A stretch of DNA of 64,000 nucleotides, taken from contig NC_091671.1 in NCBI RefSeq assembly GCF_042453785.1, positions 9,556,001 through 9,620,000 of the forward strand. The letters are read 5' to 3'. The position numbers were made by a program, and so were the translations under genes. Of this stretch, positions 1 through 64,000 are shown one piece after another. The DNA comes from Malus domestica (taxonomy: Eukaryota; Streptophyta; Magnoliopsida; Rosales; Rosaceae). Numbering within the stretch: the stretch's first letter is position 1; each line of letters begins with the position of its first letter. The notes beneath the pieces are model-generated. The model did not search any database and was not told the origin of the DNA. It worked only from the letters and a program-made list of their open reading frames with translations.

Positions 1-852
1 TAATTTATATTGTTAAGCTATGAAAAAATTTGACCCTTAAATCAATTGAACATTTTGGTCAATAAAATAAATATTTTGCTACTTAATATGGTTGTATTTC
101 TCTCCATTTATAAGTGAGAGATCTTAAGTTCGATTCTCGTATATGGTGAGTTCGATACCATTTATCATGGTTGAACCAATAGGGCCCTTTTAGTGAAGTG
201 GATGAGATTGAACCTTGCGCTATGTTTGGATGAAGGAAATAAACTTGAGATTTGTATAAAAGTCAGAATTTATAAATTGACATGCATTAATTCCCTTGTT
301 TGGATTCATAAACATAGAAATTTAGAATTTCCGCATGGAAAAAAAAAACTTGGAATTTGGGACCTCAAAATCCCAAGTTTAAATTCCATGTAAATATGTG
401 TCATTTCCCAATTTCTATGATTAAGAGTTTAAAAATAACAAATTATGTATCCAATTCCATTGTTATTATAGGTTAACCAAACAAGAAAATTTACAAATTC
501 TAGAAAATAAAATCCCGTCATTTCCATTTGAATCTTAGATTGACAGAGACACGTAAGACAAACCTAGGACATTGATTTGATGACATTCATGTTTAGGACA
601 AAACTATTCCCTCAGACATAATTTAAATACCAGCGGTAGTTAACCAAATTAAGTTAATTAACCGTCCGTCCACCGTAAGACATCACCAACCAACAAAAAC
701 TCCGGCAGGTCCAAGTCCACACGGCACACCTCAAGTCAATTCCCAACCCAACTCCTAACTCAACCCAAACCCTGGTTAATCACCGAGTCAGCGACTCAGC
801 CAGACTCGGAGCAGCGCCACGTTAAAAAACACTCTATCGCGCTTCCCCTTCC

Positions 853-884
<32 letters not shown>

Positions 885-921
885 GCTATCCCTCACGAGA
901 GACGACCAGAAACCTGCAGTC
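1..921. other. Upstream region of the U-box gene
   Basis: No convincing gene. Around 95-180 a GTTCGATTCTCG box-B-like word next to AAGTGAGAGATCTTAAG resembles the SINE seen complete at 51382-51557, so this is probably a SINE fragment. The last 250 bases become C-rich and lead into a CT-rich leader, as expected for a promoter and 5'UTR of the gene that starts at 922. No clear TATA box was assigned. Confidence 0.5.
853..879. repeat. (CT)n microsatellite in U-box 5'UTR
   Basis: About 13 CT units lie 43 bases upstream of the start codon. Pyrimidine tracts of this kind are common in plant 5'UTRs. The length is probably polymorphic. Confidence 0.85.
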
Positions 922-3900
922 ATGTCCACCCTCCGTCAACTCCAGACCTCCGCAAACCCAGAACCCCCACAAAACGGTGCCGTTGTGGCTGAGATCGGCG
1001 GCGACGTAGCTATGGAGGAAGACAGAGGCGCTCTGGTGCAGAGCCTGATCGACACGGTCAACGAAATAGCTTCGATCTCCGACTACAAGTGTACGGTCAA
1101 GAAGCAGTACTGCAATTTGGCGAGGAGGTTGAAGCTGCTGACCCCAATGTTCGAGGAGATTAGGGATAGCAAGGAGGTGGTTTCTCAGGAGACTTTGAAA
1201 GCCTTGCTTTCGTTCATGGAAGCTCTGAAATCGGCCAAGGAGCTGCTCAGATTCGGAAGCGAAAGCAGCAAGATTTACCTGGTGTGTGCGTATCTTTCGA
1301 TTCTGAACTGCTATCGTTTTTGCATTTTGTGTGTGATTGTTGGTGAGGGTGATTGTTTTGGTTTTGGTTTTGGTTTTGATTTTCTGTTTGGTAACTGAGA
1401 AAATGCGGGAAATTGAAGGGAAAATGGAGGAAAAAATTGTTCATTTTGAATTTGGAAAGTGCTGTATTTGTTTCTTGTACTGGGTTATGGAGTACATAGT
1501 TTTGACTTCTGTGGAAGCAACCAAAGCAACAACATTTATAAGTTGAAAAACTTAGATCTAAGCTAAGACTAGCAAAACAGTTGCTAGATTGGATTTTACT
1601 TTTGAATGAATAAAGCTGAGGATTATAGTTCTAATTTCTTATCCATTGCCGCATTATTCTCAGCAATCGAATCGACTTCGTTTCGCTACCAAATGGTTCT
1701 AATATTGAAATTCATTTGCTTCTTTCAGTGCTTAGTATATCTTCAATGAAGCGATTCCGTTATTTTTTGTGTGGAAATTGTGATGAAGTGAATTATGGCA
1801 GTCTTAATATTTAGACGACAGATTGAATGGAATTGTTTGATGAGAAATAATTATATACAGGCTCACCATTTTGAGATTGGATAGAAAGTTTCCAAAAAGA
1901 TTCCTTTTAAAAAAAATTCCTTTAAAAAAAAATTCTTAGTCTTTTGCTTTGGGTGCAGTTGCGTCCTTGTTTCGGTGAAAATTTCTCTAGATCTTGGGGA
2001 TTTTGATAAATTTTCCTTTGTATGAATAGAATGTCTATACATTGGGTTTTTAGAGTGTCACTTTCATGACTGATTGTATGGATAGAATTATCTTTGTGAT
2101 GTTCGAATCATTCTATGACGCGTCCTTACTGCTTGATTGTTTTTGTCTCCATTATTTCTGATTGTACTGAGATATAATACTTGAACATTGTTTTGTCTCT
2201 TGTTATGGGTTAGACTTTTGTATATCTTCACGGCTTCACCTATTGAGATGGCCGAATGGTCATGTTGCTTCAGTATTAAGAGCTTGTGAATGAAATTTTT
2301 CAGGTCAATGGAATATTATTGGTTGGTAGTAAAAAGCGAGAATCAATAGAATAGTAGGATATTCTTGGTTGCTTGATATCATGCACTCAGTAGCAGGTTT
2401 CCTGCATTGCTGAGAGTGGTGGCATCATTGATGTCATCTCATTATCCATATATAAACTAAGTGAACAAGATTTTGGTTGTCCTCGGTCTTTCTTTTATTT
2501 GTGGAGGAAATTTGGTAGTTTGATATTGCACCACTTTTGGAGAAGATATTCAAAGTCATTTGTGGGAGAAAGAACAGATTGAATTTAGTAGTTCTTGAAA
2601 AACCACCACTTATGGAATCATCTTGTTAAGTGTGTTCTAGCTGTTAATATGGTTGTTTGGTGTTGAGGTTTTTGTATGATTGATGATTCTTTTACAAAAT
2701 TTTGGGAAAGTGTTACTGCCTTTATTTTGGTCAGAAAATATTGAAACATGCAGCTTCCCTGAACTGAGGATTGAGTTATCTTCTGGCATTAAACTTGTTC
2801 AGGGAAAGCTGTATTAAAACAAGATGGTAAAGAGCTCTGATGTTTTCAACGTGTTCTTCTATGATGATAAATTCAACTTAATAACGTAGTGGAAAATGGC
2901 CACCAACTGTTGGAAAGGGTCGCATACTGTTTGTGGAGCTCAGAGAATGAAATTGACACATTTTTAGGAATACTACCGGATGCTACAGGGGTGATTCTCT
3001 AGACATGGTTTATGATAAATCTGAAACACCATCTCTGCTTTGGGGTTCCTGAATGTCCAGTCTCAATATCTCATTGCTCCCTTTCATGTTTTCTGGTCAT
3101 TCTTTTTATCTTCGTTATTCAAAAATAAGTTTGTAAAAGTGATATGGGTCCTGATTATAAGATTTTCCAGTAATGATGGAATATGGGGCATTTGGGTTTG
3201 AGGAGTAATATTATTTTATAGTTCGATTCAGACGGGAAGGGAATAAGATGGCTAAAAATATATGCTCAGAAACAAACTTTAGATGAGTTGGCTAAAACAA
3301 ACTGTGAGTGGCCCCGATCTCAGTATTAGTGGTTGAGATTTGAACTTAAAAGTCTCACTAAAACCATTGTCATAGTGAATAGGGAGGTGATTTTCACTCT
3401 TTTTAGGTTCTCACACACCCCTCTTTATTTCTGGTGATCGGATTGATTAAATCAAATGGAATCAAAGGCCAGATTAAACAGGGGTGTGCAAGAGGATAAA
3501 AGGGGTGTGTTTATCATTTATGTGACCACTTTGTATAATTTTTATAGAAATACTGAATTTCATTTTCCAATTGGTATGAAACATGCTTGTGAGGAGGCTC
3601 TTTCATGTTACAAACCTCTTGGGTGTTTTATATCATAAGGTCCATTTAACAATGTCCTTTTGCTTTCTATTATTTGCTTGGGCTCTGTTGGATATTCGCT
3701 GTATTCACTTCAAGAATGTTTATATTTATTTTCAATTTTGAATAAACTATGAAGTTAATAAGAGTGCTTCAAACTTCTACTCAGATGATGCCTTGATTAT
3801 TACTCTCTCTCTCTCTCTCTCTCTTGCCTGAACCTTTTTCACCATACTTGTAGGTTTTAGAAAGGGAGCAAATTATGATGAAGTTTCATGAGGTGACAGC

Positions 3901-6363
3901 TCGATTGGAGCAAGCTTTAAGTGGAATCTCCTATGAAAATCTTGACATATCAGATGAAGTTAAGGAACAGGTATAGATTCATCATCGAACATTCCTGTCA
4001 ATGTCTTGGGATGTGATGTGATAACCAGGGCTATCTTCTATTTTTGAATTTGGCCTTGACTTGTTTTCTTTGGGATCCTTGTCACGTATTGTTAAAATGA
4101 GATGCCAAATTTTTCCTTGTGCAATTCTTGAATTATATTCTCTAAAATTTATGAAAAGATCTTTAGTGTGTGAACGACCCACTTACACAGACATGTAACC
4201 ACATGGTGACTTGAAACTTACACCAGTATGTGGTGAAACAAGAATTTGAGTAGATCCCACTCCTAAATGTGTTTGTGATATTACTTTTGAGATTTTTGAG
4301 TACTTAATATATTCTTCAATTGTATCTGTCTTCCAGGTTGAGCTTGTTCTTGCTCAGTTTAGAAGAGCCAAAGGGAGGTTCGATTCGCCTGATGTTGAGC
4401 TCTATGGAGATCTCTTATCCCTTTACAGTAAAAATGAGGCAGCAACAGATCCAGCTGTCCTAAGAAGATTGGTTGATAAGTTAGAATTGACAGGTATAGC
4501 TGAACTCACACAAGAGTCACTAGCCTTGCATGAGATGGTTACTTTCAGTGGTGGGGATCCTGGGGAGAGCATCGAGAAGATGTCAATGCTACTGAAAAAA
4601 ATTAAAGATTTTGTACAAACAGAAAACCCCGACATGGATGCTCCTGCAGGGGGAAAGAATATATTAGCAAGCTGCAGCGGGCAAGCATCCACCGACAAGA
4701 ATCACAAAGTCCCCCCAGTTATACCAGATGATTTTCGGTGTCCAATATCTTTGGAGTTAATGAAGGACCCCGTCATTGTTTCAACAGGGCAGGTATATGC
4801 TTGGTTTTTTATACCAAGAACTCAATTGCTCCATAACTATCCATTTTTCCTTTTTCCTTCATGTTTCATGGGATGTTATTAGATGTCTTTTTCCTTTCCC
4901 TTTTGTGTCAGATGCCAATAACATGTACCCTGTTCTTGTAGAAAAATTGTTGTTACATTGAATTTTTGTTCTTTCTATAATGTATCCAGTTGTTGGGTCA
5001 ATACGTCCTCCATTTGGGGATCAGCCTGGTTGCCTTCCGTTGTATGGTTTTTCAGACACAAACCAAAACTTTTTGATTGGGAGGTTGAAAAGATGTCATG
5101 CAGATTGGATACTTGTTTTCCTATATTTGGGGTTAAATTTTACTTTTTAAGTCCATGCCCTGGGATACATCATGCTACCACTAATTTAAAAGATTTTGTT
5201 TTCCACTGCTGCAGACATATGAGCGTTCCTGTATTGAGAAGTGGCTGGAAGCAGGGCATGCGACATGTCCAAAAACACAACAAAGCCTCTTTAACACCAC
5301 CCTCACACCGAACTATGCTTTACGTAGCCTCATAGCCCAGTGGTGTGAGGCAAATGGCATTGAACCACCAAAAAGACCCAATTCTCGGCCTATTAAAACT
5401 ACATCCTCCTGCTCTCCAGCAGAACGCACTAAGATTGAAATTCTCCTCCGCAAGCTGATGTCTGTTAGCCCCGAAGATCAAAGGTCTGCTGCGGGTGAAA
5501 TCCGGCTTCTTGCCAAACGTAATGCAGACAATCGTGTGGCTATTGCTGAAGCTGGTGCAATACCCCTGCTTGTAGGCCTCCTTTCAACCCCCGACTCCCG
5601 TACCCAAGAGCATGCTGTCACTGCACTCCTCAACCTTTCCATATGTGAGGAGAACAAAGGAAGCATCATAACCTCTGGAGCAATTCCTGGTATTGTTCAT
5701 GTCCTCAAGAATGGAGGCATGGAAGCACGGGAAAATGCAGCTGCGACCCTTTTTAGTCTTTCTGTCGTGGATGAAAATAAAGTCAGAATTGGTGCTTCGG
5801 GAGCCATTCCGCCACTTGTTACATTGCTGAGTGAAGGTACCCAAAGGGGGAAGAAAGATGCTGCAACTGCACTTTTTAACTTGTGCATTTATCAAGGTAA
5901 CAAGGGGAAGGCAGTAAGGGCCGGTGTTGTTTCGACCCTAATGAAGCTGCTGACAGAACCTGGAGGTGGAATGGTGGATGAAGCACTGGCCATTCTAGCA
6001 ATACTCTCTAGCCATGCTGAAGGGAAAGCAGCCATTGGAGCTGCTGAGGCAGTGCCTGTTTTGGTTGAAGTTATTGGGACAGGATCTCCCCGAAACAGAG
6101 AAAATGCAGCCGCGGTTTTGGTGCATCTTTGTTCTGGAGACCAACAACATATAGTAGAGGCTCAGGAACTTGGGGTGATGACTTCGTTATTGGAGTTGGC
6201 TCAAAATGGCACAGATAGAGGCAAGAGAAAGGCTGCACAGTTGCTTGAGCGAATGAATCGGTTTGCTGAGGCGCAGGCACAGGCACAGGCACAGGCACAA
6301 CCTGATGATCAATCTGAGACCCAGTCACATCCACCCACCACTCCAAATGCCGTTGACGGATGA
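922..6363 (+). CDS. U-box / ARM-repeat E3 ubiquitin-protein ligase (PUB14/SPL11 type)
   Basis: Predicted E3 ubiquitin ligase: the U-box would bind a ubiquitin-charged E2 and the ARM repeats would hold the substrate. Coding exons by GT/AG sites and frame: 922-1281, 3854-3970, 4337-4792, 5215-6363, all joined in phase 0, giving 693 aa. Residues 30-260 form the helical UND domain ([21 protein letters not shown], then ERE...ISDEV). The U-box spans about 288-360 ([22 protein letters not shown] runs to the end of exon 3, then [11 protein letters not shown] in exon 4). ARM repeats fill about 395-650 (repeated GAIPxLVxLL and ENAAxxLxxLS). The C-terminus has an Ala-Gln run. Intron 1 is 2.57 kb and holds a CT microsatellite at 3803-3824. 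The size and the layout UND, U-box, ARM match the PUB12/13/14 group; which orthologue it is cannot be settled here. Confidence 0.95.
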
Positions 6364-8310
6364 TGGTGTTTGTTTTCTCTTTCATTTTCGCTGTTTCTTT
6401 TGTTATTTTCTAGCATTAAAAGAAGTGGGTTTGCTTTGGCAGGGGAGGAAGGTGGAAGATCACCTTCCAATTCTGTAAGTTCTTCATTTCATTTTATTTG
6501 TGTGGGATGAGACAATACTTTCAAGGTAAACAACAAAAGGAAGAAAGGAGAGAGGGAGAAGGAGAGGGAGGGAGAGGGAGAGATATATCTGACGTGATAT
6601 GTACCAAATTGTAACATGCATGACTGCCGTAATCATCCTCAGTTTTTAGTGAAGCGATGTTGCTTATATTCAACACAAACTACATTTATGAAAAGTTTTT
6701 GTGAATGTTGGGCTGATTAAAGGAAGAGTCTATTTAACTCAAGTTTTACAGTTGGTTCATTGCCAATTGCAATCAATAGCCACTTAGATTGTGTGCCATG
6801 CTTCCGATGCTGGCCTCATTTGGTTTGTAGGATTGAATTGAAATGGATAACTCATGTATTTTCCGGTATGTTGACGGAAATTTGATCAATTTTGAAGGTA
6901 GAAGATGAATTACTTGTTAAAGAAATTTATTCATTCCAATTCCCTCAAAAATCAAGTGGGCGAATTAGGATTAGAAGGGATAAATTTCTTTCATGTCTAA
7001 ATTCTTTTTAATCTCGTGAAATGATAATCATTCACCGCTACCTTCTTCAATATACTTCAAACATAGGGTTAAGTCAAAGGTCCTAGAGCCCTTAGGACCC
7101 GTTTGTTACGCCGGATTGACTTGTATTAAAATGGGTTCAAAATTTGACTTCCTCCATTGTAACAGAGAAAACAAACATGTGGTCCAGTATCATTAGTACA
7201 AAATGAGCTATTGCAATTGAAAATAATTCAATTGACCGACCTAAGCCCAAAATACCACTGATCTGGTATGATAGAGCTACATAAACCTCTGAGATTAGTT
7301 GCAGGGCATTGGAGTGGTGGTGATGGCATTGTCAAGCTACAAATTGATGACCCGGTGAGCTCTTATGTGGGCTGTCGTGTAAGTTATATTTGCACCACAT
7401 TGACAAAAAAACTCATCAATTTAATGGATGATTAGAAATTCAAAGAGGCAAAAAGTGTAAACGAATACAATTTCAAAATCTCAAGATGCAACGTGAGAAA
7501 GTTAAAACCTCATAAACCATTTTGAAAATCACGTCAAACCTTGTTTATTTGAACATTTCTAGTGGAAAGAAAACAATAGTTAATTAACCTCAGTTTGGAA
7601 AATCCATTTATTTAGTACAATCAATATGGGGAGGGGAGTTCGAAGAAAATCCTTTTATTTTAGCACAATCAATAAGGTAAATGAAAAAAAAAACTAAATG
7701 TAGAGACTCGTGTTTCCTAAACTCTCGCACTTTTGACCTCAAAACAAAATAAAAACTCACACTTTTATTGAAGAGTGTAATAACATTTATATGCATGTAG
7801 CTCATTGTAAATTCTTAGAACTTAAATCACAACTACATTGATTAGGATAAAGTTTTCTTGTCAGATTGTAAATATGAATCATAATTTAAGCGAAATATAC
7901 CGAACTAATGACACTTATTTGCAGTTTGAAAAGAGAACATGTTATATAACTACAGTCTCTCTCTATACATAGAAGTCCATGAATGAAGAATAAATATTTG
8001 GTTCACGAAATGGGTTCCTTAAGAATGTAAGCACAAGTATCACATTCTCATGAGTGCATTTGCTTGTCAAGCATGAGAAGGAAATTCTTACTCAGTCCCA
8101 AACTTTTATCCACCAACCAAACTTGCCATCATAAATATCCATTGTTTTCAAGGGAATACTTTCCAAACATGTCGTAATTGAGAAGGGAATTGCCATTATT
8201 TTGGGCGATTTGGAACCTGTCATATCACATCGTACGCACAAGCTTGATGAACGGTTATATATTGGAGTACGGCTGGCTTGCTTTTGTGACATGTATGTAT
8301 ATATATAGTA
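6364..8310. other. 3' flank of the U-box gene, no gene seen
   Basis: The first 350 bases are likely 3'UTR, including a purine-rich GGAGA stretch near 6540-6585. The rest is AT-rich sequence with only short ORFs that lack recognisable domains. A word of the type GGACCCGTTTGTTACGCCGGATTG near 7095 resembles MITE ends but no partner was found. Confidence 0.4.
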
Positions 8311-8462
8311 TAGTGCTATTCACATATTTATTTTTATTTCTCACACATATTTGTTAAGTTTTGGTCATTGATTATTTTTCAATTCCTTTGATCTAACAGT
8401 CAAAGATTAAGAGAAGTGTGAGAAATAAAAATAACTAAATAAGTGTATGAATAACACTACCT
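8311..8462. mobile_element. MITE with TAGTGCTATTCAC-type ends
   Basis: The left end (TAGTGCTATTCACATA then TTTTTATTTCTCACA) is inverted at the right end (TGTGAGAAATAAAAA then GTGTATGAATAACACTA). The 150-bp fold-back has no coding capacity. Similar ends occur at 18322-18450, 33620-33745 and, more weakly, 43395-43485, so it is a dispersed family. The duplication at the target site was not clear. Confidence 0.65.
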
Positions 8463-8687
8463 TATATGTATTATTGAACTTTTCATTCACATGCGTAATA
8501 CGTTTTGCTCATGAGATGTAGAATTTAAACTCAAAAGAATATTGTGCATCTGGTAGAAGAAAGTAATTGTCAAATACACGATAAGACAATGAGATAATCT
8601 AACATGATTTGAAATTCTAAAGAATCCTCTCTCTCGGATTGAGAAATTAAAGTCATCTGAATTTTCTACTTAAATTGGAAAAAAAGA

Positions 8688-8841
8688 AAGAAAATTAATG
8701 AAAAGGGTTTGAAAACTTTGAGTTTTAACGATAAGGAAAAAATAAATGGTAAAGTGAATAGTACCAGGATTGACTTTTTAGTGTAAAAATATGGTTTTTC
8801 GTTAAAGTGAACAGTACTATGAGCTTTTTGTTAATGTTCCC
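8688..8841. mobile_element. Short MITE, same family as 34111-34259 and 39960-40103
   Basis: It shares the core words TTGAAAACTTTGAGTTTTAA and TATGGTTTTTCGTTAAAG, and the ending GAGCTTTTTGTTAATGTTCC, with two other copies in the window. The ends are inverted with respect to each other. The flanks are A-rich, so the target duplication cannot be read with confidence. Confidence 0.65.
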
Positions 8842-8848
8842 AAAAAAA

Positions 8849-9630
8849 AATGGGACACTTTGGATGTGGTCCCTAACTATCAATATTCTTTGATTGAAAC
8901 CTTGTTAGTTTTTAGTTTTTGATTGAGGTCCCTGACATTAATGTAATAATGTAAGTTACTATATTTTTTAAATTAAAAATTAAAAATTGAAATTTGTAAT
9001 TGTTTATATTAATGAGATTTTAAATAAAACCCATAATTTATGGGATTAAAAATAATAAAATATAAATTATACTCTCTATTTTATTGTGTGTGTGTATACA
9101 TATATGTATGGGTACATTAACCAAAATTAACAAAAAAAGTTATTGTACCAAAACATGGATACATTCTCAAATCAACGAAAAAGAATGTACCCATATAAGT
9201 TTAAACATGGATTAAAAAATTTGAATGGATTTTATATTAAAAAAGGGTACATTTTACATATAACAAATTGATATATTTGAGAATGGGTACATTTAAGATT
9301 AAAAAAATTGAAAAATTATATGAATGGGTACATTTAAGATTAAAAATTAAGAATCTTTTTATATATATAAAAAAACTAATAGGTACAAACTTAATTTAAT
9401 TTAATTTTTTATTATTTTGGAAATGTTTGAATTGAAAATTAATTAGAAGTTTAATAGAGGTGTGAGTATTAAACCCTAAATTAATTACTAATTTTTATAT
9501 TAAAAAATTATATAATAAACATGTAAATTCATTATCACATTAATGCTAAGGACTTGAATCAAAATTTGATAACTAATAAGGTCTTAGTTAATAAACAGTA
9601 AGAACTAGGGACCGGATACTAATTTTTCCA
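8849..9630. mobile_element. AT-rich non-coding element with GGGTACA words
   Basis: It begins with GGACACTTTGGATGTGGTCCCTAA and ends in roughly inverted form (CTAGGGACCGGATACTAA). The interior repeats GGGTACATT/GGGTACA at irregular spacing and has no ORF. It resembles 10796-11740. Class is uncertain: non-autonomous DNA element or fragment of a larger one. Confidence 0.5.
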
Positions 9631-10795
9631 AAAAAAATTGTTTGTAACCTATTATATTGAAGCCAAAATTACCCAATACCGGTCAATAAGGAAGTATCAT
9701 GAACTGCCAAACCGTTCCTGTTGAGGTACTTCTGCCGGAGAAGGTACAAAACAACCTCACAAGAAGTAAGAACCACTACAGTGGTGATTACTCAATGGCT
9801 ATCCTCAGAACCAATGGGAGGATCTCCATTCCGCCAACTTGGAGTCCTTTTTCTTAAGGACACGTGGCAACACTACAACAACTTTCTTAGAGTCCCATAT
9901 CGATCATGCTCTAATATCTCTATGCTTAGATTTATACTAAGCCAACACTGTATTTTGTAAACACTACATTATTAATGAGAATTCCTAATTATGTGGTAAC
10001 TCAATTTATAGTGAACCGGCACCATGTACATCTCGTGTCTACTTCTACACCTTTTATCTCTACCTATAGACACCCTTTATCTCTATACCTATCATTTCCA
10101 CTTAGCGACCAAAGCACCCTTGCGAAGCTCACTTTATCATTCTTTACGTTAATTCAAAGTCCACCCTATTTTGTACATCAACATAATTGAAAGATTAAGG
10201 ACCACATTATCATATAATTTGAAGAAAAAAAAAATTACCACATATCTTTCAACATTTTGCAAAGGATCATCATGAACTACAACAAGACTTATTCAGTAGC
10301 TTCATCACAGGAAACCATGCTATATTATAGAGGCAATGATGTGACAAGATACTAACATGTCCTTTATACCAAATGAAATTCAGAGAACTTTGTGCAATGG
10401 AGTATTTTATCACATACTTTTTTCCCCCTTACAATAAAACTTGAATTTAGAGCCTTTCTTTCAAGCCCCATGTCCTCTTTTTATGCTTTTTGATTTAACA
10501 AAATAGCAAACAAATCGTCATGTATGAAATATAAAATATGTGTTTAGAACCTCTTCTAATAAAGTGTAAACTAATTAATGCCTTATTGTTTTCTTGTCAT
10601 ATTGTATACATAAACAGATAAAGAATATGCAACATATATAAAAATATATATATCTTCAATAGTATGTAGCGTTGAATGACACGATAAATAAATTACTGAG
10701 ATTGAAAAAAGAAGATTTAAACAATTGTGAAAATCAAATATAACAGCTAAAACGTTCATAGCAATGAGTGGCATTGAAGCCACAAGATAAAATAA
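9631..10795. other. Intergenic, no gene seen
   Basis: AT-rich sequence with two short ORFs (9721-9960, 9975-10190) that show no domain or splice context. Confidence 0.4.
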
Positions 10796-11740
10796 GGGGA
10801 TACTTTGGATGCGGTCCCTAATCCTTAACATTTTTTTACTAAAACCTTAATGGTATTTAAAGTTTGATCAAAGTCCCTTGACTTTGTACACCTCATTATA
10901 TTACAATTAATATTTATAGTTTTATAGTTTTGACATTAATTGTTTGATATTTTATGAGATTTATAATCCTATAAATTTAAAATCCCTCATTATAATACTA
11001 TTAGAAACAGTTACAATAAAAAAAATTCAAACATTTTAATTGAATAAATGGATAAAAAACTATGCAAAAATAAGAAATAATAAATGGCAAAAGAATGTAT
11101 CCATAGTGTTAAAAAAATTGGTACATTTTACATAGAACAAAGTAGTACATTAATAAAGAAGAATGGGTACAAATAAAAGATTAAAAAATTATGAGTACAA
11201 ATGAATTTTTAAAAAATATAGACGCTAAAAGAAATTAATACATGGGTACAAAATAAAACTAAAAAGAAAATACTACAAATTTAAAAAAATGTTGCAAATT
11301 AAAAGTGGGTACAAACTAAAAATATAAATATATGATACAAAGTTCAGGCATAAAACATAAATATATCAAATGTAATTTTTCTATCATTGATTACATATAC
11401 AATGTTACGTGACGGTATACACATGAGTACAAACACAAATAAAACTTTAAAAAATATGGGCACAAAATGAAACTAATATGGGTACAAATTAAAAATGAAA
11501 AAAAAAATGGTACAAATTAAAAATAGGTACAAACTAAAAATAAAAATTTAGCCATAAATATAAATATACTAATTGTAACATTTTTAACACTAAAGGAATC
11601 TATTTAAAAATAAAAATATTTTATTATTCAAATAGTTAATGATGTTATTAATACCCAAGGATTTTGATCAAAAATTGAAAATAAATAGGATTTTAATCAA
11701 TGGACTAGAAAAAAGAAGGATGTGAACCTAATTTCTCCTC
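10796..11740. mobile_element. AT-rich non-coding element with GGGTACAAA words
   Basis: It starts GGGGATACTTTGGATGCGGTCCCTAA, very like the start of the element at 8849. It ends near GGATGTGAACCTAATTTC. The interior has at least seven GGGTACAAA/GTACAAACTAAAAAT units. AAATAA flanks both ends and may be part of a target duplication. No coding capacity. Confidence 0.5.
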
Positions 11741-13111
11741 AAATAATTTGGTAAAGCACATTATATAATGGAAGCTAATTAATCTTCAACAAATTACTCT
11801 GAAGTTACTCAAGTAATTTTAAATAAAACATAGAACATACCTGCAACGTGATTATAAAGATCTGAGTTTAAAATGCAAGCTAATTAAGGACGCAAGTACC
11901 ACATGTGTATGTTTTTTCCATACAAGGATATATTTACATTAAGGGGATGAGGGAATATATTAGTTGCAAACTCGTTATTCTTGAGATTTAAATATCTCAT
12001 TTATAAGTGAAGAGGAATATTATTATACTGTGTTACTAAGTGGCACCGCATGACAAATATATGTAATGACTGTCAATTTTAGTAAAATAATGACAACGTA
12101 TTTATTATGTTTAGGAGTTTGATGAGTTTAATCATAAAGGTTTTTTTAATAATAACATCGGGAGTAATGAAAAATTAGGCAATCAGAACTACACATAAGT
12201 TCGTACAACGAGGAAGACATAAAATTACCAAACTCCTCGAGAAAGATTCAAGAAAGCCAAATGGCCGACGAGAAACGGTATAAGTTATTTCTCCGTGTTC
12301 CTCCAAAAAGATGAGGGCCAAGTTAATTTTATGTATACTGTGGTTGTTTTAAGCTTATCATTATCTTTCGACTTGTAGAGAATCCGGCAAACTGTTGACC
12401 TATCCTACGCTTTTAACTGAATATATACCTACGAAGCTTAACGTTGGCAAACCTAGCAAAACTAACAACTCAAACTGAATATACAGCTGGCAGCAAGTAA
12501 CTATATATTATCTAAAATATATATTGGAATGTTTTTGAGGTTTAAAGAAGAACAAATGTAAAAAGATAAAAAGAAATGCAAATTAAACCATGGCCCATTT
12601 GGAAGAAGAAGAAACGTCAGAAGGTGATAAAGAGGAATAAAGTGAAAAGGAAAAATAAAACGCAGGCCCATCCGCTTAATGGGACATGATAACTTTTTTA
12701 ATGTGCCGAAAACACCATTCAGTACACTAAGTTTCATATTATAAGTAGTTAAATTTTTTTTAAGTATTTAACCACTTATATTATGATAATTAATGTACTA
12801 AACCGTTCTCTCTACACACTAAAAAATCTCTCAAGAAACACAAGCATTGAAGACTGAAGGGGGGGGGGGAGAGAGAGAGAGAGAGAGTAGATTTAGCACT
12901 TATCAATGAGTGGGTCAACAAAATGAACATACATAAAAATTGAGGTCGTGGAATTCCGAGCCCTGCATGGTTTGAATTAGTCTTTGATTGCTTTGCTCTT
13001 CCAAAATGGCGTACCTCTCTCATTCCCTCATCAGGCTTCATCAACAGCAACCATTCCTCTTTTATTTCTTTGCTTTCCCTTTTGCCACCACCATATGCAT
13101 AATGCATATGC
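11741..13111. other. Intergenic, no gene seen
   Basis: AT-rich. Near 12858-12887 a G run passes into a GA microsatellite. The ORFs at 12501-12737 (-) and 12790-13113 (-) are low-complexity translations without domains. Confidence 0.4.
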
Positions 13112-13168
13112 ACATTTTCTACTCACATTAACTGCTTTTGCAGTCTACGTCCATGGCTAATATCAAAT

Positions 13169-13208
<40 letters not shown>

Positions 13209-13305
13209 TGAGTGAGTGTCTGCTTTAATTTTTTGTTTACCATGTACATTTTCTACTCACAATAACTGTTTTTGCAGTCTACGTCTCATGACCAATGTCA
13301 AATAT

Positions 13306-13347
<42 letters not shown>

Positions 13348-13379
13348 TGTGTGTGTGTCTGCTTTAGTTTTTTGCTTCT
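13112..13379. repeat. 134-bp tandem duplication, each copy carrying a GA microsatellite
   Basis: ACATTTTCTACTCAC, then TTTTGCAGTCTACGTC, then TCAAATATCGA plus (GA)n, then GTGTCTGCTTTA occurs twice head to tail (13112-13245, 13246-13379). In copy 2 the GA tract continues into GT units. Unequal exchange or slippage is the likely origin. Confidence 0.85.
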
Positions 13380-14028
13380 GAGCATTCTAGTTTGATTGCT
13401 TGATTGCTTTATTCGTCCACCATTGCTTGGCAGCCTTGGTTCTCACAAAAGCAAATCCTTGATGCCTCTCCTTTTCGTAAGATGACCAACCCCTTTTAGC
13501 TTACAGTACTAATATGTAATTGTTACATCGATCTCTGCAGAGATCAATATAGAGATCTAATCATACCTTGTTATATTCTAACGTGACAAAATTCTTTTAT
13601 TTTCTTGATCCAATTTCAAAAGAATGTTTGGGGGGAACCATGTTTGGTTTTTAAGTAGTAAACACTAAAAAACAGTGTTTAAAAAAAAAAAGGTAGCACC
13701 CTAGTTGTGTGTCGAATTCACTATCAGTGTCGCTAATATAAAAGTAAAATATAGTTCTTTTGACCTACCCAGTTTTTAAAAAAACAAATTCTTTGACAAT
13801 ATTGTAGACTACTTGCTGATCACTTGGGTTTGGTTGGTTGTGAAAATTGGATACTTGCATGCATGGTTTTTAGTGGGATTTTTGGCATTTTCTGACATTT
13901 CACTTCAAAGTTGTCAAACTTTCACTTTCACCCACGTAAAACAAGTAAGTACTTCCACTGACCTTATCATTCTTATTATTATTACAAAATCATTATACAT
14001 AGTACTGTCTTGTATTCATGATAATGAT

Positions 14029-14029
<1 letters not shown>

Positions 14030-14081
<52 letters not shown>
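14030..14081. repeat. (CT)25 microsatellite
   Basis: An uninterrupted CT tract of about 50 bases. The Ser-Leu ORF read through it is an artefact. Confidence 0.95.
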
Positions 14082-14083
<2 letters not shown>

Positions 14084-14528
14084 CCATCCCATGTATCTCT
14101 CTCTCTGACGCACAAATCTAAAAATGTAGTAAGCAAGTTTCCTGCCAAGGTGAAGACTGAAAACACATTAACATTCTACTGAATTCGAATCTCATAAAAA
14201 CATGAGACGAGAAGCTTTCTTGGAGTTCAAAATTTGCCACATTTAGAGGAATTGGGGAAGATGGAGGAAGTAGAGTCAGTGTCCCTCTCTCCAGTCCTGA
14301 TTACACATCATTTTTCGTTCATTAAATTTTAAGAGAGAGACCACTGAAGGCGGTGCTTGGTGTTGGTGAATGACCTAAAGGCAACCCTTTTCAGAGCAGT
14401 GGTGGACTGCAGATCAATTTCCCTCATCAAATTACTTTAGTTTTTTTCTTTTTTCAACTGAAACGATTCGAAATAAGAAGAGCAGTACAAAACTGACTAA
14501 ACAGAATTACAATCCTCAATTAAGATGT

Positions 14529-14795
14529 CTATAGTAAGATCCGGGGGATCGTCGAACCAAAAAAAAAAAGGACCTCTGCTATGATATGGGTAAGCCGATG
14601 GGTAGCACCGTTGGCTTGACGGCGAACACGGATGATAGTAGCTCCAGCGATCGAGGACAACATAGCGTTTGCATCTTCCACGATATGCCCAACACGGGAC
14701 TCATTGTATGAAGAGCATTGCATACCAGCCACGATGTGGAGACAATCGCTCTCAATGATTAAATAATATATTACGCTACTCTCACCCATGTTCAC
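14529..14795 (-). pseudogene. LINE-type RNase H domain remnant
   Basis: An 88-codon open frame reads IIESDCLHIV near its start, then RVGHIVEDANAMLSSI and RVRRQANGATHRLTH. In the RVT_3 / RNase H-like domains of plant LINEs and related retroelement ORFs, an Asp in ESD and a late R-x-x-N-x-x-A-H are typical, and both are visible. The upstream reverse transcriptase is missing, and the flanks show no gene, so this is a relic. It lies about 730 bases beyond the 3' end of the Dof gene on the same strand but is unrelated to it. Confidence 0.65.
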
Positions 14796-15526
14796 ACATA
14801 ATTAAGGTAATAGTTAATATTAATTAAACTATAGAATCTCTACATAAATAAACTTCCTATAGTCCTCTTGATTCATGCAGATTTGGGCTAAGCCAAATTG
14901 GCTAGAGCAATGCACTTTTACTTTTGCACTTAATTTCGAATCCTCATTTATAGGATAGAATAACGCTTGTATATTAATGTATGTAGAGACAAAAACTTCA
15001 ATTAGTTAATCAATTTGCAGCTTTTGATTGTTAAAGTGGTGTTCAATGAAGATTATATGAACAGATATGCATATACGGAGCTATATGTTAGTTAGATTTG
15101 TCATCCAATGACTCGAATCGCATATTGAGCTCATCGAAGCCAAAGAATCCAGTCAAATAATAGTACTTAATCTTGCAGTTTCATTTCTCATGCATACCTA
15201 TGCAATTTTTACTGTAAAATGCATGTGGCTGAAAGAAGACATGAGAGATATATAACATGAAATGAAAAGTTTTCAAAGGGACTACTGATCATCTCATAGT
15301 GTTCAAATACAACCCATGATACACAAATTAAGGACCAAGTGCTTCAAACATACGTAATTAAACCCATACAGTAATACACGCGAACAAGCACAACATAAGT
15401 ACTCAAATTTAAAAATAAAAACAAAATAAAATACAAAATAGAAAGCCTACCATTTCTTAATTGGATCCACCTCTAATCATCATTAATGATGGTTAGGGTT
15501 CTTGAAATTCGTTGCCGTCGACCTAG

Positions 15527-16848
15527 TTACAAGAGATGGCTTGTGGAAGAAGAGTTGAGCCCTGATAAATCTGTCCACGCATTCAAATTTCCACCCCAGA
15601 ACTGGCTATTGTTAGTTTCAGCTAAAATAGTAGTACCCAAAGAAGGTCTTGTTAAAGTAAGACCATGATTATCTTCAGTTTTCACTGGAGGAGGCAACTG
15701 CTCAGTATTAACCCTAGAATTATTCCCAACCATTGGATCAGTTGTTGCTTGATGATCGACTCCTTGATCACCCGTTTGAAATGGGTATAAACCTGTTGAT
15801 GTTGATGATTCAAACCCGGTACCGCCCAAAAATGGAATTTGCTGCAAGTTCGAATTACGCCACTGATTATTATGATCCCCTCCTAATATTCCACCACTTA
15901 AATTGTTCATATTATTGCCTCCTGCAATCTGATGAAATTGAAACCCCATATGATGTTGGTGATGATCAGTCTGTTCCTGCTGGATCTCATTGAAGTTTAA
16001 TCCCATGTTCCCAGCTCCATAACGACCTAGACTTGGTATGGATGAGGCTAGAAATGGTAGTGATTGATGAGTACTTGGTGGTAGTTGTGACAAAAGATGA
16101 GGAGTATTGCCCATCATATGATTTGATGAGTTGTTGGTAATTGAGTTGGAACCTGTTTGGATATGATCGCCAGTGGCTACTGGAGATTTGGATCGACTGC
16201 TGCTGCTGCTGCTGTTGCTTTTAGTTTTCTTGTTTCGGCGACATCCTCCTCCAACAGGAACGCTCCTTAGGGCACCTCCTCGGGTCCAATAACGCCGACA
16301 TGTCTTGCAGAAGTGGCGAGGCTGAGTGAGGCTGTAGTTATTGAAGTAGCAAAACTTGGTGTTAGTGGACTCACACCGAGGACACTTGAGCGCGGTTTCT
16401 GGTTGTGGAATCTTTGCCAGACGGGCTCGATCAGACATCGAGCTGGGTCTGATGGAGCCTGGGCCGCCACCACCACCACCAACACCACTAATACTGCCTG
16501 CACCACAGACATGAGTTAGTGACGGTGGTGGAGGGAGTGGTGGAAGTTCATGTGGATTTTCACTTCCAGCAGTAGTACCTCCTAATGGATGATGATTTGG
16601 TTGCTGCAAGATAATAAAAATCAAAAGAAACTATGAGTTAACCATAAGAAACAAATATTTCTGGTATATTCACAAAGAGATCACAAAGGAATAGGAATAA
16701 TTATCTTTTTAATTTGCTTTTATTTTTGTTCTTCCCTTTTCTAGTTTGGTGAAGATAGAAGTTACAGATGGAAAATTAGAGCTAGAGAAAACATCACCTG
16801 GTGCCAATTGGGAGGATCTACATAAACTGGAATAGATGAGAAAACCAT
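15527..16848 (-). CDS. Dof zinc-finger transcription factor (Dof2.4/Dof5.1/Dof3.6 type)
   Basis: Plant-specific DNA-binding protein; Dof fingers recognise AAAG cores in the nucleus. Exon 1 is 16798-16848 (17 codons, [17 protein letters not shown]). The intron is 16604-16797. Exon 2 is 16603-15527, ending in TAA, for 375 aa in all. The ATG at 16624 lies in the intron and is not used; joining the two exons keeps frame and gives the family's usual N-terminus. The Dof finger has C91-x2-C94-x21-C116-x2-C119 (LKCPRC...FCKTCRRYW), followed by a basic tail (RRNKKTK) with a Ser run. The middle is rich in Gly, Asn, His and Gln. The C-terminus ([16 protein letters not shown]) is a conserved signature of the vascular-linked Dof subgroup in Arabidopsis. 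Choice of orthologue remains open. The 5'UTR is GAAA-rich (about 16920-16990). Confidence 0.95.
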
Positions 16849-17169
16849 GGTGTTTGATCTTTTTTCTTCTTTTATAAAGTTTGATGGGTCTTTAGGAAAT
16901 ATGGTGGTGGAGAATCACACCAAGGGAATACCAGAGCAAGAAAGAAAGAAAGAGAAAAGAGAAAGCTAGCGAGGAGGAAAGCAAGGGAGAGGCTTTTGTA
17001 TATTTTTGCTTTTATTCCCTCATTCTCTCTCTTTTTGTTTTATTAATATTTTTAGGGTTTTGGGTGGTCGACGAAATTTCTTCGCATTTAAGCTTTCTTT
17101 TGACGTTGTGGACGTGATTTAATTAGTGCTAAAAAGCTACTTGCTGTAATTAGGATATAAATGTAAAAG

Positions 17170-17498
17170 AGTCTCATATCGGTGAAAAGAAAAATATTAC
17201 AACGGCTTAATTATAAAAGGTTGGGTTACTTCTTATATTGCTAATTAATTTAATAGTGAAACCCCAACTTTCTTCATGGTATAAAAGCAAGTTGGCTCAC
17301 GTGTGAAGCTCAAGGCCACACGTGCTCCATGTCACCCAATTTGTGTTGTTCACATGTTCGGTTTGAAAGCTCGCCATAGTTGAGGGGGTAGGTGAGGATG
17401 TGAAGGTAAAAATATCTTAGAAGGGTTTATAAGAGATTTGACCACTCCTTATATTGTAAATTGATCTTATGATAGAACCCCTACTTTCTTTAGTTGTT
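17170..17498 (+). mobile_element. Remnant of the TGTTGAG-type LTR family
   Basis: It shares ordered words with the complete solo LTR at 27786-28126: CTCATATCGG, GGTTGGGTTACT, CCCCAACTTTCTTCAT, CACGTGTGAAGC and ATGTCACCCAATT. The first bases of the LTR are lost. It lies 320 bases upstream of the Dof start codon, within its likely promoter region. Confidence 0.6.
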
Positions 17499-18514
17499 AT
17501 TTCTGCCTGGCCTCCTCATGCATGGAATAGAGAGAGAACGTGACACAGTAAACCAAATTACATATCACTATCTATTTATTAGCTGTACGGAATAATTTGC
17601 TTAATTCATTTACCAACACGAATTCATTAAAAACAGGCCAAAGCCTCCAGAGATACAACTGAAAGCAAAGGGGAATAGGCACAGGCACCAAAACCCTATA
17701 CAATCAAAGGAAAGGAAACTAACAAGGCCAGGTGATCAGGCCACAACCTTAGAGGCGGAAGGTATCCTTTACCAACATGACTAATTTTCAATATTGTTAC
17801 CCTTGGTCCTGGTTTAGGGAGTGGGATATTAATCATAAACTGGTCTTGGCCTGTGTATGTATATAATTAATTTATTGTTCTCAGAACTACTTAAAAGTAA
17901 TAAACTGATTGAGTGCACTTTGAGATAGTATCATAGGAAAGTAGTTAGTATATGCATGCTTGAGTAACGCCAAAATGTATATAACTTAAAAAGTGCTAAT
18001 TATCACCCAAGGGTTAGCTCATATAGTAAGCGTCTGGATAAATGAGTTAAAATTAGCTTAGATAAAAGGGTTTTTTTTTTTGTCACATTGAAGGATTTCG
18101 AACCCTAAATCATAAATTAAAAGTTATGATTCCCTTCCATAGAAGGGTATGGTTCCCTTCCATTCTTGAAAAGAAAAGAACCCTTGGCATTTGATGTGTT
18201 TGGTTCCTGTTAACATAGTGCTTCCAAATAAACTCAAATAATTTTGGTAATGTTAGGGTGAAATAGACAAATATACTTCTTTGTGGTGAATCACAATGCA
18301 AGTAAGAAGGATAGATCATAGTGGTATTCACATATCCATTTTCATTTCCTACACACCGTTGTTAATTTTTTCCATTAATCTTCTTCAATTCATTTGATTT
18401 GACGGCCGAAAATTGAAAAGAGTATGTGAAAAGTAAAAATAAATATATAGCCAAGTAAGAATTATGCACCGCAAAGAGCATTATAGGCGGTTCTAAGAGA
18501 ATCATATGAGCTAA
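17499..18514. other. Intergenic; MITE-like stretch at the end
   Basis: No gene seen. Bases 18322-18450 (AGTGGTATTCACATATCC ... GTGAAAAGTAAAAATAAATAT) are a weak copy of the MITE at 8311-8462. Confidence 0.4.
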
Positions 18515-18816
18515 TGTCACATCCCAGACCAGGCCCCACCACATCCCGGGCTCGACTCCGCCGTAGCACGATTTGTCAGCTTTAGGCCCCGACCACGGCC
18601 TCACGGTTTTTTTTTTTTCCGGGAACTCACACGAGAACTTCCCAGCGGGTCACCCATCATGGGATTACTCTTGTGCAAACTCGCTTAACTTTGGAGTTCC
18701 GATGGAATCGGAAGCCAGTGAGCTCCCAAAAGGCCTCGTGCTAGGTAGAGAAAGAGATGAGAATAAACATATAAGGCTTACAAAATCCACTCCCTTGGAT
18801 GATGTGGGATGTTACA
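18515..18816 (-). mobile_element. Cassandra-type TRIM solo LTR carrying a 5S rRNA-like promoter
   Basis: Read on the minus strand it starts TGTAACATCCCACATC and ends GGGATGTGACA. Inside are the 5S rRNA internal-promoter words: CGCTTAACTTTGGAGTT at 18682-18698 is the complement of the box-A region AACTCCAAAGTTAAGCG, and GGGTCACCCATCAT at 18647-18660 is the complement of box C. The 5-base flanks GCTAA (18510-18514) and GTTAA (18817-18821) look like a target duplication with one change. No second LTR lies nearby, so it is solo. Confidence 0.85.
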
Positions 18817-19613
18817 GTTAATAAGTGATATACTTACACTAACAAGAAGAATTTTGGAACTCGCATGGTAGCGAAATCCCACATAAAGGGAAAGAAATTT
18901 TTACTGTTTTAAATTCTTAACCAAGAAGGAAGAGTTGATTATACAGTGACTATCAAAAAAGTAAGACTTGGAGATGGATGCTAATTAATTAATCCTGTGA
19001 ACCATATGCTAACCTAGGTTATTATATGCTAAAGATGTATACAAAACAAAAGGTGGGAATTTTATCCACTTGGTTTTTCCTTTTTCTTGTGTAGCTTTGC
19101 TAAAAAAAAAATTATAGTTCTTAATTATTATGACATGCTAAATTACTGTGATAGATAGGACTCCTAAGTAGACCTGGCATTCGTGTCGTGTTTCCCGTGT
19201 TCGTGTCGTTTTCGTGTCATACCCGATATCTTAACAGGTCGTGTCGTGTAACACCCGTTAAAATAAACGGGTAAAATGACCCGACCCGAAATCGACCCGA
19301 TAATATTAACGGGTAATATGACCCGACCCGTTACCCGTTAAGGAAAATATATTTTAAACCAATAAATAATTAAATAAAAAACTTAAAACTTTTTTTGAGT
19401 GAAAACACATTTTTCTTTTAAGTATTGTCACATCCAAAACATACAAACACATTTTTCTTTTAAGTGTATATTTACATATCCAAAATAAGAGCATAATAGA
19501 AAAACATTAGAACATTACAAAATATCAAATGTTCAAAAGATTTGCAAAATTAAGGACATTGGAACATTAGAACATCTTGCACATTTTCTTCCAATCAAAC
19601 CCTTCAATTTTCC

Positions 19614-21924
19614 TTAATCATCATTGGAAAAAGTATTGGAACTTTGGCCTGATATATTATCTTCAAGAGTTATATTGATGATGTTTTCATTGAGGCTTTC
19701 CACATTAGCACTCTCTTCCGCATAATCTAAACATAGAAAAATCAAACATTGTAATTTGTAAGTAAACCATTCAAATTATGGGTACTAAAAATAATTATGA
19801 AAAGAAGTAAAAAATAGCTCTATATTATATAACGATATACTACCTCCTTTTCCAAAAAGCCAATCTCGTGTACACAGCAAAGCTTGAACCGTGTCTGGCA
19901 ACAATGAAGTACGATATTGATCTAGCACTTTACCCCCAATACTAAAAGCAGATTCTGACGCAACAGTTGAAATAGGAATTGTTAGCATATCTCGTGCTAA
20001 CTGAGAAAGTATTGGATAATGAAAACACTCTATTTGCCACCAAGAAAGAACATCTATATCTTGTCTTCTATCTAGTCTTTTATCATCCAAATACTTTTGT
20101 AATTCACCTTTTTCAACTGAGTTTGGACCATTGTAATTATTATCAAAATCCTACATCATAAAAATAAAAAAATAAAAAACATCATAAAAATTATGCACAA
20201 CCCAATTTCAAACATAATATTAATAGTTTTAAACTTTTAAAGTACTATGTATAAAAAGGAAAATACAAACTTTATGTTACCTCAAAGATAGCATCTTCTC
20301 CACCTACTGTTTGATGATTAGGTGTCGAGTTCATTGGAATATTTGAATAATTAAGATGAGCAGATATTTCCGAGTACACACTAAAGAGAGAAGTCAATGT
20401 GGCATAAACATTTTTATATTCCATAGAATTCACGCCATGAAGCTTTGTGTAAGCCCAATCCACAAAATGTAGCTTATAACGAGGATCCAAGATGATTGCA
20501 ATTGACATAATCAAACTGTAATCTGACCAATACTTCTGAAACTTCTTGTGCATATGATCTCCCATCTTATTCATGAAACTATCACAATCATCAATGGCTG
20601 CCTTAATTTGAAGCTGAATTACGAACACTTTAGGGAAGAATAAATTTGATGTGGGGTACTTTGTCCCAGAGAATAAGCATGTAACATCATAAAAGTATCC
20701 CAAAAACTTCGAAATCTTCACCACTTTATCCCACTCTTCAGAAGAAGGACAACTTTCAAAATTTGAATCACTCAACCCTAAATTAATAAAAGCATATCGA
20801 TAGAAAATGGCACTATCTAGCATAAGATAGGTTGAGTTCCATCTAGTAGGGACATCTTGTCTCAAACCTCTTTTACTATCCAATATCCCTACTTGCTTAA
20901 CACATTCTTGAAACTTTAGTTTCCTAGCCTCAGAACCCTTTACATACTTGATGCATTCACGAATTTTTACCACCGAAGAATCAATTTCTTTAAGTCCATC
21001 TTGGACTATCAAATTCAAAATATGAGCACAACAACGCACATGAAAGAAGTCACCATTCATCAAGAGAAGACCTCTAATATTTAATTGATTCCTCAAAATG
21101 TTAACAAAACAAATATTTGAAGAAGCATTATCCAAAGTAATAGAAAATAACTTCTTCTCAATCCCCCACTCAGTTACCAACGCACTTATTTTCTCACATA
21201 ATGCAACACCAGTATGCGGAGGAGGCATGTGACAAAAACTTATAATTCTTTTATTCAATTTCCAATCCTTGTCAACAAAGTGAGCAGTAAGTGCAAGATA
21301 CCCATCAGTGCACTGAGATGACCATAAGTCTGATGTCAAACAAATTCTACCTTCAACCGAGCCTAACAAATTATGCAATGCTTGTTTTTCAGTTTTGAAC
21401 ATCCTCAACACACAAGCTTTGATAGTATTTCGACATGGTAGCTTAATATCAGGAGATACATATGCAAACAAAGCCTTAATTCCCTCATGTTCAACAAAAG
21501 TAAAAGGAAGATTATGCTTGATGATTGCCTCTACTAATAAGCCACGGAATATCAGAGGATCAAACTTTTGGGAACACAATTCAGATGCCGACATAAACAA
21601 TTCAACATTATTCTTTGCAGGGCATGTATTCAAATGTCTTTTCATATTTCCTGTCCCATGAAGACTATCATCTATCATTACCTTCTTACAATCTTTGCAT
21701 TGAGCACGACTTTTACCATCTTCAAAAACAGTATCCAATTTAGTGAAAGTGTTCCAAACAGGAGATCGAAGTTTTCGCTTACCTAAATTGATTGCTCTAG
21801 CCTTTTTCTTTGCAGAACTAGAATTTGTATTGTCTATACTTTCGCTTCCAAGATCTCGTTCTGTTCCCATTATAATCTCCACGGACTCCTCATCGTTTAC
21901 TGAATCTGAATCTCTAGCATCCAT
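19614..21924 (-). CDS. hAT transposase (BED finger, RNase H-like core, dimerisation domain)
   Basis: Exons are 21924-20281, 20150-19844 and 19726-19614, with GT/AG introns; junctions are phase 0 and phase 1, and no stop interrupts the 687 aa. Residues 54-101 form a BED zinc finger (C76, C79, H97, C101). The RNase H-like core includes LTSDLWSSQ near 200 and SITLDNASSN near 260, the probable first two acidic residues, then TRWNSTYLM. The C-terminal hAT dimerisation domain reads STVASESAFSIGGKVLDQYR. A splice acceptor (GATGCAG) sits five bases before the ATG, implying an upstream non-coding exon. It belongs to the RICESLEEPER/DAYSLEEPER-like plant group, though here with intact ends, so an active element is possible. 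Expression is not visible from sequence. Confidence 0.93.
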
Positions 21925-22162
21925 TGCTTCTGCATCAAAATGGGCATAAATGAATCAAAATGACCACAGAACCACAGCAGGTTAATCTATAAATTTGCAA
22001 CTTAACAATATACATACGGGAACAGGTTCCTTCACAAGGGTATTATTCAACTAAAAAAGGATGTGGTTGTGTCTATCAGATTCATATGGACCAATCCACT
22101 ATTGGCAGGATGTTATATCCTTCAGATACATACCATCAGTTCAAACAGATCCAATTATTTAC

Positions 22163-22755
22163 CTCAAGAGTTTCTTTTGGTTCCTTGGTCTTTGCATCAA
22201 TTAGGTCAATGGTGACTGGCTTCCCATCCTTGGCTGGTGTGATCTATCAGAGACAAAAGAAGGTGAAAAACTGAAACAGAAATCCTGAAAAAACTGAAAC
22301 AGAAATCCTGAAAACACTTAATAGAGAAGTCAATCATCAGCTTACCTTGGATGCGAATACCCCAGTTTGATAATCAATCTTCCGTGGATTAATTAGAACC
22401 CTCTGGGCTAACTTTCCAATCTCAGGATCAAAACCAGGCATAAGCTGATCTAAAGCTTCAATGAAAGTAACCTACAAAATACTTGGCATTAATCTACAAA
22501 GCCTTGTGAGATAAGAACTCCTAGATAGTAAAAAAAAAGAGGCTTGAAAAATTAAAATGAATAAAACGTGGGTTTTGAGCTGGTAGACACAAGGAAAGTT
22601 ACTGATTGACCCATATAAAATTAGCAAATTTCACATAGAATTATTGTAAAAATCAGAAGATAAATGAAAATAGAAAGAAAAGAAACTACCTCACTCCCAA
22701 GAGCTGTATATACATCACTGAACTCAAGACCTATGTAACCACTTCCAACAATAGC
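22163..22755 (-). pseudogene. Captured exons of plastid dihydrolipoyl dehydrogenase (LPD1/ptLPD)
   Basis: Three consecutive host exons keep their splice sites. 22755-22690 encodes [20 protein letters not shown] and two more residues, with the NAD-binding GxGxxG motif. 22471-22346 has 42 codons and includes [20 protein letters not shown]. 22243-22163 has 27 codons and includes [20 protein letters not shown]. All three end in phase 0 and have no stops. This is the E3 flavoenzyme of the plastid pyruvate dehydrogenase complex, but only about 91 of over 550 residues are present, with no FAD site, active-site disulfide or dimer domain. It therefore cannot make the enzyme. The 5' break lies at about 22755, where the similarity stops inside an exon. 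Joining to the transposase exon would be out of frame. It sits between the likely first exon and the transposase. Confidence 0.85.
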
Positions 22756-22807
22756 TTCCAAGACCTATGTGAGAAAATTTGTTTATATGTGTTTCTTTGC
22801 TTCTCAG

Positions 22808-22971
22808 ACCCTTGGTTTTGTACTACTGGGTGGCGTGCAAGTACATGTTTTGAATGTAACTGGACTAGTTATCAACACAGCTGGCGGAGTTTGGTATTCA
22901 TTTGCCAAATATTAACAAGGAAGAGCAAGCCAGTAATGCGGATTGCAGATGTGGAGGCTTATCGTAAATAA
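22808..22971 (+). pseudogene. Captured last exon of a nucleotide-sugar / triose-phosphate-type transporter
   Basis: An acceptor (TTCTCAG, 22801-22807) is followed by 35 codons that include GFVLLGGVQVHVLNVTGLVI and NTAGGVWYSFAKY. That is the last membrane helix and Lys-Tyr tail typical of TPT/EamA-type transporters. A TAA at 22913-22915 then ends the frame. One base of frame away, the tail resumes as KSKPVMRIADVEAYRK and ends at 22969-22971. A CAA-to-TAA change plus a one-base loss would explain the break. It runs opposite to the dehydrogenase pieces 50 bases away, so two separate captures were placed back to back. The exact transporter is not identified. Confidence 0.6.
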
Positions 22972-23238
22972 AGTTGATACCAAAAGATTGCATATGGTTA
23001 CTAACAGCTCATTTCTGTTTTTACTTTTTGCTTCTATCTCCACCAAAACACGGCAATTAGTTCTTTGAATGAAAATGATGCACTGTATAAATGTTTAAAC
23101 ATGTTCTGTTCACAGCATATCTGAATTCATTACTGTACTCACATGGTAGAGATGTTCTTGATAAAACAATTCATCATCCGTCGGTTTACATAAGCAAGAG
23201 TGAAGAGAGAGAAAGGTTGAAGAGGGAGAAATACTTAC

Positions 23239-23400
23239 ATAGGAAGATGTCGTACGAATGGAAGACGAGAAGATCGTGGCTGTCGGAAGAGAGCCGAGAG
23301 GGGCTAGGAAGAACAGACGGCGCCGCGGGCGGGTTGGGAGTGGGGAGACTAGACAGAAAGAATTTAGGGCTAGGCAGTCCGCAGCATTGGGGTTTTTTTT
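23239..23400 (-). other. Probable non-coding first exon of the hAT transcript
   Basis: A GC-rich island in AT-rich DNA, ending on the minus strand in a strong donor (CCTAT then GTAAGTAT, cut after 23239). The only ATG in it is closed at once by TAG. Its position upstream of the transposase, whose ATG is preceded by an acceptor, fits a 5'UTR exon. It might instead be another captured piece. Confidence 0.45.
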
Positions 23401-23572
23401 GTTTTGATCAAATCAGTCGGGACTCAAATGGAAACAATGGAAAATATGAGAGGTTTTTTGTCCAAAAAAAATGTAATAATATAATTGAAATAGAATCCAA
23501 CGGTAGAGATTTAATTTCATTTATCTAACGGCTATTATTTAAGTAAATTCTTTAATAGTTTTTTAATTAATT

Positions 23573-24172
23573 TAGAAGTATAAAAAATATAGAAAAAATA
23601 TCGAAACGCTCGTAATAACAAGCTTTACAACTTTCGTGAAGAACTTAACTTCGAAATTCGCCACTATAATCATATAAATCATAGATCAAAATTGAACCGT
23701 TGATTATTGTTTACATTTACGCTTTATTTTTCTCATCGGATTTTGTTTTTTCAGATTTTCTTTTTTGAAAACATGATCTATTAGAGGATGCAAGAAGATG
23801 AACGGTTTGGATCGTTGATATTATGTTCAGAGTTTTACGATTAGTGAAAATATTGCTTGATGTTTATAAAGTTTCTACAAACTATATGACATCGACTCAT
23901 ATTTCAATTAACCGTAAATATCAAAACGTGATATCAAAGATCTGAACCGTTCATCTTCTTACATCCACCAGATGATCATGTTTTCAAAAAAGAAAATTCA
24001 AAAAATGAAATTCAGTAACAAGAATAAAGCGTAAATGACAATCGACGGTTAAATATAAATGGTAGGTTTATGGATTATAGTGTTGGATTTCGAAGCTGAC
24101 CCCTTCATGAAAGTTGTAAAGCTTGTCATTATGAGTGATTGGATATTTTTGTTACATTTTTTACACTTCTAC
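23573..24172. repeat. Long inverted repeat nested in the hAT element
   Basis: TAGAAGTATAAAAAAT ... ACAAGCTTTACAACTTTC on the left is mirrored by GAAAGTTGTAAAGCTTGT ... ATTTTTTACACTTCTA on the right. Inner words also pair: AACCGTTGATTATTG with CAATCGACGGTT; ACGCTTTATT with AATAAAGCGT; AAACATGATC with GATCATGTTT; AAGATGAACGGTT with AACCGTTCATCTT. The arms of about 250 bases would form a long hairpin if transcribed. Likely a fold-back MITE; no clear target duplication was found. Confidence 0.75.
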
Positions 24173-25515
24173 AATAATTATTATTAATTTTATTAATTTT
24201 TCCCTCAAATAAAAAACATTATTCATGAGGGTTTGGGAGGATTTTAAAAATCTAAACGATAAAGTGTAACCATTATCTACTCGTAGAGGAATAAATAATG
24301 ATGAATCGCAAGTGTTTATATATTCTTTCACATTTTTCGTACTTGTATTGTATGAATGTCTTCTTAGTTCTTGCCTATACAAATATTATACTAGTTTATT
24401 TTAATTTTGGACAAGAACATGTTAACTGTTAAGTAAAATTTATTATCCTAGTAAATTAGTAATGATAATAAAGAAGTCTCATAATAAAAATAAGGGGAAA
24501 CTTGATCTAAGTCCAATTTTTTTTAGCCAATAGTAGGAATGGTCCAATTTATTAAAATAAGTCCAATTCTTTAAATTTAATTATTTAATTATCAATAATT
24601 ATCTATTCAATAATAAGATTTATTATAAAAATCAAATTTCTTCCTAATTATCTCTTTGATTATTATTATTATTATTTTGTTATTTCTTGTTCTTCCTCCC
24701 TCTTTAAACCTCATTAGATTTTATTTTTAATTTTTATAATCAACCTATATCACAGGTTAATTATTTTTTTGTATCTATATGACAGATTCTTCTTTATAAT
24801 TAACGTGTTACAGATTAATGTGTCTTGCTTCGCTTGTAGGTATATTATGTTTTCCCTACTTTTTAGTTAGGTTTCATATCTTGCTTATAGGTACAATATA
24901 TATTCATATATTTGTTACTTAAGTTAAGGTAGAATGTTTTGTAGATAATTTATGTTAGTATATTAGTTTTTTCTGTTATAAGATATTAATTAGATTTTTT
25001 GGAGTTGAAAAATGCTTCATATTAGAAGATTTTAATTGATTTTTAATATTTTTAAAAATTATAAAATGAGTATAAAAGAAATAAAAACATGTAATTATAT
25101 AACTTGACTCACACCTAAAAATCATCTATATTTTTGGACATGGATCTAAAAGCCCCTAAAAATAAATAATGACTAAAACTTTTTTTTATAACTTATATAG
25201 AATAATAATACAAAACTATATATTTAATATAGAATATATTGTATATATTAATATGGCTATTGTATTTTATAATAAATCTTTTAGTAATTAAACTTTAAAA
25301 TTATCAAATTAATTTTTTTTCTTAACGGGTCGAAACGGGTCACCCACGTGTTACCCACGTGTATACCCGTTAAGAACCCGTTATTAACAGGTTCTTAACG
25401 GGTCACCCGATAATGACCCGATAAGTTATCGTGTTGACCCGAAACCCGTTATTTTCGTGTCGTTTTCGTGTCGTGTCATCGTGTCGTGTCAGAAACTGCC
25501 GGGTCTACTCCTAAG

Positions 25516-26364
25516 TAGTCAATTACGGCAGATCAATAAAGAAAATATCTGTAACATGCCCCGAATTTTATCCACCTTTATGTCCCTTTTTAGCTTCACA
25601 AAATCTTCAGCTTGTCTCACAACTTTAGTGCCTAACTCATAATTCAAATAAAACAGAAAAGAGAACACCAGAGTATATATAATTAATTTGTCATTTATAT
25701 ATGTTATTTCAGCAAACTAAGAACTAAGGATTAGGAAGCTAGAGTTTCGACCTTTATTTCTTTCTTTTGCTTCTCTTTTTCTGTTAAATCACCTGTTTTT
25801 TTTCTTTCAGAAAGAGACCCATATGGTGTTGTAGGTCGAAAAAACCAAAGAACTATCTTTTGGCTGTGGGGCTGCACCATAATGGACGATACTGAGCCAC
25901 ATAAAAGCTTATTAAGCTTCGTCTATAAGGAATCTTCTTTACTGATCACAGTCAGTACGTAGTATACATATATAAGTTAATTCGAAGACCATACGTTGTT
26001 TACGTAACATGGAAATAATGTAAGCTCTAAATTTTCTACTGTTACGGTTCACAATATTTACAAATATGATCATCTGTAGAGTATATTGTCAATCGTATAT
26101 ATGACGAATATTGATATATAGCACATATATCCGTAAACTTTGGATACGTACGTACTATATGGTCCATCCGCCCATGTCCTGATGTCTATGATACATACTT
26201 CTCGCTCTTTCCTCATTTTTGATACAGCTTGCTTTCTTTATGAAAGAAACATTGCAACATGCTTCAAACTCATTTTTAATTATATGGCCCTTTTTTTTAA
26301 GGGACGATCCATGATGATTAAGAAGATGAAGGGTTTCGATTATAAAATTTATACTATGAAAATA
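25516..26364. other. Intergenic, no gene seen
   Basis: AT-rich sequence resuming the pre-insertion locus right of the hAT element. No ORF with a domain. Confidence 0.4.
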
Positions 26365-27259
26365 CATTACTCGTAGAAAATGAGTTTTGTGGCAATAGTA
26401 GGAAAAGTTATTTGTGCAACAGATGTTTGTGTGACAAAGCAAAATCCGTCGCGCAAGTGCGATTGGCGCAACGAAACAATAGCTTCGTCACACAAGATTG
26501 CTGCTACTTTGTGCGATGAAGAACTTTGTCGCGCAATATAGTTTGCATGACCAAAAAAAAAACTTGTCACTCAAAATCAATAAGAAAACCGCGGGTAATT
26601 TTTTTTGGAGCAAAAAAAAATGCAGTTCAGCAGTTTGATGAACCACCTCCAGCAACAACCTCCTAGCCCCCCGTCGTAGCAGTTATGACCTCCCAGCCCC
26701 CCAACGTAGCAGCAACACCACGAGCAGGCGATTGTGATGTGGACGACTACATATTCTAGTTTTTTTTTTTTTTAATTGTTTTCAAATTTTAAAATATTTC
26801 TTTCCGTTGTATGTACATTTTCAATAATTTTTTTAATTCAATATTCTTCTTTACATTTTTTGTTTTTAATTTCATTAAATTAATTTATACAAAAAACAAT
26901 ATTATCAACATTTAAAAGGAAAAAATAAATAAAAATTATTTAAAAAATAATAATTTTAAAATCTGATTGCGACGGCCTTATGTCTGTCGAGCAAAGGTTT
27001 GGGGGTCGAACCCAAGTTTCGTCGCTCGGAGTATCACGCACAACGAACACTCATTCGTCGCTCTTAGTTTCGCTCAACAACCACCAGATCCGTCGCGCAA
27101 CATTCATTTTGCACGACAAAGCACTTTTCTTCGTTGCGTAATGTCTGACATCACAAGCTTTGCGCGACGTCTTCTTCGCCGCCCAATGTTTACGACAACC
27201 GTATTTGCCTTTGCACGATAGATGTCTCTTTGTCACCCAAGCAGTCATGCTTAGTAGTG
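26365..27259. mobile_element. Possible CACTA-like non-autonomous element
   Basis: The left edge CATTACTCGTAGAAAATG and the inverted right edge CACTACTAAGCATG resemble degraded CACTA ends. Just inside both ends are repeated GTCGCGCAA / TTGCGCGACG words in both orientations, as in CACTA subterminal regions. Ends and duplication are too decayed for certainty. Confidence 0.4.
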
Positions 27260-27659
27260 TGGACTTCCATATGAAATACAAGTATTATCCAAAGGGTATT
27301 TATTTTTCATACTAAATGCATACACATCATAAAGTTAAGCATTATAATTTGAAACGAACAATTATTTACAAGGAGGGTTAATGAAATGGTTGCATGCATC
27401 ATAAACTAAGGAAAGATTTTAATTAAGTGACATAATTTAGAAATAGCATGTCTATAAGGGATAAATTTCATTCAAGTAAGAGAAGATACAGAGCTAGCAT
27501 CTGACTGAATTATAGTGAGAGAGCCAGAGTATCCTTCCTCCGTCGAGACCTAAATACTATCAGAACTCAATGAATATGTAGTTGACTTGGGTACATTATT
27601 ACAATTCTAGGACTAAAACTAAATAAAATAAAAAATAAATTAGACGCTAAATTAGACAA

Positions 27660-28830
27660 AATAGTTGAAAGCTGTTTTGCTTCACTATGTTGATGACATA
27701 ATTCTTACATGGAATAATGAGAAATCAATTCAAGCTATTAATTATGTCTAAACTTTCAACTGAATTTCATATGAAGGATTTAGGGTGTTGAGAGTGAATC
27801 TCACATCAGGAAAAAAAATGACTTTGCATGTGCTTATAAGTAGTTAGGCTACTCTCCATATTACCCATTATGATGGAACCTCAACTTTCTTTATAGTGTC
27901 AGAGCATGTTATCCCACGTGTAAAGCCTAAAGGTTGCACGTAGTCTATGTCACCCAATTGTGTTGTTCATGCGTCAAACTTGAAAATTCATCACATGCGA
28001 GGAGGCGTGTTGAGATTGAGAGTGAATCTCACATCGGAAAAAGAATGGGTCTTGCATGTGCTTATGAATAGTTGGGTTACTCCACATATTGCCAATTGAG
28101 TTTTTGGTGGACCTCAACTTTCTTCATAGGGGATCTGCACTATTTTTAGGTTTGTAAATTGTCTATCAAAAATCAGGGTTATTTGTTCATCAGTCTAAGC
28201 ATGCTTCTGACATTCTTCGCAAGGCACAAATATTTAATTGCAAACCTTGTACAACTCCTTGTCATCCTCATCAGAAACTCCTCAAGAATCGTAGTCCCAT
28301 ATTCTCAGATCCTTCTTATTATCTAAGAACAGTGGGAGCTCTTCAATATTTGACTTTTACTCTGTTTGACATAGCCTATTCAGTTAATCTGAGTTTGTTA
28401 ATTTATGCATGCTCTATTAGAATTACATTATATTGCAGTTAAAAGGATACTATATCTTTAGGGCACTATTATGGTATATTAGTTTTACTCTTGGTACTTT
28501 GGATTTAAAAAGCCTTTTCAGATAATGATTTGGCAGGGGATCCAAATGATAGAAGACCAACTTCAGGTTGCGTTATTTTGTTGGATTTGAATCCTATCTC
28601 ATGGAGCTCAACGAACAACATGTCGTTTCTAGGTCTTCTACATAGGCTGAATATAGGGTGCCATGCTCACTGCTTGCATATTTTACTGCCTTATTCTTCT
28701 GTATTGCATTGTGACAATGTCTTGGCTACGGCTTTAGCAACTAATTCAGTCTTATAATCAAAGGCTAAACACATTGAAATTAACTGTCATTTTGCGAGAG
28801 GACGTGTTCAACAAGGTTCTTTACAGTAGT
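27660..28830 (+). pseudogene. Decayed Copia retrotransposon reverse transcriptase / RNase H
   Basis: The reverse-transcriptase catalytic YVDD motif is visible at about 27687. After the solo LTR described next, LHYFLGL follows. The frame then decays through stops and small shifts past the connection region (KHASDILRKAQIFNCK). An RNase H-type stretch (DPNDRRPTSGCVI, then NPISWSSTN) ends near 28620. No intact protein can be made. Confidence 0.8.
27786..28126 (+). mobile_element. Solo LTR inserted into the Copia relic
   Basis: It begins TGTTGAGAGTGAATCTCACA and ends TTTCTTCA, i.e. TG...CA, and is bounded by the 5-bp duplication TAGGG (27781-27785 and 28127-28131). The reverse-transcriptase similarity stops at the left flank and resumes in frame at the right flank. 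Internally the start sequence recurs at about 28008, so the LTR contains a partial direct repeat. Same family as 17170-17498. Confidence 0.85.
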
Positions 28831-29129
28831 AGTTTGTTTCTTCTTCGGATTAATAATATGGTCTCTATTATCCTCAGCTTTCTTTTCATTGTAAAAATCT
28901 CATGCTTGGTTAATAAAATGTCTCAGTTCATAGATTAATGAACATTGTTATCAATTTTTCATACCATTATAAATTAAAAAAAAAACTCTTGTGTTCTAGT
29001 ATTTTAATGAAATTACTATTTATTATTTTAATTGGATACTAAGATATAAAGTACTTAGAAAACTAAAATAACTCCTATTTTGATTCTTTATATACTGAAT
29101 TTTTTAGGGGAGAACTCGGCTAAGCCACA

Positions 29130-29335
29130 CAACACAATGGACAATCTCGAATTCGTCATCCACGAAATTCGAACCTAAGATCTCTCACTTCCAAGTGAAG
29201 AAGAATACAACCAGACTGTAGTACGGGTACACAATGGGCAACTTAATTTGGTATCGAATTCGTCATCCATGAGATTTGAACCTAAGACCTCTCACTTCCA
29301 AATGAAGAGGAATAGCACTAGACCGTACTGAGTTG
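29130..29335 (-). repeat. Tandem pair of SINE-like segments
   Basis: GAATTCGTCATCCA...GAAATTCGAACCTAAGATCTCTCACTTCC occurs twice about 122 bases apart. On the minus strand it reads GGTTCGAATTTC, a tRNA box-B-like word, preceded by AAGTGAGAGATCTTA, as in the SINE at 51382-51557. Probably degraded SINE copies. Confidence 0.5.
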
Positions 29336-30427
29336 TAGATATTTTTGTTTTTAACCAATTAACAATACGTAAGCTGCAAAGGTAGCGTGCCCACCATAAA
29401 GCCTGCAGGGAAGCTAGCACAAACAAGTTTTACAAACTCTCTACTAAGATATATATGTCGGAATTGCATCTATGCATTACAACTTTTTTCACCAAAAGAA
29501 GTCGTTAATGATAGTAAAAACGAACATACAACATCATGTTAAACGTGTCTCTTAGAACATTCAAGAGACTATACATGTTAAAAGAACATCATAACCCTAC
29601 AATTATAAACACATCAAAAATACAATTTAATTCTTCAATCATGGAGGACCCTTAGTCCTAAACCCTAAACCCTAGTCACGAGGACTAAAACATGGCAAGC
29701 TTGAGAACTTCATAGAGGATCTACGAGGAAAATACTACACCAATCTCTAATAATTTTGCAATCGTTTGCAAAGAATATGAGAGTCGAGTTTCCTTCGCAA
29801 GCGCACAAAACAAAAACACCACCACCTCAAACATCTCATTGAACTTGTAATTATGCGTTAAATCTAGAACATGCTCCAATCAAGTTCAAACAACTTCTAC
29901 TCGGATCAAAATTCTAACAAATAAGGTTTCATTTACCTATATATATAAATTTCACAAACTCACTACTAAGAGATAGATGTCGAACTTGCATCCGTGCGTT
30001 AAACCTATAACATGTCTTTGGAACATGCTCCAACCAGTGAAAACAACCTCCACTTGATCAAAATTCTAGGGGACTGTACGGTTTCATATATATATATACA
30101 TATATATATAATCACAAAACAAATGAGAACTTTTTCTTCCACGGAAAACCAATGCCATTTGGGTTTTCCAAGGGATACCAAAAGAAAAAAAAAGGTTCAG
30201 ATAAATGTTAAATCTCCAAAAGCATATAGAAAAATTTAAGATGAGCTTCTCTCAAAGTTGGATCCCATGGCTCATAATAATGGACAAAAGTTAGGCAGTG
30301 GGGGGTCTTCTTGTACGTCTCCTGAAATTAAGAGAGCATCGGCTGGTGGCGCCCCCATTGTCCAATCATGTAGCAACAGGTAGGACCATCGACGTCAATC
30401 TTTTTCAGCAGATGCCTGTGGTCGGAA

Positions 30428-30627
30428 TGAATTGGATCCTCTTCGAGGCAAATTCTCGGAGTCCTTCTAACCCAATAATACGGGCAGTTGAATTTTGATT
30501 CAACGGCTACAAACAGGGAGATCCCTTTAAAAGTTATAATAATTGTAGCCGTTAGATTAAAATCCAACTGCCCGTGTTTGTGGGTCAAGAGGATCCCAAG
30601 GCTTTGCCTCAGAGAGCATCCAATTCC
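30428..30627. mobile_element. Fold-back MITE with 9-bp duplication TGGTCGGAA
   Basis: TGGTCGGAA flanks it at 30419-30427 and 30628-30636. Starting GAATTGGATCCTCT and ending AGAGCATCCAATTC, it is inverted along nearly its full length: ACGGGCAGTTGAATTTTGAT pairs with ATTAAAATCCAACTGCCCGT, and CAACGGCTACAA with TTGTAGCCGTTAG. A 9-bp duplication points to Mutator-type transposase. No coding capacity. Confidence 0.88.
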
Positions 30628-30677
30628 TGGTCGGAAAACCTTATTGCCACGTAATCCACTGATTAGTTCTTAACCTA

Positions 30678-30888
30678 GAATCCGGATCCTCTTTGTAAGG
30701 ATCATGTAGATTCGTGAATCGTGTCTGTTCATTGTACATCGTGAGGTCAGAAATCATTTTAAATATTTTTATTTAAATTAAATACAAACAGTACCTAACA
30801 AAAACTGACAGCACGATATATGATGTATGGACACAATTCATAAATTCTTAGGATCCTCACCAAAAGGATCCGGAGAGGAACCTGTTGG
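30678..30888. mobile_element. MITE of the GGATCCTCT family with 9-bp duplication CTTAACCTA
   Basis: CTTAACCTA flanks at 30669-30677 and 30889-30897. Ends GAATCCGGATCCTCTTT and AAAAGGATCCGGAGAGG are inverted, and the centre carries a paired TGTACATCGTGAGGTCAGAA ... CACGATATATGATGTATGG. It lies 51 bases from the previous element. Related copies: 47683-47938 and, more decayed, 35590-35820. Confidence 0.88.
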
Positions 30889-30897
30889 CTTAACCTA

Positions 30898-32302
30898 AAC
30901 GCGTCTGAATATATATTCATTACTTCTTGCTTAAAAATTTCTTTTATTCTTGTTTTTCATGGGCCATGTGTATTACGTTTTGACTTCACCGTTTTTTTTT
31001 TTTTTTTGGTCAATAGTTTGAGATTTAGAGTTTAAATACTAAGCAGGGAATAACTTTCATGCGGGAGAGGCATCTTTCAACCTTTCAATTTGATTCTCAC
31101 GCATGTATTCTAATTAGACCTCACATAGTCGGCAATGGCCATGAAAATAAATGTCATTTAAGTTGTACTTTACGTGATGATTTTTTAGAGTACTAATAAC
31201 ATCTTTTAATTTTAATTAGAATTTGAATGTTGCAAACATTCAAGGGTGGAGCTAGCTATAGACTCCATGAGTTATAGCCTAGTGCAATTCTTGGTAAATT
31301 AGAAATTACTATTGAGATTTAGCCTAAATTTGTTAAAAATAAATTTTAGCCCATCCTAATTAAATCTAATTTACACTCCATACTTCAAGACAAAAAAAAC
31401 ATCAACCCACTCAAGTATAAATTCTTAGCTTGTTCTTCAAAAACAAAAACAAAAACAAAAAAAAATCTTAGCTCTACCCTTGTAAACATTGACATAAACG
31501 ATGTCCTTTGAAACTTACTAATTTAACATAACATCAGTTTGATCCAGTTGATCAAAACCACACATGTTCATAATAATTCGTGATCATGTGATGAAGACTC
31601 AGCAATATATGTTTTCAATAACATATTTCTTATTCCCCATCTTTTGTTTGCAATAGTTCCATTTAAGGAAGTAAAACTAGGAAATTTACCGACACTCTTA
31701 AATGAATGTGGATCCTACCATTATATGTGAATGTTATTTATATTAAAGAGTGTCACTTTTATGTACTTAAATAACAATGCTCGTTACTTTATAACTATTA
31801 TATTTTTGCAATAACAAGGTTTTGATTTTAATTTTAGTTACTTTAACTAACATTTATTAAGTTGTACTTTATACGAAGATGGACGTCTATGCATGATTAC
31901 CTCATAATCTTTTTGTTTGGACACCATTTAATATTGCATGCAAATCTTCGTGCTTCCTGCTGCCGATATTATCTTTGAAATGATCAACGTGCAGGAAGAT
32001 TCCAGTTGTTTATAAATCGATCCGAATCGAAAATCCTGAATTATGGTTGGTTAGTGGTGTTGGAATCTAATTCTCTCCATTAATTTTTCAGAGTACGGCC
32101 TTTTCGCTCATTTCCATGCCAAAAGCTACACATTCTACTTGTGGAGAGATTATATTAGTTGGAAAAAGGAAGCAAAATTGCAGCCTTAACATAGTCACTT
32201 GTCCATTTGATCCCTCTCTCTCATACATCCCCACAGGGGCTAACCTCTTTGCGCGTAGACAGATATGTACGTGGACCACAATGACCAGTGCACTTTCGAG
32301 AG

Positions 32303-32305
<3 letters not shown>
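30898..32305. other. Intergenic, no gene seen
   Basis: AT-rich sequence. No domain-bearing ORF and no clear repeat ends. Confidence 0.4.
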
Positions 32306-32352
<47 letters not shown>

Positions 32353-32402
32353 TTATTTATTTATTTATTTATATATATATCTGTGTGTGTGTGCGCGCGC
32401 GT
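32306..32402. repeat. Compound microsatellite (AT)n-(TTTA)n-(AT)n-(GT)n-(GC)n
   Basis: About 21 AT units, then five or six TTTA units, a short AT tract, then GTGTGT and GCGCGCG. It can adopt cruciform or Z-DNA forms and is probably hypervariable. Confidence 0.9.
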
Positions 32403-33618
32403 GAGTAAACTTAAACTATAATAAATGAGAAACGAATGGTTTCATGGCTGGACCTAATTGCCAACTTTTTTTGTTACGAACCCTGCATGGATCAAGCATT
32501 ATGTGGGGGTCAACTAAAAAAGCAAGGTTCTTCGAATCTCCATCCAATCTTAGTGAGAGATGATATTCGTACCATTTCTCTATCATGCCTATAGTTTGTA
32601 ACAAGTGGCTGCGTGTGCTTATTGATCATAGAGGGCAACAAGAGTCAGAAATTGGCTAGCTAGGGCACTTCTAAACTAGCTAGATACGCGCACCACATAA
32701 GTTCAAATCTTTAAATTGAACTAATAATAATTGGATATAAGTCTGAAAAACATATGGAAAACATATATTTGTAAGGACAGTTAGCTCCTAAGTAAGTATA
32801 GTAATTACTTACACTACCCTTTAAAAAAAGGTATCGGTATCTTTGATTTGAACGATAATTATGTAATACAATCTTGTCCATGCATAACAACTTATCTTGA
32901 CAGAGTAATAGCATGTCCATAACATAAACACCAATCTTGTTAACTTGCTCTTTATGCTGAGAAAAAAACCTTAGTTGATAGAGAGAAAAAATAGAAAAAT
33001 TCCTTTGTCAACGGCCCCTACCTTTGGTTTTGGGATCGGTCGCAATCCCTCTTGGTTTCTTCCCTCTCTTTGCCTCCATATTCTTCCTATCTTCTAACTA
33101 CTCTCTTCTTCTAGTTGTGATTACTCTTTTGCTTTGATTAGAAGAATATTTGTGGTCGTGGTTGTGGTTGCTCTTTATTTGTCAAGAAGAGCCTTTGTAG
33201 TGTGACTAGTGTCTATGGCATACTACTCAAACTCTAAGTTTTGAGCAGAGGTTGGCTGAGTTGGTGATCTTTGTGTTTCTTGTGGTTTTGTACACATAGA
33301 TAAGGACTATGAGGAGGAATTTAAACGTTTGTTGGGGTTAACTCATAGCAATGTTTTTTCTTTCTTTCAAAGAATGCAAGATCATCAAAGGGTAGTGCGG
33401 GCATGAGTGTTAATATTCTTGTTGGTTGGTTGTGGATATCCTTTTGGTTAAGGAATTGTATCGTATTCTTGATAATTTGTAGTTATGAAGTTGTGGTGTT
33501 TTTTTTAAGTGTGTGACCTCTTGGTTAATGTTTGGCATGTCTGCCCTACATGCGTTATTGATCGTTCTTATTAAAATTTCACTTGATCTTAAAAATTATA
33601 ACGTTATCATTATTATAT
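32403..33618. other. Intergenic, no gene seen
   Basis: Plus-strand sequence near 33000-33500 is less AT-rich and GT-rich, but frames are broken by stops. It might be an old retroelement fragment; nothing was recognised. Confidence 0.35.
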
Positions 33619-33802
33619 AGGGTGGTGATATCCACACACTCATTTTTACCTTTCACATAGTCCTCTCAATTGTCGCCCGTTAGATCGAATGAGTTGAAGA
33701 TGATTAAATAACATAAATTAACAGGGGGTGTGTGAATAACACCACTCTCTCTCTCTCTCGCATGTTAGATCGAATGAGTTGAAGATGATCAAATGACATA
33801 TA
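33619..33802. mobile_element. MITE with an 84-bp duplicated end
   Basis: GGTGGTGATATCCACACAC at the left is inverted as GTGTGTGAATAACACCAC at 33728-33745. The internal GTTAGATCGAATGAGTTGAA (from 33680) recurs from 33764 after a CT microsatellite, so the right part was duplicated after insertion. Same family as 8311-8462. Confidence 0.65.
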
Positions 33803-34110
33803 TGTGTGTATGTATGTATATGTATGTAACCTTGCACTATAAACTTGACAATTATAAAATAAATTATGTAATCTTGCTTTTCGTTTTCCTATTTACATAT
33901 TCGTGTCATTTAATTGTATTAGATTTTGTGAGCGATAAAATATGTCTGCTCCATAATTTATGTGAGTGTGTGTATATACAAATGTGACCGGAATAAAAAA
34001 TTTATTGATCAGATCATATACAACTTAGTCCATCTTCAATGCAAGACTGAAACTCAAATCTGAGCTTTATCTAAGATTCAAACATATTGTTTGGGCATAA
34101 ATAAAAATAA

Positions 34111-34259
34111 GGAAAACTAATGAAAAAGGCTTGAAAACTTTGAGTTTTAATGATAAGGACAAAATAGTAAAGTGAATAGTACTAGGATTCACTTTTTAGT
34201 GTAAAAATGTGGTTTTTCGTTAAACTGAATAGGACCGAGAGCTTTTCATTAAAGTTCCC
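34111..34259. mobile_element. 149-bp MITE with 10-bp duplication ATAAAAATAA
   Basis: ATAAAAATAA flanks at 34101-34110 and 34260-34269. The element runs from GGAAAACTAATGAAAAAG to CTTTTCATTAAAGTTCCC, inverted ends. Duplication length again points to a Mutator-type source. Confidence 0.85.
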
Positions 34260-34299
34260 ATAAAAATAAGGTTTGCTATGAGATCAAATTAGTTTTTAT

Positions 34300-35190
34300 T
34301 TACGCAAAAGTTGCACGAATCAAGCCCATCAACTTTAAAGCCTAATTTGAAATCCTATCTCAAGGTTCGGACGATCACCTCACTCCATCCCAACTTGTCT
34401 GAGGGCTCAGACAAGATTCTCGTTGAGGAACGTTTACACGCAGACAACCAAACTCAAGAATATCTCACCTCCTTAAATGCCTATACGCGCGCATCATCTG
34501 ACACGCTCATGTTACTATCGTGATCGTGCAAACCACCACAAAGCACAGTTGAAAACCACTAACCAGGAATTAGAGTCACTGTCAGTGCCAAATGACATAT
34601 TTACCCCTACTCCAACTCAGCAATATGATCGAAGTCACTCCTTCTCCATTGCCTATAAATAGAACCAAAGGCCTTCAAGCAAAAAACCTTTGTCAAAATT
34701 CAATCTTTACAACTAAACAACAACTTGAGTGATTCTTCAATCAACCCAACTGCTTTTTGCTACAAACCTAATTGCTTTTTAGTAAACCACTAGCTCCTTA
34801 GCTACAATCTTAAAAGCCTTCGAAGCAAACGATGCCTATGATCCCTGAGTTCTAAAACTTTTACAACTCTGCCACCACATGGTATGCTTCGATTGATTTG
34901 TCATTCCAACCATCCTGATGTCTTTTCTAAGGCTTAGATTTTACTTTTATAAACACTTGTAATCTTCACTTCATGAATTCTCATGAAATGATTACATTTT
35001 GTTTTTCGCTTTAATTTCCATTTCACTTTCATTTACTTTTTAGGCAAGCATACACAAAATTACACTAGATTTTAAGTCTTCGTCCACTCAAGGCACATAA
35101 AAGACTTAACCAAACCAACGTCTCACTCGGTGCACAATCACTTGGTTAAGAAGTCCAATTTACGCACAACTTTCCCACTCACGTAAAACA
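34300..35190 (+). mobile_element. Probable LTR fragment with its own TATA box
   Basis: CCTATAAATAGAACC at 34652-34666 is followed after about 25 bases by CTTCAAGCAAAAAACC, a layout typical of the U3-R part of plant LTRs. The flanking sequence is C/A-rich on the plus strand, unlike neighbouring intergenic DNA, with no long ORF. Exact LTR ends were not found. Confidence 0.4.
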
Positions 35191-35205
35191 CAAACACTTT
35201 ATGTT

Positions 35206-35352
35206 GATAGCCTCCAACAATGGCACGCCTCTCTTTCACTCGTGTCACCTTGTGGCACCGAGATTAAAAACAACATAAATGTAGCAAAGTCTTTTGATAA
35301 TTGCACGGGATGACACGAGTGAAAAAGAGGCATGACAATGTTGAAGGCATGA
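35206..35352. repeat. Imperfect hairpin, about 50-base stem
   Basis: GCCTCCAACAATGGCACGCC and TTTCACTCGTGTCACC on the left pair with TGACACGAGTGAAA and GGCATGACAATGTTGAAGGC on the right across a loop of about 40 bases. Many mismatches are G:U-compatible on the transcript. The part from ACATAAATGTAGCAAAGTC to TAATTGCACG recurs at 35427-35462. It could be a small fold-back element or a microRNA-like precursor. Confidence 0.55.
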
Positions 35353-35589
35353 CATGTATATGTGTTGGTGTTAAAATTCATCAGATGGATTGAGTCTTTT
35401 AGGAGTGGAATTCCTCTTAGAGAAGCAACATAACTGTAGCAAAGTCTTTTGATAATTGCACGTGCAACTCTGACAGCAAATGGATAGATAGATGCTACTA
35501 CATAATCCGCGAAGTACCAATATTAGTTGGCTGGTTTGCTTTATAGACTAGCTAGCTAGGAGCCTAGGACGCGTGGTTAGCCTAGCCAT

Positions 35590-35820
35590 AGGAGAAAATA
35601 ACTAGGGATTTAGGCCATCCGGATTCAAATCGTGGCAATCCTAGGGATTTCACATATTAGCCATTTATTATGTATTATACGATCAGAAATTATTTGATTT
35701 TTTTTATTTAAAATTAAATATAAATAGTATCTAATAAAAATTAATTGCACAGTATACGATAAATAATTAAAATGCGAAAATTTTTAAAATTCTCACAAAG
35801 TGAATTTGGAGAAAATCCTT
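35590..35820. mobile_element. Decayed copy of the GGATCCTCT MITE family
   Basis: Central words ATACGATCAGAAATTATTTGA, TTTAAAATTAAATATAAATA and GCACAGTATACGATAAAT match the centres of 30678-30888 and 47683-47938. The ends are eroded (ATCCGGATTC left; AATTTGGAGAAAATCC right). Confidence 0.55.
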
Positions 35821-36017
35821 TACCAATAACTAGCACAACCGCAAAGCTACTGCTGAACTGACCGCTGCTGTGGGAGTGAACAAATCTGCTACCAAAGATT
35901 AAAGCAGCTCTTCTTCATGCATGCATCAGCACAGCTTTAATCTGATCAAAAGAATGATCTGACTGATCACCTATCACACCTTCACAACACATGAGGATCG
36001 ACCAAACATATATAGCT

Positions 36018-36023
36018 CCAGAA

Positions 36024-36074
<51 letters not shown>

Positions 36075-36090
36075 ATATATATATATATCT
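36018..36090. repeat. Poly-A plus (AT)n microsatellite
   Basis: A run of about 20 A leads into about 15 AT units and a second short AT tract, then GT units. Confidence 0.9.
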
Positions 36091-36139
36091 ATATGTGTGT
36101 GTCTCTGTACGACGACAAAAATAATAAAATTTGAGATAA

Positions 36140-36355
36140 GGTTGGCTGGTTTGGTATTGCTGTACTTTGAAAAAAAAAAACTATTTTTGATGTGTTGTAA
36201 GAATAAGCTTATTTTTACTGCTTTATGTTTTCAGATTTTTTTTCACTCAAAACTGTGAAAATAAAGTGTTTTTAAGTGTTTACCAAACATTTTTTTGAGC
36301 TCAACTTTTTTTATACCCACTTTTTATAAAAGCACCGTAATACTAAACCAATACT
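36140..36355. mobile_element. Fold-back MITE with TTTGGTATTGCTGT ends
   Basis: GCTGGTTTGGTATTGCTGTACTTT at the left is inverted as AAAAGCACCGTAATACTAAACC at the right. The stretch at 42838-43030 (GGTTGGTATTAATGTGCTTTTTG) is a half copy of the same family. Confidence 0.55.
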
Positions 36356-39177
36356 TAGTCTAGCCAAGACTGCATGCTGAGATTAGCTAGGGTCCGGAAG
36401 ACATAATAACATTGTAGAAACTAAAGTTTTTTTCAGTTCTTTATCCTTCGACTAAGCTGTATTTTAGATCATTGCTGATCTTCAGCTTGCCATTAGGTTG
36501 ACGTATATCGTTACACTTTTCAATCTTTATTAGAAATTTAAGATGATTATTGATTAGGAATTCATTCAGTTTTTAAGATAAGCGAAGTTAATTCACTTTA
36601 GTGTAGTAAAAGGCAGAAAACAACTATTTACTGTTATACTTATAAAATAGTTTTTTTCTTTAAAGGGATTGTACCGGTAGTTATACGCATTTATATTTGT
36701 TTTTTTTCTTAATTAGAATTACGCTTTTACTATTGTATACTATGTTTTATCAGAGAAATTATTTTCCAGAGTGCTCGAAACCCCACGTCACCTTTGACAC
36801 ATGCATTACCCCTCCAATCAGTTGATGCCACCGGCTGCCCCACTAAATTTGAATCCACTATCCTACATATTAATCCCAAAACTAAATTTTAAATTTGAAT
36901 CCACTATACTACATGTTTTTGCTGTTGTCAATTCTTACTTCTGCATCACGTAATCATATATGTATGAAAACTGGGTATAATCTTACTGTCATTCAAACCA
37001 AGTTTATTGACACTATCATTCGTAATTCACATAGACAGGTTCATTAACACATGTCTAAGTTTTAGAACAAACAAGACCTCTGTATCTACTAGCTAGTTCA
37101 CAACATTATCATTCATATATTTTTGACAAAAGTTTCTTTCTATTTCGTACTGTGTTTCAGTTTAATGATTCTAGGGCTGTCGCAATTGTTGCCTTTGAGC
37201 TAGTTGTTGGCCAAAATTTTACAGCTAATCAGATACAGAACCCCTAAAGGTCCTTCAACCTATGTATGCTTAACATTAGAAATTAGAACTCACATGCAGA
37301 GGTTCATTCACATTATAAACCTACATGAAAGGTCCACCACTCTTCTATGCAGGTTTCATTAACATTACAAACCACATCCACATGAATACGTTCACTAAAG
37401 CAACTCGCCCACATATTAGGTCCCTTAATTAGAAGTTCAGGTTCATTAAACACATAAAAATTGGATAATTGGTTTCACTATTATAAACCCCATTACTGAT
37501 CCATTGCCAACCACATACAAAATAATTTGCAGATTCACAACAAAATTTTAAACCAAGGATTGGTTGTTTTCAAACCTGTGAAGAAGGTTTAGTAAGAATC
37601 CTTTTCTCACATATTTTAGCTTCACAAACAATACCTAGTGACAGAATTTGTAGAAGCATATAAATTTCTCCAAAGAAAAACAAATTATCCCAGATTCGGA
37701 GATTCCACATCGACATTCAGCAACTTCAAACGGGTTATCAATTGTAACAGCTGGATTTATTTTGGTTGGAACAGCCGAATTTAGAGAGAGCGGTAAAGTT
37801 CAGGACGTAAATCTCGGGATTAAAGGACAAGAGGTTGCCGTATGGGAGAATAACATATGGGGTAATACTATTTTGGACCACAACTTGGTATTGATCATAG
37901 ATTGATTAGACCCCACACAAGTACTACGGAACAGAACCGAGATTCATATGCCCCTATAGAAAACCACAAATGTAACAGAATGTCCAAGCCCACAGGAGAA
38001 ACCCAAAAATCGATTACCGAACCTACTTTGTTGGTATGCGTATTTTCCAAGCTGACACCGATTGATACCGACATTGTCGGTTACTGACATTCGGTTTTCG
38101 ATCAGTCCGGTGCGGTTTGTGGTGGTGGTAGCTGATTTGTGACGGCGATGGCAAGAAGGGGGTGGGAGGAGGAATCTTGGTGGTGGTAGTGGTGGCTGGA
38201 GGCAATAAGTAGAGTGAGAAAGAGAGAGAGAGGGTTTAAGATGAATGACGGCTAGGGCATATCGATGACTGGAGAGGATTTCTTTTAATTTATTTTACGT
38301 TAATTTAAATATAGGCTAGCAAAGGTCGTTAAGTCATACCATAAGTTTAGTTTTGATCCCTAAACTCTACTAATAGTTGCTCTTATCCTCAAATTATTTC
38401 CCATGTAGCACTTGTGGACTTTTCATTAACTCCATCAACTTTTAGTTAAGGGGTAAAATGGGTATTTAATCTAAAGTTGAACAAAAAATAATTAAAACTA
38501 GAATCGCTTTGTTAATCCTTAAAGAGTTCCAATCATAATCAAGAAGTTCCGTGAATAGGTCACGAGATATTTTAAGGAGTGCTCCCTCAATCCTCGAGGA
38601 GCCAAGTCTTTCTCTTTAAAATTTTATTTTCTTATTTTTTGGATGAAATTTTTACTTTACCCCTGAACTTAATGGAAAAGTTGACGGAGTTAATTAAAAT
38701 GACTACTAGTGCAACAAATGACATAATTCAAGGATGGGAGAAACTATTAGCAAAGTTCAGATATAAAAATTGAACTCGTAGTATAGATCAGATACCTTTG
38801 CTCCAATTTAGCCTTAAATATATTCCTTTTACAACTTGATCAAAACGTTTGAAGTGTCACGGTACGTTGTTTGGTCCAAATATTCATAAATTTGTAGATC
38901 TTCTTAACGTTCTAATACAACCGTTGCCATTTCACCAAAAAAAGAAACTCATGTTTGTCATTTACAACCACGTTCTACTGGTATTTCATTACATTTTAAG
39001 TAATAATATTTTAGTTCAAATCCCGTAAATGGCAAGTTCGTAACCAATTTATTCTCCTAACTCTTAAGGTAAATATATCTTTGTATTAAAAGAAACTCAT
39101 GTTTTAGAAAGAAAAAAAAACACAGAAAAACTAAAAATCTCATATTCCAGTTTTACTCTGTCAAACCACACATTCGC
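36356..39177. other. Intergenic, no gene assigned
   Basis: Mostly AT-rich. Between 37690 and 38280 there is a GC-richer, GGTGGTGG-containing stretch with a 60-codon minus-strand ORF (38023-38205) rich in Pro and Thr; no domain was recognised, and it may be part of a decayed element. Bases 38320-38780 are AT-rich with broken frames. Confidence 0.35.
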
Positions 39178-39273
39178 TATAAAATATGGAAACAGTTGGA
39201 GAAGAAGCTTCTGGAAACTCGGTCTATGAAATCCCACATAAACTCGGTCGAGAAGGTTTACTCTGTTATATAT
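39178..39273 (+). promoter_or_regulatory. HSP70 promoter: heat-shock element and TATA boxes
   Basis: GAAGCTTCTGGAA at 39204-39216 is a perfect three-unit heat-shock element (GAA, TTC, GAA at 5-base steps), with a further GAA directly before it. TATA-like words lie at 39178-39184 (TATAAAA) and 39267-39273 (TATATAT). The second, 101 bases before the ATG and downstream of the element, is the better placed. This predicts heat-inducible transcription by HSF proteins. Confidence 0.75.
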
Positions 39274-39373
39274 CAATATGTAACCATCGGTTCACCAGTA
39301 TAACCTAATTCACCTTCATACTACTCACAAAAAAGCAAGTTTCATTCAAAAGGTTTTTTACAAGTTTTCAACA

Positions 39374-42326
39374 ATGGCTGCAAAAGGGGAGGGTCCAGCG
39401 ATCGGCATCGATCTTGGAACCACCTACTCATGCGTCGGAGTTTGGCAGCACGATCGTGTTGAGATCATAGCCAATGATCAGGGTAACCGGACGACGCCGT
39501 CCTACGTTGGTTTCACCGACACTGAGCGCTTGATTGGCGATGCCGCAAAGAACCAGGTCGCCATGAACCCCGTCAACACTGTTTTTGGTGGGTATACCTG
39601 CATGTCCAAACCTCGTTTAATTGTTTTTTTTTTTGTTTCGTATCTGCAGATTGCATGCATGATTTGTCTAATATGACCTTTGATCGAAAGATTGTGTGTC
39701 TTAGGGTTTCATGGTGGTTTGATAAGGTTAAAGGTTAAATTGGTCATTGTGATTCATTTGTGTATGTGTGATGGCTCAAGTAAGCGAATATAAATTGGAT
39801 TTGATTGATAAGATTGTTTTATTTTATGTAGTTTGTCGCATCTGAAAAAATAAATGTGGATAGCAATTCGTCGATGATTACATACTATTTGATCACATTT
39901 TTAATCAAGAGGCGTACGACATCTCATAATATATTTGATATATATTTAGTATCTTTTAAAAGAAAACTAACGAAAAGTTTAAAAAAAATTTAGTTTTAAT
40001 GAAAAATGACAAATGAAGGTGTAATAAATAGTATCAGAGAAATGTAAAAATGTGGTTTTTCGTTAAAAGTGAACAACACCGAGAATGTTTCATTAAAACT
40101 CACATCTTTTAATCAAAAAAATTTTAGAAGAAAACATGCCATTTCCTAAGATTTAATTTTGTGAATCACAATTCAATGTAGCCTTTGTTTCCACTATTTT
40201 TTTAATTTTTTTGAGATCATGGATAAATAGAAAAAGAGATTGAGCTCCATGTTTGGACTTGAATGCGAGATGGCTGATTATTGTTGTTGAGTGATGACTA
40301 AAGATTTGTGATCACTTGTGTGTGGATTTGATGTTAGGGACAGATAATTAATGTACTTGTTTTAAATGTTTTAATCTCAATCTTTGGTATATCTAAACAT
40401 GATTTGTGATAGTACAGTTGTAATTGTTGTTTTAGGTTATTGCCATCTTATGCTTTGATTATGATGTTTCCCTTATAATGATTTACTTGATCAGTAATGT
40501 TTCTTTCATTATCCTTTTTTCTTTTTTTTTTTGGTCAAAGCTTTAATATCCAAATTTTGACCACTTACACTTTTGTTTGCTCTATGTTAGATGCAAAGCG
40601 TTTGATTGGTAGGAGATTCACTGATGCCACAATCCAGAGTGACATGAAGCTATGGCCTTTCAAGGTCATTGCTGGTGCCGGCGACAAGCCAACAATTGTG
40701 GTTAACTACAAGGGCGAGGACAAGCAGTTTGCTGCTGAGGAGATCTCGTCTATGGTTCTCACCAAGATGCGTGAAATAGCAGAAGCCTACCTCGGTTCAA
40801 CCGTGAAGAATTCCGTTGTCACAGTCCCGGCATACTTCAACGACTCTCAAAGACAAGCCACGAAGGATGCCGGTGTGATTGCGGGCATGAACGTTATGCG
40901 TATCATTAATGAACCAACTGCAGCCGCCATTGCCTATGGACTTGACAAGAAAGCAACTAGTGTTGGTGAGAAGAATGTCCTCATCTTTGATCTTGGTGGT
41001 GGCACTTTCGACGTTTCCCTTCTTACGATCGAAGAGGGTATTTTCGAAGTCAAATCTACCGCTGGTGACACTCATCTCGGGGGTGAAGATTTTGATAACC
41101 GAATGGTGAATCATTTCGTGCAAGAGTTTAAGAGGAAGAACAAGAAGGACATTAGCAATAACCCCAGAGCACTGAGGAGATTGAGAACATCTTGTGAGAG
41201 AGCAAAGAGGACTCTTTCTTCCACTGCTCAAACAACTATTGAGATTGATTCGCTGTTTGAGGGTATTGATTTTTACTCCACCATAACCAGAGCGAGATTC
41301 GAGGAGCTCAACATGGATCTCTTCCGAAAGTGTATGGAGCCGGTGGAGAAGTGTTTGAGGGATGCTAAGATGGACAAGAGCACTGTCCATGATGTTGTTC
41401 TCGTCGGCGGTTCTACTAGAATTCCCAAGGTGCAGCAACTATTGCAGGATTTTTTCAATGGTAAGGAGCTTTGCAAGAGCATCAACCCTGACGAAGCAGT
41501 TGCGTATGGTGCGGCCGTGCAAGCTGCCATCTTGAGCGGTGAGGGAAATGAGAAGGTGCAGGACCTGCTCTTGTTGGATGTCACCCCTCTTTCACTTGGA
41601 TTGGAGACTGCCGGTGGAGTTATGACTGTTCTTATCCCGCGAAACACTACGATTCCCACCAAGAAAGAACAGGTTTTCTCAACCTATTCGGATAACCAAC
41701 CTGGTGTGTTGATTCAGGTATATGAAGGTGAAAGAACAAGAACTAGAGACAATAACTTGTTGGGCAAGTTTGAGCTCTCAGGCATCCCTCCGGCTCCAAG
41801 GGGTGTGCCCCAGATCACCGTTTGCTTTGATATCGATGCGAATGGAATCTTAAATGTCTCTGCTGAGGACAAAACCACCGGGCAGAAGAATAAGATCACG
41901 ATCACCAATGACAAAGGTAGATTGTCGAAGGAGGAAATCGAGAACATGGTTCAAGAGGCGGAGAAGTACAAGGCAGAGGACGAGGATCACAAGAAGAAAG
42001 TGGAGGCCAAGAATGCACTCGAAAACTATGCTTACAACATGAGGAACACGGTGAGGGATGAAAAGATTGGTTCGAAGCTCAATCCGGAGGACAAGAAGAA
42101 AATCGAGGACGCAGTCGAAGACGCCATTCAGTGGCTTGACGGGAACCAGCTTGGTGATTGTGATGAGTTTGAGGACAAGATGAAAGAGCTTGAGAACCTC
42201 TGCAATCCCATCATTGCCAAGATGTATCAGGGTGCGGGTGCTGATGTGGGTGGCGGAGCCCCGGACAAAGATGCTCCTCCGGCGGCTTCAGGCGGTGCTG
42301 GACCGAAGATCGAGGAAGTTGATTAA
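39374..42326 (+). CDS. Cytosolic heat-shock protein 70 (HSP70/HSC70)
   Basis: ATP-driven chaperone for unfolded proteins, working with J-proteins and nucleotide exchange factors. Exon 1 is 39374-39587 and exon 2 is 40591-42326; the intron splits codon 72 (Asp) at the position conserved in plant cytosolic HSP70 genes. The product is 649 aa, the usual length. The three HSP70 signatures are present: [10 protein letters not shown] near 10, [14 protein letters not shown] near 200, and [13 protein letters not shown] near 340. Then come the substrate-binding domain ([13 protein letters not shown] onward) and helical lid. The C-terminal KIEEVD marks the cytosolic/nuclear form that docks TPR co-chaperones. 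There is no transit or ER signal. The ATG at 40497 lies in the intron and is not used. The intron holds a MITE at 39960-40103. Confidence 0.98.
39960..40103. mobile_element. MITE inside the HSP70 intron, 9-bp duplication ATCTTTTAA
   Basis: ATCTTTTAA flanks at 39951-39959 and 40104-40112. The body (AAGAAAACTAACGAAAAG ... TGTGGTTTTTCGTTAAAAG ... GTTTCATTAAAACTC) is a third copy of the 34111-34259 family. It lies 372 bases past the donor and 487 bases before the acceptor, so splice sites are untouched. Confidence 0.85.
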
Positions 42327-43535
42327 GATAAATTTCTTTAGTTCCATGAACTGCTCTTTTGGTTTGGGTAGTCACAGTATGTAGTTGGATATGTCTATGT
42401 TGCGAATTTAGTTTTTTTATTGGTGCTATGGTTTATGAATTTCGGTTCATATTTTTCATTTTCCATCCTACTCTTTGCGACCTATGATTAATAATCTTTT
42501 CATTATCCCAAATTTTCTTTTGCTACCAATCTTGTTTTATTCTTTTAATTTAGGTGAGTTTGTTTCAAACACACAATGGTATTGTTTGGACTGTGTCATC
42601 GTTCTCGCCAAACTGTCAGGGTTTGCAACAGTAATGTTGTTGATCCTAAATTACGTAGCATGACCGATTGGTTTCTAGTTCGATGCTCACATCTAACACA
42701 TCACTATCGGACCGGGAGGATGGCCCCTCGGGCTGAGAAGTGAGCTTCTCAGACACGAATGTTGAGCCAATTCAACTCATATTGATAAGAGCATTACTAA
42801 AAAATAAAGATAAAACAAAGCCCTTGTTATACCGAGGTAAAGACTTAGGGCTAGGTTGGTATTAATGTGCTTTTTGAAAAAACAATTGTTTTTGTTGTAG
42901 TGAAAAAATAAATAGTTGTAAAATAAAGCAGTTTAGTGTTCGGTAAACTTTAGTTATAAAAGTGCTTTTTTTAAAAAAAGTAAAAATAAACAGTGTCTGA
43001 GTATTTGGTAAAATTTTATATAAAACTGCTGTAAATTTTCAAAAACCACGAAAATGGGTATGGCGGTGAATGTGGAATATAATATTTATCTTAAGAATTT
43101 TTTTTCATAATGTGTATCTTCCCCATTCACTGACCTAAAAAGGAGGACCATCAAATAACTTAACAGAACTTAAATCTAATTCAATTTTTAAATAAATTAG
43201 AGAAAAAAAATATTTTCACAATTAAAGAGAAGAAAAGGAGGATATTTTCATAATTCATTTTTAAAGTTACTTAGGTTTACAGATCAATGGAAATTTTCAT
43301 TAAACCAAATTAGCAACAGAAATTTTCAAAAACAATATGTCCAGAAAGTCCCATACCTATTGCATCAAGCAGGGAAATTATACGTGAAACACGATGGTAC
43401 TGTCCACACACCCCTCTTAATTTTCGGATGTCAGATCAAATGAATTGACGATTAAAGGGCAAAAATGGGTGTGTGGTAATTGATGACTCCAAATAATCAT
43501 ACATCAACTTAAACAACGTTCCCTACAAAGCCAAA
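42327..43535. other. Gap between convergent HSP70 and CHCH genes
   Basis: HSP70 3'UTR probably covers the first 200-300 bases. Bases 42838-43030 match half of the MITE at 36140, and 43395-43485 (GGTACTGTCCACACACCCC ... AAATGGGTGTGTGG) is a weak copy of the 8311/33619 MITE family. No gene. Confidence 0.5.
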
Positions 43536-43895
43536 CTACTTCCTTCCCCTGCTCAGCCTCTGCAAGTGGTAATTGATGCTTCCCATTGACTTTCTGTTTT
43601 TGTTGCTCTGTAGCGAAAGGGTCAGGTGCATTACGATAGACTTCAAGGAATGAAAAGAATCGATGCAAAAAACGGAGAACAAAATGAAGATGCATAATCC
43701 TAAGGAGAACACCGAAAAATCTACCTGAGCCTCCATACAAGTACCCAAAAGTTCCTTCTGCTTTACACACTTATCATCACAGAGCTGGTTAGTAGCCATG
43801 CAGTTGAGAAATGCTATCATTTCCTTCATGCAAGGTTTGTGAAAAGTTCCAAATTTCTTTGGATTTATATACACCGTACCAACCTTCCGACCCAT
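43536..43895 (-). CDS. Small twin-CX9C (CHCH) protein, mitoribosomal Mrp10/mS37-like
   Basis: Coding exons 43895-43725 (57 codons) and 43607-43536 (23 codons plus TAG) are joined in phase 0, for 80 aa. Cysteines C22-x9-C32 and C43-x9-C53 form the twin CX9C fold, imported into the mitochondrial intermembrane space by Mia40 and disulfide-bonded there. The basic N-terminus (MGRKVGTVYINPKKFG) and tail (HLQRLSRGRK) fit the small mitoribosomal subunit protein Mrp10/mS37 group, an assignment from remembered family features. A reading through the intron (43536-44033) is an artefact. The exon carrying the ATG also has 19 bases of 5'UTR, preceded by an acceptor at 43915-43916. Confidence 0.85.
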   Translation of the reverse strand: MGRKVGTVYINPKKFGTFHKPCMKEMIAFLNCMATNQLCDDKCVKQKELLGTCMEAQVDFSVFSLGLCIFILFSVFCIDSFHSLKSIVMHLTLSLQSNKNRKSMGSINYHLQRLSRGRK

Positions 43896-43913
43896 TTTAT
43901 GATTCGAAGAACA

Positions 43914-45480
43914 CCTATCCAAGCAAGAAACTGTTAGGTGCACCCAACTTTTGAAAGAAGATTGGAAAAGTTCAGTAGTAAAGAAAATCGAATACATCAT
44001 GAGAAAAGCTACAATAAACATGACCACAACCACCGCTTTGTATTTAAGTTAAACAACTACTTTCACCAAGGTGGAAGGTGCTCATGCAAGGTCTTATCCC
44101 ATGAAAATCTGGGTTCAAACTTACATAAACATTTTACATAAAGCGGCAATGCTGTAACCTTTTGCAGTTCAACTACTAACAAAAAATGCCCCCATAAAAC
44201 CCAATGTGTTGCTCAGATTAGAACTCCAGCCTGCAAATCAAACAAGTCTCATCCCAAGACAGTACAATCGGATGTCCACCAGAATTGTCTCAATCTACTC
44301 ACTAAGAAGAAGTTCAAAAGACGGTTTTTGGGAACAAAGGGTTTTTGGATTTGTCTCAATTTACTCAATTTTAATTGTGTGCTACGAAAGAAGCTTCCTT
44401 CATCTAGTGGACGTATAAACCCTATGAAATCTCACAATCAAATGCATTATAAACACTATCGCATAGACAAGTATTTAAAGGATCTCATACAGTGATCATT
44501 AAGGCATGGTTTTACAGATGTAGTATTTGTGTTCTTGTCCAACTGTAGCTTGCACATCCACCATATGTTTTTCCTACTCACTCTACCGTACAAAAGGTTT
44601 GATTTGTAAAAAGTAAAACAATTGAAACAACTAAGCGCTGAAAGAACTTGTATTTCAATGAATGAAATGCACCATCATTGAAAAATTCTTTCGGCCTCCA
44701 GTTCCACCATAGCAGAAACAAGGGAGCTCACAAACCTTGGCAGAGCAAAATTACAAAGCTTGAAAACCAATAGTACACACTCTATTAAACTATCGAAACA
44801 AGTTCAGTTAAATGTTATAAAGCTTGAAAACCAAGACGAGGCACAATCAAATCTTCTTTCGGTTCTCAGCAAGCCCAATAATCAGTGTGGATTAAAAACA
44901 GTAATGAACAAAAACCCAGTTTGCACTGTAAATGAGAGGACATATAAACCCCCAATCGCAGCGTAAATCAGCGAGGGCAAACTAACCCGCTTACAGCGTA
45001 AACCAGCTAATAAGAAATTATCCAGTTGCATAAATTAACCCAGCAAGAACAAATTAATCAAGTCACGGTGTTAATCAGCAATCACAAAATTGCCCCAGTT
45101 GCAGTGCAAATAGATGGATAAGCACTAGATGCAAAATGCTAATTCAATTCAATTAAATTAACAAACTTTACATTTTCCCCCAATTTTCACAACCTACGGA
45201 ACACCGTTTGGATCAAAATCAAGTAAAAACTAGGTAACAACGGAAACCCAATTCTACACACACAGAAATAAAAGCATGATAAATTTAGAAGAAATGGAGG
45301 AAGGGAAGAGTAAATTACCGAGTCGGTGGCTCTAACCGCGGAGAAAGAGAGAGTGATAACAAGCGACAATGGCCGCTCTAGGGCTTTGCTGGTTTTTCAA
45401 AACGTTCTTCAATTTTCAATTGGTGATCTCCAGAGAACGCCGAAGTTGTTCGCAAATGGGACTGAGAGTGAGAGCAAAAG
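43914..45480 (-). other. 5'UTR exon and 1.4-kb leader intron of the CHCH gene
   Basis: On the minus strand a donor (GACTCG then GTAATTT, exon ending at 45319) and an acceptor (TTGGATAG, next exon from 43914) define a leader intron of about 1,404 bases. The first exon probably starts near 45.4-45.5 kb, where the sequence turns GC-richer. No ORF inside the intron has a recognised domain. Confidence 0.55.
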
Positions 45481-45577
45481 GCCCTGAGCCGAATTGGGCT
45501 GACAAATTCTTGGACAATTAGCTTTGGGCTGGCCTATTAAAATAGACAGATAAAATGAAAAATAAAAGGAGAATTGG

Positions 45578-45703
45578 ATTTTTAGAGTCTCGCTCTTTTG
45601 GTCGTGAGACTAAAACTTTATGGTCAGCGTTTAGGCAATAAACCCACACCGGGTGACTATAAAGTTTTAGCTTGACGATCAAGAGACCGAGACTCTAAAA
45701 CTT
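45578..45703. mobile_element. 126-bp fold-back element upstream of the CHCH gene
   Basis: TTTTTAGAGTCTCGCTCTTTT and GACTAAAACTTTATGGTCA on the left pair with TGACTATAAAGTTTTAGC and AAGAGACCGAGACTCTAAAA on the right. Arms are about 50 bases with a short loop. It lies roughly 100-250 bases upstream of the probable transcription start. Confidence 0.65.
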
Positions 45704-46154
45704 CCCTTTTTTTTTCGTGGGCATAAGAACAGAGCATGATTAATCGTAATAAAATGAATGATAAACACGAACAGAAAATGCAAAGCACATCAATCTCAAT
45801 AAGCAAAATGAAATAATCTTGCAAGCGCTTCGTTAATCTCATGATTAAAATTCAAAGACAGGTTTGCTAATTTGCTATGCTAATAGGCCAATTTGCACAT
45901 TAAACATTTCCATTGGTAATCTACTTGTAATAAGACTAATACTACGCATTCATTGATTGCAATCAATAAAATGATTGCAAAACCACCAAAATTATCTCCT
46001 TGACACCCAAGTCTGCAGATCATTGAACATTCCTTTAGAGCGAAAAAAATTTTACAAAAAAATTAAGTCACACGTTGAATAGAAAAATAGAACAGAATGA
46101 TACTTTTTCGAATCGAGGTGGGTTGCCCAGACGGCGAGAGAAAACTCACGGATC
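45704..46154. other. Intergenic, no gene seen
   Basis: AT-rich, short ORFs only. Confidence 0.4.
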
Positions 46155-46251
46155 GCCGGGATGAGCGTGAGGTGGACGAGTGGTCGACGTCGAGGGAAGA
46201 CTGAGTGAGAATGGCTGCTGGGTGAGGCTGAGCTGAGGCGCGAGTCAGGTT
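46155..46251 (-). other. Orphan GC-rich exon-like segment with strong donor
   Basis: Minus strand reads CTCAGCCTCACCCAGCAGCC ... CCCGGCGATCC followed by GTGAGTTTT, a consensus donor at about 46155. There is no obvious coding frame. The bases beyond the adjacent LTR (46497-46520, GGCTGAGCTAAGAGTGAGGC) continue the same GC-rich sequence type, so the LTR may have split it. Could be a first exon of an alternative CHCH transcript or of a lost gene. Confidence 0.35.
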
Positions 46252-46496
46252 TGTTGGAATTTAGAATTATTTTGTTATTTGAATTTGAGCTTAGCCCATT
46301 AGTATTAGAGTTTTGTTTTCTTGTTTATTAGGGTTATGTTAGTTCTTTGTATATATAATGTTTTGTAGCTCGTAGAATAACAAGTTAATCACAATGTATC
46401 CTCTAGAGTTTTGTAGTCATTTTGTCATTCTCGTTAGTTTAATAATATTCTTATTATTTTGTTAGTCTTGCTCGTTACGCACTCTGATATTCAATT
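46252..46496 (+). mobile_element. Putative Copia-like solo LTR
   Basis: Starts TGTTGGAATTTAG and ends GATATTCAATT, where an AATTCAACA-like end would be usual. It contains a TATA-like GTATATATAATG with a polyadenylation-like stretch after it. Five-base flanks AGGTT (46247-46251) and AGGCT (46497-46501) differ at one base. The decayed right end lowers certainty. Confidence 0.5.
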
Positions 46497-46501
46497 AGGC
46501 T

Positions 46502-47682
46502 GAGCTAAGAGTGAGGCGCCGGGGGGGGGGGGGAGCGAAGGAAAGGAAGTGGATTAATAGCCTAATTGGATTAATAGTATCCGTGGTGATAGGATAGTTA
46601 GAAGATAGTTTATGTGGTGAAAAAACTAAGATTTAAGCCTCGTGGTAAAGTCTATTAGGATTTATGCCAAAAATTGAAAATTTCATCAATTTTCTGTTAA
46701 CTATTAGCACGTGAGCCACACATTTAGGCTAAAAAAGAACTCTCCATGCACATATTAGGCTAAAACAAACCTCTCCATTAATTGTTAACACGTGAGGCTG
46801 GCTCAAGCGCTATTAATTAACAAAAAGTTGACAAAATTTCCAATTTTGGGCACAAATCCTAACAAACTTTACCACATGAGCTTAAATCCTAGTTTTTTAC
46901 CGCATGGGCTATCTTCCAACTACCATATTACCACGGGTATTATTAATCCAATTAAGCCTTTATATAATTTTGATCCGAATTTGAGGCAACAACAGCAGTT
47001 AGATTTCCAACGGTAAAAACAAAATAAAAAAATTGGGGCTACGCCATATGGTCTGTCAAATTTTAAAAAATTGAAAATTTTAACGACAAAAAATAATCCA
47101 ACTCTAAAAAATTAATACAAAGTTCACACTTAAAAAGTACATTTGCAAAATTCAAAAAATAAAAAAAATAAAAACAAAAACACTGGCAAATTAAACAAAT
47201 GGAGGATAAGACGAAGAAAATATTAAAAAATATATTGCCCTTGCCCTTCCTCCTTTAAACGTGAGGACTTGCACAAAGTCAATTACTGTTTAGAATGAAT
47301 AGGAAGAGCAATTTTATTGTCCTTGCCCTCCAATTGTTCTTATCCTCCAAAAACGAGCAGAGATGCTTTAAGAGCAGCTGCATGTATTGTGTTCTGAAAA
47401 GTTAAAGGGTGAGAATTAACATCCCATCCCATCCATTGTATGGAACAAAGGTAACAATTTACCGTTAGCAATCAAGGAGTATGATTTTCTCCCCTCTTAT
47501 TTTCCTTTCCTTTCCTCCCTTCCTCTCACACTTTCGTTTTGGTCATTTTCTCTCTATAAAAAATTCAAAACAAAATGTTGAAGTGACTTAATAGTAATCG
47601 TTTAAAAAAATTAAGAAAAGAAATATTAGGAAGGGAGAGTATCCAACTCCAACAATCAAAGCCAACATTGCAAAAAGCAAAG
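46502..47682. other. Intergenic, no gene seen
   Basis: Includes a 13-base G run at about 46521 and AT-rich sequence. The ORF at 46792-47016 has no domain. Confidence 0.4.
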
Positions 47683-47938
47683 GAGGATCCTCTCCGGATC
47701 TTCTTTGTGAGGATCCGGGAATCCTCCAATTACATCCGTTCATACATCGTGGGTCAAAAATCATTGTAAATTTTTTATTTAAAATTGAATATAAACAGTA
47801 TTTGACGAAAACTAACAGCGCGATGTACGATGAACGGACATGATTAGAAAATCCTCAAAATTTTCATAAAGAAAATCATTTGGATCCTCACAAAGAGGAT
47901 CCGGATAGGATAGGATCCTCATCCGGAGAGGATCCTCA
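47683..47938. mobile_element. MITE of the GGATCCTCT family
   Basis: Ends GAGGATCCTCTCCGGATC and GGATCCTCATCCGGAGAGGATCC are inverted. The centre (CATACATCGTGGGTCAAAAATC ... GCGATGTACGATGAACGG) matches 30678-30888. Terminal sequence is repeated on each side (GGATCCGGATAGGATAGGATCC), and a clean target duplication was not found. Confidence 0.75.
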
Positions 47939-48170
47939 TTCACAAAAAATGCAAAAGTAGCTATCATGTCAGATATACAATCGATGTCTTTCTACTATTT
48001 CTGCTGGCCAGTGCATAGGCAATTAGGCATACCAAAATTCCTAGGACCCTTGTACCTTATGTCAAACTCCCAAATAGTCAACGCTCAAGCAAGTTGATCT
48101 GTTGATGGATGATGAGTGAGGGAAACAAAAAGAAAAGTTGGTGGATATATGGTCGCTTCTCAATATCTAA

Positions 48171-49068
48171 GAGCAAGTCCACCATTAGACCTTGCTTGGA
48201 GGACAGGCGAGAGGAAAGGGCCCGAGGGTCGGTGGGTTCGGCTCCAGTGTTGGGTAGCCCGAGTGAGGATGAGAGCCCAAGGGCCATGCCCGTGAGGGAT
48301 TGCCAGCCCTTCAGCCCGAGGGGTGTGACGTCAGGCTGACGCCATACCTGGCGTCCGTCCTTTTTTTTATTTTTTTGTGTCAGGCGCGTGCCCCTCACGC
48401 ACCAGTGGGGACGCGTCAGCCAACACGTTTTCAGAGTGAATGACTCGCGCGCAGTGACCGTTGGGAAGCCACGTGGCTTCCCACAGTCCGTTCGATCCCA
48501 ACGGCTCTTTAATACGAGCCGTCCGATTTCCAACGATAATAAATATAAAAAAAGCTGATTTAATATCAACTGTTCGATCTGAGATCAACGGTTGATGTTA
48601 ATTTGCTTTATAAACTTAAAAAAATAGTTTTAAAATTAAGAAAAGTTACCGTTGTGACATGTGGCACAATCTAGAGTGTTGAAATTCAATTTTTTTTTAA
48701 ATCCAACGGCAGAGATTAATTATTTGAATAAAAAAAATTTTAAATTGTAAAAAATCCGAAAAAAATATCTGAAAAGATAACGATACGTGGCACGATGACG
48801 TTGGATAAAAATCTTATTGAAATCTATGACCAATAATAGTCGTTTTGGGTAAATGACACGTGACGCAACGAGAACGATTTAAAATATCTTATCTAAAATT
48901 ACAAATAAATTTATTTAGTATTATTTTGTTAAAAAAAAAATTAATATTTTATTACTTATTGCCAGGGCTATTCAAGTGCAACGGTGGAGATGCAAAAGGC
49001 AGTTACTGTTCACAAGATGAATTGAATAGTGAATTGACTGAGGGGAGGGCTCCAAGGTGGAGTTGCTC
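48171..49068. mobile_element. Harbinger-like non-autonomous element, TAA duplication
   Basis: Ends GAGCAAGTCCACC and GGTGGAGTTGCTC are inverted, 12 of 13 matching. TAA flanks at 48168-48170 and 49069-49071, the 3-bp duplication of PIF/Harbinger elements. The left half is GC-rich with a perfect 20-base palindrome at 48463-48482 (GGGAAGCCAC / GTGGCTTCCC), and CCGTTGG / CCAACGG words recur. No transposase; the 163-codon minus ORF is not a known protein. Sister copy: 59499-60186. Confidence 0.8.
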
Positions 49069-49071
49069 TAA

Positions 49072-50215
49072 AGTTCCAACAGCACTCCACTAATTTGCAC
49101 CAAACATGCAACTGATCAAGTTGCTTTCTTCATCTTTCTTGATTGTCAATTGTCCATAATTCAAATTGCTTTAGCTTGAAGGCGTCTAACGGTTAGAAAT
49201 CAGTCATTTCACAAGCATTTATTGATTATCTAATCTCTTAAGGCTTGATGGTTGAAAGAACTATATTAATTTAAATCAACTGATAATGTTTGAAATGTTA
49301 AAGAATTGTTAATTCTTTGCATTTCTATATTTTCAACGTGATACTCTCACTGCCATGTAATCCTTTGGTGACATGGAGTATTAGAATCATTTCAATCTCA
49401 AACTTTCCATGTGTTTAGCAACACTTCTGAAAATATGAAAAGTTTGATTTTCTTTGTAAAATTCGTAACCCAATACTACATCATGAACTGGATCAACTAG
49501 AGCGTGCACTCATTACGTGATATATGATTCCTTACTTCTTCAATTCATGTATTAAGTAAACAAGCCTTAAGATTCAAGTCAACTCATCGTTCGGCTTATT
49601 TGCAAATCCCATATACATTTATCTTAACACGTAACGGGTATACAATCGTTTAACTATTGTCTCTCTCATAGTATTCATCATGTGAACAACACCTGGTCGA
49701 TTGTGAGAGGATTAGCGCATACACTTGATATGTGTAAGTTTTTCTGTTATATCGTATGTAAAATATGACACAAATCTCATCCTCAAACATGCTTTGCTTC
49801 AAGCCAAGCAACCCCAATATTCTTAGTCTTATACCAAATAAGCATGGCTTCAGATTTGGTCATTGCTAAAATGGCTTCAGACATTATTGCATGCATGTGC
49901 GAGTGAAAAAGAAAATTGACAAGGACAAATGCAAATTGCAGCTTGATCTTCATATGTTTGATTGTCATGGCTGCTGTGTCACGTCCAGAGCAAAACTACA
50001 AAGTTTCCAACTTTCCATCATGGAACAACTCGATCTGCTTTTGTTTGTCTCTTTATATATCCAGGATAGGCCTAGAAATCTGGCCTAGTTCAAAACGGAG
50101 CTAGGCCCCACCTTATTTTCAAGACTAATGTTGAAGAAACATATTATATAATATAACATAATACATTTCAAGAGTAACGTTGAAGAAATCATTTTCTTGT
50201 TGATGCTACAATATA
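49072..50215. other. Intergenic, no gene seen
   Basis: AT-rich; overlapping short ORFs at 49783-50104 on both strands have no domain. Confidence 0.4.
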
Positions 50216-50220
50216 TTTGC

Positions 50221-50482
50221 TGTAACATCCCACATCGTCCAGGAGAGTAATCCTTAAATGTATATTCTCATCCCTATCTAGCACGAGGATTTTTGGGAAC
50301 TCACTGGCTTCAGATTCTATAGGAACTCCGAAGTTAAGCGAGAAGGAGGCCAGTGTACTCCCAGGATGGGTGACCCATTGAGAAGTTGTTCGTGAGTTCC
50401 CAAAAACAAAACCGTGAGGGAATAGTAAGCCCAAAGCGGACAATATCGTGTTACGATGGTGGAACGGGCCCGAGATGTGACA
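50221..50482 (+). mobile_element. Cassandra-type TRIM solo LTR with 5S rRNA-like promoter
   Basis: Runs from TGTAACATCCCACATCG to CCCGAGATGTGACA and has the exact 5-bp duplication TTTGC (50216-50220, 50483-50487). 5S rRNA box-A-like AACTCCGAAGTTAAGCG is at 50324-50340 and box-C-like GGATGGGTGACCC at 50364-50376, spaced about as in 5S genes. Terminal repeats TGT(A/C)ACATC are retained. The minus-strand ORF across it is an artefact. Confidence 0.92.
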
Positions 50483-50487
50483 TTTGC

Positions 50488-51363
50488 ATTAAAAGGTGAT
50501 TGATTTGAGATAAACTACACGATGAAATATTTGTTACAATTTAATATCGAACTCATAGTTTGTATGAGTCGAATTCAAGACTCTCGTTACAAATGTAGAA
50601 ACTAACTTTTGAGACATGTATATTAGTAGGGGTTCGCTTTGTAACTTTTTTTTATTAACCTAAGGGGAGGTTATTTGAGGTAGGTCACAAAATACTTGTG
50701 TTAAAATTATTGGATCAATCAACATTTTGCGCTTTTAAGGAAAGGTCAATGAAGAGAAAATCCAATAATTGATATTGATCTTGGTTGGGGAAGAAAATTA
50801 TTTTCGTTGACTTTAGTTGATGAGCAAAATCGTTTATGTTGATCAATGTTAGAAAATTAAATTTCTATCAACTTATGTCAAAATACGAAATACCTACTAA
50901 TTATATGTTTGGATGATGAACTTTCAAAACGCCAATAAGCTTTTGACTCAATTGTTAAAACGTACTACAAAGACAATGAACAAGGGACTTCCAAAGTACC
51001 AATTAACTCCTCAAGAACTATAAAACCTATTACTAAAACCCTACAAATGCACCAAAAACACAATAAAGAGCTTGAATTTAATTTTACAAAGAAGAGAATT
51101 CAAACTCACATACAAACTAAACGCAAATGAGTCAGCACATTGTCCTGACTGATTAACTAATTCACGTTTGCCACATGATTGATCTGGAAACAAATTGAGA
51201 AAATGATAAATTAAGTGGGGCCACCAACCCAGGGTTTAAATGGGATGGACCCATAAAATTGACAGCGGCTTTGGGGTTTTGGACCACAACCCAAATGGAA
51301 TGGAACTAGCTATGTTTGTTTCCCAGCTCTAATACTTAGCCAAACACACAAGAATGCTTTCTT
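50488..51363. other. Intergenic, no gene seen
   Basis: AT-rich, no ORF above background and no repeat ends recognised. Confidence 0.4.
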
Positions 51364-51381
51364 AATTCAAAACTTCATATG

Positions 51382-51557
51382 AGTTATTTAGTACTACAGT
51401 CTAGTAGTATTTCTCTTCACATATAAGTAAGAGGTATTAGGTTCGATTCTTGCCAAAGATGAATTTAAACCACATTATTACTAGCTCATTGTAAGATTAA
51501 GTCCACCTCCTCCTTCTTAGTAGTGTAGATAATATCGTTTCTTCCCAAAAAAATAAA
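51382..51557 (+). mobile_element. tRNA-derived SINE with 18-bp target duplication
   Basis: The exact duplication AATTCAAAACTTCATATG flanks it at 51364-51381 and 51558-51575. The head has a box-A-like TTTAGTACTACAGTCTAGT and the pol III box-B-like GGTTCGATTCTTGCC (51440-51454). The body ends in GATAATATCGTTTCTTCCC and an A-rich tail. Long duplication plus A tail are the marks of LINE-driven retroposition. Confidence 0.88.
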
Positions 51558-51575
51558 AATTCAAAACTTCATATG

Positions 51576-53700
51576 GAAGGATGTAATCTTTGTCCAAGTT
51601 TCCAGGTAGTTCCTTGTCCTTAAGAATTCAAATTTTGAAAATTTGTATTATTGCAGATTAAAATGGAGGAGTTGATACTTAACGAATGGGCTACTTTTTG
51701 CCAAGTCGCGTGATAACAACGACATTACTTGTTGTTTAGGTAAAAAACCTAACCCTCTCATGCACTCGTTTTCAACCTTTATCACATTTTTTGGTTGGAG
51801 TACCAAGTCTTCCTCTAAAGGGCAAACAATCATGACACCTGTCCTTTTAAGCCTTAAATTGTTAAAAGTTTTTCAGTACAAACTTAAAATCTCTTTTGAT
51901 AGTCACGACTCACGATACTAAGAGCTAGTTAGTCTTCGCATTAAGATTCAATAATGCAGATATACTTGCACTTTAGTAGACATAATCATGTGGTAAGCGA
52001 CATCACATGTCGATCACGGTGATGCGTGTAGAGAGGTCGACATAGCCATTGGTAGTACTCTAGCCATTGCTTTTGTGGCATACACATTATACTAAACGAC
52101 TGCATTTTGGTAGCTTAAGGTTGGGGGAAAGCGTGCTGATTTGATATTAGGGTTTTGTCTTCTTTGAAACAAAACCGTCGTTTGGGAAATTTCTATTTAA
52201 ATTTTTTCATCGGGTCCAAAACGGCATTGTTTTAAAATAAATAAATAAATAAAACGAAACAAGGTTGCAGAAAACTCACCCAACGCAGCACTAGCTACAC
52301 CACCAAAGCAGAGGGGCGAAAACCTAGGCTTTAGCTATTAACTCCGGCGAGAGGAGGGGCGGCTTGTGCCTCTATAGCTTCACCCCTGATGGGATGATTA
52401 TGAGAAGAGAGCATTTATATGAAACCTCTAGCCCAAAACTTTTTTCAATTTCAAATTGTACCGTTTGAAGAAGAAAATATGTCATGTTACTGAGAATATA
52501 CCCTTTTGTGTTTACAACACTCATCACACACGATTGTAGGGAAAATTCTCTCCCATCCCCTTCCTTCGAAGATGAAAAATACAATACGTCCCTAAAGTTA
52601 GCTAAAGCGGCGAGAGATAGTAATGAGTTAGGATTAAGATAGGTGTGAGCTAGATCACCTCCAACAAGTCCCCAAAAAAGGCCAATGAGGGGTGGGGACC
52701 TAGTACTACTACTACCATCCTATTTCTTGTTAAGTTGAGTCACTCTTAAGCATCTAAGTTGGGTAAAATCTGGATTCTGGTGTGCATTTCTGCGTTCTTT
52801 TTATGGAAAGGAGGGCAGCAACTGAAGTAGTGGGTACTCCATTGTCCAATTGTTTCCTTTGAGACCAATTCAAACTGCAGAACACTTTATTCAAAAAACT
52901 ATTAAAAAAGACCCACAAAGCAGATTACCTGTGGATAATTTTTGGCTAATTACATTAGTTGAACAAATTTCAACAGATGCAGTACTTACTTCTGCCCAAC
53001 ATGGCTTAAATGAATACGACTGCACTATGTCGAAGCCACCTAAGAACATAGAGGAACTTACTAACATCGGAATATCATTGTGGTGGGATTTCACGCTATC
53101 ACGCACTGTCACGTTACAGTTCATGAGTGGATAAAAATATCGTCACACACTGTCACGTTACAGTTTTTTGTAACAGAGTCTTCAACCCTTTTCTGGCAAG
53201 CATGCCTTAAATATATCTGTATTTATACTTCATTACTTCCAAATTCCAATTGTAGAATGAAAAAGTGAAGAAAAACAATGTTAAAAGAAAGAATATGTTT
53301 AAGCTAACCACAAGATAATGAATGATTACTGGTCAAAGAGAAACCTGAGGACATTTGAGGACTGGACAAAAATGATTACCCCACAAGTTCCCCACTTGAA
53401 CTAACCAGCACCTTAATAACTCCGCACAATTTGTCAGTTTTGTCTGGGAATCCTACATGAGAGCTCAGACCATCCATATTTTTTTTACCCTACCTAACTC
53501 GCGAAAACGGTATCTCAATCTAATAACGCAATCACCTCTAAACAAGCCCCGCAAACTAAAAAAATAAAAACAATGGCAGTAAAATGAAGAAGATAAACAC
53601 CTTTCAACCTCTAAGATTAATAATACAGAAGTAATCCTCTTTCAAAACTAATTAACAGAGATCTCTTGGTAATTAACAGAGATTTAATTGCCCAATCCTG
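51576..53700. other. Intergenic and 3' flank of the membrane-protein gene
   Basis: No gene recognised. Around 53095-53165 the phrase CACTGTCACGTTACAGTT occurs twice, 47 bases apart. The last few hundred bases probably hold the 3'UTR of the gene ending at 53701. Confidence 0.4.
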
Positions 53701-54639
53701 TCAAGTTGGTTTGGACATTGTAGGAGAAGAAGCCAGTGGAAGTACCTTGGAAGAGCTTGGAGGATTCTGATGATTCTCCTTGTTCTTGCCAACAATGAGT
53801 CTTATAAAAGACCCATCTCTCTCTTCTGCAGCCATTGTTGAATTTGTTGAAGCTTTCACCCCACAATCTTGAGCTGCAGAAGCTGCAGACCCACCATTTT
53901 TAGCTGCCCTTTTCTCAGCTTCCTCCATCAATCTCCTCAGCAGCTTCTCCTCTGCATCTCTCAAGAACTTGAACTTTGGAGGGGGTGAAGATCTCAGCCT
54001 GTTCATATCAGCTTCTGTGGAGGATTCAAAGAGGGGGTTGAATCCATGGTGTTTGTAGGCCTCCAAATTGCTCAAAGGTGAAGACTTTACTGATGGGGAA
54101 GGCATAGGAGAGAGAAAAGGTGTGTCCACTGCCAAAATCATATCACTCAAACTTCTAGTCCTTGACCCTTTTCTGCTACTTCTAGATTTCCCATCTTCTG
54201 ATTCCAAATCCTCCTTTTCTTCCTCCTTGATTGTGAACAAAAACCTTGGTGGGCCAGCCAGATTGTGCAGCCTCATCAGCTCTGAGATTTCCACATTTTC
54301 TTCCCCATTGAGCTTCAACAGCAAATCCTTGCTAGAACCCATTTCCAAATCTGGCTCGCTACTTCCATTGACATTCACATCTGGCTCTCTCAAATTCTCA
54401 TGGGAATTTGAATTTCCATTGCTGCGGGTGTGAAAAGAATTGGGTTTTTTGAAGCAATTAAAATGGAAGATTTCCTTTGCATGGCTGATAATGTAACCAT
54501 CATCTTCTTCCTCCTCAATCTCTCTGTTGGTGATTCTCTTCTTCCCCCATAGCAGGTAGTAAAGCTCTGCAACAAGTCCCAACAGCAGGCACCCAAAAAC
54601 TATGCCCAACCCAATTCCCAATCCTCTGAAAGAAGTCAT
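53701..54639 (-). CDS. One-pass membrane protein of unknown function
   Basis: Single coding exon of 312 codons. Residues 6-33 (LGIGLGIVFGCLLLGLVAEL then YYLLWGKK) are one hydrophobic helix followed by basic residues, so it is predicted to be anchored with the bulk in the cytosol. The rest is polar and probably disordered: an acidic patch (EIEEEEDD near 42), an FTIKEEEKEDLESED stretch near 135-150, Ser/Pro-rich SLSDMILAVDTPFLSPMPSP near 165-185, and a conserved-looking FKFLRDAEEKLLRRLMEEAE coiled segment near 223-242. I recall similar plant proteins with the misleading label tRNA-methyltransferase subunit, but no such domain is visible. A leader intron is likely at about 54696-54786 (donor GTAAGTGC, acceptor TTTATAG). 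Confidence 0.85.
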   Translation of the reverse strand: MTSFRGLGIGLGIVFGCLLLGLVAELYYLLWGKKRITNREIEEEEDDGYIISHAKEIFHFNCFKKPNSFHTRSNGNSNSHENLREPDVNVNGSSEPDLEMGSSKDLLLKLNGEENVEISELMRLHNLAGPPRFLFTIKEEEKEDLESEDGKSRSSRKGSRTRSLSDMILAVDTPFLSPMPSPSVKSSPLSNLEAYKHHGFNPLFESSTEADMNRLRSSPPPKFKFLRDAEEKLLRRLMEEAEKRAAKNGGSAASAAQDCGVKASTNSTMAAEERDGSFIRLIVGKNKENHQNPPSSSKVLPLASSPTMSKPT

Positions 54640-57249
54640 CTTTTTCTCTGGAATTTCATAGCCTCACAGCCCTCAAAATCTCTCAGTTTTCTCCACTATA
54701 AACAAAACCCACAACAAAAAAATAAGAACCCACAAATTTAAACCACGCAACAAGTACAAATTCTCCATAAAATTAACAGCACTTACCTTTAACGGCCAAG
54801 ATTTCACCCATCCAGAAAGGCCACAGCCACCACCGGAACTTGTAGAGAAGTAGAAGAACCAATGGAGAGTAAAGCTTAAAGCTTTGATAAAATTAAATAA
54901 TTCTTGTTTCCAGCAGATTGTCAAATTAAAATTTTATATTTTGCCAAGCATTCAGTGAATTAAGTTTTTTGGTTTTGGAAAGGAGGCGAGGAGGCGATTA
55001 TATTAACTTGACAAATGGAGGATGTGCGTGTGTGGAATGGCAATGGCTGGAAAGCAACCCACATGGGTTTGCAAAAGCGTGTGTGCCAATTTAATCATTT
55101 TAAAAAGGAAGTAAAATGGAAGGGAAATATTAGGGTTTTGAATTTGGAGCAACTCCACTCCTACTAAATTTCCCAAGCAATTACGCTATTGAGCGAAGTC
55201 AATTACTACTTTAATAAACAGTAACGGTTCATGTACATTTTTTTGTATTGTTTGAATTTCTTTGTATTGTTTTAAAAATCCCCTCAAATATTTTTGTTGA
55301 AACAAATAACTTCTCTTGTTCCATAGATCTCGTACAATATGTAGTTATTATTGAAGTGATGAAGAAAAAAAATCATGTGCGGACTGCACCTGACATATTA
55401 TTTAAGAGTAGTGTTACACTTATTATCTATCTATACTATTATTTGTATCATATCTTTAATAAAAATATGTTCCATCAGCACATATGAATATCATCTCTAT
55501 TAGAAAGATGATACAAATCGATAATAAGATTAACATTTTTTATTATTCAATATTTATTCATTCTTCTAGACAAAACATATTATTTTCTATTCATTGTTCC
55601 ATATTTCATGCAGTGTGGAAATTAATACACCCACCAGCCTCACGTACTCTCACACCAAGTTTTATTTAGTCGATGTGATTAGATATACGTTGTATCGTAT
55701 TGTATTATATTTATGGGTAATTTCCATTTTACTATGTTTAAGTTTTATAAAACTTCATTACATTTATTTGTTTTTATCTCACTTTAATATTTAAATTCAT
55801 CCTCAAAACCCAACCTCACTTCTCAAAACCGAAATTTTGCTTCTTGACGATCAAATGGAGAAAACTCATTCAATTACCTTCGAAAAATATTTTTAAAAAA
55901 TCACAACAAAGGTTTAGGGCAAAATTTAAGGATAATAAAATGGAAATTACGCGTGTATATTTTGTTATTCTTTAATCTTTATAAAAGAAATCAGATTAAA
56001 CAATGACTAGTGGGAGTGCATCACCGAAGCCGCCCTCCACGTAACATAGCTTGATTAGAGGGGCAGTGCCAAACAACACACTCGTCACCCATGACCATCT
56101 ATCTGGTCTTTCCCGGTGAAATTCAACCTTCTGCAGAGTTTTCTTAGGGCAACAGATGTAATATGCTTACTTTCTGCAGACCCGAAAAAACAAGAGAAAG
56201 CAAAAGGGTTGCTTTCTTCTTTTTCTTGTTTCTTTTTTGGTTCTTAAACAAGTTAAGGAAAACCATGAAAATTCGTTTTCTTGCTCTGACATCAAATAGG
56301 CATTGCTTTCAACAACGTTTTTTTTTATAAGAAAATCGATATTCTATACCAATCTACTTTAAAAACAGGGGAAGAATTTAAACCTGATACACAACGGGTT
56401 GAGGAGGAAAACCATAATTATTAAGGCAATTCACCACTTTTTTCAACAGTGTTAATTATATATACTTTTCAAGTGGCCACTTTTACATCGTAAAACACTT
56501 TCAACAAAAACACTTATGAATCTTAAACCATTTTAGATCAACATTCTAATAATAGCATGTCAAACTGTGTTAAAAGTATTTATAATCTTCGTCTCTTCTC
56601 TCTCATGGATTCGGTTAAAAGTATGTGATTATATTTTTCTCTACGGAATTACTAACACATCAAAATAGTTATCATGCAATTTTTTTGAAATAAATAACGA
56701 AGGCAGGATGGAGGTTTTTGTATATTTGTCTTGGTATGACATGAACTCCTCTAATTTACGTGGAGAGGTTCAAAACAACTGCATGGCTGGTCAATCAAAG
56801 CTTGGGCTTGCGGAAACCCTTTAGTAATCAAATTAAAATGGACCTACGCGGGTCCATTTATTTGGGTCATTGATGATTAATTAATGAGAGGTCAAATCGA
56901 AACCGTTTGTGATTTGCCCCATCATCAAATTAAGTTGCCCACCATTCGATCCAAATCTGAACCGATCCACGTTAGCCATCTGGACAGTTTTTGTCGACAA
57001 TGATATTTAAAGTATCTTTAAAGGAGACATCAAATTCAAATATCAAATTTTAATTTGATGCTGACTTGGCAATTTGACATATTGTCAATATTTTTCTTTC
57101 ATCAAATACACCAAATAAAAGTTGGGTTTTTGTTGGTTTAAAAATAATAAAATAATACTTAGATATGATAATTTTAAGGTAAGACAAGTGAAATGCATTT
57201 GGAAATAGCAAAAATAAAATTTGAAAACAACTTTAAATTTGACATCTCT
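54640..57249. other. 5' flank of the membrane-protein gene, then intergenic
   Basis: Leader exons and intron of the gene on the minus strand reach about 54.9 kb. Bases 55150-55250 (GGAGCAACTCCACTCCTACT) resemble a decayed end of the GAGCAAGTCCACC family. Bases 57012-57249 (CTTTAAAGGAGACATCAAAT ... TTTGACATCTCTTTAG) are a separate fold-back copy abutting the next element. No gene. Confidence 0.45.
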
Positions 57250-57252
57250 TTA

Positions 57253-57625
57253 GATTGTCTCCAAAAGAGATGTCAAATTCTAAGTTGAATGTCATGTGAT
57301 CAAATTTGATGGTAGAAGCAAACTCCAACCGATATGTTAATCCTATGTGGATTGACATATGAGTTTTCATATATCAAATTTGACATATGAGAAAATGTGA
57401 TGTCAAATAATTTTTAATTATTTGATTGTGTGGGTCCCATTAATGCACAAATTATAGATCTTGAAAATTTATTTTAATTGATTTCTTTTTAAAATGGGTC
57501 CTATATATATCATTTATAACAAAAAAAACATAGCGGTTGGAAAAAAAGAGAAAATCTGACATTGCCACGTTAGCCATCATTTAACATTTGATATTTATCT
57601 TTTGACATCTCCATTGGAGATGCTC
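57253..57625. mobile_element. Harbinger-like MITE with TTA duplication
   Basis: TTA flanks at 57250-57252 and 57626-57628. The left end GATTGTCTCCAAAAGAGATG and the inverted right end GAGCATCTCCAATGGAGATG match at most positions and continue TCAAA. No coding capacity. Further partial copies of the same end lie to the left (57012) and to the right (TTTACATCTCATTTGAAGATGG near 57720), giving a compound cluster of about 740 bases. Confidence 0.75.
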
Positions 57626-57749
57626 TTATCCATGTCAGCTTCTTTTCCATATCATCTTTAACATCTCGGTTGAAGTAAATATTATGTCATTTGTTACTGT
57701 TATATGTCTATGTGGCATTTTTTACATCTCATTTGAAGATGGTCTTATA

Positions 57750-58061
57750 CATGTTTGTTGATGCATAATAATACCGATGAATTTTACATTTACTAGTAGA
57801 TTTTCTTTTTATTTAAAAACATATTAATAAATGTGTCAAATTTATATATACAAATAGTATTATTGATTTTTAGGGTGTCTTTTAACTATGGAATCTTTCA
57901 TTATATAGTTTTTAGATTTTTTAGTCAAAATCATCCATGTGATTGGCATAACTCCTCATTTTGGTCCCTTAAGATTTAAAATTGATAGAAGTGGTTCATG
58001 AGTTTGTTTACCATCAATTGTTTGGTCCTTCCATTAAAAATCTTCCTTAAGTAAGGATAAA
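57750..58061. other. Short intergenic stretch
   Basis: AT-rich; nothing recognised. Confidence 0.4.
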
Positions 58062-58070
58062 ATGACAAAA

Positions 58071-58481
58071 GAACAATACTTGACTCCTCAAAGATGAGTA
58101 GGAGCTCCTACTCAAAACCCTTAGTGTTTTAATCACAGAGCTTTGTGTTTATGATCATAATCGTTCATACTATGAATCACACTGTAAATATCATCTCTGC
58201 AAAAAATAAATTAAAACTAAGGTCGTTTAGTCATTCTATTATAGCAAGTACATAGACGGTTCGTAATGCTTTTACCAATACCGTTCAATTGTTTTTAAAC
58301 AGTTTGATGACTAAACGACCTTAGTTTTAATTTATTTTTTGCAGATGCGATCTTTATATGGTGATTTATAATATAAACGGTTCTGATTATAAACACGAAG
58401 TTCTATAAATTGGCAACGAACAATTTTGAAATTTTTTGAGTAGGAGTTACTTACTAATCTTTGAGTAGCCAAGTATTGTTC
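58071..58481. mobile_element. 411-bp fold-back MITE with 9-bp duplication ATGACAAAA
   Basis: ATGACAAAA flanks at 58062-58070 and 58482-58490. Terminal repeats GAACAATACTTG / CAAGTATTGTTC are perfect. Internal arms also pair: CTGCAAAAAATAAATTAAAA and CTAAGGTCGTTTAGTCA with TGACTAAACGACCTTAG and TTTTAATTTATTTTTTGCAG. Mutator-type by duplication length. Confidence 0.92.
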
Positions 58482-58490
58482 ATGACAAAA

Positions 58491-59495
58491 ATTCGCTCAA
58501 GTTTTGTCAAATCATTTGGGCCCTATGTTTATTTCATTTGGTCTTTATTTAACAGAAATTTTCACGAAAATACCAAAATGATTAATGGTGGACAATCTCA
58601 GGATAACTTTTATAGATTTCAAATCTCAAGACCTAAGTGAAAAGTTATGCAAATCTCTAAGACAATTTTGACTAAAAAGCGGGCTTTAACAAATAAAGCA
58701 ATCAAACTCATAAGCAACACATGGCCAAGTTACAAAATTTGGAACATACAATACCCCAACAGATAAGGGTTCTTAAAATATCAAATTTCAAAAAGTGAAC
58801 AAATTGCTTAAAAATAGAGATGTTCTATGGGGGCCCTCAATGTATGTTCTTAAATAGGAAGGTACAAATTCTAATATGAAGTTGTACTTGGCAAGAAGTA
58901 ACATCTTTGTGGGACGTGCATAATGCGATTATATCTCACAAAATATAATGTGGTCTTACTCACAGATATATGGATCCAACAATTGCCCAATGTCTATTTC
59001 GTAATTTTACTACAAAACTAACAAGTTACAAGGACTCCGAAGCAAGCTTGTTGCTTCATATTTTCAAAGTGAGAGAAATAAGCATTATTCTATGAGAGAT
59101 TTTTCAGTGTGTATGGAACACGGGCACATATATACACCACTATACAAGTCGAGAGATACTTGGAAAAATGAAACTTTTCTCCACTTATATAATAATGTAT
59201 GACATGCTGCCTCGTGTTTTAGACATATTGATCAAACCTCTCTTATCCTAGAAACTTTTTGCACTTGATCTGCAGTTGAATGCGTGCAAATTAATAATAT
59301 TGCTTGTTGTGGCGAAACCTTATTTACACTTTGTCGACATAGGGCACAAATACAAGTGAAGAGTGTGAACGAGACTCCATTTTCAAAAAATATTTTAGGG
59401 TTGGTACGTAGCAGCAGATGTCACAGTAATTATATATTGGGGCTATTTCAACAAACTGGGATCCCTATCCATTTTGCAATCGAAATTAATAGAGT
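58491..59495. other. Intergenic, no gene seen
   Basis: AT-rich. The 93-codon ORF at 59284-59565 runs into the next element and has no domain. Confidence 0.4.
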
Positions 59496-59498
59496 TGA

Positions 59499-60186
59499 GA
59501 GCAAGTCCACCCCTAAGGACTTTGTGCCAGCACTTAGCGCATTTATCCACTCAAGTGAACAGTAATATACTCCATTGAACAGTAATAGGCCAAAACATCT
59601 CCACCCCTAACAAAAAATAGCCTAGTCCATTTTATTAAAATATTATTTTTTAATTATAAAATAATAATTTTATTTTTAATTTCTGAATTTATAAAAAATA
59701 AAATAATAATAATAATAATAATATCTAAAATTTATTAAAAAGTTTCTGTATTTTTTAAAAGTGAATTCTTAATTTATTGGGGGAAAAACGTGGACCGTTG
59801 ATCTGTGATTGGACGGTCCAGTTTAAAAGTGAAATTCAATTTTTTTTTACCGTTGAAAATCCAATGGTCTAGAATAACTAGCCGTTGGAAATCCAACGGC
59901 TGAAAGTGGGCCAAGTCGCCGAGCCCGGGTTGTGGTCTGAGTGCGCCTGCGTGCGGGCCCCGCCGCCTGATTTCTTGTCTCCTACTCGCGCCCACGCGAG
60001 CGTGAAGGCCACGCGCCAATGCAAAAAAACAAACAGGCCAGTCCCTTGGTCAGTCAAAAATGGGCTGGCCTAGAGACTGGCATGGGCTGGGTGCCAGTCA
60101 ATTGGGTCGGCTGGAGCAAATTCACTGGGTCCTGGCCTATTTTTTCGGCTGGGTGCTGGGCAAAAAGTCCTCCAGTGGACTTGCTC
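59499..60186. mobile_element. Harbinger-like non-autonomous element, TGA duplication
   Basis: Ends GAGCAAGTCCAC and GTGGACTTGCTC are perfectly inverted; TGA flanks at 59496-59498 and 60187-60189. The centre has the hairpin AGCCGTTGGA-AA-TCCAACGGCT (about 59880-59901) and a GC-rich block at 59905-60180 in an AT-rich setting. Sister of 48171-49068; the ORFs across it are not known proteins. Confidence 0.82.
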
Positions 60187-60189
60187 TGA

Positions 60190-62529
60190 GTGGATTAAAA
60201 TGTAGACCTACCTACGACGTGGACTGTTCCTTCAACCTCAAGGCTGGACATATGATGGACCTGGGAAAAGAATGGCATCAAATGTTTGCAATCACTTGAG
60301 TCGCTTAAACGAAGATTTAAGCTTAATTACCATCCATATGATAAGGTATAAAACGTTAGCTTGAAAAATGTGGCTAAACCTGTTCGAACAAAAAACTGTT
60401 AAGGAACTAGGACGCATCTGTTTCTTAGTCACATGCATGATGAGAGCTAGACATAAAGTATCCACAAAACTGTTCTTTGTAAGTTTTTATTGTGGTTAAA
60501 TGTAATGACCATTAGTTCGAAACAGTTGGTTTCTTATGTAAATATGTAAGCACTAGCGGAGGGAGCATGGGTCAATGACTGCACTTGACCATTAGTTCGA
60601 AACAATTGGTTTCTTATTCCAGTTCCGCAGCTTGTGCTGAGATAACCTGGTCGTCGCCTGTCGCCGATTCAAGCTTTGCACTGTCAAAGAAGGTGCGATC
60701 GAACTAGAAACGAAAATCTGGTGTTGATGCAGTGAGAGACTCGATCTGGTGTTGTGCTTGGAGGGGATCGGGTGTTGGGTCGGATTAGGAGCTCAACCGG
60801 GTCCATGTTGTTGTTGTCGTCGTGGTCGTTGATAGGCCTACCCTTTGGGGTCCTCAATCGGAACATATTTTCAGTCTCTTTAATGAATTTTCTAAGATAA
60901 AAAAATAGGAGGAAAAAGTTTTTAAATTCTTTATACCAATTAAGTTTTTGGATGTTATATATAATTGTATTTCAAAACTCCTTGTTTTCAAGAAGTGTTA
61001 AGTTTTTAAGTGCAATTTTTAAAAGGGATGCCAAATGAACGGGCCCTTAGGTTTTCACTATCATTTACCTATTTCTTCCCATTATCTTCTCGAGATTAGA
61101 CCCATTCAGTGCAGGAGAATCGGATCAAAATTTGTTGAATGTTACGCCAAAATTTGCTAAAACAAACCAGGCCAAATAGACAAGGTTAAAGGGACCATTG
61201 TCGCATGCAGACTGAGAGATGTAGTGGGAAAGTATCCTATAGCTAAAGCTAAAACCCTAGAGAAGAAAAGATAACAAGAGTCTGTGTAGAAATTTTTTAG
61301 TTTACTGGGAACACGATCCGATACACCAAATATCATCATATATATATATATAGTTGAAATGTGTTTTAAAGTATCCAATCACTTTTATTATTACACTTGA
61401 TAAAACAGATATATTTCCGTACACTAAAAAATCTCTCAAGCCTGCGAGAAAGAGCTGCATCGTATCCGGTGCTGGTGAAAATATACGAAGCAATATGCAG
61501 AATGCGGGATAGGTTGGACTGTGGAAGGTGATGTATATTACACGCAACGTTTAACATTTACAAATAACTAATACAAATTATTAATTAATTTAAAACAATA
61601 AATTGTCTGAAATGTATTGCATGATAGTCAGCACAAAACCCTTTTATCACGCATGCATTATCTAGGGTTAGCATGCACCACACCTACCTATATTATCCTC
61701 GATCGCCTCTCTTCCTTCCCATCGATTGGCCTTTTGTAAATTGGTATTATGTTTGTGAGTCTCTGACTTTGTTTGTGTGCCTACAATTTGCATGGATTTA
61801 TGGCGCATGAACATGGTGTTTCTCTCATAATTTGTTTAGTAGTGATTAACAGATGGTGCTTATTGCCAAGAAAAAAAGATTGTAATTAAGAGAAGGTTAG
61901 TGGGTTTGGTACAAAGATTAAAGAGAGTATTCTCATTGACTACCGTACATTCTTAAATAAATATAACAATAATGATTATGAATCATGAAGGGTTAGAAAA
62001 TCATCTTGAAAATCCGATTGGAAGAGAAAAAAAGCCGTCTTTGAAACTTTTCAGTTTTTAGTGCGATCATAATAATGTAGCATTTGATAAAAAAACGTGA
62101 TAGTGAAAGCTTGCCGGCCTCATCGAACAATTAAACTATTAAAATCAGTTAATACTGAACGAAATTAATTGACTAAAATGTGGGCTAATATTATACTAAT
62201 TACGATCGTGATTTAGTTGTCTATCTACATATACACGAGTGATTCACAACATGAGTCTCATCACAAATTAAATCATGCTGGTGAGTGACTATGTTGTGGG
62301 AATATTTGTATTAGTGATCACCTGAAGACCAGTAACTTTTAAAAAATTATAATGAAAAGTTAATTGATTATGACCATTAGTTCTCAGGTGAGCAATTTCT
62401 AATAATTAAAATTTGAAATAATTCGTAATCAATTACTAACTAATGTAAAATTCAATTTACTCGATTGTAACTGACCACCACATTACTGCCTTGCTTTCCA
62501 AAATTTTCTTTCATACATATTGAAAAATA
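60190..62529. other. Intergenic; short duplication, no gene assigned
   Basis: GACCATTAGTTCGAAACA followed by TTGGTTTCTTAT occurs at about 60507 and again at about 60588 (81-base step). Around 60640-60870 is a GC-richer piece of unknown origin. The remainder is AT-rich without domain-bearing ORFs. Confidence 0.4.
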
Positions 62530-62740
62530 GGAAGCCTTTAAGGGAAGGGATCTCCATTTTTCAAAAAAAATGGGAATATCCTCATGACCGTTAGATTTGG
62601 CTTTAATGAAATCAAGTGGTTGAGATTTTATGATCTGTTATTTAATCTCAATCACAAAATTTTATTAAAGTCAAATTTAATGGTCAAGAGAGTGTCCCTA
62701 TTTTTCAAAAAAAATGAAGATCCCTTCCTTTAAAGGGCTG
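62530..62740. mobile_element. Fold-back MITE with 10-bp duplication TTGAAAAATA, upstream of WOX gene
   Basis: TTGAAAAATA flanks at 62520-62529 and 62741-62750. The two arms of about 90 bases mirror each other (CTTTAAGGGAAGGGATCT and GGCTTTAATGAAATC against AGATCCCTTCCTTTAAAG and TTTATTAAAGTC) around a centre near 62630. It lies about 940 bases before the WOX start codon. Confidence 0.88.
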
Positions 62741-63428
62741 TTGAAAAATAACAAGATACTTATAGAGATGCATAACTTTTCATAAATTGATATGTTAATT
62801 ATTGGTACTTACCACATATTCTCTTACAGAGTGGTAATACTGAAACCAAAATGGGTTTTCGGCAAAATATAGTCATTCATGCAAATCAGTAAACGTGATG
62901 AACCAGTGGAAATGTTCTATTGGGCACTACGAAACCACACCGAGCCTGAATCATAAAACACCACTCCCAACTCCCACCACACACCAAAATACACAGTCAT
63001 CACTGCCCTCAACCCCAAAACCCTAAACGATTCAACTTCATCTCTCTTTCTCTTTCTCTCTCTCTGCATCTATCTGTTCCCACTTCAATTCCCAAAGCCT
63101 AGCCCTTACCTACACCTTACAGCCCAACCGGCTGTCTTTTTACTAACCCAATGACATTTATACCCATCCTTTCCTTCGTTTCCCTACCCTAGTTGTCCTC
63201 CTTTCATTCCCGAGATAGCAACATTAAGGAACAACAAAATGCCAACTAAATTCCTAGAACCTAGCAAAAAAGAGTGCACGGGCCAAATTGTCATTTCGCC
63301 ACTCCCACTGTGTTTTCGAGCAAACACAAACGAAAACGCCAATCCCTCATTTACTTAATTACTCTCTGAAATCAGCCGCTACCCGCCATGTTTTCAGAGA
63401 TATTCAGCACCAAAAACAATACGCATGT

Positions 63429-63431
<3 letters not shown>

Positions 63432-63477
<46 letters not shown>

Positions 63478-63569
63478 CTTTGTCGTTTATGTTTGACTAT
63501 CTGAGTCCCTCTATAAAAAAAAATCCCATGCAAAAGGTAATAACCCTATTGTCGTCTCTCCAACTCCAT

Positions 63570-63637
<68 letters not shown>
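63432..63637. repeat. Two (CT)n microsatellites in the WOX leader
   Basis: CT tracts at about 63432-63475 and 63574-63637 (over 20 and about 32 units) lie 40-245 bases before the start codon. The long Ser-Leu ORF here is an artefact. Confidence 0.9.
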
Positions 63638-63639
<2 letters not shown>

Positions 63640-63677
63640 CATAAACCCCTAAACCCTGGAAAAACAAAGACAAAAAA

Positions 63678-64000
63678 ATGGAGGGTGATCACCATCACAG
63701 TGCAGTCCTACTGGACCAGCGGCATGTGCAGGCGGGTTCTGGGCGTGCCGGGGACAGCGGGAGTACATCCCGATGGAACCCAACAAAGGAGCAGATTGAT
63801 ATGCTTGAGAATTTTTACAAGCAAGGAGTGAGGACGCCAAGTGCTGAGCAAATACAGCAGATAACGAGTAGCCTGAAGGCTTTTGGTCACATCGAGGGGA
63901 AGAATGTTTTTTACTGGTTTCAGAATCACAAGGCAAGGCAGAGGCAGAAGCAGAAGCAAGAGAGCATAGCTTATAATCGCTTGTTACATAGAAGGACAAC
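63678..64000 (+). CDS. WUSCHEL-related homeobox protein, WOX2-like (5' part only)
   Basis: Homeodomain transcription factor of the WUS clade; WOX2 acts in the apical lineage of the early embryo in Arabidopsis. The 107 codons visible start at the first ATG after the CT leader. The WOX homeodomain runs from about R32 to Q94: [20 protein letters not shown], then [12 protein letters not shown], then [20 protein letters not shown], the WUS-type helix 3. After it comes [14 protein letters not shown], where WOX2 proteins normally read AYFNRLL; a Phe codon is absent here. The frame is open to the window end; the C-terminal WUS box would lie beyond it. WOX2 is the best fit by RWNPTKEQI and the QKQKQE tail, but WOX1 cannot be fully excluded. 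Confidence 0.9.

Follow-up and report, generated by a model that had tools for sequence, protein, structure and literature searches.

A 2008 study of grapevine described hAT elements that combine a transposase with variable genic segments, and for the family Hatvine-6, 17 copies with potentially functional frames are given (PMC2528002). For the gene fragments present in maize Ds elements, errors of break repair are mentioned as a possible cause (PMC3260210). Pack-TYPE elements are defined as non-autonomous, and the packFinder pipeline files any transposase-matching element as autonomous before host genes are sought, which would leave host-gene captures by coding-competent elements undetected (PMC8903248). 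An initial annotation of the apple locus described here had held that the capture of genes is usually a feature of non-autonomous carriers. This agrees with the Pack-TYPE definition (PMC8903248) but not with the transposase-bearing grapevine hATs (PMC2528002).

The window analysed is a stretch of 64,000 nucleotides from Malus domestica. The genome searched was a 651-Mb assembly of 19 contigs, in which the homeolog pairs 13/16, 8/15 and 3/11 were met during the analysis. The window holds a complete hAT element with an open transposase, and we confirm that this element carries two pieces of host genes.

A Complete Element and Its Empty Homeologous Site

The hAT-type cut-and-paste element is 6,339 bp long (19169-25507; Table 1), an extent that had been correctly delimited from the start. 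Both flanking copies of the 8-bp target duplication CTCCTAAG are identical. The terminal inverted repeats TAGACCTGGCA and TAGACCCGGCA match at 10 of 11 bases and diverge beyond. When the left 300 bases were used as a query, 39 of 40 scored matches began at the identical terminal base and the remaining one at base 3. Both ends were found in nine of the 13 relatives examined; for L009, L010, L012 and L021, the examined stretch yielded no right end. Perfect 8-bp duplications were present in eight relatives (L011, L013, L014, L015, L016, L017, L019 and L020), and in L018 the duplication matched at 7 of 8 bases. L011, L017 and L019 have one duplication in common.

The homeologous sequence located at C3:8301540, which matched positions 248-595 of the flank query at 80%, aligned straight across the site, without the element and with a single target copy (CTCTTTAAG versus CTCCTAAG in the window). 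The insertion therefore postdates the split of these homeologs, and the element is one precise unit, in agreement with the single mobile unit first proposed. Since a single assembly is the basis of the analysis, an artefact of assembly or annotation might be suspected. Such an origin is extremely improbable in view of the exact target duplication and the matching empty site, the divergence of the cargo from its donors and the coherent structure of the family.

Neither Rfam, applied to positions 18000-27000, nor a tRNA scan of the whole window gave any match. The foldback in the right part of the element was considered as an insertion private to the window copy, and this was rejected as the foldback is present in relatives.

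Table 1. Features of the apple hAT element and its flanks, in window coordinates.
Feature	Position	Strand	Basis or remark
Left target site duplication CTCCTAAG	19161..19168	.	Sequence and empty C3 homeologous site
Left terminal inverted repeat TAGACCTGGCA	19169..19179	+	End comparison; common start base of family matches
Transposase coding exon 3, including stop	19614..19726	-	
Transposase coding exon 2, hAT dimerisation domain	19844..20150	-	
Transposase coding exon 1, BED finger and RNase-H fold	20281..21929	-	Coding start 21924; acceptor TTTTGATGCAG just upstream
Junction filler	21952..21960	.	ATCAAAATG at 21954-21962 repeats 21934-21942
Captured lipoamide dehydrogenase (LPD) gene segment, introns kept, transposase sense	21961..22752	-	Donor C16:11917942-11918710; joined exons match Pfam Pyr_redox
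Whole captured LPD exon, AG/GT sites intact	22163..22243	-	
Whole captured LPD exon, AG/GT sites intact	22346..22471	-	
Partial captured LPD exon, donor site intact	22690..22752	-	
Filler between captured pieces	22753..22767	.	Contains copy of CAAGACCTAT from 22725
Captured 3' end of nucleotide-sugar-transporter-type gene, antisense to transposase	22768..23192	+	Donor C8:11187308-11187737
Element's own right part: first-intron start, exon 1, upstream region, foldback, subterminal repeats	23193..25496	.	Comparison with relatives
Native foldback	23564-24180		Within the element's right part
Right terminal inverted repeat TAGACCCGGCA	25497..25507	-	End comparison
Right target site duplication CTCCTAAG	25508..25515	.	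Sequence

The Transposase Gene

The open three-exon transposase that had been predicted was recovered as a single 687-aa frame on the minus strand, with coding spans 21924-20281, 20150-19844 and 19726-19614 and GT-AG introns. Its product matched the Pfam hAT RNase-H, BED and hAT dimerisation models, all above cut-off, although narrowly so for BED (22.2 vs 20.6 bits). The Hermes structure 8edg aligned with residues 51-642 of the transposase, the dimerisation end included. In this alignment, the first D, the RW and the E columns lined up with Hermes, but the second D was unaligned in the output although the transposase contains an LDN motif. We take the aligned Hermes residues to be those with catalytic roles. 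The 8-bp duplication, the short inverted ends found throughout the family and the three transposase domains place the element in the hAT superfamily. Upstream of the coding exons, a non-coding first exon is probably present on the minus strand, with a GTAAGT donor at position 23238. At the sequence level, the open frame and its splice sites qualify the element as putatively autonomous.

Among the best 40 of 122 candidates, at least ten places, including the window, were at least 95% alike across almost the entire query from the main transposase exon. The frame is open in three of these ten copies (the window, C16:24.15 and C10:19.07) and broken in the other seven, for five of them as judged on the whole frame and for two (L036 and L038) on part of it. 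One more copy, at C6:1.58, is split and lies outside the ten.

Two Captured Host Gene Segments

Two unrelated host fragments lie between the probable first exon and the transposase coding exons, as had been noticed in the initial annotation, and the donor of each was identified. The first fragment derives from a lipoamide dehydrogenase (LPD) gene on C16, presumably encoding the plastid-type enzyme. Once spliced, it matched the Pfam Pyr_redox model and dihydrolipoyl dehydrogenases. Over the trimmed core, it differed from the C16 donor at 5 of 761 aligned sites (0.66%), in addition to indels of 23, 1 and 2 bases. The 23-base indel corresponds to a tandem repeat in the window copy and is missing from both the donor and the homeolog. 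The distant LPD homeolog on C13 differed at 112 of 757 sites.

The second fragment is composed of the end of the last intron, the last exon and downstream DNA of a transporter gene on C8, from which it differed at 14 of 420 core sites (3.3%), plus four 1-base indels. The joined donor exons matched the Pfam TPT model and GDP-mannose transporter structures; the 37-residue transporter tail alone gave no Pfam match. Unspliced frames submitted to Pfam missed both the transporter piece and the NIPA-like piece described below. In the exon part, the transporter homeolog on C15 differed at 11 of 193 sites, and all five differences of the captured exon were assigned to the window branch, each from G/C to A/T. 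The early stop in this piece is a later mutation, as donor and homeolog read on. Each of the two pieces has one close donor locus plus more distant relatives. Neither is repetitive, their matches outside the element being the donors and a few gene relatives. Intron sequence is retained in both, which indicates that genomic DNA was copied.

The two whole LPD exons possess intact AG/GT sites in the sense of the transposase, and their 99% identity with the donor could permit small-RNA targeting. They might be included in transposase transcripts as cassettes or give rise to small RNAs acting on the LPD gene. We consider a function of this kind very unlikely. If both exons were spliced in, the predicted 5' exons would contain three upstream ATGs, and their open frame would not be in phase with the transposase start. 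They would thus hinder the transposase more likely than help it. Most likely, the cargo-bearing intron is simply spliced out.

Cargo Junctions and the Replaced Intron

The cargo has replaced the native interior of the family's 5'-UTR intron, over positions 21961-23192 of the window. Transposase-bearing relatives match the window up to position 21955 and, where the right side was examined, resume from position 23193. Between those edges, the CA-repeat-rich native intron of L017 is matched by eight of the nine further copies in the group that is at least 95% alike. In the ninth (L038), native intron ends flank a different captured segment. The real inner junctions are located at about 21951/21961, 22752/22768 and 23192/23193. 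The positions near 22163 and 22971 first taken for junctions are not junctions, both being inside captured pieces and the former marking the end of an exon.

The length of the 9-base repeat at the left junction was reached by 7 of 5000 filler shuffles, and that of the 10-base repeat at the middle junction by 10 of 5000, for stretches picked after the repeats had been noticed. Both repeats copy sequence from within tens of bases. The middle filler showed no special match with the transporter side (3172 of 5000 shuffles reached it), and the right junction is a plain join with neither microhomology nor filler. The presence of locally templated repeats at two junctions suggests break-repair copying.

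No target duplication, inverted end or nested end was seen around the cargo at the junctions. That the cargo arrived later, as a separate mobile unit nested in the element, is scarcely conceivable: no supporting point was found, neither piece is repetitive, and the native intron was replaced rather than interrupted, at junctions that show no duplication or inverted end. This explanation was rejected. Two observations had been named beforehand as grounds for rejecting the initial reading. One of them, that no other copy shares the inner junctions, was indeed made; the other was not, the pieces having no duplications of their own and taking the place of native intron.

Spread of the Cargo and Other Captures in the Family

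The dehydrogenase and transporter pieces had been suspected of spreading through the genome, and the searches speak against this. In a search with all 39 candidates scored, the 33 other transposase edges end at or before position 21958; in a second one, with all 32 candidates scored, the 29 other exon-1 edges begin at position 23192 or later. None of these edges shows the cargo junctions. No LPD or transporter match of at least 50 bases was listed in 24 loci at 18 places. The window cargo has not spread within this genome.

Other captures were counted only among copies near the queries used. A NIPA-like segment from C15:3802558-3804062 (97%) was found in three copies, at C6:23.68, C11:33.76 and C6:15.97, with no transposase match in the examined stretch of any of them. 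Both termini were located in the NIPA-like carriers L013 and L018, whose duplications match at 8/8 and 7/8 bases, respectively. The name NIPA-like is presumptive because the joined exons stayed below the Pfam cut-off (Mg_trans_NIPA, 18.6 vs 26.2 bits; EamA, 22.3 vs 28.2). A second, unnamed segment lies beside family intron/exon-1 sequence at no fewer than four places among the best 40 of 66, at least at C15:51.18, C3:32.93, C5:15.33 and C8:24.91. We take as its candidate donor C13:23540122-23541208 (94%), the best-matching locus that lacks adjacent family sequence; C16 holds a relative at 81%. The termini and the target duplication were verified in one of the four copies, that at C15:51.18 (L016). 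Finally, the broken transposase-bearing copy at C11:34.47 carries approximately 511 bases from C16:32723884-32724396 (95%) inside the native intron. This segment is partly common to C14:19.54. Pfam gave no name for the L058 donor gene.

With the window included, four capture histories are located between the left part and exon 1. This hAT family captures host DNA repeatedly. A tentative extension, which we consider somewhat unlikely, is that the 5'-UTR intron acts as a recurrent and tolerated cargo slot. Transposase-keeping elements would load exons there in successive repairs, as self-propelled carriers with cassette-spliceable cargo.

Origin and Timing of the Capture

We propose, as a highly probable explanation, that DNA from C8 and C16 was copied by break repair into the 5'-UTR intron of a hAT element, where the cargo was tolerated. 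In this model, a double-strand break or an excision gap opens within the 5'-UTR intron. During repair, genomic DNA of unrelated host loci on C8 and C16 would be copied into the gap, most likely on two separate occasions, with loss of the native intron interior. The cargo would remain as a passenger in an intron of the transposase gene. Its position, downstream of the donor site of exon 1 and upstream of the first coding exon's acceptor, leaves the transposase frame untouched, so that the passenger would be tolerated. The capture may have occurred after insertion at the present site. Mobility with the cargo is thus putative, and no second copy carrying it was found.

The two pieces differ in their divergence from the donors (5/761 vs 14/420 sites, Fisher p about 0.001), which favours two captures, the transporter first. 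With approximately 4e-9 changes per site per year, as quoted for Rosaceae (PMC11197308), the 0.66% of the LPD piece would correspond to approximately 0.8 million years and the 3.3% of the transporter piece to approximately 4.2 million. A false appearance of two steps could arise from unequal rates or from a donor haplotype that was not sampled. A single repair event with template switching is possible but doubtful; the divergence gap would then result from constraint, faster decay or a donor allele outside the assembly. It would fit with the abutting of the pieces, separated by short filler alone, with the constrained exons included in the LPD piece and with the five G/C to A/T changes on the window branch of the transporter exon. 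Against it stands the difference in changed sites, the lower value belonging to the LPD piece though this is mostly intron. Copying in two steps is the more likely reading.

Comparison with Known Systems

The apple element resembles Hatvine-6, whose copies share transposase and ends and vary in a segment that often shows high identity with exons and introns of the host. Hatvine-6 has 13-bp ends and a 9-bp duplication, compared with 11 and 8 bp in apple, and the passages devoted to it neither place the captures in a 5'-UTR intron nor give a two-step history (PMC2528002). Ds2-22 and other Ds elements of maize similarly belong to hAT and have filler copied from exons and introns in the genome; as described there, they are non-autonomous (PMC3260210), whereas the apple element has an open transposase frame. 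In fungi, histone H3 sequence was carried and multiplied by a hAT. That capture is described as an intronless transcript or retrocopy, unlike the genomic DNA with introns, present as a single copy, in apple (PMC6710886). Pack-TYPE elements, Pack-hAT among them, also hold host gene DNA between hAT ends, and the NIPA-like relatives fit this description directly. The element in the window contains host DNA as they do, but it differs from them in possessing a transposase (PMC8903248). The gap-filling Pack-TIRs of animals are likewise single-copy captures with internal breakpoints, for which template switching is invoked. Microhomology at one or more breakpoints is given for 67.6% of them (PMC8277862). 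In apple, two junctions have locally templated filler and the remaining one is a plain join. The sequence similarity with the Hermes transposase (PDB 8edg, 4d1q) is only distant; the apple element is from a plant and has different ends.

No report of this apple hAT family was seen in the titles and abstract openings of the papers listed on apple and hAT capture and on hAT-transduplicated genes. Given the precedents of Hatvine-6 and maize Ds, the apple element represents a known phenomenon, of which it is a new and unusually well resolved example. A single genome contains both donors with their homeologs, the relatives' native intron and the empty homeologous site, so that the course of the capture can be followed at nearly single-base resolution.

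Relatives of the hAT element

Three full-length copies of the hAT family (L011, L017 and L019) lie on contig 10 (C10), all inside 80 kb. They are flanked by an identical target duplication, ATATAAAT, and have a 20-base coding deletion in common; their multiplication is therefore most simply explained by segmental duplication rather than by transposition. Sequence comparison of the relatives revealed a tandem unit of approximately 347 bp in four copies (L014, L015, L020 and L021), with arrays spanning 2.3–3.7 kb within the stretches examined and adjoining the foldback sequence of the family. These four copies and the window element have their ends in common, the left end being approximately 89% identical to that of the window element in L014, L015 and L021, and 97% identical, over a shorter stretch, in L020. 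A stretch of approximately 3 kb present in both L010 and L012 (97.6% identity between copies) may, as judged by eye, be retrotransposon sequence.

The captured lipoamide dehydrogenase (LPD) piece and the surroundings

The intron of the captured LPD piece contained a perfect 23-base tandem duplication, which sequence comparison did not find in the LPD donor or in its homeolog. The left flank of the element carried a very abundant repeat of approximately 250 bp: among the 40 matches scored out of 2556 candidates, it occurred in dozens of places, mostly at 80–88% identity and often with more than one copy nearby.

Location of features (window positions except C10; host genes called by eye from translations)
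Feature	Position	Remark
Presumed U-box/ARM protein gene	826-6360	
Presumed DOF factor gene	15530-16630	~2.5 kb from hAT element
Left-flank repeat	18569-18818	
LPD intron tandem duplication	22266-22311	
Presumed HSP70 gene	39284-42323	
Presumed homeobox gene	63645-63998	
L011, L017, L019	C10:25.92-26.00 Mb
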